Of a stretch of 64,000 nt of DNA, positions 1-64,000 are shown piece after piece. A model generated the notes under the pieces. It saw only the letters and a program-made list of their open reading frames with translations. It was not told where the DNA came from and searched no databases. The stretch comes from Streptomyces sp. SUK 48 (GTDB lineage Bacteria > Actinomycetota > Actinomycetes > Streptomycetales > Streptomycetaceae). The stretch lies in contig NZ_CP045740.1 in the NCBI RefSeq assembly GCF_009650765.1, forward strand, positions 4,068,001 through 4,132,000, read 5' to 3'. The translations under genes and the position numbers were made by a program. Each line of letters opens with the position of its first letter. The stretch's first letter is position 1.

Positions 1-1485
1 GCCCTCGGCCTCCGCGAGCGCCTTCGCCTGGGTGCCCTCGGCCTCCGCCCGCAGCCGCGCCTCGGTGGCCTCCGCCTGGGCGCGCCCGGCCTTGACCGTG
101 ACCTCGGCCTCCTTGTCCCGCACCTGCACCGCGGCGAGGCCCTCGGCGGCCGACTCGGCCTGCACGCCCTCGGCGAGCCGCAGCTTGGCCCGCGCGTCGA
201 GGTCGGCGGTCTTCAACCGGGCCTCGGCCAGGGTGAGTTCCTCGGCGGCCCGGTGCGTCGCGGCCTGCTCGGCGGCCTCCGCGGCCTTGATGTCCTTGAC
301 GAGCTTCTCCTGCGCCTGTGCCTCGGCGGCGATGACGAGGGCCTGCCGCTCGCGCTCGGCCTCCTCGACCAGGCGCAGCTTCTTGATGGACTCCTCCTGC
401 TCGGCGACCGTACGGTCCACCGCGACCCGCTCCCGGATGACCTCGGCGATCTCCCGCTTCTCCGCCTCGACCTCCTTCTCGGCGGAGATCTGGGTCAGCC
501 GCGTCTCCCGCTCCCGGGCGATGACCTCCAGCAGGCGGTCCTTCTCGATGCGCTCGTTCTCCACGGCGATGACCCGCTCGCGGTTCTTCGCGGCGACCGC
601 GATCTCCCGGGCCTGGTTCTCCCGCTGCACGCCCAGCTGCTCCTCGGTGCGCAGGAACGCGGTCTGCGCGCGCAGCCGCTCCTCCTCCATCACCCGGGCG
701 GTCTCGGCCTCCTCGCGGGCGCGGGACGTGTCGATCTCCCGCCGCTGCTTGATCTCGGCGTCCGCCTGCCGGCGCTCCAGCTCCAGGATGGCCTCGCGGG
801 CGTCGACGTCCTGGCGGGTGATCTCCTTCTGCTCCGTGCGCTTCGCCTCGTTGGTGCGCACATGCTCGACGGCGGTCAGCTCGGTGATCTTGCGGATGCC
901 CTGCGCGTCGAGGACGTTGGCCGGGTCCAGCTGGGTCAGCGGCGTCTGCTCCAGGTAGTCGATCGCGGCGTCCTCCAGGTGGTAGCCGTTGAGGTCGACT
1001 CCGATCAACTCGATGATGTGGTACCGCAGTTCCTCGCGCTTGGTGTACAGGTCGGTGAAGTCCATCTGCTTGCCGACGGTCTTCAGCGCCTCGGAGAACT
1101 TCGCGTGGAACAGCTCCTGGAGCGTGTCCTGGTGGCTGGCCCGCTCGGTGCCCACGGACTGGGCGACCTTGATGACGTCCTGGACGGTCTTGTTGACCTT
1201 GACGAAGAACAGGATGCGGATGTCGGCCCGGATGTTGTCCCGGCAGATCAGCCCGTCCCGGCCGGAGCGGCTGATCTCGATGGTCTTCACCGAGATGTCC
1301 ATGACCTCGGCCTTGTGCAGGATCGGCAGCACGACCTGTCCGGTGAAGGACACGTCCACCCGCCGCGTCCTGGACACGATCAGGGCCTGGCTCTGGTCGA
1401 CCTTGCGGTACAGCCGGGAGAACCCGAGCAGCAACAGCACGGCGATGATCACACAGGCGGCGACGAGCACGCCGAGGGCTTCCAT
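1..1485 (-). CDS. Flotillin-like SPFH/band 7 membrane protein (C-terminus cut by window edge)
   Basis: Reading leftward from ATG at 1485, the frame stays open to the window edge, giving 495 residues without a stop. Residues 4-21 form a single hydrophobic anchor, followed by a short basic stretch and an SPFH/band 7 domain to roughly residue 190. The rest is a long charged coiled coil rich in Glu, Ala, Arg and Gln with the EAEA-type repeats typical of flotillins. Flotillins are membrane-anchored scaffolds that assemble into oligomers and organise membrane microdomains; that role is inferred from the family. The gene is divergent from a PucR regulator with 236 bp between the starts. The missing part is the C-terminal end of the coiled coil. 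Confidence 0.9.
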   Translation of the reverse strand, partial: MEALGVLVAACVIIAVLLLLGFSRLYRKVDQSQALIVSRTRRVDVSFTGQVVLPILHKAEVMDISVKTIEISRSGRDGLICRDNIRADIRILFFVKVNKTVQDVIKVAQSVGTERASHQDTLQELFHAKFSEALKTVGKQMDFTDLYTKREELRYHIIELIGVDLNGYHLEDAAIDYLEQTPLTQLDPANVLDAQGIRKITELTAVEHVRTNEAKRTEQKEITRQDVDAREAILELERRQADAEIKQRREIDTSRAREEAETARVMEEERLRAQTAFLRTEEQLGVQRENQAREIAVAAKNRERVIAVENERIEKDRLLEVIARERETRLTQISAEKEVEAEKREIAEVIRERVAVDRTVAEQEESIKKLRLVEEAERERQALVIAAEAQAQEKLVKDIKAAEAAEQAATHRAAEELTLAEARLKTADLDARAKLRLAEGVQAESAAEGLAAVQVRDKEAEVTVKAGRAQAEATEARLRAEAEGTQAKALAEAEG

Positions 1486-1721
1486 GGCATACGTCCTTGC
1501 GTCAGACGGTGGGTCGGAGCTCCCCCGAGGCGCCGGTGCCGGGCATCCCCCCGCGATGCCCGGCACCGGAACCCTCCGTAGTGCTCCCCGCAGAGGATGG
1601 TGCGGCCGGGAGGACCGTTTCCGCATTGCCGGTTTCCGGCAGTGTTCACTACTGTCTTCATGCCGGAAATGCGCTAGGAAAGCGTCACCGGCGCGTCAAG
1701 ATCACGGGGGAACGGGGCAGG

Positions 1722-2789
1722 GTGAGCGAGCAGGGGATATCCGGGCGCTATCTGGAGGGCTTCGCGGGGGTGCTGGCCGAGGTCGCGAGCACCGGCCGGC
1801 GGCTGACCCGCGAGGAGCTGAAGTCCCGCCGGACGCTGGGCGAACAGGCCGCCGAGGCGGGGCTCGGACTGCGCGCCTTGGTCGTCGCGCATCTGGCCGC
1901 CGCCCGCGCCGCCTGGCCGGTGGGACCCGGTTCGACCGAGAGCACCCTCGCGGCACTGGCCGCCGTGGAACAGGCCGTCGACGTGTTCGCCGAAGGGTAC
2001 GAGCGCGCCCAGCGGCTGACGGTACGCCGGGAGGAGGCGGCCCGCCGGGAGTTCATCGACGACCTGCTCTACGGCCGCAGCGACCTGGGCCGGCTCGTCG
2101 AGCGCGCCGAACGGTTCGGGCTGCGGCTCTCGCGCGCGCACGCCGTCGCGGTCGCCGAGGGCCCCCGGTCCTACGTCGAGGGCGGCGCCGTGGCCCGGCG
2201 GGTGGAGGCCGAGGTGCTCGCCCGCTTCGACTCCCACAGCATCCTGCTCACCACCAAGAACGGCCGGCTGCTGTGCGTCGCGCCGGGCGACACCGGCGAG
2301 GTCCTCGACTACTTCGCCCGGCAGGCGTCCGCCGCCACCGAGGGCGGCCGGGTGGCCGTCGGACGCCCGCAGACCGGCCCCGGCGGCGTCGTGCAGTCGT
2401 ACGAGGAGGCGCTCGCGGCGCTGGAGATGGCGGAGCGGCTCGGGCTGCCCGGGCCGGTGCTGCACGCCGCCGACCTGCTGGTCTACCCGGTGCTCGCGCG
2501 CGACCGGCAGGCGATGGCCGACCTGGTGCAGCACACCCTGGGCCCGCTGACCGCGGCCCGGGGCGGCGCCGTACCGCTGCTGGACACCCTGGTCGCCTAC
2601 TTCGACTCCGGCTGTGTGGCCGCCGAGACCGCGCGCCGGCTCTCGCTGAGCGTGCGCGCGCTCACCTACCGACTGGAGCGCATCCACCAGCTCACCGCGG
2701 CCGACCCCGCCGACCCCGCGCACCGCTACATGCTCCAGACCGCGGTGATCGGCGCCCGGCTGCTGAACTGGCCGACCCAGCCGCTGTGA
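1722..2789 (+). CDS. PucR/CdaR-family transcriptional regulator
   Basis: A 355-residue protein with the PucR architecture. It has an alpha-helical N-terminal region (about 1-130), a CdaR/GGDEF-like middle part, and a C-terminal helix-turn-helix around residues 287-345 containing the hallmark SVRALTYRLERI. Family members activate purine, sugar-acid or amino-acid catabolic genes; no effector can be read here. I chose GTG 1722 because a GGGGGAAC-like ribosome site precedes it and homology starts just after; the open frame extends further upstream without support. The gene is divergent from the flotillin gene. The shared 236-bp spacer holds a short inverted repeat, GCCGG-TTT-CCGGC (1628-1640), which could be an operator. 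Confidence 0.88.
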   Translation: MSEQGISGRYLEGFAGVLAEVASTGRRLTREELKSRRTLGEQAAEAGLGLRALVVAHLAAARAAWPVGPGSTESTLAALAAVEQAVDVFAEGYERAQRLTVRREEAARREFIDDLLYGRSDLGRLVERAERFGLRLSRAHAVAVAEGPRSYVEGGAVARRVEAEVLARFDSHSILLTTKNGRLLCVAPGDTGEVLDYFARQASAATEGGRVAVGRPQTGPGGVVQSYEEALAALEMAERLGLPGPVLHAADLLVYPVLARDRQAMADLVQHTLGPLTAARGGAVPLLDTLVAYFDSGCVAAETARRLSLSVRALTYRLERIHQLTAADPADPAHRYMLQTAVIGARLLNWPTQPL

Positions 2790-2835
2790 CCCGTCGTGAC
2801 CGGGCACCGGCGCAGGGGCCCGGGTGCCGCCGGGC

Positions 2836-3801
2836 TCAGTGCGGGAACACCCGGGGCGGCCGCTGCCGGGGGAGCTCCTCGCGGAAGCCGGCTATGGCGG
2901 AGCCGATCTGGCGCATCAGCACCGTGTCCTCCAGCCGGTCGAGGTAGAGATGCGCGCGGGCGAGGGCGGGCAGGTCGGCGCAGAAGTACAGCGACATCAG
3001 CGGGTTGACGAACAGTTCGCTGCCGCGGGTGCGCTCCGTGAAGCGCACATCGCCGAACTCGCCCCGCACGGCGGCGGCGACGCTGCCGTGCACGATGCTC
3101 GGGTGGCTCGCGTGGCAACGCTGGGCATGGGCCACCGCGTCGAGGTAGGCGGCGCCCTCGTCGCTCTCCCGCGGAAGGGAGAACGCGCCCAGGTAGCCTC
3201 CGTCGCGGTCCAGGGCGGCCAGGTTCTCCAGGACCGTCGAGTGGTTCACCCCGTGGTAGGCGTCCACGCCGAAGCCCACGCAGGCCACGAGCCGGTGCGG
3301 GACCTCCGCCAGCCCGGCGACGGCCGCCAGGCTGGCCATGTCCTCCTCCGGGGTGCCGAGCCCGTGCTCGTCCCCGCGCATCAGGATGTCGGTCCCGCCG
3401 TCCACCAGGACGATCGCGTCCACGCCGCCCAGGTGCTCCGCCAGGGCCCGGTAGGCGGCGCGCAGCGGCCGGACACCCGTGAGGGGGAAGGCGTACACGG
3501 TGGCGGGCAGTTGCCGCGAGTGGAGCCAGCGGGCCAGCGAGCGCTCGGGGAAGTAGTCGCCGTGCAGCGGGGTGTCCGGGCGGACGGCGACGACGTCCTC
3601 CGCGACCCAGGAGCCCCGGTCCAGGCCGTACAGGTCCGCGAAGGACAGGCCGGCCAGATGGACCTCGGCGCCGGCCGACCGGAGCGCGAGGGCCAGGGGC
3701 AGTCCGGCGTAGACGTCGAAGCCCCCGCCCGCCCCGGCGACCAGGACCCGGCCGGCGTCGCGCAGTCGGGTGAAGAAGGCGGGCTCGCGAAGGGAGAACA
3801 T
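2836..3801 (-). CDS. DUF1152 domain-containing protein
   Basis: A 321-residue protein starting MFSLREPAFF. It has a glycine-rich N-terminal motif (VAGAGGGFDVYAG) and an acidic strand VDAIVLVDGGTDILMRGDE, both characteristic of DUF1152. The family looks like a Rossmann-type nucleotide or sugar-binding fold, but its biochemical role is not established. I chose ATG 3801 over the longer frame because a GAGGG ribosome site lies 8 nt upstream (a GTG three bases earlier is also possible). It is divergent from the AraC regulator with only 60 bp between the starts, so that regulator may also act on this gene (inference). Confidence 0.85.
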   Translation of the reverse strand: MFSLREPAFFTRLRDAGRVLVAGAGGGFDVYAGLPLALALRSAGAEVHLAGLSFADLYGLDRGSWVAEDVVAVRPDTPLHGDYFPERSLARWLHSRQLPATVYAFPLTGVRPLRAAYRALAEHLGGVDAIVLVDGGTDILMRGDEHGLGTPEEDMASLAAVAGLAEVPHRLVACVGFGVDAYHGVNHSTVLENLAALDRDGGYLGAFSLPRESDEGAAYLDAVAHAQRCHASHPSIVHGSVAAAVRGEFGDVRFTERTRGSELFVNPLMSLYFCADLPALARAHLYLDRLEDTVLMRQIGSAIAGFREELPRQRPPRVFPH

Positions 3802-3861
3802 CACCAGACCCTCACCGCGGAGGCCGTCCCAACGGGCCTGCTCGGAGGGGAGAATGGGGAC

Positions 3862-4251
3862 ATGAGCCGCGCCGCCGAGGACGGCAACCGCCGGATGCTG
3901 CGGGCACGGGACACCATGGACCGCGACTACGCGCGGCCGCTGGACGTCCCCGCGCTGGCCCGTGTCGCGCATGTGTCACCGGCCCACTTCGCGCGCACCT
4001 TCCGGGCCACGTTCGGCGAGACACCGCACCGCTATCTGCAACGCCGCCGGGTGGAGCGGGCGATGTACTTGCTGCGCGAGAGCGAGAGGCGCGTGACGGA
4101 CATCGCCTTCGAGGTCGGCTTCGGCAGTCCGGGCACCTTCAGCCGCACGTTCCGCGACATCGTCGGCAGCTCGCCGCGCGCGTACCGCGGAAAGGCGGTG
4201 GCCGCCGCCGTGCCGACGTGCTTCACCATGGCCTGGACCCGGCCCGGTTGA
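3862..4251 (+). CDS. Short AraC-family transcriptional regulator
   Basis: A 129-residue protein made almost only of the AraC DNA-binding domain. The first helix-turn-helix is around LARVAHVSPAHFARTF, and the second around VTDIAFEVGFGSPGTFSRTF. It lacks an effector-binding domain, as in the MarA/SoxS-like short regulators. A strong GGAGGGGAG ribosome site (3844-3852) fixes the start at ATG 3862. The next gene, 48 bp downstream on the same strand, encodes a VOC protein; in other streptomycetes, as I recall, this AraC-VOC pair is conserved, so they probably respond to the same compound. Confidence 0.93.
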   Translation: MSRAAEDGNRRMLRARDTMDRDYARPLDVPALARVAHVSPAHFARTFRATFGETPHRYLQRRRVERAMYLLRESERRVTDIAFEVGFGSPGTFSRTFRDIVGSSPRAYRGKAVAAAVPTCFTMAWTRPG

Positions 4252-4286
4252 GCAGTTACGGATAAGTTTTCGCGCCCCGCGCTCGC

Positions 4287-4292
4287 TAGCGT
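4287..4292 (+). promoter_or_regulatory. -10 box (TAGCGT) of the VOC gene, probably leaderless
   Basis: TAGCGT fits the Streptomyces TAnnnT -10 pattern and ends 7 nt before ATG 4300, so transcription would start on or next to the start codon. No Shine-Dalgarno sequence precedes the ATG. A -35 box is poorly defined (AAGTTT, 17 nt upstream). Confidence 0.5.
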
Positions 4293-4299
4293 GGACGTC

Positions 4300-4605
4300 A
4301 TGTTCAACGCGATCACACAGTCCGTCGGCGTCCCCGGCCACCCCGAGCGGCAGATCCTGCTGGAGAAGCCGGGCGCCCCCGCGATGTCCGAGCAGACCGC
4401 GGAGCAGGTGCGCGAGCTGGTCGCCAAGGGCGTCATGGGCGGCTGGCTCATCTTCACCACGGACGACTGCCGGGGCACCTACAAGGCGCTGCTGGACCAG
4501 GGCGTGGAGTTCACCGAGGAGCCCACCGAGCGCCCGTACGGGATCGACTGCGGGCTGCGGGACCCCTTCGGCAACCGCATCCGCTTCACCGAGCCCAGGG
4601 CCTGA
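4300..4605 (+). CDS. VOC-family (glyoxalase/dioxygenase-like) protein, N-terminal half shortened
   Basis: A 101-residue product that is clearly VOC in its C-terminal part: PGHPERQILLEKPG, then GGWLIFTTDDC, then YGIDCGLRDPFGNRIRF, including the metal-side Glu/Gly-rich strand. Typical family members are about 135-140 residues. Here MFNAITQS runs straight into VGVPGHPERQ, so the first strand-helix-strand segment (the usual LDFY..LG..V region) is absent while the frame is kept. This looks like an in-frame internal deletion of roughly 30 codons. One beta-alpha-beta module and part of the metal site would be missing, so activity is doubtful. ATG 4300 is chosen by family start and promoter; a GTG nine bases upstream (4291) overlaps the -10 box. 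Confidence 0.75.
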   Translation: MFNAITQSVGVPGHPERQILLEKPGAPAMSEQTAEQVRELVAKGVMGGWLIFTTDDCRGTYKALLDQGVEFTEEPTERPYGIDCGLRDPFGNRIRFTEPRA

Positions 4606-4606
4606 G

Positions 4607-4634
4607 GCGCCCCGCGCCCCGCGCCCCGCGCCTC
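4607..4634. repeat. Tandem GCGCCCC heptamers
   Basis: Four head-to-tail copies of GCGCCCC (the last with one C-to-T change) lie directly behind the VOC stop codon and decay into C/G-rich sequence up to about 4660. It is non-coding and falls between convergent genes; it may be simple slippage DNA. Confidence 0.7.
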
Positions 4635-4669
4635 GCGCCCGCACCCCGCACCGGCGCGTCCCGGCCGGG

Positions 4670-5608
4670 CTACCGCGGCGGCTCCGGGCGCGCCCGGCCC
4701 GGCTCGGGGGGCTCGTTGCGCGCGAGCCGGGCCATCAGGACGTCGCCGATGAACAGGTCGTACACCAGGACCCCGATGACGCCGCCGACCAGCGGGCCCA
4801 CGATGGGAATCCACCAGTAGCCGCTGAACGCCCCGGCCAGGCTGCCCGGGAAGGCCAGGCTGCCCCAGCCCTCCGCGTAGGTGAGCAGGCGGGGGCCGAA
4901 GTCGCGGGCCGGGTTGATGGCGTAGCCCGCGTTGGCGCCGAAGGACATGCCGATGGCGGCCACGATGAAGCCGGTGATCAGCGGCGCGAGGTTGGACTGC
5001 ACGGCCTGGTTGCGCAGGTCGATGACGGCCACGACGAACATCACCAGGAACGCCGTGCCGACGATCTGGTCGATCAGCGGGCCCCAGATGCCGCCGTGGA
5101 AGTACGCGGCGGGGAAGGTCGCGAAGATGGAGAACGAGGCGTTCGTATGCCCGTTCACCTTCGGGCCCGGGGCGGCGGCGTCGTACGCGCCGATCGCCTG
5201 GTGGTAGACCAGGTACACCAGCGCCGCGCCGGTGAAGGCGCCGACCAGCTGCGCGAACCAGTACGGCAGCACCTTCACCCAGGGGAAGCCGCGGCGCACC
5301 GCCATCGCGAGCGTCACGGCGGGGTTGATGTGGGCGCCGCTGACGCCGCCGGCCACGTAGACGCCGAAGACGACGGCCATCGCCCAGCCCCAGGTGATCA
5401 GCAGCCAGTCGCCGGCGGCGAGGAAGATCGTGGTGGGGGTGGCGGCGCGGCCCGAGCCGGGCAGCGCGGCGACGGCCATCGCGACGACACCGCAGCCGAA
5501 GCAGATGAGGACGAACGTCCCGAGGAACTCCGCCAGGCACTCGCCCAGCAGGCCGGCCCTCGCCCGCAGTGCGGAGGGTTTGATCAGCGACGGAATCTCG
5601 ACAGCCAT
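4670..5608 (-). CDS. MIP-family channel (aquaporin / glycerol facilitator)
   Basis: A 312-residue membrane protein with six predicted helices and two half-helix signature motifs: NPA at 95-97 (HINPAVTLA) and NPA at 232-234 (INPARDFGPR). The Asp after the second motif (NPARD) is characteristic of glycerol-conducting aquaglyceroporins. There is a long loop with charged residues around 140-170, and the C-terminus is a short cytosolic tail rich in Pro and Arg. ATG 5608 is chosen because AAGGGGG lies just upstream. No glpK or glpD is adjacent, so it is a stand-alone facilitator here. It could also conduct water or other small polyols. Confidence 0.92.
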   Translation of the reverse strand: MAVEIPSLIKPSALRARAGLLGECLAEFLGTFVLICFGCGVVAMAVAALPGSGRAATPTTIFLAAGDWLLITWGWAMAVVFGVYVAGGVSGAHINPAVTLAMAVRRGFPWVKVLPYWFAQLVGAFTGAALVYLVYHQAIGAYDAAAPGPKVNGHTNASFSIFATFPAAYFHGGIWGPLIDQIVGTAFLVMFVVAVIDLRNQAVQSNLAPLITGFIVAAIGMSFGANAGYAINPARDFGPRLLTYAEGWGSLAFPGSLAGAFSGYWWIPIVGPLVGGVIGVLVYDLFIGDVLMARLARNEPPEPGRARPEPPR

Positions 5609-5741
5609 GAAAGGCCCCCTTGGAGAGGAGCAAAACGGCCAACGTCCCCATATTCGCCTACAAATGCTCTTCACGCAGGATGGGCCGAGAGGCCGTCACC
5701 CCTTCGCGTGATGCGTCGGCGCCGTCAGCGGCTCAGCGGCG

Positions 5742-6419
5742 TCATCGGCTGTCGAGGTCGTCCGCGAAGTGCCGGAACCCGCGCCGCTCCCGGTGCATGC
5801 CCCACAGCTTCTCGGCGAGCACGGCGGGGTCCTTGCGCGGGTGGCCCGGGGTGATGGCGCCGGGGACGACGAGCTGGGCGACGTGGATGCCGTCGGCGGC
5901 AAGGCGTTCGTGCAGCAGATGCCCGTACGCGCTCTGCGCGGCGAACGCGACGGACGTACCGGTGCGCTCGGCCTGCGGCACGGCGGCCGTCCCGCCGTTC
6001 ACGAACAGTATGGTTCCGCGCCCCAGGGCCCGCATCCCGGGCAGCACCTGCTGCACGGCGGCGACGGGCCCGTACACGGAGAACTCGATGGGCCCGGTCA
6101 GCTGCCGGTGGCCGGTCTCCAGGACGGGCCGCATGAAGTCCTTGTGCGGGACCGGGCTGTACTGGAGCACCTCGGCGGCGCCCAGCTCCCGCGCGGCGTC
6201 GGCGAGGGCGCGGGCCAGCCGTTCCGGCTCGCGGACGTCGGCGGGGAAGGCGCGCGCGGTGACGCCGTCCCCGGCCAGCTCCCGGACCAGCGCGTCCAGC
6301 CGGTCCTGGTCGCGGGCGACGAGGGCGACGGCGTACCCTTCGCGCCCGAACCGCCGGGCGACGGCGGCGCCGAGTCCGGGACCGGCGCCCACGATGGCGA
6401 CAACGCTCACGCCCACCAT
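5742..6419 (-). CDS. SDR-family protein with degenerate active site
   Basis: A 225-residue Rossmann-fold protein of the short-chain dehydrogenase family. The nucleotide-binding motif GAGPGLG is intact at residues 11-17. The catalytic part is not canonical. At the YxxxK position there is Tyr164 but Leu168 instead of Lys, and the strand that normally offers the catalytic Ser reads FVNGGTAAVPQ. It may therefore bind NAD(P) without classical SDR chemistry, or belong to an atypical subfamily. ATG 6419 is used; GTG 6410 is an alternative. It lies upstream of the MIP gene on the same strand with a 133-bp gap, so a shared transcript is possible but not shown. Confidence 0.82.
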   Translation of the reverse strand: MVGVSVVAIVGAGPGLGAAVARRFGREGYAVALVARDQDRLDALVRELAGDGVTARAFPADVREPERLARALADAARELGAAEVLQYSPVPHKDFMRPVLETGHRQLTGPIEFSVYGPVAAVQQVLPGMRALGRGTILFVNGGTAAVPQAERTGTSVAFAAQSAYGHLLHERLAADGIHVAQLVVPGAITPGHPRKDPAVLAEKLWGMHRERRGFRHFADDLDSR

Positions 6420-6468
6420 CCGTACCGCACCCCCGGCCCGGGCGCACCCCGGACCGGCGGGCCGGCCG

Positions 6469-7170
6469 TCAGGCCATCCAGAAGAAGACGGCCGTCATGC
6501 GCTTCTCCTCCAGCGTGGCGCCGGTGTAACCGGTCGCGCTGTGCACGAGGTTGGCGTTGTAGAGCAGGAGGCGGTTGTACTTGTGCGGGACGCGGACGTC
6601 CTCCTCGAAGGCGTCCGGGGCGACGAACCGGGTGCCGAGGGCCTCGACCAGGTTGGTGTGCGGGGCCTGCACGACATTGCCGCCGAGCCGGCCGCCGGGC
6701 AGGTGCTGGCGGTAGAAGCTGGTGCCGCAGTCCTTGGGGACGCCCGGGTTGAGGTACAGCACGGCCGCGTACCGGCACAGCGCGCGCGAGTCGGTGTGCG
6801 GCCGCGGCTCGCTCTCGCCCGCGCCGACGACCTGGACGCAGTTGTGGTTGAGCGTGCCGCCGCCGGGCGCCTTCTGCACCCACAGCTCCCTGGCACCGGT
6901 CGCCTTGCGCACCAGCCGTTCGATGACGGCCAGTTCGGCGGGTTCGAGGCCCGGCATGGCGCGCAGCCCCGGCCAGGTCTCGGAGGTGTACGGGTACCCC
7001 TCGACCCAGTCGTCCTTGGCCAGGCACCGCGCGCGCACGGCGTCCGCGTCGGGCAGGACGTCGTCCAGGACCCAGTAGTCACGGCCCTTGGTGGGCTTGC
7101 GGTAGGGCAGCACGGGCAGCGCGCCCGGGGCGCGGGCCGCGGGCATCCTGGGGGGTGGCTGTGGGGGCAT
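6469..7170 (-). CDS. DUF6445-type protein, probable Fe(II)/2-oxoglutarate dioxygenase fold
   Basis: A 233-residue protein. It carries the spacing of a 2-oxoglutarate/Fe(II) oxygenase facial triad: His125-x-Asp127 (RPHTDSRA), a distal His210 (NLVHSATGYTG) and Arg224 fourteen residues later (EEKRMTAVFF) where the co-substrate carboxylate would bind. Similar proteins are annotated DUF6445 as I recall. The substrate is unknown. The Pro-rich first 20 residues are probably disordered. It precedes the SDR gene on the same strand with a 49-bp gap, so the two may be co-transcribed. The dioxygenase assignment is from motif spacing only. Confidence 0.75.
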   Translation of the reverse strand: MPPQPPPRMPAARAPGALPVLPYRKPTKGRDYWVLDDVLPDADAVRARCLAKDDWVEGYPYTSETWPGLRAMPGLEPAELAVIERLVRKATGARELWVQKAPGGGTLNHNCVQVVGAGESEPRPHTDSRALCRYAAVLYLNPGVPKDCGTSFYRQHLPGGRLGGNVVQAPHTNLVEALGTRFVAPDAFEEDVRVPHKYNRLLLYNANLVHSATGYTGATLEEKRMTAVFFWMA

Positions 7171-7303
7171 ACGGGGAATCTAGGGCCGCGTTCCACCCGC
7201 CTTCTCCCGGGGACCGGTCAACGTTTCCCCAACCGTGTGTCATGTACACCAAAGCGCGGCAATGGGGCCGGCCCGCCGGTGACCGGCCCCTTCGCCCCGC
7301 CGG

Positions 7304-8949
7304 TCAGCCGAGCCAGACCGTGGTGTCCGGCGGCAGGACCCCGCCCCGGGCAACGGCGCGCTGCTCAGCAGCACGTCCCCGGCGGGCATCGGCACCGCCT
7401 GTGCCCCCAGGTTGACGACGCACCGCCAGCCCTCGCAGCGGCTGAAGTCCATGACTCCCTCAGGGGAGTCGGTCGACCAGATGAGCGACTCCCCGTCGAG
7501 CAGTTTGCGGCGCAGTCGCAGCGCGGTGCGGTACAGCTCCAGCGTCGAGCCCTCGACCCCGCTCTGCGCCTCGACGGCGTACGCCGCGAAGCCGGGCGGC
7601 TGCGGCAGCCAGGCCCCGCCGGGTCCAAAGCCGTACGACGGCCCGTCCGCCGTCCACGGCAGCGGCACCCGGCAGCCGTCGCGCCCCTTGCGGACATGCC
7701 CGGTCTGCTCCCAGATCGGGTCCTGGAGCACCTCGGTGGGCAGGTCCGCGACCTCGGGCAGGCCGAGTTCCTCCCCCTGGTAGAGGTACGACGACCCGGG
7801 CAGGGCCAGCATCAGCAGGGTCGCGGCCCGGCCCCGGCGCAGGCCCGCCTCCCGGTCGACCGCGGGCGCGTGACCGCCGGACAGCAGCCAGGCGCCGGGG
7901 TCGGTGCCGGGCGGGAGCATCAGCCGGGAGTGGTGCCGTACGACGTCGTGGTTGGACAGCACCCAGGTGGCGGCGGCGCCCGCGGCCCGCGCGGTGTCCA
8001 GCTCCGCGGTGATGACACGGCGCAGCTCCGCCGCGCTCCAGCCGGCCTCCAGGTACTCGAAGTTGAACGCCTGGCCGAGTTCGTCGGGCCGGGCGTACAG
8101 GGCACGCCGTGGGCCGGGGACCCATGCCTCGGCGACGGCGCTGCGCGGCGGCCGGTAGGCGTCGAAGACCTTGCGCCAGTCGCGGTAGATCTCGTGCACC
8201 TCGTCGCGGTCCCAGTAGGGGTGGTCGCCGGGCGGGACGCGCAGCAGCGCGGTCTCCCCGGAGGCGCCGATGTCGCCGATGTCGCGCAGCGGCTCGGTCA
8301 GCTCCTTGGCCAGGCCGTGCGCCACGTCCACCCGGAAGCCGTCCACACCCCGGTCGGACCAGAACCGCAGGGTGGTGCGGAAGTCGGCGCGCACCTCCTC
8401 GTTGTCCCAGTTGAGGTCGGGCTGTTCGGCGGCGAACAGATGCAGGTACCACTCGCCGTCGGACACCCGGTGCCAGGCGCTGCCGCCGAAGACGGACTGC
8501 CAGTCGGAGGGCGGGAGTTCGCCCCGGCTACCCCGGCCGGGGCGGAAGACGTACCGCTCGCGGGCGGCGGACCCGGGCCCGGCCCGCAGCGCCTCCTGGA
8601 ACCACGGGTGCTGGTGGGAGGTGTGGTTGGGCACGAGGTCCACCACGACCTTCAGGCCCAGCCGGTGCGCCTCGGCGACCAGGGCGTCGAAGTCGTCCAG
8701 GCTGCCCAGGCGCGGATCGACGTCCCGGTGGTCGGCGACGTCGTACCCGCCGTCGGCGAGTTCGGAGGGGTAGAACGGGCTGAGCCACAGGGCGTCCACG
8801 CCGAGTGCCCCGAGATGGTCCAGGCGCCGGGTGATGCCCTTGAGGTCCCCGAGTCCGTCCCCGTCGGCGTCGGCGAAGCTGCGCGGATACACCTGGTAGA
8901 TGACGGCCTGCCGCCACCAGTCGGGGCTCCTGGAGGAGAGGTCTGCCAT
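7304..8949 (-). CDS. GH13 alpha-glucosidase / oligo-1,6-glucosidase, C-terminal frameshift
   Basis: A GH13 (alpha-amylase superfamily) enzyme that hydrolyses alpha-glucosidic bonds of oligosaccharides. All catalytic regions are present: DLVPNH (104-109), the nucleophile in GFRVDVAHG (Asp208), the acid/base Glu274 in AEAW, and SNHD with Asp335. The N-terminus (DWWRQAVIYQVYPRSF) is that of cytosolic alpha-glucosidases, with no signal peptide. Up to about residue 537 the protein is normal. Then the frame as read continues into unrelated sequence to 7240, whereas the next frame gives the expected ending LPPDTTVWLG and a stop at 7304-7306. One base is missing in the G/C run near 7336-7350. The coordinates give the expected full gene. 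Confidence 0.88.
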
Positions 8950-9043
8950 ACGGGTTCCCTTCGGTACGACGGACGAAGCGGACGCGACGTAGAGAATCTG
9001 TCCACATTGCCCGGAAAGCGAACCTTGGAAACCGGACCCGGCG

Positions 9044-10011
9044 TCAGGGCCGCCCGACCGTCTCCAGGTACAGCCGCGCGTACCGGCGCGCGTCGACCGC
9101 CAACGCGACGTCGATCACCGGCCGTTCGCGCACCCCGTGATGGATCTCGGCCTCGCCGGGGCGGGGCCGCCGGTCGACGATCGTCTGCCCGCGTCCCAGC
9201 CCGGGCGCGAGGCTGACCTCGACCGGCAGCGGCCGGGTGGTCAGGCCGCCCGGGTCGGCGACCGCGCACACCGCGCCCGCGTCCCCGAGCCCGCCCGCCT
9301 CCTCGGCCTCGGGCGGCTCGCCCTGGGCCGCCGGACGGTGCGCGAGCAGCTCCCCGGCCAGCCGCGCCCCGCGGTCCCCGCTCGCCCGCAGCCGGCGCAC
9401 CTCCTCGGCCGCCACGACCACCTGCCGGAACACGTCCAGGCCGTACATCGTGACCGGCACCCCGGAGGTGAGCAGCACGGCGGCCGCCTCCGGGTCGTGC
9501 CAGACGTTGAACTCGGCGACGGGCGTGGCGTTCCCGACCTCGACCGCGCCGCCCATGAAGACGATCCGCTCGATGTTGCGGGTCACCTCGGGGTGGGTGC
9601 GCAGCAGCAGCGCGATGTTGGTCAGCGGCGCGGTGGGGACCAGGGTGACCGGGCGGGGCGAGGCGAGGATCTCGCGGCGCAGCAGGGTGACCGCGTCCAC
9701 GTCGGCGGGCCGCCGCGTCGGGGCGGGCAGCCCCAGGTCCCCATGCCGTCCGCCCCGTGCACATGCGTGGCGGGCCGGGCCGGCTCCAGCAGCGGCCGCT
9801 CGGCCCCGCGCGCCACGGGTATCTCCGGCGCCCCGGCCTGCTCCAGGACGGTCAGCGTGTTGCGCACCACCCCGTCCACATCGGTGTTCCCGGCCACGCA
9901 GCTCACCGCCCGCAGCTCGATGCCGGGGTGCCGCACGGCGAACAGCAGCGCGAGGGCGTCGTCGACCCCGGTGTCGCAGTCCATGATCACGGGCACGGGA
10001 CGGCCGGACAT
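9044..10011 (-). pseudogene. Inosine-uridine-preferring nucleoside hydrolase, frameshifted
   Basis: Two overlapping minus-strand frames together give one intact nucleoside hydrolase of about 322 residues. The first part starts at ATG 10011 behind GAAGGAG and contains the Ca2+-binding motif DCDTGVDDA (residues 11-19). The second part carries TAPLTNIALLL, the strand FMGGAVEVGN and the C-terminal half. The break lies at 9739-9742, where the sequence reads ATGGGGACC but one more G would restore GMGDLGLP and join the halves. These enzymes cleave nucleosides to base and ribose in purine/pyrimidine salvage. If the base is truly missing the gene is dead; if it is a sequencing error the gene is normal. 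Confidence 0.85.
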
Positions 10012-10250
10012 GGGGGCTCCTTCGTGGCGGAGGGGCACGGCTCGGCCCGCCGGGGGCGCGAGGGGCTCACACAGTAGTTCAGCCAGGTCGCGCGGGGCGC
10101 GCCGGCGGAGCCTTTCGTGCGCCGCGCCCGTCCCGTTCGCACCTCTCGCCGGTCCCCTTCGCACGCCTCACCCGTCCGGCCTTCCGCGCTGGTGGGGCGG
10201 GCGGGGTGGTGGTGCCGTGGGAGGAGGCACCAGGACCGGGAGGCACCGTG

Positions 10251-11036
10251 ATGTTCGAGGGGATACGCCCGCGCGGCCGCCTGCCGAGGTTTCTGACCGG
10301 GCTCGGGCTGCTCGGCGTCGGGGGGTGCGCGGCGCTGACGCTGGAGCAGCCGGCGACGGCGCCGCAGCCGTTGCCGACGATCGACCGGCCGGCCCGCAGT
10401 TCCCGGGCTCCCGTGCGGCCCGACGGCTCCTCGCTCACCGACGCACAGGCGCAGGCCGCGCTCCTCGGCCAGAGCGATCTCGGCGCCCCCTGGACCGCGA
10501 CGCGCGGCGCGGCGACCTGGCGGGACGGGATGCTGAAGGCGCGCACCTCGGCCGGCGAGTGCCAGAAACTCCTCGACGCCCTCTACAGCGACCAGCTCCT
10601 CGGCGGCCCGGCCCGGGTCGCGGTCGGCCTGGACGACGCCGACACCGACGCCCAGCTCCGCTACCAGATCGGCGCCCGCCGCCCCTCCGACGTGGACGCC
10701 GCGCTGAACTGGCTGCGCACGATGCCGGAGAACTGCGCCCGCTTCGACGCCGTCACCCAGCAGAACGTCCAGGAGGACGTCCAGGTCTCGGACCTCGCCC
10801 TGCCGGAGGTCGGCGACGCCCGCCAGGGCCTGCACATCACCGTCTCCGCCACCACCGAGGACGGCCAGGACGTCCGGCTCACCCTGGACGTCGCCACCGT
10901 CCGGGTCGGCGACGACGCCTTCGCCTTCACCAACGGCGGTCTGGGCGATGTCCCCAACGACGCCACGCAGGCGGCCGTGCAGGTGGGCGCGCTGCGGCTG
11001 GCGGATGTGCGCAGGCAGGGGCGGGTGGCCGTGTAG
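10251..11036 (+). CDS. Secreted lipoprotein of unknown function
   Basis: A 261-residue protein with a basic N-terminus, a hydrophobic core and a lipobox ending at Cys26 (LLGVGGC), so it should be exported, lipidated and held on the outer face of the membrane. After a Pro/Thr-rich linker, the mature part has two Cys residues (SAGECQKLL and PENCARF) that could form a disulfide. Its strand-rich layout is reminiscent of the extracellular PknH-like sensor/lipoprotein fold in actinobacteria, which is only a resemblance. ATG 10251 follows GGGAGG by 7 nt. It stands alone, convergent with the XRE-TPR gene. Confidence 0.75.
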   Translation: MFEGIRPRGRLPRFLTGLGLLGVGGCAALTLEQPATAPQPLPTIDRPARSSRAPVRPDGSSLTDAQAQAALLGQSDLGAPWTATRGAATWRDGMLKARTSAGECQKLLDALYSDQLLGGPARVAVGLDDADTDAQLRYQIGARRPSDVDAALNWLRTMPENCARFDAVTQQNVQEDVQVSDLALPEVGDARQGLHITVSATTEDGQDVRLTLDVATVRVGDDAFAFTNGGLGDVPNDATQAAVQVGALRLADVRRQGRVAV

Positions 11037-11078
11037 GGGCGGGGGGCGTGTAGGGGCCGGGGGTCGCCGGGGCGGGGT

Positions 11079-12422
11079 TCAGAGGGGCGGCTGGGCCGGG
11101 GCCGGGCCCAGGGTGGTGGTGCCGGGGGTGGTGCGGTGGCCCAGGCCGGTGCGGTAGGCGTCCAGCGCGGCCTCCGTGCGGCCGGTGCGGCGCAGCAGGT
11201 CGCCCAGGAGGCGGCAGAGGTCGGCCAGATCGCCCGCGGCGCCCGCGCGCTCCAGGAGGCTGAGAGCGCGGACGTAGTGCTCCTCGGCGGACTCGGTGTC
11301 GCGGGCGTCCTCGGCGATGATGCCGAGGAGGCGGTGCGCGGCGGCGGCGTGCATGGCGCCGCGCTCGGAGGAGAAGTCGCCCAAAACACCCTCCAGGAGG
11401 GTGGCGGCCTCCGTGGAGCGGTCCAGGCGGTGCAGCACATCGGCCAGTTCCACCGCGGCCTGGCTGCGGTAGAGGGCGGCGCTGGTCTGCGAGAGCATGG
11501 CGAGGGCCTGCCGCAACTCGGCTTCCGCCGCCTCCAGTTGGTTGTTCTGTGCGTGCACATAGCCGCGCATCCAGTGGCAGTTGGCCAGCTCGGTGCGCAG
11601 CTGGAGCTGGCGGTACAGCTCGGCGGCCTTGGCGAGGGAGGCGTCGGCCTCGGCGGGGCGGCCCTCGGCGAGCAGGGTGCGGGCGACGGAACGGTGCATC
11701 CGGGCGATCAGCGCCGGGTCCCCGGCGCGCGGGGCGAGCGCGAGCGCGTACTCGGCGGCCTGGGCGGCGCGCGCGTGGGCGCCCATGTCCAGGTAGGGGC
11801 CGATGACGCTGGCGTACAGGAGCAGCAGCGCGTCCGGGTCGTGCAGGCCGCCCCGGTTGAGCTCGTCGAGGGTGGTCTCCAGGAGGTAGACGGCGTACCG
11901 GAGTTCGCCCGCCAGATAGTGGGCGACCGCCCGGCCGCGCACGGCGGGGGCGCGGGCCGCGGGGGAGGCGTCCGCGAGACGCTCCTCGGCGCGTTCGAAG
12001 TGGGCGTGGGCGCTCGCCAGCTCCCCTGTCTCCAGGGCGCATTCGCCGAGGCCCAGCAGCGCGGCCGCCTGCTCGCCCGGCAGACCGTGCGCCTCCGCCT
12101 CGGCCAGCAGCCCGGCATACCGCTGTGCCGCCTCCTCGGCCCGCCCGTCCGCCAGCGTCCGCCGGGCCTCGGTGAGCCGCAGCCGCAGCTCCGTGGCGAG
12201 ATGGGCGGGGCGGCCGAGGGCCAGCTCCTCGAAGCTCACCCCGAGCCGCCGCGCGAGGTGTCGCAGCGCCTCGTCGGAGGCGCGCACCCGGCCCGCCTCC
12301 AGGGTGGAGATGTACGCCGGTGTGTAGGCCGGTTCGGCCAGCTGCCGCTGGGTCAGGCCGCGCTCCGCGCGCAGCCGCTGCACCCGCCGCCCCACCGTCT
12401 CCGGATCGTCCCGCTCGCGCAC
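11079..12422 (-). CDS. XRE-family regulator with C-terminal TPR domain
   Basis: A 447-residue regulator. Residues 10-67 form a Cro/C1-type helix-turn-helix (GLTQRQLAE...YISTLEAGR), and the rest, from about 80 to 435, is a series of tetratricopeptide-like helical pairs rich in Ala, Leu and Glu. This HTH-plus-TPR layout is that of peptide- or partner-sensing regulators such as the RRNPP group; in Streptomyces many such genes exist and most ligands are unknown. GTG 12422 is preferred because GGGGG lies 8 nt upstream; the frame could also open at TTG 12437. It is divergent from a 57-residue secreted peptide, and a perfect inverted repeat lies between them, so autoregulation and a peptide partner are both plausible. 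Confidence 0.9.
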   Translation of the reverse strand: MRERDDPETVGRRVQRLRAERGLTQRQLAEPAYTPAYISTLEAGRVRASDEALRHLARRLGVSFEELALGRPAHLATELRLRLTEARRTLADGRAEEAAQRYAGLLAEAEAHGLPGEQAAALLGLGECALETGELASAHAHFERAEERLADASPAARAPAVRGRAVAHYLAGELRYAVYLLETTLDELNRGGLHDPDALLLLYASVIGPYLDMGAHARAAQAAEYALALAPRAGDPALIARMHRSVARTLLAEGRPAEADASLAKAAELYRQLQLRTELANCHWMRGYVHAQNNQLEAAEAELRQALAMLSQTSAALYRSQAAVELADVLHRLDRSTEAATLLEGVLGDFSSERGAMHAAAAHRLLGIIAEDARDTESAEEHYVRALSLLERAGAAGDLADLCRLLGDLLRRTGRTEAALDAYRTGLGHRTTPGTTTLGPAPAQPPL

Positions 12423-12485
12423 CGCAGCAACCCCCAACTGGCCCGGTGGACCTTGCCGTTCGGTTCGGAATGCCTCTAGGTTAAA

Positions 12486-12513
12486 CGGCGTATTAAACCT
12501 GCTTAATACGCCG
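12486..12513. promoter_or_regulatory. Perfect 11-bp inverted repeat, likely operator
   Basis: CGGCGTATTAA and TTAATACGCCG are separated by 6 nt (ACCTGC). The element is unusually AT-rich for this genome and sits between the divergent starts of the XRE-TPR regulator (12422) and the small peptide gene (12535). A second, overlapping symmetry (AGGTTAA ... TTAAACCT) starts a few bases upstream. It is most simply read as the binding site of the XRE regulator; a terminator role is unlikely because there is no gene end here. Confidence 0.7.
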
Positions 12514-12534
12514 CTGTCGTGTTGCGAGGTCGCC

Positions 12535-12708
12535 GTGTACGGACGTCCATCCGCTCCCTACGGACACTCCACCGCGCGCAGGGCCGTCGCGGCCGCCGTG
12601 ATAGCCGCGACGTCCCTGATCCTCGCGGCCAACGCGTGCCCGGCCCGCGCCTGCTCCCCGGCGGCCCCCGGGGAGCGGGTCACCGCCTCGGCCCCGGCCG
12701 GCCGCTGA
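12535..12708 (+). CDS. Small secreted peptide (57 residues), unknown function
   Basis: A GTG-started frame with a good ribosome site (GAGG, 5 nt upstream). The product has a basic stretch (STARRA), a hydrophobic core (AVAAAVIAATSLILAANA) and then a short polar tail with two Cys residues (CPARACSPAAPG) ending in APAGR. This is the layout of a signal-peptide-bearing micro-protein; the first Cys could also be a lipobox-like site, although the preceding residues are not ideal. It is divergent from an XRE-TPR regulator and shares the operator-like repeat. Whether it is translated is unproven, but the start signals, codon bias and context support it. The gene ends 58 bp before the M20 gene. Confidence 0.6.
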   Translation: MYGRPSAPYGHSTARRAVAAAVIAATSLILAANACPARACSPAAPGERVTASAPAGR

Positions 12709-12754
12709 CCAGAACCGCGGGAAACCACCGGTGTCCAAATCCCCGCCACCCGCC

Positions 12755-12760
12755 TAGCCT
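12755..12760 (+). promoter_or_regulatory. -10 box (TAGCCT) of the M20 amidohydrolase gene
   Basis: TAGCCT ends 6 nt before ATG 12767, with TGTCCA as a weak -35 at 17-nt spacing (12732-12737). No Shine-Dalgarno is present, so the mRNA is probably leaderless. Confidence 0.45.
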
Positions 12761-12766
12761 GCCCGC

Positions 12767-14029
12767 ATGACCCCTGCCGCCGCCCGTGCCTCCGCCGCCG
12801 CCCGCACCGCGCGGGACCTCACCGCCGACCTCCCGCTCCCCGGCCTGGAGGACCTCTACCGGGACCTGCACCGGCACCCCGAGCTGTCCCTGCGCGAGCA
12901 CCGCACCGCCGGGACGCTGGCCGGGCGGCTGGCGGACGCCGGGTTCAAGACGGCGGAGGGCGTCGGCGGCACCGGCGTCGTCGGACGGCTGGCCCACGGC
13001 GACGGCCCCACCGTGCTGCTGCGCGCCGACATGGACGCGCTGCCCGTCACCGAGGCGACCGGACTGCCGTACGCCTCCACCGCCGACGGGGTGATGCACG
13101 CCTGCGGGCACGACCTGCACGTCACCTGGCTGGCCGGGGCCGCCGCCGCGCTCGCCGCGGGCCGGGACACCTGGCGCGGCACCCTGCTGGTGGTGGGGCA
13201 GCCCGCCGAGGAGTCCGGGCAGGGCGCCCGGCGGATGCTCACGGACGGCCTGTACGAGCGCTTCGGACGGCCCGACGTGCTGCTCGGCCAGCATGCCGCG
13301 CCCGGCCCGGCGGGCCTGTACCCGCACGCGCCGGGACTGATCATGTCCGCGGCGACGGACGTGGACATCGTGGTGTACGGCCGGGGCGGCCACGGCTCGC
13401 GCCCCGAGGCGACCGTGGACCCGGTGGTGACCGCCGCCTATCTGGTCACCCGGCTCCAGACCGTGGTCTCGCGCGAGGTCGCCGCGGGCGAGTCCGCCGT
13501 CCTCACGGTGGGCCGCATCGAGGCGGGCAGCCGGCACAACATCATCCCCGACGAGGCGCGCATCGCCCTGAACCTGCGCACCCAGTCCGAGGCGGTACGG
13601 CAGCGGATGCTGGCCGCGATCCGCCGCATCGCCCAGGGCGAGTGCCTGGCCGCAGGCTGCCCCCGCGAGCCGGAGGTGACCCTCGGCGCCACCTTCCCGA
13701 TGACCGTGAACGACGCCGCCACCGACACCACCGTGGCCGCCGTGCACGGCGAACTCTTCGGCACGGCGACGGTGTTCGACCCCGGCCCGGCGATGGGCAG
13801 CGAGGACTTCCCCGAACTCGCCCTGGACGGCGCCGTCCCCTACGCGTACTGGTTCGTCACCACCACGCCCCACGACGCCTGGAACGACGCCCCCGGCGAC
13901 ACCCTCCCGGAGAAGCTCGCCGCCGTCCCCAGCAACCACAGCCCCCACTTCGCCCCCGACCCGTCCACCGTCGCCCCGGGGGTGCGGACCCTGGTCTCGG
14001 GGGCGCTGGCCCTGTTGTCGGAGGCATGA
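12767..14029 (+). CDS. M20D-family amidohydrolase / N-acyl amino acid hydrolase
   Basis: A 420-residue metallopeptidase-family enzyme. The metal motifs are seen in LLRADMDALPV (Asp88/Asp90), in HACGHD (111-116) and in the general-base pair PAEES (Glu148-Glu149), followed by the lid domain around GRGGHGSRPE. M20D enzymes such as hippurate hydrolase or N-acetyldiaminopimelate deacetylase cleave N-acyl amino acids in the cytosol; the substrate cannot be read. There is no signal peptide. The gene stands alone, starting 58 bp after the small peptide gene, with its own promoter. Confidence 0.92.
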   Translation: MTPAAARASAAARTARDLTADLPLPGLEDLYRDLHRHPELSLREHRTAGTLAGRLADAGFKTAEGVGGTGVVGRLAHGDGPTVLLRADMDALPVTEATGLPYASTADGVMHACGHDLHVTWLAGAAAALAAGRDTWRGTLLVVGQPAEESGQGARRMLTDGLYERFGRPDVLLGQHAAPGPAGLYPHAPGLIMSAATDVDIVVYGRGGHGSRPEATVDPVVTAAYLVTRLQTVVSREVAAGESAVLTVGRIEAGSRHNIIPDEARIALNLRTQSEAVRQRMLAAIRRIAQGECLAAGCPREPEVTLGATFPMTVNDAATDTTVAAVHGELFGTATVFDPGPAMGSEDFPELALDGAVPYAYWFVTTTPHDAWNDAPGDTLPEKLAAVPSNHSPHFAPDPSTVAPGVRTLVSGALALLSEA

Positions 14030-14144
14030 CCTACTCTTCGCATACTCGCCACACCGGGCACACAGGTCTCGCACAGCTGGGGGCTCGCGCCGCCGTGCCC
14101 GGAGGCGTTCCTGTCTTCATTCGTTCCGGGGGGTTCGAATCAGC

Positions 14145-16112
14145 GTGCGTATGCGCACTCTCACCGCCGCCACCACTTTGGCGGTCCTCTTCAGCTCGGC
14201 GGCCCTCGCCGCCACTCCGGCGTCCGCCGACACCGCCACCGCCCTGCCGGTCAAGCATGTCGGCGACGTCGTGGTCGACGGGCTCCACCAGCAGGTCTTC
14301 ATCAGCGACCCGGCCAACGGCAAGATCGTCGTCACCGACTACAGCGGCGCGGTGCGCAAGCAGCTGACCTCGCTGCCGGGCGTCACCGGCCTCGAACTGT
14401 CGCCGGACTCCGGCACGTTGTACGCCGCCGTCAAGGGCGCCGACCGGATCGCGGTCATCGACACGGCCACGGACACGCCCGGCACGCCGTACGCCGTGGG
14501 CAGTCAGCCGCTCAGTGTCGCGGTCGCGGGCGGCCGGCTCTGGTTCGGCTACGGCACCGGCGGCAGCGGCGACATCGGCTCCGTCGACCTCGCCTCCGAG
14601 CAGCACGAGGTCACCCTCGGCCAGGGCAGCGGCTGGTACGCCGGGCCGTTCCTGGACGCGGCGCCCGGCTCGGACACGCTCGTCGCCGGGGAGAGCGGGG
14701 ACAGCTCCGGCACGGTCGTCTCGTACGACGTCTCCACCGGCACGCCCACCCGGCTCGCGAGCACCCAGGCGGGCGGCGGCCTGCGCGACCTCGCCGTCAC
14801 ACCCGACGGCAAGGACGTCGTCACCGCGAGCGGATACCCGTACCACCACCCGGTGTTCAAGACCGCCGACCTCACGCCGGACGGCGTCTACGCCAGCGAC
14901 ACCTACCCGAACGCGGTGGCCATCGCACCCGACGGCACGGTCGCGGCGGGCGTCGACGGCTGGTACAACCCGGACATCTTCATCTACCGGCCGGGCGCCG
15001 AGAGCGCGGTGCGCACGTACGACTTCCCGAACACGGGCACCTCGTCCGGCGCGGACGAGCTCGCGGACTCCGCGCTCGCCTGGGCGCCGGACGCCTCCCG
15101 GCTGTTCGCGGTGTCGTACAACAGCCTGGGCGCCTACACGCTGCGCGTCCTGAGCGCGCCCGCGAAGGCGGTCACCACCGTCACCGTGGGCGCCCCGGCC
15201 ACCGCCGCCCGCGCCAAGCAGCTCACCGTCAAGGGCAAGGTCACCTCGACGGTCGCGCTGCCCGCGGGCACCCCGCTGTCCGTCACCCGCACCGACCTGG
15301 AGTCCCCCAAGGGCAAGGCCCTGAAGGCGGTCACGGTCAAGGCCGACGGCACCTTCTCCTTCACCGACACCCCGCCGGCCGGCGGCAAGGTGAAGTACAC
15401 GGTCGCCTACGCGGGCGACGCGCAGCACACCGCGGGCTCCGGCTCCGGCACGGTCGACGTCTCCCGCGCCAAGCCGTCGATCGGCATCAGCGGCAACGGC
15501 AAGACGTACGACTACGGCAAGTCCGTGAAGTTCACCGCGCACCTCGGTGCGACGTACAAGAACCGCTCGGTGGAGATCTGGGCCGACCCCTACGGCGGCG
15601 ACCGGCCGAACAAGCTGGTGAAGTCCGGCAAGGTGGACTCGCACGGCAATCTCTCGGTCTGGATGAACCTGTACCGGGACACCAAGGTGACCGCGAAGTT
15701 CGCCGGCGACGCCCGCTACCGGTCGGCGACCGCGACGAGCACGGCGTACGACCGGGTGAGCGTCTCCACCTCGCTGTCGGGCTCGTACACGTCCAAGTCC
15801 GCCTGGAGCCACACCTATTACTTCTTCCACCAGAGCAAGAACCCGGTCGTCGACACCAAGATGACGTACTACCCGGGCCGGTCGCAGAAGTTCGAGTTCG
15901 AGGTGTACTACCAGGGCAAGTGGTACCCGGGCGACGCCGAGTACTTCCGGCTGGCGCCCAACGGCACGTCCCCGGTCCAGATCACCGGCGACCACGGCAA
16001 GGACGTCGGCTGGCACTTCCGCGTCCGCTCGTCGTACATCAACGGCACCTCGGGCGACAGCGTGAACTCCACCACGCACGGCGCCTGGAAGTACTTCACC
16101 TTCACCAAGTAG
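14145..16112 (+). CDS. Secreted YncE-like beta-propeller protein with Ig-like repeats
   Basis: A 655-residue exported protein. The signal peptide ends near Ala28 (ATPASA). Residues 35-340 are a WD40/YVTN-type beta-propeller with repeated blades such as GLELSPDSGTLYAAVKGADRIAVIDTATD and DLAVTPDGKDVVTASG. Two bacterial Ig-like domains follow (about 345-440 and 445-545, with FTDTPPAGGKVKYTVAYAGD), then a Tyr/Trp-rich C-terminal domain. Such proteins are abundant in streptomycete secretomes and probably bind cell wall or partner proteins; no enzyme motif is visible. GTG 14145 or ATG 14151 may be used; GGGGGG lies 11 nt upstream of the GTG. Confidence 0.85.
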   Translation: MRMRTLTAATTLAVLFSSAALAATPASADTATALPVKHVGDVVVDGLHQQVFISDPANGKIVVTDYSGAVRKQLTSLPGVTGLELSPDSGTLYAAVKGADRIAVIDTATDTPGTPYAVGSQPLSVAVAGGRLWFGYGTGGSGDIGSVDLASEQHEVTLGQGSGWYAGPFLDAAPGSDTLVAGESGDSSGTVVSYDVSTGTPTRLASTQAGGGLRDLAVTPDGKDVVTASGYPYHHPVFKTADLTPDGVYASDTYPNAVAIAPDGTVAAGVDGWYNPDIFIYRPGAESAVRTYDFPNTGTSSGADELADSALAWAPDASRLFAVSYNSLGAYTLRVLSAPAKAVTTVTVGAPATAARAKQLTVKGKVTSTVALPAGTPLSVTRTDLESPKGKALKAVTVKADGTFSFTDTPPAGGKVKYTVAYAGDAQHTAGSGSGTVDVSRAKPSIGISGNGKTYDYGKSVKFTAHLGATYKNRSVEIWADPYGGDRPNKLVKSGKVDSHGNLSVWMNLYRDTKVTAKFAGDARYRSATATSTAYDRVSVSTSLSGSYTSKSAWSHTYYFFHQSKNPVVDTKMTYYPGRSQKFEFEVYYQGKWYPGDAEYFRLAPNGTSPVQITGDHGKDVGWHFRVRSSYINGTSGDSVNSTTHGAWKYFTFTK

Positions 16113-16130
16113 TCGCCGTACGGCGGCGGT

Positions 16131-17462
16131 TCAGATCTCCTGAAGCTCCTGGAGCTGCCGCCGTACATCCGCCAGCGCGCCCCGCCGGCGCCCCGGCACC
16201 CGGGCGCGCAACTCGGCCAGCGCGGGCCCCAGTTCGCGGGCCCGCGCCGGTTCGCCGATCCGGCCCCACTGGTGGTGCGCCCGGTCCGCCGCGGCCTCCA
16301 CGGCGGGCGCGTCCGCCTCCTGGCCGGCCGCCAGCCGGTGCCCGGCGATCTCCATCCACCCCTGGCAGCTGCGCGCCGCGTCCCCCGCGAACATCGCGAG
16401 ATCCGCGCGCACCTCGGCCCAGTGCAGGGCGTCCTCGGAGGCGGGACCGTGCTCGTCCGCGGCGGCCTCCTGGTGCCGGGCGGCGATCGCGTCCGCCTCC
16501 TCGTGCCGCCCGGCCTGTACGGCGGTACTGATGGCGGCGTGGGGGTCGGCGGCGGGGTCCTCCGGGGCCAGGTCCTCCGGCGCCGGTTCTTCCGATGCCG
16601 GGTCTTCCAGGGCGGGGGACGCGGGCTGCCGGGGGATGTCGAGCAGGGCGTCCGGCGCCACGACCGCACCCGCACCCGCACCCGCACCCGCACCCGCACC
16701 CATGCTCACGCCCGCACCCGCACCCGCACCGACGGGACCGCCGTACGTCTGCTGCGCGCCCACCGCCGGCCCGAACCCGGGGCCCCCGCCCGGCGCCGGG
16801 TGCGGGATCGCCGGATACGGCTGCGGGGCCGCGGCGGTGACCGGGGCCAGCAGGATGTTGGCCGGGGTCTCCTCCGGGATGCGGGCGAGCGCCTGCTGGT
16901 GGAGGTCGTCCAGCGCGGGGCGGTGGCCGCTGCGCAGCAGGGTGGCGACCGTCTTCATGTACGACGGCTCGGCCGGGCCCCGGCGCCCGTGCGGCGGGGC
17001 GATCCGGCCGTAGACCGCGGTGGTGCGCCCGCAGTCCAGCGGGTGTTCGTGCAGGTGCCGCCAGACCTCCGGGTCCGCGTGCAGATCGACCACCAGGGCC
17101 GTCTGCCCGGGAGCGCGCAGCCGCAGCTCCTCACGGATCCAGTGCCAGGGCACCGCGGTGTAGCGGACGGTGGCCGGGGTGGTGCGGGCCAGCGCCAGAT
17201 GCGGCAGCCGCTGCCTGCGGTCCAGGTGCAGCTGGCCGGTGAGATACACGGTGAGCGGCCCCGGCGCGGCCGCGGCGGCGCGCAGCCGGGTCAGGACGCC
17301 CTGGGGCTCCACCGGGTCCGCGAGTTCCACGACGTTGGCGGTGTCGGTGCCGGACAGCACGGTGGGGGCGACGGCGGCCAGCACCGGCAGCACGGCGGCC
17401 GCGTCCACCAGGCGTCCCCGGCCCAGCGGCGAGGCCGCGAGCAGCAGCACGGTTCCGGGCAT
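16131..17462 (-). CDS. Conserved actinomycete protein, degenerate caspase-like fold plus helical repeats
   Basis: A 443-residue protein I do not recognise by name. The N-terminal 200 residues alternate strands and helices. One strand reads TVYLTGQLHLD and another ALVVDLHAD, the places where a caspase/CHAT protease would have a GH and a D-x-C motif, but both catalytic residues are absent. The middle is a low-complexity Gly/Ala/Pro linker encoded by a hexamer repeat. The C-terminal 130 residues are alpha-helical and TPR-like (AGRHEEADAIAARHQEAA). ATG 17462 has a strong GGGGGAGGG site upstream. It lies downstream of the PP2C phosphatase gene on the same strand, with a 152-bp gap. The caspase-like reading is speculative. 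Confidence 0.7.
   Translation of the reverse strand: MPGTVLLLAASPLGRGRLVDAAAVLPVLAAVAPTVLSGTDTANVVELADPVEPQGVLTRLRAAAAAPGPLTVYLTGQLHLDRRQRLPHLALARTTPATVRYTAVPWHWIREELRLRAPGQTALVVDLHADPEVWRHLHEHPLDCGRTTAVYGRIAPPHGRRGPAEPSYMKTVATLLRSGHRPALDDLHQQALARIPEETPANILLAPVTAAAPQPYPAIPHPAPGGGPGFGPAVGAQQTYGGPVGAGAGAGVSMGAGAGAGAGAGAVVAPDALLDIPRQPASPALEDPASEEPAPEDLAPEDPAADPHAAISTAVQAGRHEEADAIAARHQEAAADEHGPASEDALHWAEVRADLAMFAGDAARSCQGWMEIAGHRLAAGQEADAPAVEAAADRAHHQWGRIGEPARARELGPALAELRARVPGRRRGALADVRRQLQELQEI
16665..16730. repeat. CGCACC hexamer repeat inside a coding region
   Basis: Six tandem CGCACC units (16665-16700), a 10-nt interruption, then three more units. On the minus strand this encodes the Gly-Ala linker (GAGAGAGAG) of the preceding gene. 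As an in-frame hexamer it can expand or contract without breaking the gene, so linker length should vary between strains. Confidence 0.85.
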
Positions 17463-17614
17463 GGTCCCTCCCCCTGTAGGCCCTGCGGTCCCTGTGGATC
17501 CGCTCTCTCCCGTCAGCACCGTAGCCGCTGCGACCCCCGCGACGCGCCTTCGCCCGGGGAACATCACCGTTCGGGCGCTTCCGGCTGCCCTCCGGTCCCC
17601 TCGGATCTGCCCCC

Positions 17615-18802
17615 TCAGGAGATCCGGTTCCCCGGCGGCGCCCCGACTTCCGGCAGCGGCTCGGTCCCCGGGCACTCCTCGGTCTCCGGGAGGCGGCGGA
17701 TCGCGAGGGCCGTGGTGTCGTCGGCCAGCCGGCCCCGGCTGTGCCGGAGCACCCCGTCGCGCACCCGCCGGACCAGCCGGCCGGGTTCGGCGCAGCGGGG
17801 ATCGGCGGCGACCGCGCGGGCGACGTCGCCGATCAGGTCGTAGAACTCGCCCCCGGCGTCGCGGGCCTCGGTCACCCCGTCGGTGACCGCCAGCAGCGTC
17901 TCCTCCTCGGCGAGCGGCACCCGGTGGGCCGGCGGCAGCCCGCCGACCAGCTCGCTCAGCCCGAGCGGTGCCCCGTCCCCGCTGGGCAGCTCGCGCACCC
18001 CGCGCGGCCCGACCGCGAGCGGCGCCGAGTGCCCGAAGTTGATGACGTCGACCGTCCCGCGCTCGCCCCAGGAGAAGTCGGCCAGCACCGCCGTGGCGAA
18101 CCGGTCCACGTCCCGGCGGCCGATCGCGGCGGAGTGCACCCGGTGCCGCAGCATCCGGATCTCCAGCCGCTCGGCGACGGTCCCGAGGTCCTTCTCGTGG
18201 TACGCGGCCTCCCGGAAGGTGCCGAGCAGCGCGGCCGCCGCGTCCACCGCGCCGAGCCCCTTGCCCTGGACGTCGCCGAGAAGCACCCGGATGCCGTACG
18301 GTCCGGGCTGGATGTCGTAGAAATCGCCTCCGACCTGCGCCTCCACATCCGCGGCGAGGTACATGCCCGCCTGTTCGAGACCGGCCCAGCGCTCGGGCAG
18401 CGGGCGCAGTACGGCCCGTACCGTGGTCTCGGCGACGTCCTCCATGCGCAGCATGTGCCGTTCCTGCCGCACGCGCAGCGCCGCCGTCAGGGTGGCCAGC
18501 AGGCCGCCGAGGGCGACGAGGACGAAGTCGGGCAGTCCCGCCTTGTACTGGTCGGGCCAGGCGTTGTCCAGCAGGACGTACGCGGCCAGCGACACCAGCG
18601 CGAACCCCGCCGTCGTGCCGGCTCCGCAGACCGCGGCGGCGAGGCCGGGCACCAGGACGATCCAGGAGACGATGCGGAACTCGGCGTCGGTGTTGAAGTC
18701 CAGCAGCGCGATGCCGACGAGCAGCAGCGACGGCAGCAGCCAGCCGTAGCCGCGCCCGCAGACGCCCCGGGGGCGCCACCGCGGGTACCTCACCCTGTTC
18801 AC
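17615..18802 (-). CDS. Membrane PP2C/SpoIIE-family serine phosphatase
   Basis: A 395-residue protein with an N-terminal membrane part (three to four helices within residues 20-115) and a C-terminal SpoIIE-type PP2C phosphatase. The metal-binding motifs are GGDFYD, GDVQGKGL and, at the end, RLADDTTALAI. Members dephosphorylate anti-sigma-factor antagonists in partner-switching pathways; no such partner is adjacent. GTG 18802 is preferred because AGGAGAAGG lies 8 nt upstream; the frame extends 19 codons further without support. It is the first gene of a possible two-gene unit with the caspase-like gene. Confidence 0.9.
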   Translation of the reverse strand: MNRVRYPRWRPRGVCGRGYGWLLPSLLLVGIALLDFNTDAEFRIVSWIVLVPGLAAAVCGAGTTAGFALVSLAAYVLLDNAWPDQYKAGLPDFVLVALGGLLATLTAALRVRQERHMLRMEDVAETTVRAVLRPLPERWAGLEQAGMYLAADVEAQVGGDFYDIQPGPYGIRVLLGDVQGKGLGAVDAAAALLGTFREAAYHEKDLGTVAERLEIRMLRHRVHSAAIGRRDVDRFATAVLADFSWGERGTVDVINFGHSAPLAVGPRGVRELPSGDGAPLGLSELVGGLPPAHRVPLAEEETLLAVTDGVTEARDAGGEFYDLIGDVARAVAADPRCAEPGRLVRRVRDGVLRHSRGRLADDTTALAIRRLPETEECPGTEPLPEVGAPPGNRIS

Positions 18803-19009
18803 GGCTCGGGCCTTCTCCTGCTCACGGCGTCCGAGTCTCCAGGTTCCGGGCAGACACACGGCAGACCGGCGGGGTTATCCGGCGCCAGGGGCCCGGACAC
18901 CCCGTGATCCCCGTGATTCCGGGCCCGGAGGTCCGGCCGAGTTGCCGGAGCGTGCCCCCAGGTGTGCATTGGATAGCGGAACCGGGGGCGAGGAGAGAGG
19001 AGTGCTCTC

Positions 19010-19492
19010 ATGGCTCACGCGGCACCCACATCCGGCGGAATACCCCGGCGCGGCCCGGCGCCCGAGGTGCAGGCCGGCACCTCCCCCGACCAGCGGCGGA
19101 CACCCGACATCCTCGACGCCCGCACCCATCGCATGGCCCGGATCGCGGTCCCCGTCGCGCTGGCCCTGGTCTACGGCTACTGGGTCGCGGCCGACAACCG
19201 CGCCGGCGGTCCCATCACCGGCTGGAACCTGCTGCTCGGGTTCGTCAGCGCCCTCGTCTTCGCCGCGGTCTGCGTCGCGCTGCTGACGCTGGCTCCCCGG
19301 ATGATCCGGGAGGTGCACGCGCTGCTGTGGACGGCGTTCACCGGCATCGCCTTCGGCTGGCTCTACAGCCAGAGCGACCACTCGATCCTGCGCTCCATCC
19401 TGATGTCCCTGCTGATCGCCGGGGCCACCTTCGTCGTCTTCTTCTACCGGTACTACACCCGCGAGGACGCCTTCGGACGGCGGATCCGCTGA
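19010..19492 (+). CDS. Small integral membrane protein of unknown function
   Basis: A 160-residue protein with a polar N-terminus of about 45 residues and four hydrophobic segments (around ARIAVPVALALVYGYW, LLGFVSALVFAAVCVALLTL, HALLWTAFTGIAFGWLY and LRSILMSLLIAGATFVVFFY). It ends in a short charged tail (TREDAFGRRIR). The start at ATG 19010 is supported by a GGAGTGC-type site after GAGGAGAGAGG. No catalytic motif is seen. Confidence 0.75.
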   Translation: MAHAAPTSGGIPRRGPAPEVQAGTSPDQRRTPDILDARTHRMARIAVPVALALVYGYWVAADNRAGGPITGWNLLLGFVSALVFAAVCVALLTLAPRMIREVHALLWTAFTGIAFGWLYSQSDHSILRSILMSLLIAGATFVVFFYRYYTREDAFGRRIR

Positions 19493-19559
19493 GGCGGGCG
19501 CGATCCACCCGGATCGCCCGAGCGGACGCACTCCGGTCGCGTGCCGGGCCCGCGGGCCG

Positions 19560-20507
19560 TTGCCTGAGAGGGTGCCGTCACGCCTGAGGAGAGCCCTGTC
19601 TGCCGTCCTGCTCACCCTGTCCTGCCTGCTCCTGCCGTTCGGCGCGCTGGCGCTCTGGGCGGCGTACGGGCTCACCGACACGGGCCGGTACGTCACCACG
19701 ATGGCCCCGCTCGCCACCGACCCGGACGTGCGGGACGCCGTCGCGGACGCCGTCGGCGACAGCCTGCTCCGCGAGGCCGGCCGGGGGCTGGACACCGGCC
19801 CGCTGCGGGGCTCCGTACGGCCCTTCGTGCACGACGCCGTGCGCTCCTTCACCCAGACCCAGGCGTTCAGGCTCGCCTGGGACGCCGGAAACCGGGTCAC
19901 CCACGACGCGGTGCTGCGGGCCCTGCGCGAGGACCGCGACGACGCGGCCGCCGGGCCGGTCACCGTGGACTTCGCCCCCGTCACCGCCCAGGTCAAACAG
20001 CAGCTCAGCGACGAGCACATACCGCTCGCCGCCCGTATCCCGGTGCAGCACACCGCGGTCGCCGTGCTCCCGGCCGACGAACTGACCTCGCTACGAAAGG
20101 GGTTCCACGTGCTCGAAGTCGCCGGATTCTGGCTTCCGCTCGCGGCCGTGGTCTTCGCCGCCGCGGGGATCGCCCTGGCCGTGCGCCGCCGCCGGGCCAT
20201 CGCCGCGACCGCCCTCGGCACCGCCCTCGCGGGCGCGCTGCTCGGACTCGCGGTCGCCGTCGGCCGCTCCCTGACCCTCGCCGGACTGCCCGCCGACGTG
20301 CCCCACCCGGCCGCCGGCGCCGTCTACGACGCCCTGACCGGGACCCTGCGCACCGTCTCCTGGCTGCTGCTGGCCCTCGGCCTCACGGTGGCCCTCACCA
20401 CCTGGCTGACCCGGAACCTGCGGCCCGCCCGCCTCGTGCGACGTCTGCGAGGACCAAAAGAGCCCGCGCCAGCTCCGGCTCAGGAACCGACCCGAGTCCA
20501 AGCCTGA
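19560..20507 (+). CDS. Integral membrane protein with large extracytoplasmic loop
   Basis: Up to 315 residues. Residues 12-35 are a membrane helix, 36-180 a polar, probably extracytoplasmic domain, and three further helices follow (about 185-207, 213-235, 268-290). The tail is rich in Pro, Arg and Ala. The family is unknown to me; the layout resembles conserved streptomycete membrane proteins. The start is uncertain: TTG 19560 or GTG 19572, neither with a good ribosome site. Its 3' end overlaps the end of the MocR pseudogene on the other strand by 113 bp. Confidence 0.7.
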   Translation: MPERVPSRLRRALSAVLLTLSCLLLPFGALALWAAYGLTDTGRYVTTMAPLATDPDVRDAVADAVGDSLLREAGRGLDTGPLRGSVRPFVHDAVRSFTQTQAFRLAWDAGNRVTHDAVLRALREDRDDAAAGPVTVDFAPVTAQVKQQLSDEHIPLAARIPVQHTAVAVLPADELTSLRKGFHVLEVAGFWLPLAAVVFAAAGIALAVRRRRAIAATALGTALAGALLGLAVAVGRSLTLAGLPADVPHPAAGAVYDALTGTLRTVSWLLLALGLTVALTTWLTRNLRPARLVRRLRGPKEPAPAPAQEPTRVQA

Positions 20508-21761
20508 CCGCGCCCGGCGCCCCGCCGGGCCCCACCGAGAACGCCGACCCCGGCGTGACCGCGATCCCGCGCTCCCGGGCCGCCGCCGCGAAGGCGTCGG
20601 CCCGCCACGGCGCCGGCAGCTCCCACCAGGCGAAATAGGAGGACGGGTCCGACCGTACGGCGAACCCGTCCAGCCCTTGGCCAGCAGCCGCCGGCGCCGG
20701 GCGGCGTCCCGCCGCTTGGCCGCCACCAGCCGCTCCACGGTCCCGTCGCCGATCCAGCGCACCGCCGCCTCCAGCGCGAACGCGCCCGCGCTCCAGCCCC
20801 CGGACCGGATCGCCCGCGCCACGGCCTCCGTCCGGTCCCCGGGTACGACGACGAAGCCGACGGTGAGCCCGGGGGCGACGCGCTTGGAGAGCCCGTCGAC
20901 GAGGTGCACGAGACCGGGGGCGAGGGCCGCGAGCGGGGGCGCGCCGCCCTCGTCCGGCGGGTGGAGGAAGGACCAGATCCGGTCCTCGATCACCGGTATC
21001 CCCAGCCTGTGGACGACGTCCGCCAGCTCGGCCCGGCGGGTCGCGCCCATGGTCAGTGTGGTCGGGTTGTGCAGGGTCGGCTGGAGGTAGAGGGCGGACA
21101 GCGGGGCCGCGCGGTGGGCGGCGGCGAGGGCCTCCGGGCGGGGTCCCTCCGCGTCCATGGCGAGCGGCACCAGGGTCCGGCCGAGCCGGGCGCCGATCTC
21201 CTTGACCAGCGGATACGTCAGCGGTTCGACGCCGATGCGGCCGCCGGGCCGGACGAGGGAGACGAGCGTGGCGGCGATGGCCTGCCGGGCGTTGCCGGTG
21301 AACAGGATGCGCTCCGGGTCGGCGCGCACACCGCCCTGGGCGAGCAGCCCGGCGACCGCCTCCCGGGCGGCCGGCGTCCCCGCGACCGAGGCCGGCCGCA
21401 GCGCGCCGCCCAGCGCGTCCGAGCGCGCGAGCGAGGCGAGGGCCGGGCTCATCATCTCCGACTGCCCCGGCAGACAGGGGTAGTTGAGCTCCAGGTTCAC
21501 GGGTTCGTCGCCCGCCGCCTCGGTCAGGGCGCGCCCCGGCTGCCCGTCCGGCGCCCCGGCGCGTACGAACGTCCCGCGTCCGACCTCCCCCACCACCAGC
21601 CCCCGGCGCACGAGTTCGGCGTACACGCGCCCCGCGGTGGAGGGCGCGAGCCCGTGCCGCCGCGCGAACGCCCGCTGTGGTGGCAGCCGTTGGCCCGCCC
21701 GCAGCCGTCCGTTGGCGATGTCGGTGGCTATCCGGTCGGCGATGTGCCGGTAGTCGTTCAC
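20395..21761 (-). pseudogene. MocR-type (GntR HTH + aminotransferase) regulator, frameshifted
   Basis: The N-terminal 60 residues are a GntR helix-turn-helix (RLPPQRAFARRHGLAPSTAGRVYAEL), followed by a type I aminotransferase-like domain with LTGNARQAI-, YLQPTLHNPTT- and the PLP-lysine region VDGLSKRVAPGLTVGF. MocR proteins bind PLP and activate neighbouring genes. From residue ~362 the frame as read runs into nonsense, while the next frame gives the expected ending (SDPSSYFAWWELPAPW ... RLGLGSVPEPELARALLVL) and stops at 20395. One C is missing near 20676 (AAGGGCTGGAC for AAGGGCCTGGAC). GTG 21761 has GGGGG upstream. The gene is divergent from an alpha/beta hydrolase. Confidence 0.85.
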
Positions 21762-21800
21762 AGATCCCCCTGTTGCCCTGCTCTCCCGGCGCGGTCCTGG

Positions 21801-21835
21801 ATTGCACCGAGGGCAAAGATCTTATTGCACCGAGG
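21801..21835. promoter_or_regulatory. Two perfect 12-bp direct repeats, likely MocR operator
   Basis: ATTGCACCGAGG occurs at 21801-21812 and again at 21824-21835, 23 bp apart, between the divergent MocR and hydrolase genes. Direct repeats are the usual binding sites of MocR regulators such as GabR and PdxR (family knowledge). The right-hand copy contains the -35 box of the hydrolase promoter. Confidence 0.7.
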
Positions 21836-21853
21836 AGTTGAGCATCCTAGGGT
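21825..21853 (+). promoter_or_regulatory. Promoter of the alpha/beta hydrolase gene (leaderless)
   Basis: TTGCAC (-35, 21825-21830) and TAGGGT (-10, 21848-21853) are spaced by 17 nt. The ATG at 21861 lies 7 nt after the -10, so transcription probably starts at or next to the start codon. No ribosome site is visible. Confidence 0.6.
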
Positions 21854-21860
21854 CACCCAC

Positions 21861-22649
21861 ATGCCCCCTTACCTCGCCTACACCGACAAAGGCCCCGAAA
21901 CCTCCCATCGGGCCCCACTCCTCCTCGTCCACGGCCACCCCTTCGACCGCACGATGTGGAACCCGCAGGTGACGCGGTTCTCGGCCGGGCGCCGGGTGAT
22001 CGCCCCCGATCTGCGCGGCTACGGCGCCTCACCGGTGACCCCGGGTACCGTCCCGTTCGCCCGTCATGCCGAGGACCTGGCCGGGCTCCTGGACTTCCTG
22101 GGCGTGGAGACGTTCGTGCTGGCGGGCCTGTCGATGGGCGGCCAGATCGCGATGGAGTGCTGCGACCGCTTCGGCGACCGCGTCCGGGGCCTGGTCCTCG
22201 CGGACACCTTCGCCACCCCGGAGTCGCCCGAGGGGAAGCGGGCCCGGCGCGCGATGGCGGACCGGCTGCTCGCCGAGGGCATGCGGGGGTACGCCGACGA
22301 GGTGCTGGAACGGATGGTCGCGCCCTACGCCGACGACCGGGTGAAGGCCCACGTCCACGGCATGATGACGGCCACGCCGCCGGAGGGTGCCGCGGCGTCG
22401 CTGCGCGGCCGCGCCGAACGTCCCGACTACCGGCCCGTGTTGGCCCGGGTCGCGGTCCCGACGCTGGTCGTGGTCGGCGCCGACGACACCTACACGCCCG
22501 TCTCGGACGCCGAGTCTCTGGGCGACGCGGTGCCGGACTCGGTCGTCGAGGTGGTCGAGGGCGCGGCGCATCTGCCGAATCTGGAACGTCCCGAGGAGTT
22601 CAACCGCGCGCTGCACGCCTTCCTGTCGCGCGTGGACGGCACCGCGTAG
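21861..22649 (+). CDS. Alpha/beta-fold hydrolase
   Basis: A 262-residue hydrolase of the esterase/haloperoxidase type. The oxyanion motif is [10 protein letters not shown], the nucleophile elbow is GLSMGG (Ser), the acid Asp is in [11 protein letters not shown], and the catalytic His is in [10 protein letters not shown]. It is cytosolic with no signal peptide. The substrate is unknown; close relatives include 3-oxoadipate enol-lactonase-like and bromoperoxidase-like enzymes. It is divergent from the broken MocR gene and carries a repeat-controlled promoter, so loss of MocR should change its expression. Confidence 0.9.
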
Positions 22650-22749
22650 GCACGGACGCGGAACGGGCACCGCATCCAGGGCCGCTAACCTTACGTGTCC
22701 GTCCTGGCCAGCGATTGACGGTGTCACCTCAGCGAAGGGTTGCACACAC

Positions 22750-25212
22750 ATGGGCATTCTCACTCTCCTGCGAAACGCATTCGGCCGCTCACGCAAGCCC
22801 CGGGCCGCCGAGGCAGAGGGTGCGACGACCCAACCGGAACCGACCCCGACCATCCCGGAACCCCGCGAGTCCCCGTCCCTCGAACAGGACACGCCGACCA
22901 CCGAGGAACACGACCTGGTGGCCGCCGCGTTCGACGGCGTACGGGTACCGAGTCAGGCGGGCGAACCTGACGAGGGGACGGGGGCCGGGGCTGAGGTGAA
23001 GGCCGAGGCTGCGACCGAGGCCGGGAAGAAGGCCGAGGACGACGCCAAGGCGGAGGTGAAGCCCGAGGCTGTGGCCAAGGCTGCGCCTGCCGTGGCTACT
23101 GAGGCCGAGGTCGAGCAGAGGACCGAGGCTGAGCCGCAGATCGCCCCTGAGGCAACCGCTGGGGCCGAGGCCGAGAAGCAGACCGAGCCCGCAGCGGAGC
23201 CGCAGGCCGAGGGTGCGGTGTCGGCTGAGCCGCAGACCGAAACTGAGGCAACCGCTGAGCCCGTAGCCGGAACCGAGACGGCGGCTGAGGACGACGCTGC
23301 GGAAGCGGCCGGCGCCGAGGCCGAACAGCAGACCGAGCCTGAGGCGACCGCTGGGTCCGAAGCCGAACCGAAGGCGGCGGCCGAGGACGAGCGGGAGGCC
23401 GAGGCCACGGACGCGGCCGGCGCGGCCGAGGAGCAGATCGAGGCCGAGGTCGGGCCGGAGGCGGCGGCTCAGGGCGAGCCGGAGGCCGACGCCGAGGCCG
23501 AGGAGCGGACCGCGTCTGCGGCGACCACTGACGCCGACGACGCCGAGCCGCGAGCGGAAGCCGAGGCAGCCACGACCGAAGCGCCGGTCGAGGCCGAGGC
23601 CGAGCCGGAGGCCGACGCCGAGGCCGAGAAGCGGACCGCGTCTGCGGCAACCACTGACGCCGAGGCCGAGCCGGAGGCCGAGGCAGCCACGGCTGAGGCT
23701 GCGACCGAAGCGCCGGTCGAGGCCGGGGAGAAGACCGCGACCGAGACGGACATCGCGCCGCAGGCGGAGGCCGGGGTCGAGGCTGAAGAGGCGACGGCCG
23801 AAGCCGAGCCCGAGGCGCCCGCCGAGCCCGCAACCGCGCCGGACGCCGAGCCGCAGGCCGAGGCTGCGGTGTCGGCTGACGCCGAGGCTGAGCCGCAGAC
23901 CGACACCGAGGCACCCACTGAGCCCGCAGCCGAACCGAAGGCGGCGGCTCAGGACGAGCCGGAGGCCGACGCTGCGGAAGCGGCCGACGCCGAGGCCGAG
24001 GAGCGGACCGCGTCTGCGGCAACCGCTGACGCCGACGCCGAGCCGGAGGCCGGGCCCGGAGCGACGGTCGAGGCCGAAGCCGACACCGAGCCGCGAGCGG
24101 AAGCCCAGGCGGCAGCGACCGACGTGCCGGTCGAGGCCGAGCAGAAGGCCGAGGCGCACATCGCGCCGCAGGCCGAAGCCGAGCCGGAGACCGTGGAGCA
24201 GACGGAACCGGCCTCCGAGCCGGCTTCCGGCCTGGAGCCCACGACGGAGACGGCGGAGGCCGAAGCGTCCCCGGAACCGGTCGCCGAAGAGACGCACGAG
24301 GCCGCCGCCGCGCCCACCGCGCCCACGGACGAGGAGCCCTCGGACCCGGCGGCCACCCCCGGGTCCGAGCCGGAGGCGACGGCGGACGTTCCCGCCACCG
24401 AGCACACCTCCCCGGCCCCCGCCGAAGCCCCCCACCACCCGCAAGCCGCCGACGGCGAAGGCGCCCCACCGGCAACCCCCACCCCCGAAACCCCCCGCGC
24501 GGACGGGAAGGACACCGGCGAGAGCACACCGGACGGCACCCGGACCCCCGCCACCCCCCTCCCCGCCGTCCAGGAAGCCGCCCCCACCCTCGCCACCGCC
24601 TACACCGCCGCCACCGCCCCCCTCGCGCACACCGACCTCACCGGCACCCGGGCGAAGCTCTACCTCGTGCTGGACCGCTCCGCGAGCATGCGCCCGTACT
24701 ACAAGGACGGCTCCGCCCAGGCCCTCGCCGACCAGACCCTCGCCCTCGCCGCGCACCTGGACCCCGAGGCCACGGTCCACACCGTCTTCTTCTCCACCGA
24801 GGTCGATGGCACCACCGACCTCACCCTTAACCCGGACCACGCCACGCGGATCGACGACACCCACGCGGGCCTGGGCCGGATGGGCCGTACCAGCTACCAC
24901 GCCGCCGTGGAAGCCGTACTCGCCCACTACGACGCGAACGTCGCCCCCGGCACCCCCGTCCTCGTCGTCTTCCAGACCGACGGCGCCCCGGACGCCAAGA
25001 CCCCCGCGACCCAGGCCCTGACCGCCGCCGCGAAGACCCACCCCACGGTCTTCTTCTCCTTCGTGGCGTTCGGTGACCTGGACAACAAGGCGTTCGACTA
25101 CCTCCGCAAGCTGAAGACCCCCAACACCGCCTTCTTCCACGCGGGCCCGGCCCCCCGCGAACTGACGGACACGGAACTCTACGAGGGCGTCCTCGCCACC
25201 TGGCGCCCGTAG
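22750..25212 (+). CDS. Acidic low-complexity protein with C-terminal vWA domain
   Basis: An 820-residue protein. The first 60 residues are polar; about 65-610 are almost only Ala, Glu, Pro, Thr and Asp in loosely repeated blocks (for example [19 protein letters not shown] and related copies), predicted to be disordered and strongly acidic. The last ~190 residues are a von Willebrand A domain of the TerF type: MIDAS motif DRSAS (Asp642-Ser644-Ser646), the Thr of GRTSYHAA, and QTDGAPD. TerF-like vWA domains bind Ca2+/Mg2+ and occur with tellurite/stress proteins, but no ter genes are nearby. No signal peptide is visible. ATG 22750 is preceded by GAAGGG. Confidence 0.85.
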
Positions 25213-25342
25213 CCACGAGGCGCAACCCCGTCCGGCCACCGGCCGCCCCCTTCCCACCCTGTAAAACGGGAAGCGGGCGGCCCACCCGTCTCGGCTACCA
25301 TTTCAAGGTTCGTAAAACAACCCGACCTGGGAGCAGCCCGCG

Positions 25343-27073
25343 ATGGCTCGACACCTCATCACCAGCGCCCTTCCGTACATCAACGGGATCAAGCACCTGG
25401 GCAACATGGTGGGGTCCATGCTCCCGGCGGACGTGTACTCCCGCTACCTCCGCCAGCGCGGCCACGACGTCCTCTACATCTGCGCCACCGACGAGCACGG
25501 CACCCCCGCCGAGCTGGCCGCCAAGGAGCAGGGTCTCCCCGTGGACGTGTTCTGCGCCCAGGCGCACGACGCCCAGAAGGCGGTCTACGACGGCTTCGCG
25601 CTGGCCTTCGACTACTTCGGCCGCAGCTCCTCCGCCGAGAACCGCGAGATCACCCAGCACTTCGCCCGCAAGCTGAACGAGAACGGCTTCATCGAGGAGC
25701 GGGCGATCCGGCAGGTCTACAGCCCCGCCGACGGCCGGTTCCTCCCGGACCGCTACGTCGAGGGCACCTGCCCGCACTGCGGCTACGACAAGGCCCGCGG
25801 CGACCAGTGCGAGAACTGCACCCGCGTGCTGGACCCGACCGACCTGATCAACCCGCGCAGCGCGATCTCCGGCTCCACGGACCTGGAGGTCCGCGAGACC
25901 AAGCACCTCTTCCTGCTCCAGTCCAAGCTCCAGCACGAGGTGGAGGAGTGGGTCGCCCGGCACGAGGACGACTGGCCGCAGCTGGCCTCCTCCATCGCCC
26001 GCAAGTGGCTGACCGAGGGCCTGCACGACCGTGCGATCACCCGTGACCTGGACTGGGGCGTCCCGGTCCCGGCGGACACCTGGCCCGAGCTGGCGGCCGA
26101 GGGCAAGGTCTTCTACGTCTGGTTCGACGCCCCGATCGAGTACATCGGCGCGACGAAGGAGTGGGCGGACCAGGACCAGGCAGGCCGGGACTGGAAGTCC
26201 TGGTGGTACGACGCCGACAGCGACGTGCGCTACACGGAGTTCATGGCCAAGGACAACGTCCCGTTCCACACGGTGATGTTCCCGGCCACGGAACTGGGCG
26301 TGCGCGAGCCGTGGAAGAAGGTCGACTACGTCAAGGCGTTCAACTGGCTGACGTACTACGGCGGCAAGTTCTCCACCTCGCAGAAGCGGGGCGTCTTCAC
26401 CGACCAGGCCCTGTCCATCCTGCCCGCCGACTACTGGCGCTACTTCCTGATCGCCAACGCCCCGGAGTCGGACGACTCGTCCTTCACCTGGGAGCACTTC
26501 ACCGCCACGGTGAACAAGGACCTGGCCGACACGCTCGGCAACTTCGTGAACCGCGTCCTGTCCTTCTCCCGCAAGCGCTTCGGCGACGACGTCCCGGCCG
26601 GCGGTGAGCCGGGCGAGGCGGAGGCGAAGCTCGGCGAGGAGATCGCGCGGCTCCTCGCGGAGTACGAGTCGCAGATGGAGTCCCTCCAGTTCCGCAAGGC
26701 GGCTGCCGCCCTGCGCGCGCTGTGGTCGGCCGGCAACTCCTACCTGGAGGAGAAGGCCCCCTGGCTGGAGATCAAGACCGACAAGGACGGCGCGGCCCTC
26801 ACCCTGCGCACGGCGATGAACCTCATCCACCTCTACGCGGTCGTCTCCGAGCCCCTGATCCCGGCCACGGCCGCGGCCATGCGCGGTGCCTTCGCCCTCG
26901 CGTCGGACACCGCGAGCTGGGTGAGCGCGGACGAGGCCAGGTCCCTCGCCTCGGTCCCGGCCGGCACCCCCTTCACCGTCCCGCCGGTCCTGTTCGCCAA
27001 GCTGACGGACGAGGACCTGGCCGCCTACAAGGAGCGCTTCGGCGGCGAGGACAAGGCCGAGACGACCGCCTGA
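25343..27073 (+). CDS. metG: Methionyl-tRNA synthetase
   Basis: A 576-residue class I aminoacyl-tRNA synthetase that charges tRNA-Met for initiation and elongation. The HIGH-type motif is HLGN (18-21), the KMSKS equivalent is FSTSQK (343-348), and a zinc knuckle is formed by Cys143, Cys146, Cys156 and Cys159. The anticodon-binding helical domain follows from about residue 380. There is no C-terminal tRNA-binding (EMAP-like) domain, as in the shorter actinobacterial form. The gene starts at ATG 25343 and is followed by a strong hairpin terminator. Confidence 0.97.
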
Positions 27074-27092
27074 GCCGAGTCGTCACGACACA

Positions 27093-27128
27093 CAGGGCCC
27101 GGAACGCCATCATGGCTTCCGGGCCCTG
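27093..27128 (+). terminator. Rho-independent-type hairpin after metG
   Basis: A 12-bp stem (CAGGGCCCGGAA / TTCCGGGCCCTG) encloses a loop that itself pairs (GCCA/TGGC), 19 bp after the metG stop. There is no U-tract, as usual in Streptomyces. Confidence 0.85.
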
Positions 27129-27171
27129 CCCGTCTCCATCACCCCGTTCCCCCTGGCAGAGTGCGGATCCC

Positions 27172-27882
27172 GTGAACCTTCCCGAACCCCACCGGCGGCT
27201 GATCGCGGACGCCGTCACGGCGGGCGGACCGCATGGTCTGGTCCTCGCCGGCGGATACGCGCTCCAGGCGCACGGACTCGTCCGGCGCCCGCACGCGGAT
27301 GTCGACCTCGCGACCGAGAGTGCCGAGGGCATGGCGCACATCGCCGCCGCGGTCGCGGCCGCCCTGGAGGCGAGGGGCCGTACCGTCCGGGCACAGGACG
27401 CGACCGCGCGGACCGCCCGGCTGACCGTCACCGACCCGCCGACCGGGGAGCCGCAGGTCCTCGCGCTGCACAAGGAGAGCCTGTGGGGGCCGCCGGACCT
27501 CACCGGGTACGGGCCCGCCCTGTGCCTGGAGGACGCCGTCGGTACGAAGATCCGCGCGCTCTACGACCGGGGCGCGGCCGTCGACCTGATCGACGCGCGG
27601 GCCGCGGCGGCCCGGTTCTCGCTGCCCGACCTGGAGGAACTGGGCCGCCGGCACACCGATGACGCCTTCGACCTGCCCACCCTCCAGTCCCGGCTGACCG
27701 GCACCGACTTCTACCCCGACACCCAGTTCACCCGGTACGGCCTGGACGAGGCGGAGATCGCCGGGCTGCGGGCCTGGGCCCAGCACTGGTCGGACGACAT
27801 CGCCGAGCGGCTGCTGGAGGACGGCGCCTCGCCGGACGAGGAAGACGAGGAAGACGAGGAAGACGAAGAGGACGAGGGGTAG
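27172..27882 (+). CDS. AbiEii-like nucleotidyltransferase with acidic tail
   Basis: A 236-residue protein with the MNT/AbiEii nucleotidyltransferase signature: GGYALQAHG (Gly27-Gly28) followed by HADVDLA (Asp43, Asp45). AbiEii proteins are the toxin half of type IV toxin-antitoxin/phage-resistance systems, and other family members are ordinary nucleotidyltransferases. No AbiEi-like antitoxin with a winged helix is encoded next to it, so an Abi role is not implied. The C-terminus is a run of Asp/Glu (PDEEDEEDEEDEEDEG) encoded by GAGGAAGAC repeats at 27838-27879. GTG 27172 is the only start in frame near the homology; a ribosome site is weak. Confidence 0.75.
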   Translation: MNLPEPHRRLIADAVTAGGPHGLVLAGGYALQAHGLVRRPHADVDLATESAEGMAHIAAAVAAALEARGRTVRAQDATARTARLTVTDPPTGEPQVLALHKESLWGPPDLTGYGPALCLEDAVGTKIRALYDRGAAVDLIDARAAAARFSLPDLEELGRRHTDDAFDLPTLQSRLTGTDFYPDTQFTRYGLDEAEIAGLRAWAQHWSDDIAERLLEDGASPDEEDEEDEEDEEDEG

Positions 27883-27915
27883 GGGGAAGAGGGCTCGGCG
27901 GCGGACGCCCGGTGA

Positions 27916-27959
27916 CGTGAAGACGCCCGGAACCCCAAAGGACTCCGGGCGTCTTCACG
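27916..27959. terminator. Bidirectional terminator between convergent genes
   Basis: A perfect 16-bp stem (27916-27931 and 27944-27959, core GAAGACGCCCGGA) with a 12-nt loop lies between the ends of the AbiEii-like gene (+) and aspS (-) and can serve both. Confidence 0.9.
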
Positions 27960-27968
27960 ACAGCGGTA

Positions 27969-29732
27969 CTACTTCGGCTGCGGCTTCCTGATGTTCAGGT
28001 GCAGCTCGCGCAGGCGGGACTCGTCCAGCTCGGTCGGCGCGCCCATCATCAGGTCCTGGGCGTTGCCGTTGAGCGGGAAGGCGATCGTCTCGCGGATGCT
28101 GGGCTCGTCCGCGAGGAGCATGACGATACGGTCCACGCCGGGAGCGATGCCGCCGTGCGGCGGGGCGCCGAAGCGGAACGCGCGGAGCATGCCCGCGAAC
28201 TTCTCCTCGACGGTCTCGCGGTCGTAGCCCGCGATCTCGAACGCCTTCAGCATGATGTCCGGCTCGTGGTTCCGGATCGCGCCGGAGGACAGCTCGACGC
28301 CGTTGCAGACGATGTCGTACTGCCAGCCCAGGATGTCCAGCGGGTCCTGGGTCTCCAGGGCCTCCAGGCCGCCCTGCGGCATCGAGAAGGGGTTGTGCGA
28401 GAAGTCGATCGAGCCGGTCTCCTCGTCCTTCTCGTACATCGGGAAGTCGACGATCCAGCAGAACCGGAAGACGTTCTCCTCGAACTGGCCGGCGCGCTTG
28501 GCGGCCTCGACGCGGACCGCGCCCATGATCTTGGAGACCTCGTCGTACTCGCCCGCGCCGAAGAAGATCGCGTGGCCGGGGGCCAGCGAGAGGCGCTTGG
28601 TCAGCTCGGCGACGTTCTCCTCGGTGAGGAACTTGGCGATCGGGCCGGTCAGCGTCCCGTCCTCGCCGACGCGGACCCAGGCGAGGCCCTTCGCGCCCAG
28701 CGTGACGGCGAAGTCGCCGAGCTGGTCGAAGAACTTGCGCGGCTGGTCCTGGACCGCCGGCACCGGCAGGGCGCGCACGTGCTTGCCCGCGAACGCCTTG
28801 AACTCCGAGCCCTCGAAGACATCGGTGATGTCCACCAGCTCCAGCTTGGCGCGCAGGTCCGGCTTGTCGGAGCCGTACTTCAGCATCGCCTCGCGGAACG
28901 GGATGCGCGGGAAGGGGGAGGTGACATGGCGGCCGCCGCCGAACTCCTCGAACAGCTCGGTCATGAGCTTCTCGATCGGCTGGAAGACGTCCTCCTGCTC
29001 GACGAAGCTCATCTCGACGTCGAGCTGATAGAACTCGCCCGGCGAACGGTCGGCGCGGGCGTCCTCGTCGCGGAAGCAGGGCGCGATCTGGAAGTAGCGG
29101 TCGAAGCCGGAGATCATCAGCAGCTGCTTGAACTGCTGCGGGGCCTGCGGCAGGGCGTAGAAGCGGCCGGGGTTCAGGCGGGAGGGGACGACGAAGTCGC
29201 GGGCGCCCTCGGGGGAGGTCGCGGACAGGATCGGCGTCGCCATCTCGTTGAAGCCGAGCGCGGTCATCTTGTGGCGGATCGCGGAGATGACCGCCGTCCG
29301 CAGCATGATGTTGCGGTGCATGCGCTCGCGGCGCAGGTCGAGGAAGCGGTACTCCAGGCGCCGCTCCTCGTTGACCCCGTCCTCGGCGTTGATGGTGAAG
29401 GGGAGGGGCTGGGCCGCGCCGAGCAGCTCGACCTCGCTCACCTCGACCTCGATCTCGCCGGTCGGCAGGTCCGCGTTCACGTTCTCGGTTCCACGCGAGA
29501 CGACGGAGCCGTCGACGCGGACCGTGGACTCCTTGGAGAGCTTGTCCAGGGCCTCGTAGGCGGGGGTGCCGGGGCGGGCGACCAGCTGCGTGATGCCGTA
29601 GTGGTCGCGCAGATCGATGAAGAGGATGCCGCCCAGGTCGCGCCGATTGTGCAGCCAGCCACTGAGCCGGACGTCGGTGCCGACGTCAGAGGCGCGGAGC
29701 TGGCCGCAGGTGTGGGACCTGTACCGATGCAT
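27969..29732 (-). CDS. aspS: Aspartyl-tRNA synthetase
   Basis: A 587-residue class II synthetase of the bacterial type. It begins with an OB-fold anticodon-binding domain ([20 protein letters not shown]), followed by motif 2 ([20 protein letters not shown]), the bacterial GAD insertion (about 290-420), and motif 3 ([13 protein letters not shown]). In actinobacteria the enzyme is often non-discriminating and also supplies Asp-tRNA-Asn for GatCAB; this cannot be decided from the sequence alone. Start ATG 29732; convergent with the AbiEii-like gene. Confidence 0.97.
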
Positions 29733-29886
29733 CGTCGTTCATCGTCCTTCGTGGGAGCTTCGAGTTGGTGATCGCCCGGGTTGCCGGCCCCGGCTGATCC
29801 AAGGGTACCGGCCACCCCAAGATCGGCTCCCCACAGATTTACGGCCCGCGGCCCTACGGTGGCACGCATCGAGCGCATCTTCTTAA

Positions 29887-32091
29887 ATGGGGACAATGCG
29901 TACAGGTGAGCCGCTCCCGGCCGTCGGAGACGTCCTCGCCGCCCTCGCGACCGGGCTGTGGCACTGGGACACCGCGGACAAGCTGGTCACCGTGGACGCG
30001 GAGGCGGCGCGGCTGCTCGGGCTGCCCGCGGCGCCGGCCACCCTCACCGAGGCCCAGACCCGGGCCCGGCTGCATCCGGCCGACTGGAACGAGATCACCG
30101 CGGTGGTGCAGCTCGCGGTCGCCGAGGGCACGCTCGCCGAGGTGCGGGTGCGGATCACGGACGAGGAGGGCACCGTCCTGCGCGTCGTACGCAGCCGTTC
30201 GAAACCGTCGTACGACACCGGGCGGCGCGCCTACGTCCTGACCGGCACCCTCCAGGAGGTCGCCGAGCCGGGCCCGGACCCGGCGGGCGGCCGCAGCGCG
30301 GTCACCGGGCCCTGGCGGCGCTCGCGGGAGGCGTTCCTGCTGGACGCGGGCCGGGCGCTGGCCGAGGCGCGGTCCACGGCGGAGGTGCTGCGGGTCGCGG
30401 CGGGCCTGTCGATGCCGGGGTTCTCGCCCAACGGCCTGGTGGTGTTCGGGGTGGAGGGCGACCGGCTGACGATGATCGGCCACCACGGGCACCAGTCCGA
30501 CGAGATGGGCCCGTTCACCAGCATGCCGCTGGGGCTGGAGTACCCGGCGGCCGAGGTGGTGCGCACCGGGCGGGCGGTGTACCTCTCCTCGCCGGAGGAG
30601 TACCGGGACCGCTATCCGGTGACCTGGCCGCTGGCCCGGCCCTTCGGGCGCAGCTCGTGGGCGTTCCTGCCGCTGACCGTGGGCGGGCGCACGATGGGCG
30701 CCTGGATGGCGGGCTTCGCCTATCCGGTGGGGTTCACCCCGGACGAGCGGGCGGTGCTGACGACGGTGGCCCGGATGCTGGCGCAGGCCCTGTCCCGGGC
30801 GGAGACCGCCGAGTCGGAGCGGGAGCTGACGGAGGGCCTCCAGCGCTCGATGCTGCCCTCGCTGGGCCCGGAGGTCCCGGGGGTGCGGATCGCCGCCCGC
30901 TACATCCCGACCGGCGGCGGGCTCCAGGTGGGCGGCGACTGGTACGACATGATCCCGCTGCCCGCCGGCCGGTTCGCGCTGGTCATCGGGGATGTGCAGG
31001 GGCACGACGTACGGGCGGCCGGGCTGATGGGGCAGCTGCGGATCGCGCTGCGCGCCTACGCCTCCGAGGGGCACCGCCCGGACGCCGTGCTCTCGCGTGC
31101 CTCCCGCTTCCTGCACGGGATGACGCACGACGAGGAGGTGTCCGACCCGCGGTTCGCGACCTGCCTGTACGTGGCGGTGGACCCGGCGAGCGGGCGGCTG
31201 GAGATCGCCCGCGCGGGACACCCGGACCCGGTGATCCGGATGGCCGACGGCACGGTGATGCTGCGGCCGACGGCGGGCGGGCTGCCGCTGGGCATCGACC
31301 CGGACGCCGACTATCCGACGACCCGGTTCGCGCTCCAGCCAGGGGAGACGCTGATGCTGTGCACGGACGGGCTGATCGAGACCGGCGGCCACGATCTGGA
31401 CAGCGGCTGGCTGCGGCTGCGCTCGATCCTGGAGGGCCAGGAGGGCGGTCTGGAGTCGCTGGCCGACGCGCTGGTGCAGGGTGTGCACGGGCCGTCCTCG
31501 CACCACACCACGGGGCCGCTGGCCGACCGGCGCGAGGACGACATCGCGCTGTTGCTGCTGTGCCGCCCGGGGCCGGGCTGCGGGTGCGACGACACGGTGG
31601 CGGTACGGCCCCGGGTGCGGCGCATGCTGCTGTCGGTGGGCCAGGACGAGCCCGAGCGGATCGCCGTGGCGCGCCGGAACGTGCGCGATCTGCTGCACGA
31701 CTGGGCCTCCCCCGACCAGGTCGACTCGGCGGAGCTGCTGGTCTCCGAGATGGTCACCAACGTGCTGGTGCACACCGACGCGGACGCGCTGCTGCTGGTC
31801 GAGGTCGTCGAGGAGGACGGGCGGCGCCGGCTGCGGGTCGAGGTCTTCGACAGCGGCGACGACCTTCCGCACAAGCGCCGGCCCGGCGAACTGGCCTCCT
31901 CCGGGCGGGGACTGCTGCTGATCGGGCTCCTGGCGCACGCGTGGGGGGTGGACCCGCGGGGCGAGGGCAAGAGCATCTGGTTCGAGCTCTACGAAGGGCC
32001 GGGCGAGCCGGGCGGCGGGGCACCGGGTGACGGGGTGCCGGGCGGCGGGGTGCCGGTCGCCGGGGAGCCGACCGCGGCCGAGGGGCCGTAG
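29887..32091 (+). CDS. PAS-GAF-SpoIIE phosphatase with HATPase (RsbW-like) domain
   Basis: A 734-residue cytosolic regulator. Domains in order are a PAS-like sensor (about 10-115), a GAF domain (145-300), a SpoIIE/PP2C phosphatase (310-555; motifs GGDWYDM, GDVQGHD, RREDDIAL) and a C-terminal anti-sigma-like histidine-kinase ATPase (590-705; SELLVSEMVTNVLVHT). Such fusions dephosphorylate and phosphorylate anti-anti-sigma factors in a partner-switching pathway, sensing a small ligand or redox signal through PAS/GAF. Two starts are possible, ATG 29887 and ATG 29896. Its Gly/Pro-rich C-terminal tail overlaps the end of the convergent permease gene by 103 bp. Confidence 0.93.
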   Translation: MGTMRTGEPLPAVGDVLAALATGLWHWDTADKLVTVDAEAARLLGLPAAPATLTEAQTRARLHPADWNEITAVVQLAVAEGTLAEVRVRITDEEGTVLRVVRSRSKPSYDTGRRAYVLTGTLQEVAEPGPDPAGGRSAVTGPWRRSREAFLLDAGRALAEARSTAEVLRVAAGLSMPGFSPNGLVVFGVEGDRLTMIGHHGHQSDEMGPFTSMPLGLEYPAAEVVRTGRAVYLSSPEEYRDRYPVTWPLARPFGRSSWAFLPLTVGGRTMGAWMAGFAYPVGFTPDERAVLTTVARMLAQALSRAETAESERELTEGLQRSMLPSLGPEVPGVRIAARYIPTGGGLQVGGDWYDMIPLPAGRFALVIGDVQGHDVRAAGLMGQLRIALRAYASEGHRPDAVLSRASRFLHGMTHDEEVSDPRFATCLYVAVDPASGRLEIARAGHPDPVIRMADGTVMLRPTAGGLPLGIDPDADYPTTRFALQPGETLMLCTDGLIETGGHDLDSGWLRLRSILEGQEGGLESLADALVQGVHGPSSHHTTGPLADRREDDIALLLLCRPGPGCGCDDTVAVRPRVRRMLLSVGQDEPERIAVARRNVRDLLHDWASPDQVDSAELLVSEMVTNVLVHTDADALLLVEVVEEDGRRRLRVEVFDSGDDLPHKRRPGELASSGRGLLLIGLLAHAWGVDPRGEGKSIWFELYEGPGEPGGGAPGDGVPGGGVPVAGEPTAAEGP

Positions 32092-33107
32092 CGTTCGCGC
32101 AGTTCCTGCAGGACGCCGAAGGCGGCCGCGGTCAGCGGGACGGCCAGGAGCATGCCGAGGATGCCGGCCACGGAGGCACCGGCCGTGATGGCGACCATGA
32201 CCACCGCGGGATGCATCTGCACGGTACGGCTCTGGATCACCGGCTGGAGCACATGCCCCTCCAGCACCTGCACCGCGAGCACCACCCCGAGCGTCCACAG
32301 CGCGATGACGAAGCCCCGGTCGGCGAGGGCGACGAGCACCGCTACCGCGCCGGAGATGAACGCGCCGAGATAGGGGATGAAGGCGCCGACGAAGACCAGC
32401 GCGCCGAGCCCGAGGGCGCCGGGCACCCGGAGGATCAGCAGGCCGACGGTGATGCAGACGGCGTCGATCAGGGCGATCAGGGTGGTGCCGCGCATGAAGC
32501 CCTCGACGGCCCGGTAGGCGCGGCGCGCGACGGCTTCGAGGGTGTCGCCGGTGCCCCGGGGCGCGAGGGACCGCAGGGTGCCCGCCACCAGGTGGGAATC
32601 GCGCAGGAAGAAGAAGACCAGGACCAGGGCGAGGACGGCCAGCGCGATGCTCTCGCCGACGACGCTCACCCCGCTGATGACGTTGGACGCGGCCGTGCCG
32701 CCGAACCGGCGCAGCAGCTCCCCGGAGTTGGTGGTGAGGTCCTCCAGGCCGGTTCCGGCGGCCCCGAAGTGCCGGGAGACGCTCTTGGCGGCGGTGCGCA
32801 GCGAGGCCATGATCTCGTCGCCGCTGTCGACGAGGGCGGCGACCACGATGTAGACGGCGCCGCCGACGACGGCCACGACGGCGACGCAGGTCAGCCCGGC
32901 GGACACCGAGCGCTGTACGCCGGCCCGCACCAGCCGCCGGTGCAGGGGGCCGAGCAGGGCGGTGCCGAGGAGGGCGAGCAGGACCGCGGTGACGGCCGTA
33001 CGCAGTTCGCCGCACAGCCGCACCCCGACCCATCCGACCCCGGCGACCAGCAGCAGCACGGCGCACCACGCGGCAAGCCGCCGTACGGGCTCGGGCAACA
33101 GATGCAC
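31989..33107 (-). CDS. AI-2E-family membrane transporter
   Basis: A 372-residue protein of the UPF0118/AI-2E family. It has a cluster of N-terminal helices (from about 10 to 95), a long amphipathic loop, and C-terminal helices with the typical GALVFVGAFIPYLGAFISG and AGILGMLLAVPLTAA segments. The family includes exporters of autoinducer-2 and Na+/Li+ antiporters; the substrate here is unknown. The Pro/Gly-rich C-terminus (PPPGTPSPGAPPPGSPGPS) lies over the end of the convergent SpoIIE gene. ATG 33107 is the first start of the frame. Confidence 0.9.
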   Translation of the reverse strand: MHLLPEPVRRLAAWCAVLLLVAGVGWVGVRLCGELRTAVTAVLLALLGTALLGPLHRRLVRAGVQRSVSAGLTCVAVVAVVGGAVYIVVAALVDSGDEIMASLRTAAKSVSRHFGAAGTGLEDLTTNSGELLRRFGGTAASNVISGVSVVGESIALAVLALVLVFFFLRDSHLVAGTLRSLAPRGTGDTLEAVARRAYRAVEGFMRGTTLIALIDAVCITVGLLILRVPGALGLGALVFVGAFIPYLGAFISGAVAVLVALADRGFVIALWTLGVVLAVQVLEGHVLQPVIQSRTVQMHPAVVMVAITAGASVAGILGMLLAVPLTAAAFGVLQELRERYGPSAAVGSPATGTPPPGTPSPGAPPPGSPGPS

Positions 33108-33183
33108 GTCCCCCAGCCGATCACGCCGGCCGCCGGGTGTCGCGCGGTGCGGGCCCGGGCGGGTGAGCGCCGGCCGACCGTGC

Positions 33184-33221
33184 GGGCGCCCCCGCGGACT
33201 TCGTCGGCCGCGGGGGCGCCC
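33184..33221 (-). terminator. Hairpin terminator after the pirin gene
   Basis: A 14-bp stem (GGGCGCCCCCGCGG / CCGCGGGGGCGCCC) with a 10-nt loop, 13 bp beyond the pirin stop codon. Confidence 0.85.
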
Positions 33222-33233
33222 CGTTCGGGAGGG

Positions 33234-34211
33234 TCAGGACGCGGGACCCTCGTCCGTCATGCCGTGGACGGCGGGAACCGTGCCGAGGCGGCCCTTCTGG
33301 AAGTCCTCGAACGCCTGCATGAGCTCGTCCTTGGTGTTCATGACGAAGGGGCCGTAGTGGGCCATCGGCTCGCGGATCGGGCGGCCGCCGAGGAGTACGA
33401 CCTCCAGGTCCGGCGTGTTGCCGTCCTGCCGCTCGTCGGCGCGCACGGTCAGCGAGGACCCGGCGCCGAGGACGGCCGTCTGACCCGTGTGGACCGGACG
33501 GCGCTCGGCGCCGACGCTGCCGCGGCCCGCCAGCACGTAGGCCAGGGCGTTGAAGTCCTCCCGCCAGGGCAGCGTGATCTCCGCACCGGGCGCGAGCGTC
33601 GCGTGGACCATGGTGATCGGGGTGTGCGTGATGCCGGGACCCTCGTGGCCGTCCAGCTCACCGGCGATCACCCGGAGCAGCGCGCCGCCGTCCGCCGAGG
33701 TCAGCAGCTGGACGCTGCCGGCCCGGATGTCCTGGTAGCGCGGGGCCATCATCTTGTCCGCGGCCGGGAGGTTCACCCACAGCTGGAGCCCGTGGAAGAG
33801 GCCGCCCGAGACGACGAGGTGCTCCGGCGGCGCCTCGATGTGCAGCAGCCCGGCGCCCGCCGTCATCCACTGGGTGTCGCCGTCGGTGATGGTGCCGCCA
33901 CCGCCCTGGCTGTCCTGGTGGTCGAAGATCCCGTCGATGATGTAGGTGACGGTCTCGAAGCCGCGGTGCGGGTGCCACGGGGTGCCTTTGGGCTCGCCCG
34001 GCGCGTACTCCACCTCGCCCATCTGATCCATCATGATGAACGGGTCGAGATGGCGGTAATTGATCCCCGCGAACGCCCGGCGCACGGGGAAGCCCTCGCC
34101 CTCGTACCCGCTCGGCGCGGTGGTGACGGTGAGCACCTTGCGCGCCACGGCATCGGCGGGAGCGGTCACACGGGGCAGCGTCAACGGGTTCTCGACGGTC
34201 ACTGCAGGCAT
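33234..34211 (-). CDS. Pirin-family protein
   Basis: A 325-residue bicupin of the pirin family. The metal-binding motif HPHRGFETVTY is present, with the second cupin downstream (ITLPWREDFNALAYVLAG). Bacterial pirins have been linked to quercetin 2,3-dioxygenase activity and to modulation of pyruvate dehydrogenase; neither can be decided here. ATG 34211 is preceded by GAGGTAGCC. A short promoter region (34212-34275) separates it from the terminator of the SseB-like gene. Confidence 0.93.
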   Translation of the reverse strand: MPAVTVENPLTLPRVTAPADAVARKVLTVTTAPSGYEGEGFPVRRAFAGINYRHLDPFIMMDQMGEVEYAPGEPKGTPWHPHRGFETVTYIIDGIFDHQDSQGGGGTITDGDTQWMTAGAGLLHIEAPPEHLVVSGGLFHGLQLWVNLPAADKMMAPRYQDIRAGSVQLLTSADGGALLRVIAGELDGHEGPGITHTPITMVHATLAPGAEITLPWREDFNALAYVLAGRGSVGAERRPVHTGQTAVLGAGSSLTVRADERQDGNTPDLEVVLLGGRPIREPMAHYGPFVMNTKDELMQAFEDFQKGRLGTVPAVHGMTDEGPAS

Positions 34212-34275
34212 GGTGGCTACCTCCTTCGTACGCTCACTTTAGTTGAGCGTTGAACTTCTTGCCACCCACAACAGA

Positions 34276-34307
34276 GCGGGCCCGGAGGGCATTCCCTCCG
34301 GGCCCGC
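34276..34307 (-). terminator. Hairpin terminator after the SseB-like gene
   Basis: A 14-bp stem (GCGGGCCCGGAGGG / CCCTCCGGGCCCGC) with a 4-nt loop, 58 bp beyond the SseB-like stop. Confidence 0.85.
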
Positions 34308-34364
34308 GCGACGACGAGTCTCAGCCGATCTGCCGTACGTCCGTACGTCCGGCCGGCCGTCCGG

Positions 34365-34847
34365 TCAGCCGTACATGCGGCGCATCGCGAAATCGACCAT
34401 CTGCTCGACGGCCTTCGCGTCGAACACCATCCGGTGCTCGCCCTCCATGTCCAGGACGAAGCCGTAGCCGGTCGGCAGCAGGTCGATCACCTCGGCGCCG
34501 GTGATCACGAAGTACTTGGACTCCTTGCCCGCGTACCGCCGCAGCTCCTTGAGCGAGGTGAACATCGGGATCACCGGCTGCTGGGTGTTGTGCAGGGCGA
34601 GGAAGCCGGGGGTGTCACCGCGCGGGCAGTACACCTTCGACGTCGCGAAGATCTGCTGGAAGTCCTCGGGGGACATCTGCCCGGTGGTGAACGCGCGCAC
34701 CGCGTCCGCGAGCGAGGGCGGGGACGGCTCCGGATAGAGCGGCGGCTGCTGGCCGTACCCGCCGGCCCCGCCCGCCATCTGCTGCTGCCCCGACGTGTAC
34801 TGCTGCTGCGCGGCGCCGCCGTCCATGGGCTGGCCGTATCCGTACAT
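34365..34847 (-). CDS. SseB-family protein
   Basis: A 160-residue protein. Residues 1-45 are Gln/Gly/Tyr/Pro-rich and disordered; the remainder fits the SseB N-terminal domain (VYCPRGDTPGFLALHNTQQPVIPMF, SLKELRRYAGKESKYFVI, PTGYGFVLDMEGEHRMVFD). In streptomycetes SseB-like proteins are common, with unknown function. ATG 34847 begins the frame. It is divergent from the acyl-CoA dehydrogenase gene with a 195-bp gap. Confidence 0.8.
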   Translation of the reverse strand: MYGYGQPMDGGAAQQQYTSGQQQMAGGAGGYGQQPPLYPEPSPPSLADAVRAFTTGQMSPEDFQQIFATSKVYCPRGDTPGFLALHNTQQPVIPMFTSLKELRRYAGKESKYFVITGAEVIDLLPTGYGFVLDMEGEHRMVFDAKAVEQMVDFAMRRMYG

Positions 34848-34949
34848 GGGCGCAAGCGTACCGAGATCCGCGCCGTCGCAGGGATGGACCCGAAAGGCCC
34901 ACAGGAGTAGACCCTTCTCACACTTGGCCGGACTGGGGTTGCGTCTTAT

Positions 34950-34961
34950 TACCGGCGGGTA
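34950..34961 (+). promoter_or_regulatory. TACC-n4-GGTA inverted repeat upstream of acyl-CoA dehydrogenase
   Basis: TACCGGCGGGTA is an inverted repeat (TACC ... GGTA) 82 bp upstream of the start, followed by an AT-richer stretch with GTAGCTAC (34970-34977). The location and symmetry suggest a TetR/GntR-type operator of a fatty-acid degradation regulon (inference). Confidence 0.4.
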
Positions 34962-35042
34962 GCATCATCGTAGCTACTTATTGGTACGTGAAACAGATGC
35001 GAGGAGTCAGTGCCTCGCCGATCCCTCAACGGAGCCGTCGCC

Positions 35043-36869
35043 ATGGGGCACTACAAGTCGAATCTCCGCGACATCGAGTTCAACCTCTTCGAAGTACTCG
35101 GGCGCGACAAGGTGTACGGCACCGGCCCGTTCGAGGAGATGGACGTCGAGACCGCCAAGAGCATCCTGGACGAGATGACCCGCCTCTCGGAGAACGAGCT
35201 GGCCGAGTCCTTCGCCGACGCCGACCGCAACCCGCCGGTCTTCGACCCGGAGACCAACACGGCGCCGGTCCCGGCCTCCTTCAGGAAGAGCTACCAGTCC
35301 TTCATGGACTCCGAGTACTGGCGCCTCGGCCTGCCCGAGGAGATCGGCGGCACCACCTCGCCGCGCTCCCTGATCTGGGCCTACGCCGAGCTGATCCTGG
35401 GCGCCAACCCGGCCGTGTGGATGTACTCCTCCGGCCCGGCGTTCGCCGGCATCCTCTTCGAGGAGGGCAACGAGGTCCAGAAGCACATCGCCTCGATCGC
35501 CGTGGAGAAGCAGTGGGGCTCCACGATGGTGCTCACCGAGCCCGACGCGGGCTCCGACGTGGGCGCCGGCCGCACCAAGGCGGTCCAGCAGGAGGACGGC
35601 TCCTGGCACATCGAGGGCGTGAAGCGCTTCATCACCTCGGGTGAGCACGACATGTCGGAGAACATCCTCCACTACGTGCTCGCGCGTCCCGAGGGCGCCG
35701 GCCCCGGCACCAAGGGCCTGTCCCTGTTCCTGGTGCCGAAGCACGAGTTCGACTTCGAGACCGGCGAGCTGGGCGAGCGCAACGGCGTCTACGCCACCAA
35801 CGTCGAGCACAAGATGGGCCTGAAGGCGTCCAACACGTGCGAGATGACCTTCGGCGACCGCCACCCCGCCAAGGGCTGGCTGATCGGCGACAAGCACGAC
35901 GGCATCCGCCAGATGTTCCGCATCATCGAGTTCGCCCGCATGATGGTCGGCACGAAGGCGATCTCCACGCTGTCCACCGGCTACCTGAACGCCCTGGAGT
36001 ACGCCAAGGAGCGCGTCCAGGGTCCGGACCTGGCCAACTTCATGGACAAGGCCGCGCCCAAGGTCACCATCACCCACCACCCCGACGTGCGCCGCTCGCT
36101 GATGACGCAGAAGGCGTACGCCGAGGGCATGCGGGCCCTGGTGATGTACACCGCCTCCGTCCAGGACGCGATCCAGGTCAAGGAGGCGAACGGCGAGGAC
36201 GCCTCCGCCGACCACGCCCTCAACGACCTGCTGCTGCCCGTCGTCAAGGGCTACGGCTCCGAGAAGGCGTACGAGCAGCTGGCCCAGTCGCTCCAGACGT
36301 TCGGCGGCTCCGGCTTCCTCCAGGAGTACCCGATCGAGCAGTACATCCGGGACTCCAAGATCGACACCCTCTACGAGGGCACCACCGCGATCCAGGGCCA
36401 GGACTTCTTCTTCCGCAAGATCGTCCGCAACCAGGGCGCCGCGCTGAACTCGCTCGCCGAGGACATCAAGAAGTTCCTGGCGCTCGGCACCGGCGGCGAG
36501 GACCTGTCCGGCGCCCGCGAGCACCTGGCCAAGGCCGCCGTGGAGCTGGAGGCGATCGTCGGCCTGATGCTGACCGACCTCGCCGCCACCCAGGACGACG
36601 CCAAGAACATCTACAAGGTCGGCCTGAACACCACCCGCCTGCTGCTCGCCTCCGGCGACGTCATCATCGGCTACCTGCTGCTCAAGGGTGCCGCCGTCGC
36701 CACCGAGAAGCTCGCCACGGCCTCCGCGAAGGACAAGGCGTTCTACACCGGCAAGATCGCCGCCGCGAAGTTCTTCGCCGCGAACGTCCTGCCAGGCGTC
36801 ACCCTGGCCCGCAAGCTCGCCACGGGCCTCGAGCTGGACCTGATGGAGCTGGACGAGGCCGCGTTCTAG
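35043..36869 (+). CDS. Acyl-CoA dehydrogenase
   Basis: A 608-residue flavoenzyme of the long actinobacterial type that introduces the trans-2 double bond into acyl-CoA in beta-oxidation. Visible features are [11 protein letters not shown], the FAD-binding [37 protein letters not shown] and the catalytic Glu in LYEGTTAIQ, then an extended C-terminal helical domain. ATG 35043 is preferred (CGGAG 8 nt upstream). A GTG at 35010 has GAGGAG only 3 nt away and would add 11 residues. No other beta-oxidation gene is adjacent. Confidence 0.95.
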
Positions 36870-36937
36870 GACGCCCCGGACCGGCGCCCTTTCCCGGCGC
36901 CGGTGCCGGACGTTCCGGACGTCCCTGCCGTTTCCGT

Positions 36938-36975
36938 GCACGGGCCCGCTCCCCTTACCGGGAGCGGGCCCGTGC
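36938..36975 (+). terminator. Hairpin terminator after acyl-CoA dehydrogenase
   Basis: A perfect 16-bp stem (GCACGGGCCCGCTCCC and its complement) with a 6-nt loop, ending 21 bp before the next start codon, so the downstream gene needs a promoter in or right after this hairpin. Confidence 0.88.
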
Positions 36976-36995
36976 CCGTCGTTAAGGTGAATGCC

Positions 36996-38345
36996 ATGAG
37001 CGCCCCATCCCGCCCGTCGCACGCCGTCACCCCTCCAGCGAGCGCTGCGCGCGCCCCTCTCGCCTTCGACCGCGGCCACACCGACGACCTGATGTCCTTC
37101 CTCGCGGCCAGCCCCACGCCGTACCACGCCGTGGCGAACGTCGCCGAGCGGCTGGAGAAGGCCGGCTTCCGGCAGGTCGCCGAGACGGACGCCTGGGACG
37201 GCACCAGCGGCGGCCGGTACGTGCTGCGCGGTGGCGCGATCATCGCCTGGTACGTCCCCGAGGACGCCGCGCCGCACACGCCGTTCCACATCATCGGCGC
37301 GCACACCGACTCCCCCAACCTGCGGATCAAGCCGCGCCCGGACACCGGCGCGCACGGCTGGCGCCAGGTCGCCGTGGAGATCTACGGCGGCCCGCTGATG
37401 AACTCCTGGCTGGACCGCGATCTGGGCCTGGCCGGCCGGCTGACCCTGCGCGACGGCTCCACCGTCCTGGTCGACGTGGACCGGCCGCTGCTGCGGGTGC
37501 CGCAGCTCGCCATCCACCTGGACCGCTCGGTCAGCAGCGAGGGCCTCAAGCTGGACAAGCAGCGCCACCTCCAGCCCGTGTGGGGCCTCGGCGACGAGGT
37601 GCTCGACGGCGACCTGATCTCCTTCCTGGAGCAGGAGGCCGGCCTGGACGCGCACTCGGTGGCCGGCTGGGACCTGATGACGTACCCGGTGGAGGCACCG
37701 GCCTACCTCGGCCGGGACCGCGAACTGGTCGCCGGTCCGCGCATGGACAACCTGCTCTCCGTGCACGCGGGCGCCGCCGCGCTGGCCGCCGCCGCGACCT
37801 CCGGCACCCCGCTCACCCGCATCCCGGTGCTGGCCGCCTTCGACCACGAGGAGAACGGCTCGCAGTCCGACACCGGCGCGGACGGCCCGCTGCTCGGCTC
37901 CGTCCTGGAGCGCTCGGTGTTCGCCCGCGGCGGCAGCTACGAGGACCGCGCCCGCGCCTTCGCCGGCACCGTGTGCCTCTCCTCGGACACCGGGCACGCC
38001 GTGCACCCCAACTACGCGGAGCGGCACGACCCGACGCACCACCCGCGCGTCAACGGCGGCCCGATCCTCAAGGTGAACGTCAACAACCGCTACGCCACGG
38101 ACGGTTCGGGCCGCGCGGTGTTCGCCGCCGCCTGCGAGAAGGCCGGTGTCCCCTTCCAGTCGTTCGTCTCCAACAACTCCATGCCCTGCGGCACCACCAT
38201 CGGCCCGATCACCGCGGCCCGGCACGGCATCCGCACCGTCGACATCGGCGTGGCGATCCTCTCCATGCACAGCGCCCGCGAACTGTGCGGCGCCGACGAC
38301 CCGTTCCTCCTCGCCAACGCCCTCACCGCCTTCCTGGAGGGATAG
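36996..38345 (+). CDS. apeB: M18-family metalloaminopeptidase
   Basis: A 449-residue aspartyl-type aminopeptidase. Zinc ligands and conserved blocks are HTDSPNLRIKP, RMDNLLSVHAG, AFDHEENGSQSDTGADGPLL and the C-terminal MHSARELCG. It removes N-terminal acidic or neutral residues from peptides in the cytosol. ATG 36996 has AAGGTGA 5 nt upstream. The first 25 residues (SAPSRPSHAV...) are polar and probably disordered. Confidence 0.93.
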   Translation: MSAPSRPSHAVTPPASAARAPLAFDRGHTDDLMSFLAASPTPYHAVANVAERLEKAGFRQVAETDAWDGTSGGRYVLRGGAIIAWYVPEDAAPHTPFHIIGAHTDSPNLRIKPRPDTGAHGWRQVAVEIYGGPLMNSWLDRDLGLAGRLTLRDGSTVLVDVDRPLLRVPQLAIHLDRSVSSEGLKLDKQRHLQPVWGLGDEVLDGDLISFLEQEAGLDAHSVAGWDLMTYPVEAPAYLGRDRELVAGPRMDNLLSVHAGAAALAAAATSGTPLTRIPVLAAFDHEENGSQSDTGADGPLLGSVLERSVFARGGSYEDRARAFAGTVCLSSDTGHAVHPNYAERHDPTHHPRVNGGPILKVNVNNRYATDGSGRAVFAAACEKAGVPFQSFVSNNSMPCGTTIGPITAARHGIRTVDIGVAILSMHSARELCGADDPFLLANALTAFLEG

Positions 38346-38355
38346 GCCCCCGGTC

Positions 38356-38389
38356 CTCCGAAAGGCCGCCCGCGAACGGCCTTTCGGAG
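38356..38389 (+). terminator. Hairpin terminator after the M18 peptidase
   Basis: A 13-bp stem (CTCCGAAAGGCCG / CGGCCTTTCGGAG) with an 8-nt loop, 10 bp after the stop. Confidence 0.88.
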
Positions 38390-38491
38390 AGACGGATCGC
38401 GAACTGCCGCCGTGCGCAGGGCTACTCGGGGCCGCGCGGGGTATCCGGACGGCACCGGAGATTCCGGAACCGAAAGGGGAGGCGAAGCCTC

Positions 38492-38748
38492 ATGGGGCTC
38501 GGCGGATGCATCATCCTCATCGCCGTGGGGGCCATCCTCACGTTCGCGACCGACTGGCACATGCACGGCGTCAACCTCACGGTCGTCGGCCTGATCCTGA
38601 TGGCCGTCGGACTGATCGGCGTCGCCACGTTCAGCGGGATCGCACGGCGCCGGCGGGTCGTCGTACCGCCCGCGACGCCGATCGTGGAGGAGGACCCCAC
38701 CGCCATCACCACACCGGTGAGGGCTACACCGACGGCTACGGCGTCTGA
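38492..38748 (+). CDS. DUF6458-type two-helix membrane protein, C-terminal frameshift
   Basis: A small membrane protein starting MGLGGCIILIAVGAILTF with a second helix LTVVGLILMAVGLIGVATF and a basic loop (ARRRRVVV), as in DUF6458 proteins of about 80 residues. After VEEDP the frame as read becomes TAITTPVRA and runs to 38815, but the next frame gives HRHHHTGEGYTDGYGV with a stop at 38748, the kind of His-rich end expected. One C is missing in the CCCC run 38695-38698. ATG 38492 has a GGGGAGG site upstream. Function is unknown. Confidence 0.8.
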
Positions 38749-40580
38749 GACCCGCTCTCCTGCTCGTCCATCCCCGCGAGGACGAGCGGCAGACGGTCCG
38801 TCGCACCCTCGGTGAGGCGGACCGGGACACCCCAGTCCTGCTGGTGCACATGGCAGGCCGGGTACTCGTTCTCCCCGTCGTCGTCGCAGGACGCGGCCAT
38901 CGCGGATATGTGCAACACCCCTTCCCGGACGGCCGCGTCGAGCTCCAGTTCCCGGCTCAGGCCGGTGCCCGCTCCCTCGCCCCGGAGCAGCAGCTCGGGC
39001 GGGGTCGAGGAGACCAGCAGGCGGGTGGAGGGGCCGTAGCGGGTGTCCAGCTTCTGGCCCCGCGGGGCCTGGAAGACGACGTCGAGCAGCAGCCGGCCGG
39101 GAGCGACCTCGGTCGCCGCGCGCCGGGTGCGGTGGGCCACCGACTCCACACGCACCGCCTCCTCCGGCAGCCGCAGCCGGGTCAGCCGGTGCCGGGCCGA
39201 CTCCACCACCACGATGTCCTCGCCGACGAGCACCGCGTCGCTGGGCTCGCGCAGATCCGTGGCGAGGGTGGTCACCTCGCCGGTCGCCGGGTCGTAGCGG
39301 CGCAGGGCGTGGTTGTAGGTGTCGGCGACCGCGACCGAGCCGTCCGGCAGCGCGGTGACGCCCAACGGGTGCTGGAACAACGCCTGTCCGGCCGCGCCGT
39401 CCCGGTGCCCGAAGTCGAACAGGCCGGTGCCGACCGCGGTGTGCACCGCCCCGTCCGGGTCCACCCAGCGCAGGGCGCTGGTCTCGGAGTCGGCGAGCCA
39501 CAGCCGGTCGGCGGTGGCCGCGAGCCCGGAGGGCTGGGCGAACCACGCCTCGGCGGCGGGGCCGTCGACCAGTCCCTCGTTGGTCGTCCCGGCGGCGACC
39601 GCGACCGTGCCGTCCTCGGGGTCGTACGTCCACAGCTGGTGGACGCCCGCCATGGCGATCCACACCCGGCCCTGCCACCAGGCGACGTCCCAGGGCGAGG
39701 AGAGGTCGGTCTCGCGGGCCGGTCCCGAGGTGGCGGCCCCCTGCATCCACTGGCGCCCGGTGCCCGCGAGGGTCGTGGTGCGGCCCGTTCCGGGGTCGAA
39801 GCGGCGCAGGGCGTGATGGACGGTGTCCGCCACCACCACGCTGCCGTCGGGCAGCAGGGCGAGCCCCTGCGGCTCCTGGAAGCGGGCACGGTCCTCGGGG
39901 CCGTCGACGAGCCTCCGGCCGCCCTGGCCGATGCGCCGTACGACGGTCTCCCCGTCCGCCGCCAGCTCCACCAGCTGATGCCGGGTGGTGTCGCTGACCA
40001 GGAGGTTCCCGGACGGGAGCAGCAGCGCCTTGCCCGGGAAGCGCAGGGTCGTCGGCTCCGGCTCCGGCGGTACGTACGGGCCGTCACCGCGGCGCAGCGT
40101 GCCCTTCGCCCCGTGCTCGGCCGCCAGCTCCGTCACCAGCCGCTCGATGGCGTGCACATGGCCCTCGCCCGCGTGCTGGGCGACGACATACCCCTCCGGG
40201 TCGACGACCACGAGCGTCGGCCAGGCGCGCACCGCGTACTGCTTCCAGGTGGCCAGCTCGGGGTCGTCCAGCACCGGGTGGGCCACGCCGTACCGCTCCA
40301 CCGCGTCCGCGACCGCAGCGTGTTCCGCCTCGTGCGCGAACTTGGGGGAGTGCACGCCGATCACCACCACCGTGTCCGGGTGTCGGTGCTCCAGCTCGCG
40401 CAGCTCGTCCAGGACATGCAGGCAGTTGATGCAGCAGAAGGTCCAGAAGTCCAGGACGACGATGCGGCCGCGCAGGTCGGACAGCGTGTACGCACGGCCG
40501 CCCGTGTTCAGCCAGCCGCCCTTGCCGGTCAGCTCGGGAGCACGGACGCGGGGGCGCCGGGGTGGTGCGGAATCGGTCAT
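38736..40580 (-). CDS. Thioredoxin-like (TlpA) domain fused to NHL-repeat propeller
   Basis: A 614-residue cytosolic protein. Residues 30-165 are a thioredoxin/peroxiredoxin-like domain with a CINC active site (Cys50-Cys53 in FCCINCLHVLDE). Residues 185-480 form an NHL six-bladed beta-propeller with repeated GLALLPDGSVVVADT-type blades, followed by a smaller C-terminal domain. The mammalian NHLRC2 protein has the same layout. Its role is probably redox or protein-binding; no substrate can be given. It overlaps the corrected end of the DUF6458 gene by 13 bp (convergent). Confidence 0.9.
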   Translation of the reverse strand: MTDSAPPRRPRVRAPELTGKGGWLNTGGRAYTLSDLRGRIVVLDFWTFCCINCLHVLDELRELEHRHPDTVVVIGVHSPKFAHEAEHAAVADAVERYGVAHPVLDDPELATWKQYAVRAWPTLVVVDPEGYVVAQHAGEGHVHAIERLVTELAAEHGAKGTLRRGDGPYVPPEPEPTTLRFPGKALLLPSGNLLVSDTTRHQLVELAADGETVVRRIGQGGRRLVDGPEDRARFQEPQGLALLPDGSVVVADTVHHALRRFDPGTGRTTTLAGTGRQWMQGAATSGPARETDLSSPWDVAWWQGRVWIAMAGVHQLWTYDPEDGTVAVAAGTTNEGLVDGPAAEAWFAQPSGLAATADRLWLADSETSALRWVDPDGAVHTAVGTGLFDFGHRDGAAGQALFQHPLGVTALPDGSVAVADTYNHALRRYDPATGEVTTLATDLREPSDAVLVGEDIVVVESARHRLTRLRLPEEAVRVESVAHRTRRAATEVAPGRLLLDVVFQAPRGQKLDTRYGPSTRLLVSSTPPELLLRGEGAGTGLSRELELDAAVREGVLHISAMAASCDDDGENEYPACHVHQQDWGVPVRLTEGATDRLPLVLAGMDEQESGSQTP

Positions 40581-40732
40581 GGCTCAAGAGTGCCACCGGC
40601 CCCCGGCATCCCGCTCGGCCTGTGGATAACCCGGACAACTCGCCCGCACCGCCTGTGGAAAAGCGGTCCGCGCGCCGCGAATCGCCCCACGCGCCCGTGA
40701 TGAATCCACCGAACCTGGGAAGGGCTCAGGAC

Positions 40733-41227
40733 ATGAGATTCCTGGTACGCGACCGGCTGCTCGGCATCGGCGAAGACTATTGGATCGAGGACGAGCACGG
40801 CCGCAAGGTCTTCCTCGTCGACGGCAAGGCCATGCGGCTGCGGGACACCTTCGAGCTGAAGGACGCCCAGGGCCGGGTCCTGATCGACATCCACCAGAAG
40901 ATGTTCGCCCTGCGCGACACGATGGTGATCGAACGGGACGGCGAGGGCCTCGCCACCATCAAGCGCAAGCGGCTGTCGCTGCTGCGCAACCACTACCGCG
41001 TCGCGCTGGCCGACGGCTCCGAACTGGACGTCAGCGGCAAGATCCTCGACCGCGAGTTCGTCGTCGAGTACGACGGCGAGGTGCTGGCCGTGATCTCCCG
41101 CCGCTGGCTGCACCTGCGGGAGACCTACGGCGTGGACGTCGTGCGCGAGGACGCGGACCCGGCGCTCATCATCGCGGTCGCGGTGTGCGTGATCCACCTC
41201 GCGGACAAGGAGCGGGAGGACGACTGA
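40733..41227 (+). CDS. LURP-one-related (Tubby-like fold) protein
   Basis: A 164-residue protein beginning MRFLVRDRLLGIGEDYWIEDE, with the repeated strand pattern GKAMRLRDTFELKDAQGRVL and IDIHQKMFALRDTMVIERDG characteristic of the LURP-one/Tubby-C fold. Such proteins are widespread with unclear roles (possible phospholipid scramblase-like fold). ATG 40733 matches the family start. There is no operon partner; a nitrilase-family gene is convergent 93 bp away. Confidence 0.85.
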   Translation: MRFLVRDRLLGIGEDYWIEDEHGRKVFLVDGKAMRLRDTFELKDAQGRVLIDIHQKMFALRDTMVIERDGEGLATIKRKRLSLLRNHYRVALADGSELDVSGKILDREFVVEYDGEVLAVISRRWLHLRETYGVDVVREDADPALIIAVAVCVIHLADKEREDD

Positions 41228-41320
41228 CCCGGCGGGAGGACGACCGGCATGCCGCCGGGGCGCGTGCCGCCCGCGGGGACGCCGTACCGCCCGCGGGTCC
41301 GGTGCGCGGGGCGGGGCCGG

Positions 41321-42139
41321 CTAACGCCGGGGCGGCGCCAGCCCGAGGACGCGGTCCTTCAGCGCGGGGAACTGCTCGCGCGTCTCCGCCACCTTCGCCG
41401 GGTCGAGGTCGACGGTGAGGACCTCCTCGCCGGCGCCGGCCTCGGCCAGCACCTCGCCCCAGGGGTCCACCACGATCGAGTGACCCGCCTGCGGAACTCC
41501 CGCGTGCGTCCCGGCCGTTCCGCAGGCGAGCACGAACGCCTGGTTCTCCACCGCCCGTGCCCGGGCCAGCAGCGTCCAGTGCGCGCGTCGCCGCTCGGGC
41601 CAGCCCGCCGGGAGCACCAGCAGCTCGGCGCCGGCGTCGACCAGCGCGCGGAAGAGTTCGGGGAAGCGCAGGTCGTAGCAGGTGCCGAGGCCGAGCGTGG
41701 TGCCGGGCAGCGGGACCGTCACCGGCTCCCGGCCCGCGCCCATCAGCACGGCCTCGCCCTGGTCGAAGCCGAAGCGGTGGATCTTGCGGTAGGCGGCGGC
41801 CAGTTCGCCGGAGGGGGAGAGGACGAGGGAGGTGTTGTAGAGGGTCCCGTCGTCCGGCCCGGAGCCGTCGGCGGACGCCGCGCGCTCGGGGATCGACCCG
41901 GCGTGCAGCCAGACACCCGCGTCGGCCGCGGCCTCGGCCATCGCCTCGTACGTCGGCCCGCGCAGCGGCTCGGCCTCGCGGCCGAAGTCCTCGTAGGCGA
42001 AGGCGCCGGTGGTCCACAGCTCGGGCAGCACCACCAGATCGGCCCCGGCCTGGGCCCGGACCAGCGCGGCCGCGCGCTTTCTGCGCGAGGCGGGCGTTTC
42101 GCCCTCGTCGACGCCGATCTGGATCAGAGAGGCGCGCAC
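41321..42139 (-). CDS. Nitrilase-superfamily (carbon-nitrogen) hydrolase
   Basis: A 272-residue enzyme with the complete Glu-Lys-Cys triad: Glu40 (VLPELW), Lys119 (YRKIHRF) and Cys154 (GTCYDLRFPE). This subgroup resembles omega-amidase/Nit-type hydrolases that act on alpha-keto acid amides or deaminated glutathione. GTG 42139 is preferred (GGTGGTAGT just upstream, and homology begins there); the frame extends further upstream. It is divergent from a mycothiol-dependent enzyme gene; both may be linked to thiol/amide detoxification, which is only a guess. Confidence 0.93.
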   Translation of the reverse strand: MRASLIQIGVDEGETPASRRKRAAALVRAQAGADLVVLPELWTTGAFAYEDFGREAEPLRGPTYEAMAEAAADAGVWLHAGSIPERAASADGSGPDDGTLYNTSLVLSPSGELAAAYRKIHRFGFDQGEAVLMGAGREPVTVPLPGTTLGLGTCYDLRFPELFRALVDAGAELLVLPAGWPERRRAHWTLLARARAVENQAFVLACGTAGTHAGVPQAGHSIVVDPWGEVLAEAGAGEEVLTVDLDPAKVAETREQFPALKDRVLGLAPPRR

Positions 42140-42321
42140 ACTACCACCGTCCTGGCATTCGAGTCGTCCATACGGGCCTACGATCGTCACGCGAAAGCAC
42201 TGCCGGGGTGCCTGCCAGCAGCGTAACTTAGCTTCCCAGACACCCGCCGACGTGCCGCCGCCGCCCGCTGGCACCGCCGCCGCAACCCGCCCGTGTACCG
42301 ACCGCCGAGGGGTCCCGTTCC

Positions 42322-43146
42322 GTGAGTCTGCATCCCACCCTCCAGCCCTACGCCGACGCCTGGACGCACTCCGTCGACGCGATATCAGAGATGGTGCAGC
42401 CACTGGCCGAGTCCGAGTGGAACCGGCGGACACCGTGCCCGGGGTGGTCGGTACGCGATGTCGTCTCGCACGTCATCGGCCTGGACTGCGAACTGCTCGG
42501 CGACCCGCGCCCCATCCACTCGCTGCCCCGCGACCTCTTCCACGTCGCCAACGAGCACCAGCGCTACATGGAGATGCAGGTCGACGTCCGCCGCCACCAC
42601 ACGGCGCCGGAGATGACGGCCGAACTGGAGTACACGGTCATCCGCCGCAACCGCCAGATGCGCAACGAGAACCGCGAGCCCGGCGCCACCGTGCGCGGCC
42701 CGATGGGCAGGGAGATCACCCTCGAACACGCCTACCGGACGCGCGCCTTCGACGTCTGGGTGCACGAACAGGATCTGCGTACGGCCCTCGGCCGCCCCGG
42801 CAACCTCGACTCGCCCGGCGCGCACGTCGCCCGGGACCTCCTGCTGGACGCGCTGCCGAAGATCGTGGCGAAGGACGCGGACGCGCCGCGCAGTTCGGCC
42901 GTCGTCTTCGATGTGCACGGCCCCGTGGAGTTCCTGCGCACCATCCGCGTCGACATCCAGGGCCGCGGCACCCTGGAGACCGCCCCGGCGCTCGGCCCGG
43001 TGGCCTCCCTCACCCTCGACTGGGAGACCTATGTGCGGCTGGCCTGCGGGCGGGTGACCCCCGAGGCGGTGGCGGACCGCGTCAAGACGGAGGGCGACCA
43101 GGAACTGGCGGAGGCCATCCTGCGGAACTTCGCGGTGACGCCGTGA
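42322..43146 (+). CDS. Maleylpyruvate-isomerase-family mycothiol-dependent enzyme
   Basis: A 274-residue DinB/MDMPI-fold protein. The N-terminal helical bundle has PCPGWSVRDVVSHVIGLD (metal His) and TRAFDVWVHEQDLR (His/Glu/Asp ligands), followed by the MDMPI C-terminal sterol-carrier-like domain. The family uses mycothiol as cofactor for isomerisation or thiol transfer; the substrate is unknown. GTG 42322 is chosen. It is divergent from the nitrilase gene. Confidence 0.88.
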   Translation: MSLHPTLQPYADAWTHSVDAISEMVQPLAESEWNRRTPCPGWSVRDVVSHVIGLDCELLGDPRPIHSLPRDLFHVANEHQRYMEMQVDVRRHHTAPEMTAELEYTVIRRNRQMRNENREPGATVRGPMGREITLEHAYRTRAFDVWVHEQDLRTALGRPGNLDSPGAHVARDLLLDALPKIVAKDADAPRSSAVVFDVHGPVEFLRTIRVDIQGRGTLETAPALGPVASLTLDWETYVRLACGRVTPEAVADRVKTEGDQELAEAILRNFAVTP

Positions 43147-43245
43147 CGCTGTGACGCCGTGCCATCAGGGCCCCGCGGCGCCGTGATCCGGTGCTGCCGT
43201 GACCGTGTGACGCCGTGCTGCCATGGTCCCGTGATGCCGCGACCG
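43138..43245. repeat. Degenerate GTGACGCCGTG-type repeat
   Basis: The end of the mycothiol-enzyme gene and the next 100 bp contain about eight imperfect copies of GTGACGCCGTG / GTGATGCCG-like units spaced by 10-20 bp. The pattern looks like decayed tandem duplication; no palindromic or CRISPR-like order is seen. Confidence 0.5.
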
Positions 43246-43322
43246 CCCTTTCCCCGGAGGGGAATTCGGGGCGCCGGCAATTCGGTGGTGGCGGTCGGGG
43301 CGACCTTCTAGCGTTCACCGGT

Positions 43323-44075
43323 ATGACCATCGACCTGCCCAGGCTCGCCCGGCTCACCTTCCACGGTCCCCTCTCGGAAGCCCGCGCGACCGCCCTGGTC
43401 CAGCGGCTCGCGGCCAACCGCCCCCGCACCGTGCTGGACATCGGCTGCGGCTGGGCCGAGTTGCTGCTCCGGGTGCTGGACGCCGTACCGGGCGCCACCG
43501 GGACCGGCGTCGATCTGAATGCCGAGGACCTCGCCCGCGCCCGGAAGAACGCCGAGGAACGCGGGCTCGGCCACCGGGTGCGGTTCGCCGAGGAGTCCGC
43601 CGTGGGCACCGAGCGGGGCCCGGCCGACCTGGTGCTCTGCCTCGGCGCCACCCAGGCCCTCAGCGAGGCCGAGCCGCCGACCGCCGAGGCCCTGCGCGCC
43701 CTGCGCCGCCTGGTGACCGACCGGGGCCGGGTGCTGGTCGGCGAGGGTTTCTGGCAGCGGCCACCCACCGGGGCCGAGTTGTCCGGCATGTGGCCGGGCG
43801 CCACCCCGGACGACCACTCTGACCTCGGCGGGCTCCTCGACCTCGCGGTCGAGGCCGGTTTCCGCCCGGAGTGGACCGAGACGGCGAGCCTCCAGGAGTG
43901 GGAGGAGTTCGAGTCGGGCTACCAGGCGGGCCTGGAGGTCTGGCTCGCCCGGCACCCGGGCCATCCGCTGGCGCCCGAGACCCGCGCCCGCCTGGACCGG
44001 CGCCGCCGCCAGTGGATGAGCTACCGGGGCGTCCTCGGCATCGCGTACCTCACCCTCGTACCCGACCTGCGCTGA
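43323..44075 (+). CDS. Class I SAM-dependent methyltransferase
   Basis: A 250-residue methyltransferase. Motif I is VLDIGCGWAE (37-46); the acidic end of strand 2 is GTGVDLNAED, and motif IV-like strand VLCLGATQALSE follows. The acceptor is unknown. TAGCGT (43309-43314) lies 8 nt before the ATG, again suggesting a leaderless transcript. The open frame upstream is not supported. Confidence 0.88.
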   Translation: MTIDLPRLARLTFHGPLSEARATALVQRLAANRPRTVLDIGCGWAELLLRVLDAVPGATGTGVDLNAEDLARARKNAEERGLGHRVRFAEESAVGTERGPADLVLCLGATQALSEAEPPTAEALRALRRLVTDRGRVLVGEGFWQRPPTGAELSGMWPGATPDDHSDLGGLLDLAVEAGFRPEWTETASLQEWEEFESGYQAGLEVWLARHPGHPLAPETRARLDRRRRQWMSYRGVLGIAYLTLVPDLR

Positions 44076-44096
44076 CCCCGGACCCCGGCGGCCGGC

Positions 44097-45392
44097 TCAC
44101 GCCGGTACGTGCACCGTCTCCACCCGGCTGGCCACCAGCCGCTCACGCTCACGGCGGGCCGCCCGGGCCCGCAGCCGCAGGATCTGGCTGAGGCCGATCG
44201 CCTGGAGGACGAACACCGCGCTGAACGCCACCCGGTATTCGTCCCCCGTCGCGTCCAGCAGCACGCCGATCGCGAGCAGGGTGGTCATCGAGGCGATGAA
44301 ACCGCCCATGTTGGTGATCCCGGACGCGGTGCCCTGACGCTCGGGCGGATTGGCCGGGCGGGCGAAGTCGAATCCGATCATCGAGGCGGGCCCGCAGGCG
44401 CCGAGCACCGCGCACAGGACGATCAGCAGCCACATCGGGGCGTGCGGCGCGGGGTAGGCCAGCGTGGCCGCCCACAGCAGCGCGGTCGCCGCCACCGTGC
44501 CCAGCGCGAGCGGCAGCCGGGCGGTGTGGTGCCGGGCGATGACCTGGCCGTAGACCAGCCCCACCACCATGTTCGAGAGCACGACGAGGGTCAGCAGCTC
44601 ACCGGCCGTGGCCCGGCTGAGCCCCTCCGACTCGACCAGGAACGGCAGGCCCCACAGCAGCAGGAAGACCATCGCCGGGAACTGGGTGGTGAAGTGCACC
44701 CACATCCCGAGCCGGGTGCCCGGCTCCCGCCATGCCTCGGCGATCTGCCGGCGGACGTAGGCGGAGCCCTGGTGCGCGGACGGCGCGGGCTCGTGGCCCT
44801 CGGGGTGGTCCTTCAGGAACAGCAGGGTCAGGACGAGGACGACCACGCCGGCCAGCGCGCTGCCGGCGAACGCCTGCGTCCAGCCGATGCTGTGCAGCAG
44901 CCGGGCCAGGACGAGGGTGGAGACGAGGTTGCCCGCCATGCCGACCAGGGCGGCGAGCTGCGCGACCAGGGGGCCGCGGCGGGCCGGGAACCAGCGGGTG
45001 CCCAGGCGCAGCACGCTGATGAACGTCATCGCGTCACCGCAGCCCAGCAGCGCCCGGGAGGCGAGCGCGGTGCCGTACGACGGCGAGAAGGCGAAGCCCA
45101 GCTGGCCGATCGTGAACAGGACGGTGCCCAGGGCCAGCACCTTCTTGGTGCCGAGGCGGTCGACCATCAGGCCGACGGGTATCTGCATGCCGGCGTAGAC
45201 CAGCAGCTGGAGTATGGAGAAGGTGGACAGCGCCGAGGCGTTCACATGGAAGCGGTCGGCCGCGTCGAGACCCGCCACGCCCAGCGAGGTGCGGAAGATG
45301 ACGGCGACGAAGTAGACCGCGACGCCTATGGACCACACGCCGACGGCCCGCGCACCGCCCGGCGGGTCACCCGGAAGGGTGAGCTTGTTCAT
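44097..45392 (-). CDS. MFS transporter
   Basis: A 431-residue major-facilitator protein with 12 predicted helices and a motif-A-like loop DRLGTKK between helices 2 and 3. It has an extended loop around GHEPAPSAHQGSAYVRRQ and a charged C-terminus. The substrate is unknown; the closest visible relation is to organic-acid or nitrate-type facilitators. ATG 45392 is preceded by GGGGGGAGG. The start overlaps the GntR stop codon by four bases (ATGA), so the two are translationally coupled, and the GntR protein most likely controls the transporter. Confidence 0.93.
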   Translation of the reverse strand: MNKLTLPGDPPGGARAVGVWSIGVAVYFVAVIFRTSLGVAGLDAADRFHVNASALSTFSILQLLVYAGMQIPVGLMVDRLGTKKVLALGTVLFTIGQLGFAFSPSYGTALASRALLGCGDAMTFISVLRLGTRWFPARRGPLVAQLAALVGMAGNLVSTLVLARLLHSIGWTQAFAGSALAGVVVLVLTLLFLKDHPEGHEPAPSAHQGSAYVRRQIAEAWREPGTRLGMWVHFTTQFPAMVFLLLWGLPFLVESEGLSRATAGELLTLVVLSNMVVGLVYGQVIARHHTARLPLALGTVAATALLWAATLAYPAPHAPMWLLIVLCAVLGACGPASMIGFDFARPANPPERQGTASGITNMGGFIASMTTLLAIGVLLDATGDEYRVAFSAVFVLQAIGLSQILRLRARAARRERERLVASRVETVHVPA

Positions 45393-46060
45393 CGGACCTC
45401 CCCCCGCGCGAGAAGCGACACCCGGCTCACATGCCGGTGCACGACCCCGACGGCCGCCTCCGCGTCCCCGGCCCGCAACGCCTCCAGGATCTCCTCGTGC
45501 TCGGCGAGCGTGGTGGCCACCCGGTCGGGGTGGGAGTACATGACGGCGACGCCCATCCGCAGCTGGCGGTCGCGCAGCTGGTCGTAGAGGCGCGCCAGGA
45601 TCTCGTTGCCCCCGCTGCGCACGATCTCGGCGTGGAAGCAGCGGTCGGTCACCGCGGCCTCGGTCAGCTCCCCGGCGGCGACCTGCGCCTTCTGCCGCTC
45701 CAGCAGCTCGGCCAGCCGCTCCAGCAGGCCCGGCGGGGCGGGCACGGCCTTGCGCGCCGCGTGCTCCTCCACCAGCAGCCGGGTCTCCACCACGTCGGAG
45801 ATCTCCTGCGCGGAGACGGGCAGCACCAGGGCGCCCTTCTTCGGGTAGAGCCGGATCAGACCCTCGACCTCCAGCCGCAGCAGCGCCTCCCGCACGGGCG
45901 TGCGCGACACGCCCACGGCCTCGGCCAGCTCGCCTTCGGTGAGGAGGGTGCCGCCCTCGTAGCTCCGGTCGAGGACGCTCTGTTTGACGTGCGCGTAGAC
46001 GCGGTCGGCGGCGGGTGGCTGTTTGGCGGGCGGGGCGGAGTGCGGGACGGCCGTCTTCAT
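45389..46060 (-). CDS. GntR-family regulator, FCD subfamily
   Basis: A 223-residue regulator. The winged HTH is in residues 25-85 (LTEGELAEAVGVSRTPVREALLRLEVEGLI), followed by an all-helical FCD ligand-binding domain with metal-type residues (AEIVRSGGNEIL, HEEILEALRAGD). FCD regulators bind carboxylic acids and repress uptake/degradation genes. ATG 46060 is used. It forms an operon with the MFS gene (ATGA overlap). A GT-n3-AC palindrome lies 107 bp upstream. Confidence 0.93.
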   Translation of the reverse strand: MKTAVPHSAPPAKQPPAADRVYAHVKQSVLDRSYEGGTLLTEGELAEAVGVSRTPVREALLRLEVEGLIRLYPKKGALVLPVSAQEISDVVETRLLVEEHAARKAVPAPPGLLERLAELLERQKAQVAAGELTEAAVTDRCFHAEIVRSGGNEILARLYDQLRDRQLRMGVAVMYSHPDRVATTLAEHEEILEALRAGDAEAAVGVVHRHVSRVSLLARGEVR

Positions 46061-46166
46061 GCCCACAGGATAGATACAACAGGTACGCAACACACGCCGG
46101 CGTCCACGATGCGGACGTGACACCGATCTCCCCCCGTTTGCCGCACAACCTTCTGTGCTACCTACG

Positions 46167-46175
46167 TGTCAGACA
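46167..46175. promoter_or_regulatory. TGTCAGACA palindrome, candidate GntR (FCD) operator
   Basis: A symmetric 9-mer with the GT-n3-AC core of FadR/FCD-type GntR sites, in the 188-bp region between the gntR start (46060) and the carboxypeptidase start (46249). It may serve the gntR-MFS operon. Confidence 0.35.
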
Positions 46176-46248
46176 GATGCGGCCTTTTTCTCTGAGCACC
46201 TCAACTCGGCCGCATCCAGGGGCATTCCAGACAATCGGGGTATTCACT

Positions 46249-47151
46249 TTGATTACCGGCATCCAGGGCATCCGCCTCCGCCGAGCCACCGCCGTCGCGA
46301 TCACCTCCGGTGCGCTGATCGCCACCGGCGCCCTGACCGCGGCGCCCGCACAGGCCGTCACCGCGCCCTCCATCGGAGGCAAGGGCGGCTACGTGATGAA
46401 CAACGGGAGCGGTTCGACCCTCTACACCAAGGCCGCGGACACCAAGCGGCCCACCGGGTCCACGACCAAGATCATGACGGCCAAGGTCGTCCTGGCGCAG
46501 AAGAACCTGAACCTCGACGCCACGGTGACGGTCCAGAAGGCGTACAGCGACTACGTCGTCAAGAACAACGCCTCCCAGGCCCACCTGATCGTGGGCGACA
46601 AGGTGACCGTCCGCCAGCTGCTGTACGGGCTGATGCTGCCGTCCGGCTGCGACGCCGCCTACGCCCTCGCGGACAAGTACGGCTCCGGCTCGACCCGCAC
46701 CGCCCGCGTGTCGAACTTCATCGGCAAGATGAACAGCGCCGCCAAGAGCCTCGGCCTGAAGAACACGCACTTCGATTCCTTCGACGGCATCGGCAACGGC
46801 AAGAACTACTCGACGCCGCGCGACCTGACGAAGATCGCCAGCAGCGCGATGAAGAGCTCCACCTTCCGCACCATCGTCAAGACCAAGTCGTACACGGCCA
46901 AGACGAAGACCAAGACCGGCAGCACCCGCACGATGACGGCCTGGGTCAACACCAATGGCCTCCTCAAGAGCTACAGCGGCACCATCGGCGTGAAGACCGG
47001 ATCCGGCCCCGAGGCCGGCTACTGCCTGGTCTTCGCCGCCACCCGCCACGGCAAGACCGTCATCGGCACCGTCCTGTCCTCCACCTCCATCCCCCAGCGC
47101 GAGTCGGACGCCACGAAGCTCCTCAACTACGGCTTCGCCAAGCTCGGCTGA
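46249..47151 (+). CDS. Secreted D-alanyl-D-alanine carboxypeptidase (S11)
   Basis: A 300-residue penicillin-binding-type serine peptidase. A signal peptide ends near Ala36 (TAAPAQA). The three active-site motifs are present: S71-TT-K74 (TGSTTKIM), SGC at 132-134 (LPSGCDAAY; Cys replaces the usual Asn, as in other streptomycete D,D-carboxypeptidases) and KTG at 249-251. It trims D-Ala from cell-wall stem peptides outside the membrane. TTG 46249 fits GGGG at 8 nt upstream and the signal peptide; an upstream ATG at 46177 lacks a ribosome site. The gene is alone, followed by a hairpin. Confidence 0.9.
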   Translation: MITGIQGIRLRRATAVAITSGALIATGALTAAPAQAVTAPSIGGKGGYVMNNGSGSTLYTKAADTKRPTGSTTKIMTAKVVLAQKNLNLDATVTVQKAYSDYVVKNNASQAHLIVGDKVTVRQLLYGLMLPSGCDAAYALADKYGSGSTRTARVSNFIGKMNSAAKSLGLKNTHFDSFDGIGNGKNYSTPRDLTKIASSAMKSSTFRTIVKTKSYTAKTKTKTGSTRTMTAWVNTNGLLKSYSGTIGVKTGSGPEAGYCLVFAATRHGKTVIGTVLSSTSIPQRESDATKLLNYGFAKLG

Positions 47152-47216
47152 CGCCGGGCGCCTGACGCCTGACGCCTGACACCGACGCCGGTTCACCGGC
47201 TCACCCGCTCCACACC

Positions 47217-47245
47217 CGGGCCCGTCGCACCCAGCGGCGGGCCCG
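47217..47245 (+). terminator. Hairpin after the D,D-carboxypeptidase
   Basis: Arms of 11 bases (CGGGCCCGTCG / CGGCGGGCCCG) with one mismatch and a 7-nt loop, 66 bp after the stop codon. Upstream of it is a small direct repeat of GCCTGAC (about 47160-47180). Confidence 0.6.
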
Positions 47246-47329
47246 TCGTGCTGTCCGGGCCCGGGCGGGCCACCGCGCCCGGGGAGCCGCCGGGGCCGCG
47301 GGTCCGGGCGGGGTGCCGCGATGAAGTGA

Positions 47330-47354
47330 ATGGTGCTAGCTTCATTAGCACCAT
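47330..47354. promoter_or_regulatory. Inverted repeat overlapping the ytrA-type start codon
   Basis: ATGGTGCTA and TAGCACCAT are perfect 9-bp arms separated by 7 nt. The right arm contains the first two bases of the start codon of the GntR gene (47353), so a bound repressor would block initiation. GntR/YtrA regulators commonly bind such short inverted repeats in their own promoters. Confidence 0.75.
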
Positions 47355-47700
47355 GTTGCTGCGCCTGGACACCACCGACACCCGCCCCCTGCACGAGCAG
47401 GTCGCGGCGGCGATCCGACGGGCCATCGCCGAGGGCGAATGCCGGGCGGGCGAGCGCCTGCCCTCGGCCCGCGATCTCTCCACGGCCCTGGACCTCAACG
47501 TCAACACGGTCCTGCGGGCCCTGCGCGACCTGCGCGACGAGGGCCTGCTGGAGTTCCGCCGGGGCCGGGGCATCACCGTCGCCGAGGGCGCCGCGGCCCC
47601 CCGCTCGGGACTCCGCATCAAGGTGCGGGAGCTGGTGGCCGAGGCATCCCGGCTGGGGTACAGCCGGACCGATCTCATCGACATGATCCGGGAGTTGTGA
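47353..47700 (+). CDS. YtrA-type GntR regulator
   Basis: A 115-residue regulator with a winged HTH (LPSARDLSTALDLNVNTVLRALRDL) and only a short C-terminal dimerisation part (LVAEASRLGYSRTDLIDMI), as in the YtrA subfamily. These repress small operons of membrane proteins or ABC transporters in response to cell-envelope stress. An inverted repeat overlaps the start codon. The stop codon overlaps the start of the next gene by one base (TGATG), so they form a two-gene operon. Confidence 0.93.
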   Translation: MLLRLDTTDTRPLHEQVAAAIRRAIAEGECRAGERLPSARDLSTALDLNVNTVLRALRDLRDEGLLEFRRGRGITVAEGAAAPRSGLRIKVRELVAEASRLGYSRTDLIDMIREL

Positions 47701-48704
47701 TGACGGACGGGCACGACGGGGGACGCGGCCGGCGCCGTGCCGGGCGCTGCGCCCTGGTGGGCGGTACGGCGGCCGTCGCCGCGCTGGTCGCCGGGCTTCC
47801 CTGGCTCCAGCGGGACCGGCTCCCGGACCGGCTGGCCACCCACTGGAGCGGCGGCCCGGCACCCGACGGCTCGATGCCGCTGTGGTCGGCCTCCCTGATA
47901 CCGGCCGCGGTCTGGCTGGTGCTCGCCCTCGCCCTGAGCGTGCGCCGGCGCCGCTCCTGGCCCGGACCCCGCTCCTGGCTGCCCATCGCCCTCGCCCCCA
48001 CCGCCGTCGTCCTCGTCGGCGCCCAGGTCTCGGTCGTGCGGGCGAACCTGGACCGCGCGGACTGGCACCAGGCCCGCCAGCCCGTCTGGTGGATCGCCGT
48101 CACCCTGGCCCTCGCCGCGGCGGCCGGAGTACTCGCCTGGCGGCTGACCGTCCGGGCCACCACCGCCGCCACCGCGCCCCGGGCCGGGGCCCCGGAGCTG
48201 GACCTGGCCCGGGACGAACGCCTGGCCTGGTTCTCCCGCACGGCCAACCCCTGGCTCCAGTCGCTCTCGGCGGTGGCGGCTCTGGTCGCCGTCGGCGCGG
48301 GACTGGGGCTGGTCCTCGGACTGGCGCCCGGCGCGGCGCTCTGGCCGGTGTGCGCCGCCTGCGCCGCCGTCGCCCTCGCGGGCGGCGTCTTCTCCTCGGT
48401 CCGGGCGAAGGTCTCGGAGGCGGGCCTGGAGGTCTCCTTCGGCCCTCTCGGCTGGCCCGTCCGCCGCTGGACCCCGGACGCCCTCGAATCCGCCCGCGCC
48501 GAACGGCGCCTGCCCTCCCAGGTCGGCGGCTGGGGCTACCGGTTCAGCGGCCTCGGCACCACGGTCATGCTGCGCGCCGGTGACTGTCTGGTCGTACGCC
48601 CCCGGGGCCGGCGTTCCGACTTCGCGGTGAGTGTGGACGACGCGGAACGGGGCGCGGCCCTGCTCAACGCCCTCCGCGCCCGCCGGCCCGAGCCCGGCCG
48701 GTGA
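47700..48704 (+). CDS. DUF1648-domain membrane protein
   Basis: A 334-residue membrane protein. The N-terminal part has a helix followed by the DUF1648 motif LPDRLATHWSGGPAPDGSMP, as in SdpI-like immunity/envelope proteins. Three more helices and a longer C-terminal domain with GPLGWPVRRWTPDALESA follow. It is in an operon with the YtrA-type repressor, which should control it. The role may be envelope-stress tolerance, by analogy to SdpI; not shown. Confidence 0.85.
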   Translation: MTDGHDGGRGRRRAGRCALVGGTAAVAALVAGLPWLQRDRLPDRLATHWSGGPAPDGSMPLWSASLIPAAVWLVLALALSVRRRRSWPGPRSWLPIALAPTAVVLVGAQVSVVRANLDRADWHQARQPVWWIAVTLALAAAAGVLAWRLTVRATTAATAPRAGAPELDLARDERLAWFSRTANPWLQSLSAVAALVAVGAGLGLVLGLAPGAALWPVCAACAAVALAGGVFSSVRAKVSEAGLEVSFGPLGWPVRRWTPDALESARAERRLPSQVGGWGYRFSGLGTTVMLRAGDCLVVRPRGRRSDFAVSVDDAERGAALLNALRARRPEPGR

Positions 48705-48729
48705 GCCGTGGCCCGGCGCGCCGTCCCCG

Positions 48730-49506
48730 CTACCGCGCCGGTATGCGGGGGAGCCGGTCGTAGGTCCTGAAGGTGTACGACGCGTCGTACGTCATCAGGT
48801 TCCCCGCGGCCGCCGGCAGGCCGAGGCGGTGGTCGACGAGCGGGGCGAGCGGGCCGCAGTGCTCGGCGGCGGGGACGGCGAAGGTGTCGTCGTAGGCCGA
48901 GAACTCGATCAGCGGCGGGTCCTGGGAGACCCAGGTGGAGGGACCCGAGCGCTTCAGCCGGAAGTCGACGGGGGCGGTGGCGCCGATGGCGCAGTCCGGT
49001 CCCCACAGGCGGCCGAGGAGGTGGAAGCGGAGACTGAACGTGCCGGTGTAGAAGTCGGACCGGCCTCCGTACTCGGGCTGTATCGCGAGGCCCCGGACAC
49101 CCGGCACGGCCGTCGGCGCGCTGTGCATCGCGCCCCACACCTGTCCGTCGCCGCCGTCCGGCAGGGGACCTTCCGCGTGCGTCATGGTGATCGGGGCGAG
49201 CCGCACCGTCACCTTTCCGATGGTCAGCACCGGTGCCGCGGAGTGCACTTCGCATCTCCAGCGGGCCGGGTCGGCCCCGCCGGGCAGGGACGGGCAGTCC
49301 CGGAAGCCGGTCACGGGCACGGCGGACGCGGCGGAGACGGCGGGCCGGGGCGCGGCGACCGCGACACCGGGCGCGCACACCGCCGCCGTACCGGCGAGGA
49401 CGGCCGCACCCGCGAGGGCGGCGGCGCGACGGACGGACACGCGCCGCCCGAGGGCGGAACGGCGAACAGGACCCGAACCGGCCCCGGCGGCAATGGATTT
49501 CGTCAT
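48730..49506 (-). CDS. Secreted protein of unknown function
   Basis: A 258-residue protein with a long signal peptide: a twin-Arg-like basic N-terminus (SALGRRVSVRRAAAL) and a hydrophobic core ending near VAVAAP (about residue 52). The mature part has three Cys residues (FRDCPSLPG, RWRCEVHS, GPDCAIG; a further one in EHCGPL) and no known catalytic motif. The RR pair may direct Tat export, but the consensus SRRxFLK is not met. The gene is convergent with the DUF1648 gene (26 bp apart). Confidence 0.75.
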   Translation of the reverse strand: MTKSIAAGAGSGPVRRSALGRRVSVRRAAALAGAAVLAGTAAVCAPGVAVAAPRPAVSAASAVPVTGFRDCPSLPGGADPARWRCEVHSAAPVLTIGKVTVRLAPITMTHAEGPLPDGGDGQVWGAMHSAPTAVPGVRGLAIQPEYGGRSDFYTGTFSLRFHLLGRLWGPDCAIGATAPVDFRLKRSGPSTWVSQDPPLIEFSAYDDTFAVPAAEHCGPLAPLVDHRLGLPAAAGNLMTYDASYTFRTYDRLPRIPAR

Positions 49507-49972
49507 GCCCCCAGCCTGCCGCCGGCCACCGCGCCCTCACCATCCGTGACACCCCTGGCGGGCCCCTGACCCACCCCTGACACCAGGTCAGGGCCCGGGC
49601 CGGGAAAGGCTCAGGGATCGGCTTCGCTCCCCCTTTCCCCACCCCTCTCCCTATCCCCCTATCCCGTCCTCTCCCTATCTCCTCTCCGCCTATCCCCTCG
49701 TCCCCGCCCCGCCCCCGCCTCCGTCCCCGCCCAATTCACGGTCGAATTGCGGCAAGCGCACCCTTTCCCTCCGCTCCACCGGCGAACTCCCGCCATATCC
49801 AGGGCCCGTGTCGTACGGCGGCTGTATTCGGTTCGAAGAAAGGCGGCGGTCCGTACAACCGTTCGTAGGTGTCACGTGTCTTTCTTGCGAGCCAACAGGC
49901 TCACTACATCGTTCAGAGCCCGCATACCCCCCATGCATCGTGCGCGCGGCTCTCTCCACGTGGGGAACACAG
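49507..49972. other. Intergenic region with pyrimidine-rich tract
   Basis: 466 bp without a supported gene. Bases 49626-49735 are about 90% C/T on the plus strand and contain repeated CCCTATCCCC-like units, a strong purine/pyrimidine strand asymmetry. The right part (49800-49972) is less GC-rich and leads into the secreted-protein gene, with GGGGA upstream of its ATG. It probably carries both divergent promoters. Confidence 0.6.
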
Positions 49973-50818
49973 ATGCGTATTCGTGCCGGCCTGGCCGCCG
50001 CGACGATGTCCGGCGCCGTGGCGCTCACCGCGCTTCTCGCTCCCGCCGCGCAGGCGGCGGACAGCCCGAAGATTCCGCACGGCTTCGCCTCGAAGCCGTC
50101 CGTCGGGCGCAACGCGCCGGCCGACGAGTCCCAGGGCAACGTCAAGATCACCAAGGTCACCGACAACGGCAACAAGGACGTCGTCGTCGGCCTCGGCAAG
50201 AAGACCTTCACCATCTACGTCACGGCCACCGCCCCGTCCGGGATCGCCACCGCCGACGCCATGCTGTGGCACGGCACCAGCCTGGACAGCGACGCGGACG
50301 CCGCGCTCTACACGGACTCCGACGCCACCTGCGACAACTGGAGCGCCACGAGCGCCACCTGCAAGATCACGATCACCGCCACGCCGGGCACCGACCTGTA
50401 CGACAGCGCCCTGAACGGCAAGTGGAACGTGGCCGTGCTCGCGGTCGCCAACAACAACGACTACGTCGAGACGGACGTCTACAAGAACCGCTGGGTCAAG
50501 CGTGCCGCCGGCTTCAGCGGTTTCAACGCCGCTCCGGAGCCGGTCTCCAAGGGCAGGACCATCACGGTCTCCGGCACCCTGAACCGTGCCAGCTGGTCGT
50601 ACATGAAGTACTACGGCTACGGCAGCCAGTCCGTGCAGCTGCAGTTCAAGCCCGCCAACAGCAGCACCTACAGCACGGTGAAGACGATCAAGAGCTCGTC
50701 CACCGGCTACCTGAAGACCACCGTCACCGCCTCGGTGGACGGCACCTGGCGCTTCCACTACGCCGGTAACAGCACCTCCTCGGTCGCGGACGCCTACGAC
50801 TACGTCGACGTGCGCTGA
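49973..50818 (+). CDS. Secreted DUF5707-like protein
   Basis: A 281-residue exported protein. The signal peptide ends at Ala29 or so (LLAPAAQAAD). The mature part is rich in Ser, Thr, Asn and Asp, with an immunoglobulin-like strand pattern (TFTIYVTATAPSGIATADAMLWHG, TITVSGTLNRASWSYMKYYGYG) and two Cys (ATCDNW, SATCKIT). I recall similar proteins annotated as DUF5707; the assignment is tentative. ATG 49973 is fixed by the signal peptide and the GGGGA site. It is followed by a bidirectional terminator. Confidence 0.75.
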   Translation: MRIRAGLAAATMSGAVALTALLAPAAQAADSPKIPHGFASKPSVGRNAPADESQGNVKITKVTDNGNKDVVVGLGKKTFTIYVTATAPSGIATADAMLWHGTSLDSDADAALYTDSDATCDNWSATSATCKITITATPGTDLYDSALNGKWNVAVLAVANNNDYVETDVYKNRWVKRAAGFSGFNAAPEPVSKGRTITVSGTLNRASWSYMKYYGYGSQSVQLQFKPANSSTYSTVKTIKSSSTGYLKTTVTASVDGTWRFHYAGNSTSSVADAYDYVDVR

Positions 50819-50843
50819 CCCTTCGCCGGGGACGGCGGCATGA

Positions 50844-50877
50844 CGAAGGCCCTGTGGAGCGATCCACAGGGCCTTCG
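50844..50877. terminator. Bidirectional terminator with GCGA tetraloop
   Basis: A perfect 15-bp stem (arms CGAAGGCCCTGTGGA and complement) closed by GCGA, a GNRA-type tetraloop. It separates the secreted-protein gene (+) from the bkdC gene (-). Confidence 0.92.
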
Positions 50878-50898
50878 GACGTCATGGGGAGGGGCCGG

Positions 50899-52278
50899 TC
50901 ACGCCCAGGTGATCAGCCGCTTCGGCTGCTCCAGGATCGCGGCCACGTCGGCCAGGACCTTGGAGCCGAGCTCGCCGTCGACCAGGCGGTGGTCGAAGCT
51001 CAGGGCCAGGGTGGTCACCTGGCGCGGCTTGACCTTGCCCTTGTGGACCCACGGCTGGAGCTTGATCGCGCCGATGGCGAGGATCGCCGACTCGCCCGGG
51101 TTGATGATCGGCGTGCCGGTGTCGACGCCGAAGACGCCGACATTGGTGATCGTCACCGTGCCGCCCTGCATGGCGGACGGGGAGGTCTTGCCCTCGCGCG
51201 CCGTGGACACCAGCTCGCCGAGGGAGTCGGCCAGCTGGGGCAGCGTCTTGGTGTGCGCGTCCTTGATGTTCGGCACGATCAGGCCGCGCGGGGTGGCCGC
51301 CGCGATACCCAGGTTGACGTAGTGCTTGAGCACGATCTCCTGGCTGGCCTCGTCCCAGGACGCGTTGACGTCCGGGTTGCGCTTGATCGCGACCAGCAGG
51401 GCCTTGGCGATCAGCAGCAGCGGGTTGACCCGCCTGCCCTGCATCTCCTTGTCCTGCTTCAGCTCCTCGACCAGCTTCATGGTGCGGGTCACGTCCACCG
51501 TCACGAACTCCGTGACATGCGGGGCCGTGAACGCCGAGCCGACCATCGCCGCCGCGGTCGCCTTGCGCACACCCTTGACGGGGACGCGGGTCTCGCGTGC
51601 GCCGTCGTACGACGCGACGGGTGCGGGCGCGGCCGGGGCAGCCGCCACCGGCGCGGACGCGGCCGAAGCCGCCGGGGTGGCCGCCGCGTGCACGTCCTCG
51701 CGGGTGATGATCCCGTCCGGGCCGGACGGGGTGACCGCGGTCAGGTCGACGCCGAGGTCCTTGGCCAGCTTGCGCACCGGGGGCTTGGCCAGCGGGCGGG
51801 AGGCGTCCGCCGCCGGGGCGTGCCCGTTCAGCTCGGGCTGGGCGGGCGCCGGGACGGTGACCTCGGGACCCTTGCGCGGGCGGCGCTTGGTCGCGGAGGT
51901 CGACACGCCGTAGCCCACCAGGACCGGCTGACGCGCCGCGGGCTTGGCCTCCTCGGCCGGAGCCGGGGCCGCCGGAGCCGCGGGCGCCGCCGCCTCGGCC
52001 TGTGCGGGAACCGGAGCCGGAGCCCCGCCCCCCACCTGCACGGTGATGATCGCCGTACCCACGTCGACCGTGGTCCCCTCGGGGAACCGCAGCTCGCTGA
52101 CCACGCCGTCGTAGGGGATGGGCAGTTCGACGGCCGCCTTGGCAGTCTCGACCTCGCACACCACCTGGCCGTCGGTGACCGTGTCGCCCGGCTGGACGTA
52201 CCACTTGAGGATCTCGGCCTCGGTCAGACCCTCGCCCACGTCGGGCATCTTGAACTCGCGTACGGACGCGTCCGTCAT
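50899..52278 (-). CDS. bkdC: Branched-chain 2-oxoacid dehydrogenase E2 (dihydrolipoyl acyltransferase)
   Basis: A 459-residue E2 subunit. A single lipoyl domain has the lipoate Lys47 (VETAKAAVEL); an Ala/Pro-rich linker, a peripheral-subunit-binding domain (about 160-200, PLAKPPVRKLAKDLG) and the catalytic domain with DHRLVDG (His430, Asp434) follow. It transfers the acyl group from E1 to CoA. With one lipoyl domain and the following E1 genes, the complex is most likely the branched-chain (bkd) type that supplies isobutyryl-, isovaleryl- and 2-methylbutyryl-CoA for fatty acids and polyketides; a pyruvate complex cannot be excluded. It is the last gene of the operon. Confidence 0.88.
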   Translation of the reverse strand: MTDASVREFKMPDVGEGLTEAEILKWYVQPGDTVTDGQVVCEVETAKAAVELPIPYDGVVSELRFPEGTTVDVGTAIITVQVGGGAPAPVPAQAEAAAPAAPAAPAPAEEAKPAARQPVLVGYGVSTSATKRRPRKGPEVTVPAPAQPELNGHAPAADASRPLAKPPVRKLAKDLGVDLTAVTPSGPDGIITREDVHAAATPAASAASAPVAAAPAAPAPVASYDGARETRVPVKGVRKATAAAMVGSAFTAPHVTEFVTVDVTRTMKLVEELKQDKEMQGRRVNPLLLIAKALLVAIKRNPDVNASWDEASQEIVLKHYVNLGIAAATPRGLIVPNIKDAHTKTLPQLADSLGELVSTAREGKTSPSAMQGGTVTITNVGVFGVDTGTPIINPGESAILAIGAIKLQPWVHKGKVKPRQVTTLALSFDHRLVDGELGSKVLADVAAILEQPKRLITWA

Positions 52279-52298
52279 CGTCGTCACGACCTTCTCCC

Positions 52299-53276
<978 letters not shown>

Positions 53277-53277
53277 C

Positions 53278-54537
53278 TCAGTGACCCCCTTCTGCGTCCG
53301 CGAACGACGCCTGGTAGGCGGCGAACTGGGCCCGCTCCTCGTCGACGAGCGCGTGCCCGTCCGCGTACACGTTCTCGAAGATGGCGAAGTGGTCCGGGTC
53401 GGGCATGGCACGGACCGCTTCGCGCACCCGCTTGCCCAACGCCTCGGACTCGGCCTCGAGTTCCTCGAAGAACCCCTCGTCCGCGTGGTTCGACGCCTCC
53501 AGATGGCGGCGCAGGCGCAGGATCGGGTCCTTGGCCTCCCATGCCTGCCGCTCCTCGTCGCCCCGGTAGCGGCTGGGGTCGTCGGAGGTGGTGTGGGCGC
53601 CCATGCGGTACGTGAACGCCTCGACCAGGGTCGGGCCCTCCCCGTTGCGGGCGCGCTCCAGGGCCCACCTGGTGACCGCGAGGCAGGCCAGCACGTCGTT
53701 GCCGTCCACGCGCACGCCCGGGAAGCCGTAGCCCTGGGCGCGCTGGTAGAGCGGCACCCGGGTCTGCTTCTCGGTCGGCTCGGAGATCGCCCACTGGTTG
53801 TTCTGGCAGAAGAACACCACGGGCGCGTTGTAGACCGCGGAGAAGGTGAACGACTCGGCCACGTCGCCCTGGCTGGAGGCGCCGTCGCCGAAGTAGGCGA
53901 TGACCGCGGAGTCCGCGCCGTCCTTGGCCACGCCCATCGCGTAGCCGGTGGCGTGCAGCGTCTGCGAGCCGATGACGATCGTGTACAGGTGGAAGTTGTT
54001 GCTGTTGGGGTCCCAGCCGCCGTTGTTCACACCGCGGAACATGCCGAGCAGGTTGGTCGGGTCCACCCCGCGGCACCAGGCGACGCCGTGCTCACGGTAG
54101 GTCGGGAAGACGTAGTCGTCCGCCCGGGTGGCCCGGCCGGAGCCGATCTGGGCGGCCTCCTGGCCCAGCAGGGAGGCCCACAGGCCCAGCTCGCCCTGGC
54201 GCTGCAGGGCGGTGGCCTCGGCGTCGAAACGACGGGTGAGCACCATGTCGCGGTAGAGGCCGCGCAGGTCTTCGGGGGTGATGCCGGCGACGTAGGAGTC
54301 GTACTCGGCGTTCTTGACCCGCTTGCCCTCCGGCGTCAGAAGCTGCACGAGCTCGGGCTCGGCGCCCTTCTTCGCGCCGGCACGCGCGGCGCGCGGGGCC
54401 CGGGTCGTGCTGGTGGTGCGCTTGGCGCTGGCGCCGGTGGCTCCGGACTCGGTCCCGGCCGAACCGGCCTTGCTGCCGGTGGTGCCGGCCTTGCCTGCGG
54501 CGCTGCGCTTGCGCGCGGCACTGCTGTCCACGGTCAC
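53278..54537 (-). CDS. bkdA: Branched-chain 2-oxoacid dehydrogenase E1 alpha subunit
   Basis: A 419-residue thiamine-diphosphate enzyme subunit. The ThDP motif is GDGASSQGDVAESF followed by the phosphorylation-loop-type region YRMGAHTTSDDPSRYR. The first ~75 residues are an Ala/Lys/Ser-rich, likely disordered extension (SSAARKRSAAGKAGTTG). GTG 54537 is chosen since GGAGGAG lies 5 nt upstream; the frame continues upstream without support. It is the first gene of bkdABC. Confidence 0.9.
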   Translation of the reverse strand: MTVDSSAARKRSAAGKAGTTGSKAGSAGTESGATGASAKRTTSTTRAPRAARAGAKKGAEPELVQLLTPEGKRVKNAEYDSYVAGITPEDLRGLYRDMVLTRRFDAEATALQRQGELGLWASLLGQEAAQIGSGRATRADDYVFPTYREHGVAWCRGVDPTNLLGMFRGVNNGGWDPNSNNFHLYTIVIGSQTLHATGYAMGVAKDGADSAVIAYFGDGASSQGDVAESFTFSAVYNAPVVFFCQNNQWAISEPTEKQTRVPLYQRAQGYGFPGVRVDGNDVLACLAVTRWALERARNGEGPTLVEAFTYRMGAHTTSDDPSRYRGDEERQAWEAKDPILRLRRHLEASNHADEGFFEELEAESEALGKRVREAVRAMPDPDHFAIFENVYADGHALVDEERAQFAAYQASFADAEGGH

Positions 54538-55031
54538 GTGTGCTCCTCCGTCGTTCCGGCCCCCGGGGTTGCCGGTAGGCCAGTGCGGCTCACCTGTTTC
54601 GACCACCGGGCACGGGGTGGGTGCCACTCGGCCGGGAACAGGCGTGACAGGTGCCCCGGCGAGCGCCCTGCGACCATTACGTTACCCAGTGCTCCACATT
54701 TCTGTGAAACCCCGCTTGACCTGCGATTTTGCTTGGATTTCCAAGTAAATCGAGGAGATGCGGAAGCGCGCTGGTCACAGCCTTGCGGCAAGGCCGAAGC
54801 AGACGAACGTTATCCCGCTCACCCAGGTGACGGGAAGAGTTCCCGGGCCAAGAACGGCCCGGTGCTTTGCGGGGGGAAAACTCCGAAACCCTGAAAAGGG
54901 CGCAAGACCTGCGCGAACACCGCGGACATTCACCGTTCGGCCGAGTTCACCTGTGACCGATTGCGACTATCGATGACTGACTGTGAAAAGCCCAGCTCAC
55001 AGGGTATTTTTCGTGGCCTAGCATCTGCGGC
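54538..55031. other. Intergenic region between bkdA and the phosphotransferase gene
   Basis: 494 bp without a supported gene. It contains the promoter of the bkd operon (minus strand) and a strong palindrome at 54728-54749, then an AT-richer tract (54890-55030) leading to the plus-strand gene, whose -10 (TAGCAT, 55019-55024) ends 7 nt before GTG 55032. No bkdR-like regulator gene is present here. Confidence 0.6.
54728..54749. promoter_or_regulatory. Palindrome upstream of bkdABC, candidate Lrp/BkdR operator
   Basis: TTTGCTTGGATTTCCAAGTAAA-like symmetry: arms CTTGGA and TCCAAG are perfect around a TT centre, and the outer TTT/AAA also pair (one G-T mismatch). It lies 191 bp upstream of bkdA. 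Lrp/AsnC-family regulators (BkdR) bind such AT-flanked palindromes; the identity of the regulator is inferred. Confidence 0.55.
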
Positions 55032-56078
55032 GTGCCGCGCTCTTGTGTACCACCCCCCATGCCCCACGCGCCCCCTCTGGGCGCCTTGCTCCGCCTGTAC
55101 GACGCCGCCGGGACGCCCCTGGCCTGCGAACCGGTCGACCAGGGGCTGCTCAACCGCGGCTACCGGCTGTGCACCACGCGCGGCCGGTACTTCCTCAAGC
55201 ACCACTTCGACCCCGACACCGCCGACCCGGCCGCCATCGAACGCCGGCACCGGGCCACCCAGCGCCTGGCCGCCCTCGGCGTGCCGGTCGCCGTACCGCT
55301 CGCGCACCGCGAGGGCCGTACCGTCGCCGTCGTCGGCGGCCATGCCTACGCCCTGCACCCCTGGGTCGACGGCGGACACCGCCATGGTGGCCAGCTGACC
55401 CGCTCGGAGAGCGCGCGCCTCGGAGCGCTGCTGGGCGCCGTGCACGCCTGCCTGGAGCGCGTGATGCCGCCCAAGGGCCGCACCCGCCCGGCCACCGGCC
55501 CCCATCCCGTGGAGAGCGCCGACCCGGCCGACACGTTCGCGCTCATCGACCAGCTGCTCGCCCGGGTGCGCCGGCACCGCCCGGCCGACGCCTTCGACGC
55601 GCTGGCCCGGCTCCGGCTCCGGGAGCGGCGTGAGCTGCTGGAACGGCACGCGGAGCGGCGCCCGCCGCCCGGCGGTCCGGTGGGCTGGGTGCACGGCGAC
55701 TTCCATCCGTTCAACCTGCTCTACAAGGACGGCGCCCCGGCGGCCATCGTGGACTGGGACCGGCTCGGCGTGCAGCCCCGCGCCGAGGAGGCCGTGCGCG
55801 CCGCGGCGATCTTCTTCGTGCGGCCCGCGGGCGCCCTGGACCTGCCGAAGGTGCGGGCGTACGCCCGCGCGTACCGGCGTGCGGCCGATGCCACGCCCGA
55901 GGAGCTGGCGGCGGCCGTACGCCGGGTGTGGTGGGAACGCCTGAACGACTTCTGGATGCTGCGCTGGCACTACGAGCGCGGCGACACCCGCGCCGACTGC
56001 CAGTTCCCGGCCGCCTCGGCGCTCGTGGTGTGGTGGACCCGCGAGTACGACGCGGTGTGCGACGCGTTCACCGGGTGA
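55032..56078 (+). CDS. Aminoglycoside-phosphotransferase-like protein
   Basis: A 348-residue member of the APH/choline-kinase fold. The Brenner motif WVHGDFHPFNLL and the metal motif IVDWDRLG are intact, so phosphotransfer is possible; the N-lobe is short (YFLKHHFD as the Lys strand). The substrate is not an aminoglycoside by necessity; homoserine or other small-molecule kinases have this fold. A GTG start 55032 sits 7 nt after TAGCAT, so the mRNA is probably leaderless; ATG 55059 is an alternative. Confidence 0.85.
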   Translation: MPRSCVPPPMPHAPPLGALLRLYDAAGTPLACEPVDQGLLNRGYRLCTTRGRYFLKHHFDPDTADPAAIERRHRATQRLAALGVPVAVPLAHREGRTVAVVGGHAYALHPWVDGGHRHGGQLTRSESARLGALLGAVHACLERVMPPKGRTRPATGPHPVESADPADTFALIDQLLARVRRHRPADAFDALARLRLRERRELLERHAERRPPPGGPVGWVHGDFHPFNLLYKDGAPAAIVDWDRLGVQPRAEEAVRAAAIFFVRPAGALDLPKVRAYARAYRRAADATPEELAAAVRRVWWERLNDFWMLRWHYERGDTRADCQFPAASALVVWWTREYDAVCDAFTG

Positions 56079-56137
56079 GCGGGTTTGCGTCCCTGCCGGC
56101 GACCGAGGGTGGTTTCTCCGGCGGCCCGGAATGCGAC

Positions 56138-56161
56138 CGGGGCCCGGTTTCCCGGGCCCCG
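56138..56161. terminator. Terminator between convergent genes
   Basis: A 10-bp stem (CGGGGCCCGG / CCGGGCCCCG) with a TTTC loop, between the phosphotransferase (+) and kinase (-) ends. Confidence 0.8.
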
Positions 56162-56195
56162 CGAATATCCTCCTGGCGGGCATCCCCGCCGGCGC

Positions 56196-57824
56196 TCACC
56201 CGGTGGGCACTCCCGCCGCACCGGCCGCCGCGTTGCCGTCGGTGGTGTTGCCGGCCGTGCTGCCGGTGTCCGTGCCGCCCGTGGCGCCCGTGTCGGTGCC
56301 ACCGTCCGCGGCGCCGCCGTCCTGGTTGCCGCCGTCCGTCGGGTCCGTGGGCTGCGTCGACGTGGGCGGGGTCTTCGTCGGCTGGTTCGTCGGACCGGTG
56401 GTCTCCGGGTCGGTCGGGGTGTACGACGGCGTGTACGACGGCGTCCAGCCCGACCCGGAACCGCTGCCCGAGCCGTCGTCGGTCGAGGTGTCCGTGGGCT
56501 GCCCGGTGCTGTCGTCGCTCGGGCTCGAACTCGCGGAGTCGTCGTCGGTGCTCTTGGTGTGCGTCGCCGGGGGCTTGGTGTCCGTACCGGCGCCGCTGCC
56601 GCCGCCCGCGCCCTTCAGCGCCAGCGCCACGCCCGCCGCGATGGCGATGACCGCGAGCACGGCGAGGATCCACAGCTTGCCGCGGCCGCTGCCCTTGTTG
56701 CCGTGCCCCTCGAACCCGCCGTCGTCGCCGTGACCGTAGCCCTGCGGCAGCAGCGGCTGCGGGATCTGCGTGGTGCCGGAGCCGGCCATCGGGTGCGACA
56801 TCGCGGTGGTGCCCGCGAAGCCGCCCGCCGGGGTGTGCCGGGTGTCGTGCACCGCCACCGGGCCGGTGTTCCAGGTGCCGGTGTGGCCGCCCTGGTCGTA
56901 GAGCATCTGGAGGCCGTACTGGACCAGGCCGCGCATCTCCTCCGCCGTCTGGAACCGGTCGTCCGGCTCCTTGGCGAGCGAGCGCATGACCAGGCCGTCC
57001 AGCTCCGGCGGGCACGCCTGGAGGACCTGCGACGGCGCGACAGGGGTGTCCTGGACGTGCTGGTAGACCACGGACAACGGTGTCTCACCGGTGAACGGGG
57101 GCCGCAGCGCGAGCAGTTCGTACAGCAGGCAGCCGGTCGCGTACAGGTCGGAGCGGTGGTCGACGGCCTTGCCGAGCGCCTGCTCCGGGGAGAGGTACTG
57201 AGGGGTGCCCATGACCATGCCGGTCTGCGTCATCGTGGACTGCGCGCCGTGCAGGGCGCGGGCGATGCCGAAGTCCATCACCTTGACGGCGCCGCTGTCG
57301 GTGATGATCACGTTCGCGGGCTTGATGTCGCGGTGCACGATGCCGTGCTGGTGCGAGTAGGCGAGCGCCTCCAGGACGCCGGAGACGATGATCAGCGCCT
57401 GCTCGGGGCCGGGCGCCTCCGCGTTGATCAGCAGATCCCGGATGGTGCGGCCCTCGACCAGCTCCATCACGATGTACGGCACCGAGTGGCCGCCCGCGAC
57501 GTCCTCGCCGGAGTCGTACACGGCGACGATCGCGTGGTGGTTGAGCCCGGCGACCGACTGTGCCTCACGCGTGAACCGCGCCTTGGAGACGGGATCCTCG
57601 GCCAGGTCGGCACGGAGCAGCTTGACCGCGACCGTACGGCCCAGACGGACGTCCTCGGCCGCGAAGACCTCGGCCATGCCACCCCGGCCGAGGCGGTGCG
57701 TGAGCCGGTACCGGCCGTCGCCGACCAGCCCCGCGTTGCCCCAGTTCTCCGGCCCGTCCGAGATGCCGCCGCCGCCAGACGCCTCCGGGTCGGACGGGCC
57801 CTGGGCGCTGTGCGTCTGTGCCAT
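56196..57824 (-). CDS. Membrane Ser/Thr protein kinase (Pkn type)
   Basis: A 542-residue Hanks-type kinase. The catalytic domain (about 38-300) has the Gly loop LGRGGMAEVF, Lys68, HRDIKPAN (164-171) and DFG (184-186), with the activation loop TMTQTGMVMGTPQYLSPEQ. A linker leads to one membrane helix near residue 385-405, then an extracellular tail of about 140 residues rich in Thr, Ser, Asp and Gly with no PASTA or other known domain. It should autophosphorylate and act on cytosolic partners. It is divergent from a second kinase 344 bp away; the shared region holds TAGCGT as a likely -10 for this gene (57886-57891, minus strand). Confidence 0.95.
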   Translation of the reverse strand: MAQTHSAQGPSDPEASGGGGISDGPENWGNAGLVGDGRYRLTHRLGRGGMAEVFAAEDVRLGRTVAVKLLRADLAEDPVSKARFTREAQSVAGLNHHAIVAVYDSGEDVAGGHSVPYIVMELVEGRTIRDLLINAEAPGPEQALIIVSGVLEALAYSHQHGIVHRDIKPANVIITDSGAVKVMDFGIARALHGAQSTMTQTGMVMGTPQYLSPEQALGKAVDHRSDLYATGCLLYELLALRPPFTGETPLSVVYQHVQDTPVAPSQVLQACPPELDGLVMRSLAKEPDDRFQTAEEMRGLVQYGLQMLYDQGGHTGTWNTGPVAVHDTRHTPAGGFAGTTAMSHPMAGSGTTQIPQPLLPQGYGHGDDGGFEGHGNKGSGRGKLWILAVLAVIAIAAGVALALKGAGGGSGAGTDTKPPATHTKSTDDDSASSSPSDDSTGQPTDTSTDDGSGSGSGSGWTPSYTPSYTPTDPETTGPTNQPTKTPPTSTQPTDPTDGGNQDGGAADGGTDTGATGGTDTGSTAGNTTDGNAAAGAAGVPTG

Positions 57825-58168
57825 CAGTCCTCGCCGTCGTTTCTGCCCGCGGTGCGCGCGGTGTTGTCACGGTCTCCGTCGGCCACGCTACAGCCTCCGT
57901 GGGGGCCGCCGGTTCGGAACCGGAACCGGGACCGACTCTGCGACGGACCGGCCATGAAACCCTCAGCACGGGCCGTCGTGCAAATTCTGTGTGCTGCTCG
58001 CACGCCCCCTGTAACGCTTGCGCGACGCTTCTTGCCCGTACGGTCACGGAACGGGCACCGAGCTTGACGTGTCGGTGCCCTGGGGCAGACTTGGCCGGGA
58101 ATGACACATTCGATCAAGGCCCGTGCGACGAGCCGATGTGCCGGACGGCCGATGGGGGACGCGGAGAG
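57825..58168. other. Divergent promoter region between two kinase genes
   Basis: 344 bp without a gene. It contains a minus-strand -10 candidate (TAGCGT, 57886-57891) and a plus-strand promoter (58064-58091), with an imperfect inverted repeat (GCCCGTACGGTCACGGAACGGGC) in between. Both kinases could be co-regulated from here. Confidence 0.6.
58064..58091 (+). promoter_or_regulatory. Promoter of the PASTA kinase gene
   Basis: TTGACG (58064-58069) and CAGACT (58086-58091), 16-nt spacing, match a vegetative (SigA/HrdB-like) promoter; transcription would start about 70 nt upstream of ATG 58169. Confidence 0.55.
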
Positions 58169-59803
58169 ATGAGCCAGGACGGCACACACGGCCGGTACTC
58201 GGGGCAGGGTCTGGCCGGTGGCCGATACCAGCTGCGCGACTTGCTCGGCGAGGGTGGCATGGCCTCGGTGCACCTCGCGTACGACGCCGTGCTGGACCGC
58301 CAGGTCGCGATCAAGACGCTGCACACCGAGCTGGGCCGGGAGCAGGCGTTCCGCGAGCGCTTCCGCCGCGAGGCCCAGGCCGTGGCGAAGCTCACGCACA
58401 CCAACATCGTCTCCGTCTTCGACACGGGCGAGGACGACCTGGGCGGCCTCGCGACCCCGTACATCGTCATGGAGTACGTCGAGGGCCGCCCGCTCGGCTC
58501 GGTCCTGGAAGAGGACATACGGCGGTACGGCGCCATGCCCGCCGACCAGGCGCTGAAGGTCACCGCGGACGTGCTCGCGGCGCTGGACATCAGCCACGAG
58601 ATGGGGCTGGTCCACCGCGACATCAAGCCCGGCAACGTGATGGTGACCAAGCGCGGTGTGGTCAAGGTCATGGACTTCGGCATCGCGCGCGCCATGCAGT
58701 CCGGCGTGACCTCGATGACGCAGACCGGCATGGTCGTGGGCACCCCGCAGTACCTCTCGCCCGAGCAGGCCCTCGGCCGCGGCGTGGACGCCCGCTCCGA
58801 CCTGTACTCGGTCGGCATCATGCTCTTCCAGCTGGTGACCGGGCGGCTGCCGTTCGACGCGGACTCCCCGCTGGCGATCGCCTACGCGCATGTGCAGGAG
58901 GAGCCGGTCGCTCCGTCCTCCGTCAACCGCTCGCTGCCCCCGGCGGTGGACGCGCTGGTCGCCCGCGCCCTGCGGAAGAACCCGAACGAGCGCTTCCCGA
59001 CCGCCGACGCCATGCGCGAGGAGTGCCTGCGGGTCGCCGCCTCCCTCCAGGCGGCCGCGCCGAACATCGTGCCGGACGCCGGTCCGCAGCAGAGCGGCGC
59101 GGGCGTCGGCTCCGCGGTGTTCCCGCCGGTCGACCAGAACCGGCAGCCGCCGCCCGGACCGGTGCAGACGCCGTACCAGCCCGGTCCGTACGGCCCCGGC
59201 ACGCCGGCGCCGGCCACGCCCGCGCCGTCCTACGGCTATCCGCAGCAGGCGGGCTACCAGACTCCTCCGGTGGGCTACGGGCCCGGCACCCCGCCGCCGT
59301 ACGGGCAGCCGCCGCAGACGGCGGGGCAGGGATCCGGCTCGGGCGGCGGCAGGAGCGGCAAGGCCGTGATCATCGGCGCGATCGGGGTGTCGCTCGTCGC
59401 GGTCGTCGGCCTGGGCGTCGCGCTGACCATGAACAGCGGCGACGACGGTGACGACACGGGCGGCCACGGTGGCGCCAGCGCCTCGTCGTCCCCCACCCAC
59501 CAGGTGGGCTACCGGGGCCCGGACACCACCCGGGTGATCGACAAGACCAAGTGCACGCAGCCGAACGAGTCCTACGACGACCCGAACAAGATCCAGCTGC
59601 CCGATTTCCGCTACAAGGACATCGACTCCGTGAAGGCGTGCTTCCAGGCCGCGGGCTGGACGCTGCACGTCAAGAAGGTGGACGACAACACCTGGGGCGA
59701 CGGCACGGTCATGGACCAGTTCCCCTCCGAGGGCACGGATGTGAACGCCAAGAACCCCGGCACCATCGAGCTGAGCGTGTCGACGGGCAATCCGCCGCAG
59801 TAG
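58169..59803 (+). CDS. Membrane Ser/Thr protein kinase with PASTA domain
   Basis: A 544-residue kinase. The domain (about 20-285) has LGEGGMASVH, Lys49, HRDIKPGN (149-156) and DFG (169-171), and the same activation loop TSMTQTGMVVGTPQYL as the neighbouring kinase. A Pro/Gly/Tyr-rich linker leads to a membrane helix (398-420) and one extracellular PASTA domain (475-542, with SVKACFQAAGWTLHV and Cys pair). PASTA domains bind muropeptides, so this kinase may sense the cell wall. It is a relative of PknB but has only one PASTA. A GGGGGAC site lies upstream of ATG 58169. Confidence 0.95.
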   Translation: MSQDGTHGRYSGQGLAGGRYQLRDLLGEGGMASVHLAYDAVLDRQVAIKTLHTELGREQAFRERFRREAQAVAKLTHTNIVSVFDTGEDDLGGLATPYIVMEYVEGRPLGSVLEEDIRRYGAMPADQALKVTADVLAALDISHEMGLVHRDIKPGNVMVTKRGVVKVMDFGIARAMQSGVTSMTQTGMVVGTPQYLSPEQALGRGVDARSDLYSVGIMLFQLVTGRLPFDADSPLAIAYAHVQEEPVAPSSVNRSLPPAVDALVARALRKNPNERFPTADAMREECLRVAASLQAAAPNIVPDAGPQQSGAGVGSAVFPPVDQNRQPPPGPVQTPYQPGPYGPGTPAPATPAPSYGYPQQAGYQTPPVGYGPGTPPPYGQPPQTAGQGSGSGGGRSGKAVIIGAIGVSLVAVVGLGVALTMNSGDDGDDTGGHGGASASSSPTHQVGYRGPDTTRVIDKTKCTQPNESYDDPNKIQLPDFRYKDIDSVKACFQAAGWTLHVKKVDDNTWGDGTVMDQFPSEGTDVNAKNPGTIELSVSTGNPPQ

Positions 59804-59842
59804 TGACCAGCGTGTGAGCGCGGTGGTGGCGCGCGTTAGGAG

Positions 59843-59877
59843 AAGGGGCCCGGCGGTGACCGACCGCCGGGCCCCTT
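59843..59877. terminator. Bidirectional terminator between kinase and bpa
   Basis: A 15-bp stem (AAGGGGCCCGGCGGT and complement) with a GACCG loop; it serves the kinase gene (+) and the bpa gene (-). Confidence 0.92.
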
Positions 59878-59926
59878 TCGCGGGTACGGGACCTGCGCGT
59901 GTCCGCGAGCTACGAGTGTCCGGGAC

Positions 59927-60469
59927 CTACAAGTACGGGCCGCCCGAGTGCCCGCCCATGTGCTGGTCGTCGCCCTCGGGGCCCGCCACACCCGGCGGCA
60001 GCGCCCGGCGCATCTGCTCCAGCTGGGCCCGCGCGGCCATCTGCTGGGCGAACAGCGTGGTCTGGATCCCGTGGAAGAGTCCCTCCAGCCAGCCCACCAG
60101 CTGGGCCTGCGCGATACGCAGCTCGGCGTCGCTCGGGGTGACGTCGTCGGTGAACGGCAGCGACAGCCGTTCCAGTTCCTCGACCAGCTCCGGCGCCAGA
60201 CCGTCCTCCAACTCCTTCACCGAGCTGGCGTGGATCTCCCTCAGCCGGACCCGGCTGGCCTCGTCGAGGGGAGCGGCGCGCACCTCCTCCAGGAGCTGCT
60301 TGATCATGCTGCCGATCCGCATGACCTTGGCGGGCTGCTCGACCTGCTCGGTGACCGGAATCTCGCGGGAATCGTCGTCCCCGCCACCTCCGCCGAGCGC
60401 CATCCCGTCCTGGCCCACCACGAGGATCTGGGGATTCTTGGGCGACCGTTCGTTCCTCGGCATCTCCAT
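59927..60469 (-). CDS. bpa: Bacterial proteasome activator (Bpa/DUF2587)
   Basis: A 180-residue helical protein of the Bpa family. Bpa forms dodecameric rings that dock on the 20S proteasome and stimulate ATP-independent degradation of unfolded proteins. The C-terminus GGPYL matches the GxYL-type docking tail of actinobacterial Bpa, and the four-helix core (LDEASRVRLREIHASS, ELVEELERLSLPFTDD, RIAQAQLVGWLEGLFHGIQ) is typical. ATG 60469 (MEMPRNERSPK) is preferred; a GTG at 60487 is possible. Its presence indicates a 20S proteasome in this organism, as usual for Streptomyces. Confidence 0.93.
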   Translation of the reverse strand: MEMPRNERSPKNPQILVVGQDGMALGGGGGDDDSREIPVTEQVEQPAKVMRIGSMIKQLLEEVRAAPLDEASRVRLREIHASSVKELEDGLAPELVEELERLSLPFTDDVTPSDAELRIAQAQLVGWLEGLFHGIQTTLFAQQMAARAQLEQMRRALPPGVAGPEGDDQHMGGHSGGPYL

Positions 60470-60650
60470 GCCGTCATTCTCTCGCACCCGCCCACCTCAC
60501 CACCGTGGCGCCCCCCGGCGCAGCGGATCCGCGGGTTAGACCCGTCGGCCCAATCCGGAATGCCCCAGGAGGCCCGCGATGTGACGCTGTTCCCGTCGGT
60601 TCATCATCGATCACGCGCTCACGCCAGCTGGGCTCCGGGAGGTCACCGAC

Positions 60651-61334
60651 GTGACTCCATGGCTGCGACTCACCCACCCCTGTCTGCGGCTGCTGCTCGT
60701 CCTCACGGCGGCCCTGCCCGCCTACGGCACCGCCGCCGCGTGCGCCGCCGAGGCCGGCCGCCCGCACTCCCCCACCGCGGGCCGCCCCGCCGCCACGCCC
60801 TCGGTCGCGCCCTCGTCCGCACCCTCCGGCCACCCGGGCGGTGCCGGGGGATCCGCGGCGGCCGCGAACGCCGCCGCTTCCGGTCACTCCGGACACGATC
60901 ACCAGGACCGCCCGGGACACGACGGCGCCGGCCCCCAGCACCCGGACGCGCCCTCCGGCGCGGCCTCCGCCTCGTACAGCGTGCCGTCCGGCGAGCCTTC
61001 CCGGGCGGGCAGCGGGGCCGGTGAGGGGAGGCTGCGCCCGGGGCGGCAGGACGGGCCCTGGGCCCAGGTGGAGGGCGAGGAGGACTCCGTCCCCGACTCC
61101 GCCGCCGCGCGGCCCGCGGAACCGGAGACCGCGGAGACCCCGACGGCCGCCCGGCCGACCGAGGAGGCGGGCCTCGACCCCACACCGGGGCAGTCGGCCG
61201 ACCGCAACGCCGCCCGGCAGACCGAGACCGCGGGCGAGCCGACCCTGCGCATCCTGCCGCTCGGCAGCGGGCTCGTCCTCATCGGCCTGGGTCTCGGCCT
61301 GGCCTTCCTGGGGCTGCGGCTGCGCAGGGGCTGA
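60651..61334 (+). CDS. Secreted, C-terminally anchored low-complexity protein
   Basis: A 227-residue protein with a signal peptide (LLLVLTAALPAYGTAAA), a long Ala/Ser/Gly/Pro/His-rich disordered middle, and a C-terminal hydrophobic helix followed by LRRG. The sequence ILPLGSGLVLIGLGLGLAFLG mimics a sorting signal, but LPLGS is not the LPxTG or LAxTG consensus, so sortase anchoring is unproven and simple membrane anchoring is as likely. GTG 60651 follows GGGAGG by 8 nt. Confidence 0.75.
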   Translation: MTPWLRLTHPCLRLLLVLTAALPAYGTAAACAAEAGRPHSPTAGRPAATPSVAPSSAPSGHPGGAGGSAAAANAAASGHSGHDHQDRPGHDGAGPQHPDAPSGAASASYSVPSGEPSRAGSGAGEGRLRPGRQDGPWAQVEGEEDSVPDSAAARPAEPETAETPTAARPTEEAGLDPTPGQSADRNAARQTETAGEPTLRILPLGSGLVLIGLGLGLAFLGLRLRRG

Positions 61335-61355
61335 GCCCCGGGCCCGGGCGGTCCG

Positions 61356-62336
61356 CTACGGGGCCACGAGCAGCACCTTGCCGATGTGGCCGCTCTCCTC
61401 CACCACCCGGTGCGCCTCGGCGGCCCGCTCCATCGGCAGCTCACGGTCCACCACCGGGCGTACCCGCCCCGCGGCGAGCAGCGGCCAGACGTGTTCGCGG
61501 ACCGCGGCGACGATGGCCGTCTTCTCCTCCACCGGCCGCGCCCGCAGCGAGGTCGCGGTCACGGCCGCCCGCTTGTGCAGCAGCGCGCCGATGTTCAGCT
61601 CGCCCTTGGCGCCGCCCTGCATGCCGATGATCGCCAGGCGCCCGTTGACCGCCAGGGTCTGCACATTGCGGTCGAGGTACTTGGCGCCCATGTTGTCGAG
61701 GATGACGTCGGCACCCGCGCCGCCGGTGGCCTCCTTCACCTCGGCGACGAAGTCCTGCTCCCGGTAGTTGATCAGGATGTCCGCGCCCAGTTCGGCGCAG
61801 CGCTCCAGCTTCTCCTTGGTCCCGGCGGTCACCGCGACCCTGGCGCCGACCGCCTTGGCCAGCTGGATCGCCATGGTGCCGATACCGCTGGAGCCGCCGT
61901 GCACCAGCAGGGTCTCGCCCGGCCGCAGGTGGGAAATCATGAACACGTTGGACCAGACCGTGCACGCCACCTCGGGCAGCGCGGCGGCCCGCACCGGGTC
62001 GACGCCCTCCGGCACCGGCAGCAGCTGTCCGGCCGGTACGACGACCTTCTGCGCGTAGCCGCCGCCCGCGAGCAGCGCGCACACCTCGTCGCCGACGGCC
62101 CAGCCGGACACCCCGGGGCCGAGCGCGGCGATCCGGCCGGAGCACTCCAGGCCGGGGTAGGGGGAGGCGCCGGGCGGCGGGTTGTAGAAGCCCTGCCGTT
62201 GCAGGATGTCGGCGCGGTTGACGGCGCCGGCCACCACCTCGACCAGCACCTCGCCCTCGCCGGCCACCGGGTCGGGGACCTCGCCCCACACCAGCGCCTC
62301 GGGACCACCAGGTTCGGGAATCGTGATCGCATGCAT
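61356..62336 (-). CDS. NAD(P)H-quinone oxidoreductase (MDR superfamily)
   Basis: A 326-residue zinc-independent MDR enzyme of the quinone-oxidoreductase/TP53I3 (PIG3) type: GFYNPPPGASPYPGLECSG, then the NADPH-binding VHGGSSGIGTMAIQLAK and DNMGAKYL. It reduces quinones or enones with NADPH in the cytosol. It lacks the catalytic zinc Cys/His set of alcohol dehydrogenases. It may be co-transcribed with the upstream K+ channel gene (57 bp gap). Confidence 0.93.
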   Translation of the reverse strand: MHAITIPEPGGPEALVWGEVPDPVAGEGEVLVEVVAGAVNRADILQRQGFYNPPPGASPYPGLECSGRIAALGPGVSGWAVGDEVCALLAGGGYAQKVVVPAGQLLPVPEGVDPVRAAALPEVACTVWSNVFMISHLRPGETLLVHGGSSGIGTMAIQLAKAVGARVAVTAGTKEKLERCAELGADILINYREQDFVAEVKEATGGAGADVILDNMGAKYLDRNVQTLAVNGRLAIIGMQGGAKGELNIGALLHKRAAVTATSLRARPVEEKTAIVAAVREHVWPLLAAGRVRPVVDRELPMERAAEAHRVVEESGHIGKVLLVAP

Positions 62337-62393
62337 GTCCGCGACGCTACTCCCCCTGACCCGCCGGTCGGCCGCGGCGCTCGCCGCCCCGCC

Positions 62394-63539
62394 TCAGTCC
62401 CGGGGCAGGGGCCGCGGGTGCGGGGTGATCTGGGTGCCGGGGCTGGCGCGCACGATGGTGATGAGCCGGTCGGTCAGCTGGAGGGTGCCGATGGACCGGT
62501 CGTCGTAACCGAGCACCCGGTGCCCGCGTACGACGCTCACCACGAGGTCGTCGATCTCGCGCGGCCCCTTGCCGGCCTCGGCGCGCACCACCGGCCGCTC
62601 CACGAGGTCCAGGCCGCTGCCCTGCTGGATGAGGTCCTCTATGACCATGCCGGCGGCGGGGCTGAGGACCGACAGGCCGAGCAGCCGGCCGGCCGCGCTG
62701 GCGCTGGTGATGACGGCGTCGGCACCGGACTGCCGCAGCAGCGGGGCGTTCTCCTCCTCGCGCACCGCGGCCACGATCTTCGCGCTGCGGTTGAGCTGAC
62801 GGGCGGTCAGGGTGACCAGCACGGCGGTGTCGTCGCGCTGCGGGGCCACGATGATCTGCCGGGCCTTGTGCACCTCGGCCCGCCTGAGCACGTCGCTGCG
62901 GGTGGCGTCGCCCATGACCCCGGCGTAGCCGTCGGCGGTCGCCGCGTCGATCACCTTGGCGCTGGGGTCGACCACGACCACCTGCTCCTTCTTCAGCCCG
63001 GTCGCGCAGACGGTCTGCACCGCCGAGCGCCCCTTCGTGCCGAAGCCGACGACGACGGTGTGCTCGCGCAAGGCGGACCTCCAGCGTTTCAGCCGCCATT
63101 CCTCCCGGGTGCGTTCGGTGAGGACCTCCAGCGTGGTGCCGACCAGGATGATCAGGAACAGCACGCGCAGGGGGGTGATGACGAAGATGTTGGTCAGCCG
63201 GGCACTGTCGCTGACCGGGGTGATGTCGCCGTATCCCGTGGTGGAGAGGGTGACGGTGGCGTAGTAGAACGAGTCGAGCAGGTCCACGGAGTCGTCGGCG
63301 CTGTCGCGGTAGCCCGCGCGGTCGGCGTAGACGACCAGCGCGGTGAGGACCAGCACCAGCAGCGCCACGATCAGCCGTTTGGCGACCTGGCGGAGCGGCC
63401 GTTCCACCACCTTCACCGGCAGCTTCACCTGGTGGGTGACCGGGCGCTCGTCCGCCGTGAGGGCGTCGTCCCGCGGGGTCCCGGTGCGGCCGGGGGTGCT
63501 GTCGGAGGTGCCGAGGGTGCCGCTGTCCGCACGTTTCAC
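62394..63539 (-). CDS. Potassium channel with RCK (TrkA-N) domain
   Basis: A 381-residue two-helix K+ channel. TM1 is about 55-72, the selectivity filter is TTGYGD (100-105) and TM2 about 116-138; the cytosolic RCK domain starts with VVVGFGTKGRSAV and continues to the end, with a second RCK-C-like part. It should form a tetramer gated by a nucleotide or ion at the RCK ring. GTG 63539 is chosen because its GTGA overlaps the TGA of moeA by four bases, i.e. translational coupling; a TTG at 63548 is in frame. The start codon lies inside a parS site. Confidence 0.93.
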   Translation of the reverse strand: MKRADSGTLGTSDSTPGRTGTPRDDALTADERPVTHQVKLPVKVVERPLRQVAKRLIVALLVLVLTALVVYADRAGYRDSADDSVDLLDSFYYATVTLSTTGYGDITPVSDSARLTNIFVITPLRVLFLIILVGTTLEVLTERTREEWRLKRWRSALREHTVVVGFGTKGRSAVQTVCATGLKKEQVVVVDPSAKVIDAATADGYAGVMGDATRSDVLRRAEVHKARQIIVAPQRDDTAVLVTLTARQLNRSAKIVAAVREEENAPLLRQSGADAVITSASAAGRLLGLSVLSPAAGMVIEDLIQQGSGLDLVERPVVRAEAGKGPREIDDLVVSVVRGHRVLGYDDRSIGTLQLTDRLITIVRASPGTQITPHPRPLPRD

Positions 63540-63546
63540 GTGAAAC
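63533..63546. promoter_or_regulatory. parS site (ParB-binding centromere sequence)
   Basis: GTTTCACGTGAAAC, a perfect 14-bp palindrome identical to the Streptomyces parS consensus; with A at the 3' flank it also matches 15 of 16 bases of the longer TGTTTCACGTGAAACA form. It spans the stop codon of moeA (63536-63538) and the start codon of the K+ channel gene (63537-63539). ParB nucleates on parS for segregation of the origin region. Confidence 0.92.
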
Positions 63547-64000
63547 AAACCCCGATCCCCGCGGTCGTCCAGGGCAGGTCCAGCAGCTCCGTCTCCGCGC
63601 CCTGCCGGGCCCCGCCCGGGGGTACGACGGCCAGCGCGTCGGCGGCGGCGATGCCGCGCAGCATGGCCGGGCCGTTGTAGTGCAGCGGTACGGCGCGGTC
63701 GCCGCGCAGCACCACGGGGACGAGCCGGGTGTCGTACGGGTGCCCGTGCACGGTCTCCGTCAGCGGCAGCGTGTACGGCTCGGGGGCGGGGCGGGCGGCG
63801 AGGGTGCGCAGCAGCGGCTCGGCGAGCGTGATGAGGCCGGAGACGGCGGCGAGGGGGTTGCCGGGGAGGCCGACGAGGTGCTGGTCGTCCCTGGTGCGGG
63901 CCAGCAGCATGGGGTGCCCCGGGCGCACCTGCACGCCGTCGACGAGGAGTTCGGCGCCGATGCGTTCCAGGGTGGGGTGGACGTGGTCGAGGGGCCCGGC
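63536..64000 (-). CDS. moeA: Molybdopterin molybdotransferase MoeA, C-terminal part
   Basis: 155 residues of a frame that runs off the right window edge (the N-terminus is outside). It shows the MoeA block RPGHPMLLARTRDDQHLVGLPGNPLAAVSG and the C-terminal domain IV (LPLTETVHGHPYDTRLVPVVL). MoeA inserts molybdate into adenylated molybdopterin. It is upstream of and coupled to the K+ channel gene (GTGA overlap), an odd functional neighbour. Its final four residues (VCFT) and stop are encoded in the parS palindrome. Confidence 0.9.
   Translation of the reverse strand, partial: AGPLDHVHPTLERIGAELLVDGVQVRPGHPMLLARTRDDQHLVGLPGNPLAAVSGLITLAEPLLRTLAARPAPEPYTLPLTETVHGHPYDTRLVPVVLRGDRAVPLHYNGPAMLRGIAAADALAVVPPGGARQGAETELLDLPWTTAGIGVCFT

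Follow-up and report, generated by a model that had tools for sequence, protein, structure and literature searches.

Genes and features at the junction

The window, a stretch of 64,000 nt from Streptomyces sp. SUK 48, ends within a moeA-like gene on the minus strand. The stop codon of this gene overlaps the start codon of a potassium channel gene, and the two codons lie together inside a perfect palindrome. The features of the junction are:

62394..63539, minus strand: K+ channel gene, 381 aa, with a pore domain and a TrkA-N (RCK) domain (PF07885, PF02254)
63533..63546, no strand: parS, the perfect 14-bp palindrome GTTTCACGTGAAAC, 0 mismatches; putative ParB loading site
63536..63538, minus strand: TGA that ends the moeA-like gene and overlaps the channel GTG (GTGA), from the reading frame
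63536..64000, minus strand: C-terminal part of the moeA-like gene (PF03454, PF00994); the rest lies beyond the window end
63537..63539, minus strand: GTG start of the channel gene at the parS centre, from the reading frame and in register with the RTG starts of relatives that lack parS
63546..63548, minus strand: TTG, a second in-frame channel start whose G is the first parS base, from the reading frame
63550..63553, minus strand: Shine-Dalgarno-like GGGG immediately 5' of parS, from column conservation at -7 to -4

The channel protein combines a pore domain with the GYG filter (Ion_trans_2, PF07885; TTGYGD) and a TrkA-N domain (PF02254), which identifies it as an RCK-type K+ channel. For the moeA-like product, the 154-aa part within the window matched PF03454 and PF00994 above the gathering score, and the complete gene encodes 455 aa. 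The whole protein fell short of every NCBIfam equivalog cut-off for MoeA or Glp: its best scores were 204, 184, 181 and 174 bits, where 534, 440, 475 and 560 were required. We therefore call the gene moeA-like only. Its scores on the MoeA models and on the model of the divisome protein Glp were nearly equal.

On the minus strand, the moeA-like frame closes with V-C-F-T-TGA (TGA at 63538-63536) and the channel frame opens with GTG-AAA-CGT (GTG at 63539-63537), giving a 4-nt stop-start overlap, GTGA at 63539-63536, in the middle of the palindrome. In the moeA-like gene, parS covers TTC (F), ACG (T) and the TGA in full, and all but one base of TGT (C). Its left half, GTTTCAC, makes up most of the spacer between the GGGG, called against the familiar anti-Shine-Dalgarno sequence, and the GTG. 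The TTG at 63548-63546 is in frame 9 nt upstream of the GTG, so that parS lies in the start region with either start, and an NTG triplet occupies the TTG position in 69 of 71 junctions of the genus.

Copy number and position of parS in the genome

An earlier note on this DNA had identified the 14-mer as the known Streptomyces parS, and the match holds without a mismatch. In the genome of 8,341,671 bp the exact 14-mer occurs 17 times and the reversed control pattern not at all. According to Markov models (orders 1-3) fitted to the window, the window itself should hold about 1e-5 to 2e-5 exact sites and the whole genome 0.0012-0.0025. The sole other near match in the window lies at 29488, and its 3 mismatches put it in the range of chance. 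PMC7022226 lists the same 14-mer for M. smegmatis; the S. coelicolor form given there differs in one central base.

The note had further placed the window near oriC and expected more copies to cluster there, as we found: all 17 fall between 4,131,533 and 4,430,252, a span of 299 kb around dnaA (4,217,321-4,219,279) and parB (4,224,944-4,225,480; TIGR00180 match above cut-off, 1.3e-60). The junction parS is 85.8 kb from dnaA and is the outermost copy on its side, which it shares with one other copy; the remaining 15 stand on the parB side of dnaA. For S. venezuelae, 16 parS sites were predicted in silico (PMC4852455) and a figure legend gives 17 as ParB-bound (PMC12511625), while a one-sided excess of parS about oriC has been reported for streptomycetes (PMC8743542). 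Judged by its letters and position, the junction 14-mer is an ordinary chromosomal parS, one that would probably load ParB clamps about 86 kb from dnaA.

According to a simple codon-usage gene caller and a tRNA search, 12 of the 17 copies are intergenic. Of the other five, three coincide with a start or stop codon, namely the moeA-like/channel junction, cydD (4,279,814) and the stop of an MFS-like gene (4,238,424), and two appear intragenic (4,228,888 and 4,297,501). Three copies (L011, L008 and L014) form the centre of inverted repeats whose arms extend a further 18, 10 and 8 bases, and these repeats resemble terminators at gene ends. The outermost copy on the parB side (4,430,239; L130 1501-1514) lies between the tRNA-Phe and tRNA-Asp genes.

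A palindrome across a start codon could also act in the RNA, as a hairpin that tunes translation, and a 6-bp stem is indeed predicted for the 16-mer. The predicted energy of this stem is just -3.9 kcal/mol, however, and the same palindrome occurs at intergenic places; we found this explanation hardly credible and set it aside.

Conservation of the junction parS

With the channel protein as the query, 99 relatives were confirmed and 80 loci retained. Among the 58 labelled Streptomyces (57) or Kitasatospora (1), 56 had an in-frame parS, exact or with a single mismatch, at the channel start; the exceptions were L074, which is truncated, and L073 (S. nigrescens), where parS is absent from the channel start and five copies follow about 3.3 kb further on. 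Five copies at short spacing were also seen at L241. In the 22 other actinobacterial or unnamed loci, no site within two mismatches of parS was present. The scan loci, 16 further loci and the window together gave 73 junctions (71 distinct), all selected by parS with at most one mismatch. Within this selection 71 sites were exact, while L023 and L101, which share one sequence, had one change; thus 13 of the 14 parS columns were invariant and the remaining one agreed in 71 of 73, with many flanking columns variable.

To this we added an even sample of the genus, drawn independently of parS, in which 98 of 101 genomes had the channel gene and all 98 were read. The channel start lay in parS in 71 and the moeA stop in 71, with at least one of the two in 75 of 98, and the co-conservation of junction and parS in other Streptomyces, which the note had put forward as a check, was thereby upheld. 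The 98 loci were distributed as follows:

67 loci: parS at the channel start and at the moeA stop alike
4 loci: parS at the channel start only
1 locus (L201): parS at the moeA stop only, with a further parS out of frame
3 loci (L241, L243, L244): channel inverted, parS at the moeA stop, with one mismatch in L243
1 locus (L242): channel inverted, parS 42 nt beyond the moeA stop
2 loci: channel inverted, no parS
17 loci: same orientation, no parS
3 loci (L231, L239, L240): MoeA absent from the stretch, parS also absent

Where a same-orientation genus locus had a junction parS, its GTG was in the channel frame in 71 of 72 cases, L201 being the exception. Nine junctions carry 2-4 copies of parS (L032, L033, L036, L039, L048, L115, L166, L175 and L178), and in these the array runs from a copy at the moeA stop to a copy at the channel start. 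Since the rows are related, the counts of conservation and of codon 2 below are not independent events.

Loci in which one of the genes no longer uses the palindrome separate the DNA site from its coding roles. In L052, L109, L156, L171 and L180 the moeA-like gene has its own, displaced stop and parS is exact at the channel start; in L241, L244 and L245 (the last from outside the genus sample) the channel is inverted and parS is exact at the moeA stop. Most bases of the 14-mer belong to codons of one or both genes, and the palindrome might in principle be kept for MoeA C-F-T-stop and the V-K start of the channel alone. Yet it is still exact in loci where only one of the genes uses it, 8 of 17 parS-less relatives keep V-K-L-P with other bases, and the same 14-mer stands at 16 other places near oriC, 12 of all 17 copies being intergenic. 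We therefore set coding constraint alone aside as an explanation with next to no probability. The constraint at the DNA level, above that of the two genes, which the note had proposed is thus supported, both by these one-sided loci and by parS-less orthologues that spell the same start differently.

In the four loci with an inverted channel and parS at the moeA stop (L241, L243, L244 and L245), the channel is convergent with moeA and 59-62% identical to that of the window; these genomes also hold a separate RCK part, 77-78% identical, nearby on the other strand. In genus g14 (L122, L125, L126 and L127) the channel is likewise convergent with moeA, with GTTCCACGTGGAAC at or between the 3' ends. 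In the genomes of L122 and L125, GTTCCACGTGGAAC clusters with normal parS among the matches listed.

Probable origin of parS at a pre-existing overlap

A quick MoeA tree of 131 rows (IQ-TREE, LG+G4, SH-aLRT support only) requires three changes of parS state. One clade (SH-aLRT 98) has the fused parS in 89 of 90 rows, the remaining row being L242. In the neighbouring group of 21 rows it occurs in L201 alone, a long branch, at the moeA stop, and none of the 20 outgroup rows from other genera has it. The root split has a support of 92, and 40 of the 126 inner branches are open; because the polarity rests on this quick tree, the sister group may instead have lost a parS that it once had.

We then read 17 parS-less starts of the genus, 16 from the genus sample together with L135. 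All are RTG codons overlapping the moeA TGA, and the start of L234, inside the channel gene, was spurious. The second codon is AAG in 9 of 17, AAA in 1 and a non-lysine codon in 7. In parS-bearing loci AAA at codon 2 is fixed by the selection of exact or near-exact parS and carries weight only in contrast with these parS-less relatives and with codon use elsewhere in the parS-bearing channel genes, where AAA accounts for 83 of 805 lysine codons. Compared with the half-site GTGAAAC, 9 of the 17 parS-less starts differ at no more than one position and 15 at no more than two. In the window, the corresponding shares are 1.3% and 11.5% for RTG and 4.5% and 30.1% for RTGA, and against the RTGA control the resemblance is weaker (15/17 starts versus 30.1% at up to two mismatches). 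The spacing upstream differs as well. The Shine-Dalgarno-like stretch ends 5-6 nt before the start in 12 of the 17 parS-less loci, whereas the modal spacing in parS-bearing junctions is 8 nt (47 of 71), a shift that would fit takeover of the spacer by the left half of parS.

Because parS-less relatives keep the RTGA overlap, with AAG next in 9 of 17, the most likely course is that parS was overprinted on a start that was already there and resembled a half-parS. In the sequence of events that we propose, the moeA/channel stop-start overlap would have been present before parS, and overlap and second codon would often have read GTG-AAG-C, as in relatives, which is six of the seven bases of a half-parS. 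A change of AAG to AAA would complete one half, and the other half, GTTTCAC, would come to occupy the stretch from the Shine-Dalgarno-like sequence to the start. The completed site could then have been kept as DNA, for ParB loading, while serving as start and stop codons. Taking anatomy, conservation and relatives together, we give a probability of roughly 80% to the reading that an ordinary parS was overprinted on a pre-existing, half-parS-like overlap and then kept both as DNA and as start and stop codons.

A second parS at the start of cydD

The same arrangement recurs 148 kb away in the same genome, where cydD (TIGR02857, above cut-off) starts at the GTG in the centre of the parS at 4,279,814-4,279,827 (L015 1501-1514). 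Of 41 genomes of the genus that were searched, 40 had cydD (39 of them also in the channel sample), and its start lay at a parS centre in 37 (30 of 30 in one batch and 7 of 10 in another). Matches in other genera came from 39 genomes, of which 24 loci were fetched; the start was in parS at each of the five loci from genus g7 (in one case a parS with a mismatch) and at none of the remaining 19. The 23 parS-less cydD starts read RTG-AAG-C (11), RTG-AAA-C (3), GTG-AGG-C (2) or RTG-CGA-C (7). Seven of them have at most one mismatch to GTGAAAC, and 20 at most two.

Since parS contains GTG, and does so on both strands, finding a gene start within a given parS is no great rarity: with assumed gene density and GTG share, 0.20-0.29 such coincidences are expected among the 17 copies of a genome and two were seen (P ~0.02-0.03). 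One copy among 17 might accordingly have been placed at the channel start by chance and retained by descent alone. As chance coincidence is not negligible, the argument rests on conservation. The retention of parS in 89 of 90 clade rows, its exactness in 71 of 73 selected junctions among many variable flanking columns, and its absence elsewhere in the genus, which shows that the genes do without it, all make this explanation very unlikely. Beyond the single junction, we suggest tentatively, at slightly less than even odds, that Streptomyces parS arise and persist at gene starts because RTG-AAR-C is a near-complete half-parS. A cassette of spacer, start and second codon would then have captured at least two genes 148 kb apart, the channel gene and cydD, and, across most of a genus, would link the point where their translation begins to the segregation map.

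Possible effect of ParB on the channel gene

It had been proposed in the earlier note that occupancy by ParB might affect translation of the channel. This was not supported, as parS is kept at the moeA stop where the channel is inverted (L241, L243, L244 and L245). ParB binds DNA, and any effect of it would for this reason be on transcription. In such a scheme ParB would act as a roadblock or silencer in the moeA-channel operon and lower expression of the channel, perhaps also of cydD, when ParB complexes assemble, for example during sporulation. The start at the exact centre of parS in two genes 148 kb apart would fit, and there are precedents in Pseudomonas aeruginosa, where ParB is reported to repress promoters next to parS3/parS4 and, in excess, to silence most genes around parS1-4 (PMC5521831, PMC7022226). 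At the native ParB level, however, genes adjoining the intragenic parS1/parS2 of P. aeruginosa are described as unaffected (PMC5521831), and genes adjoining parS sites as unchanged without Spo0J (PMC7022226). The retention of parS at the moeA stop in the four channel-inverted lineages also speaks against the scheme, and overprinting explains the register without regulation. We consider such a roadblock unlikely and set aside control of the channel by ParB as the cause of conservation. Regulation of the channel by ParB may occur but is not needed, as parS persists at either side alone, and we infer that segregation rather than regulation keeps the site.

Relation to known systems

In its many copies around oriC, the parB nearby and the one-sided excess, the system resembles the ParABS parS described for S. 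venezuelae and S. coelicolor (PMC4852455, PMC8743542). It departs from that pattern in that the junction and cydD copies are fused to translation signals, while 12 of the 17 copies here are intergenic. The intragenic parS1/parS2 of P. aeruginosa also lie within coding DNA, and the effect on neighbouring genes is reported as nil at native ParB level; the available text on these sites describes no overlap with a start or stop (PMC5521831).

GTGA/ATGA stop-start overlaps are typical of translationally coupled genes, with a 4-nt overlap and an upstream Shine-Dalgarno sequence. The junction, a candidate for such coupling, has the same 4-nt overlap with a Shine-Dalgarno-like stretch upstream. It differs from such overlaps in being embedded in a protein-binding palindrome whose left half forms most of the Shine-Dalgarno spacer.

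Lists of streptomycete parS sites (PMC8743542) and parS within coding sequence in P. aeruginosa (PMC5521831) are already in print. In searches of an open-access library, no listed title or abstract presents parS as a start codon.

Significance

The junction shows how a centromere site could possibly be born at low cost inside coding DNA, by completion of a half-site at a start codon. With the channel and cydD there are two loci at which parS-bearing and parS-less relatives can be compared, and the origin and turnover of bacterial centromere sites thereby become testable. There is also a practical side, as recoding or re-annotating the channel or cydD starts in Streptomyces can destroy parS; conversely, the gene start is changed when such a parS is deleted. 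In most of the Streptomyces genomes examined, the same 14 letters appear to serve both chromosome segregation and the stop and start of genes.
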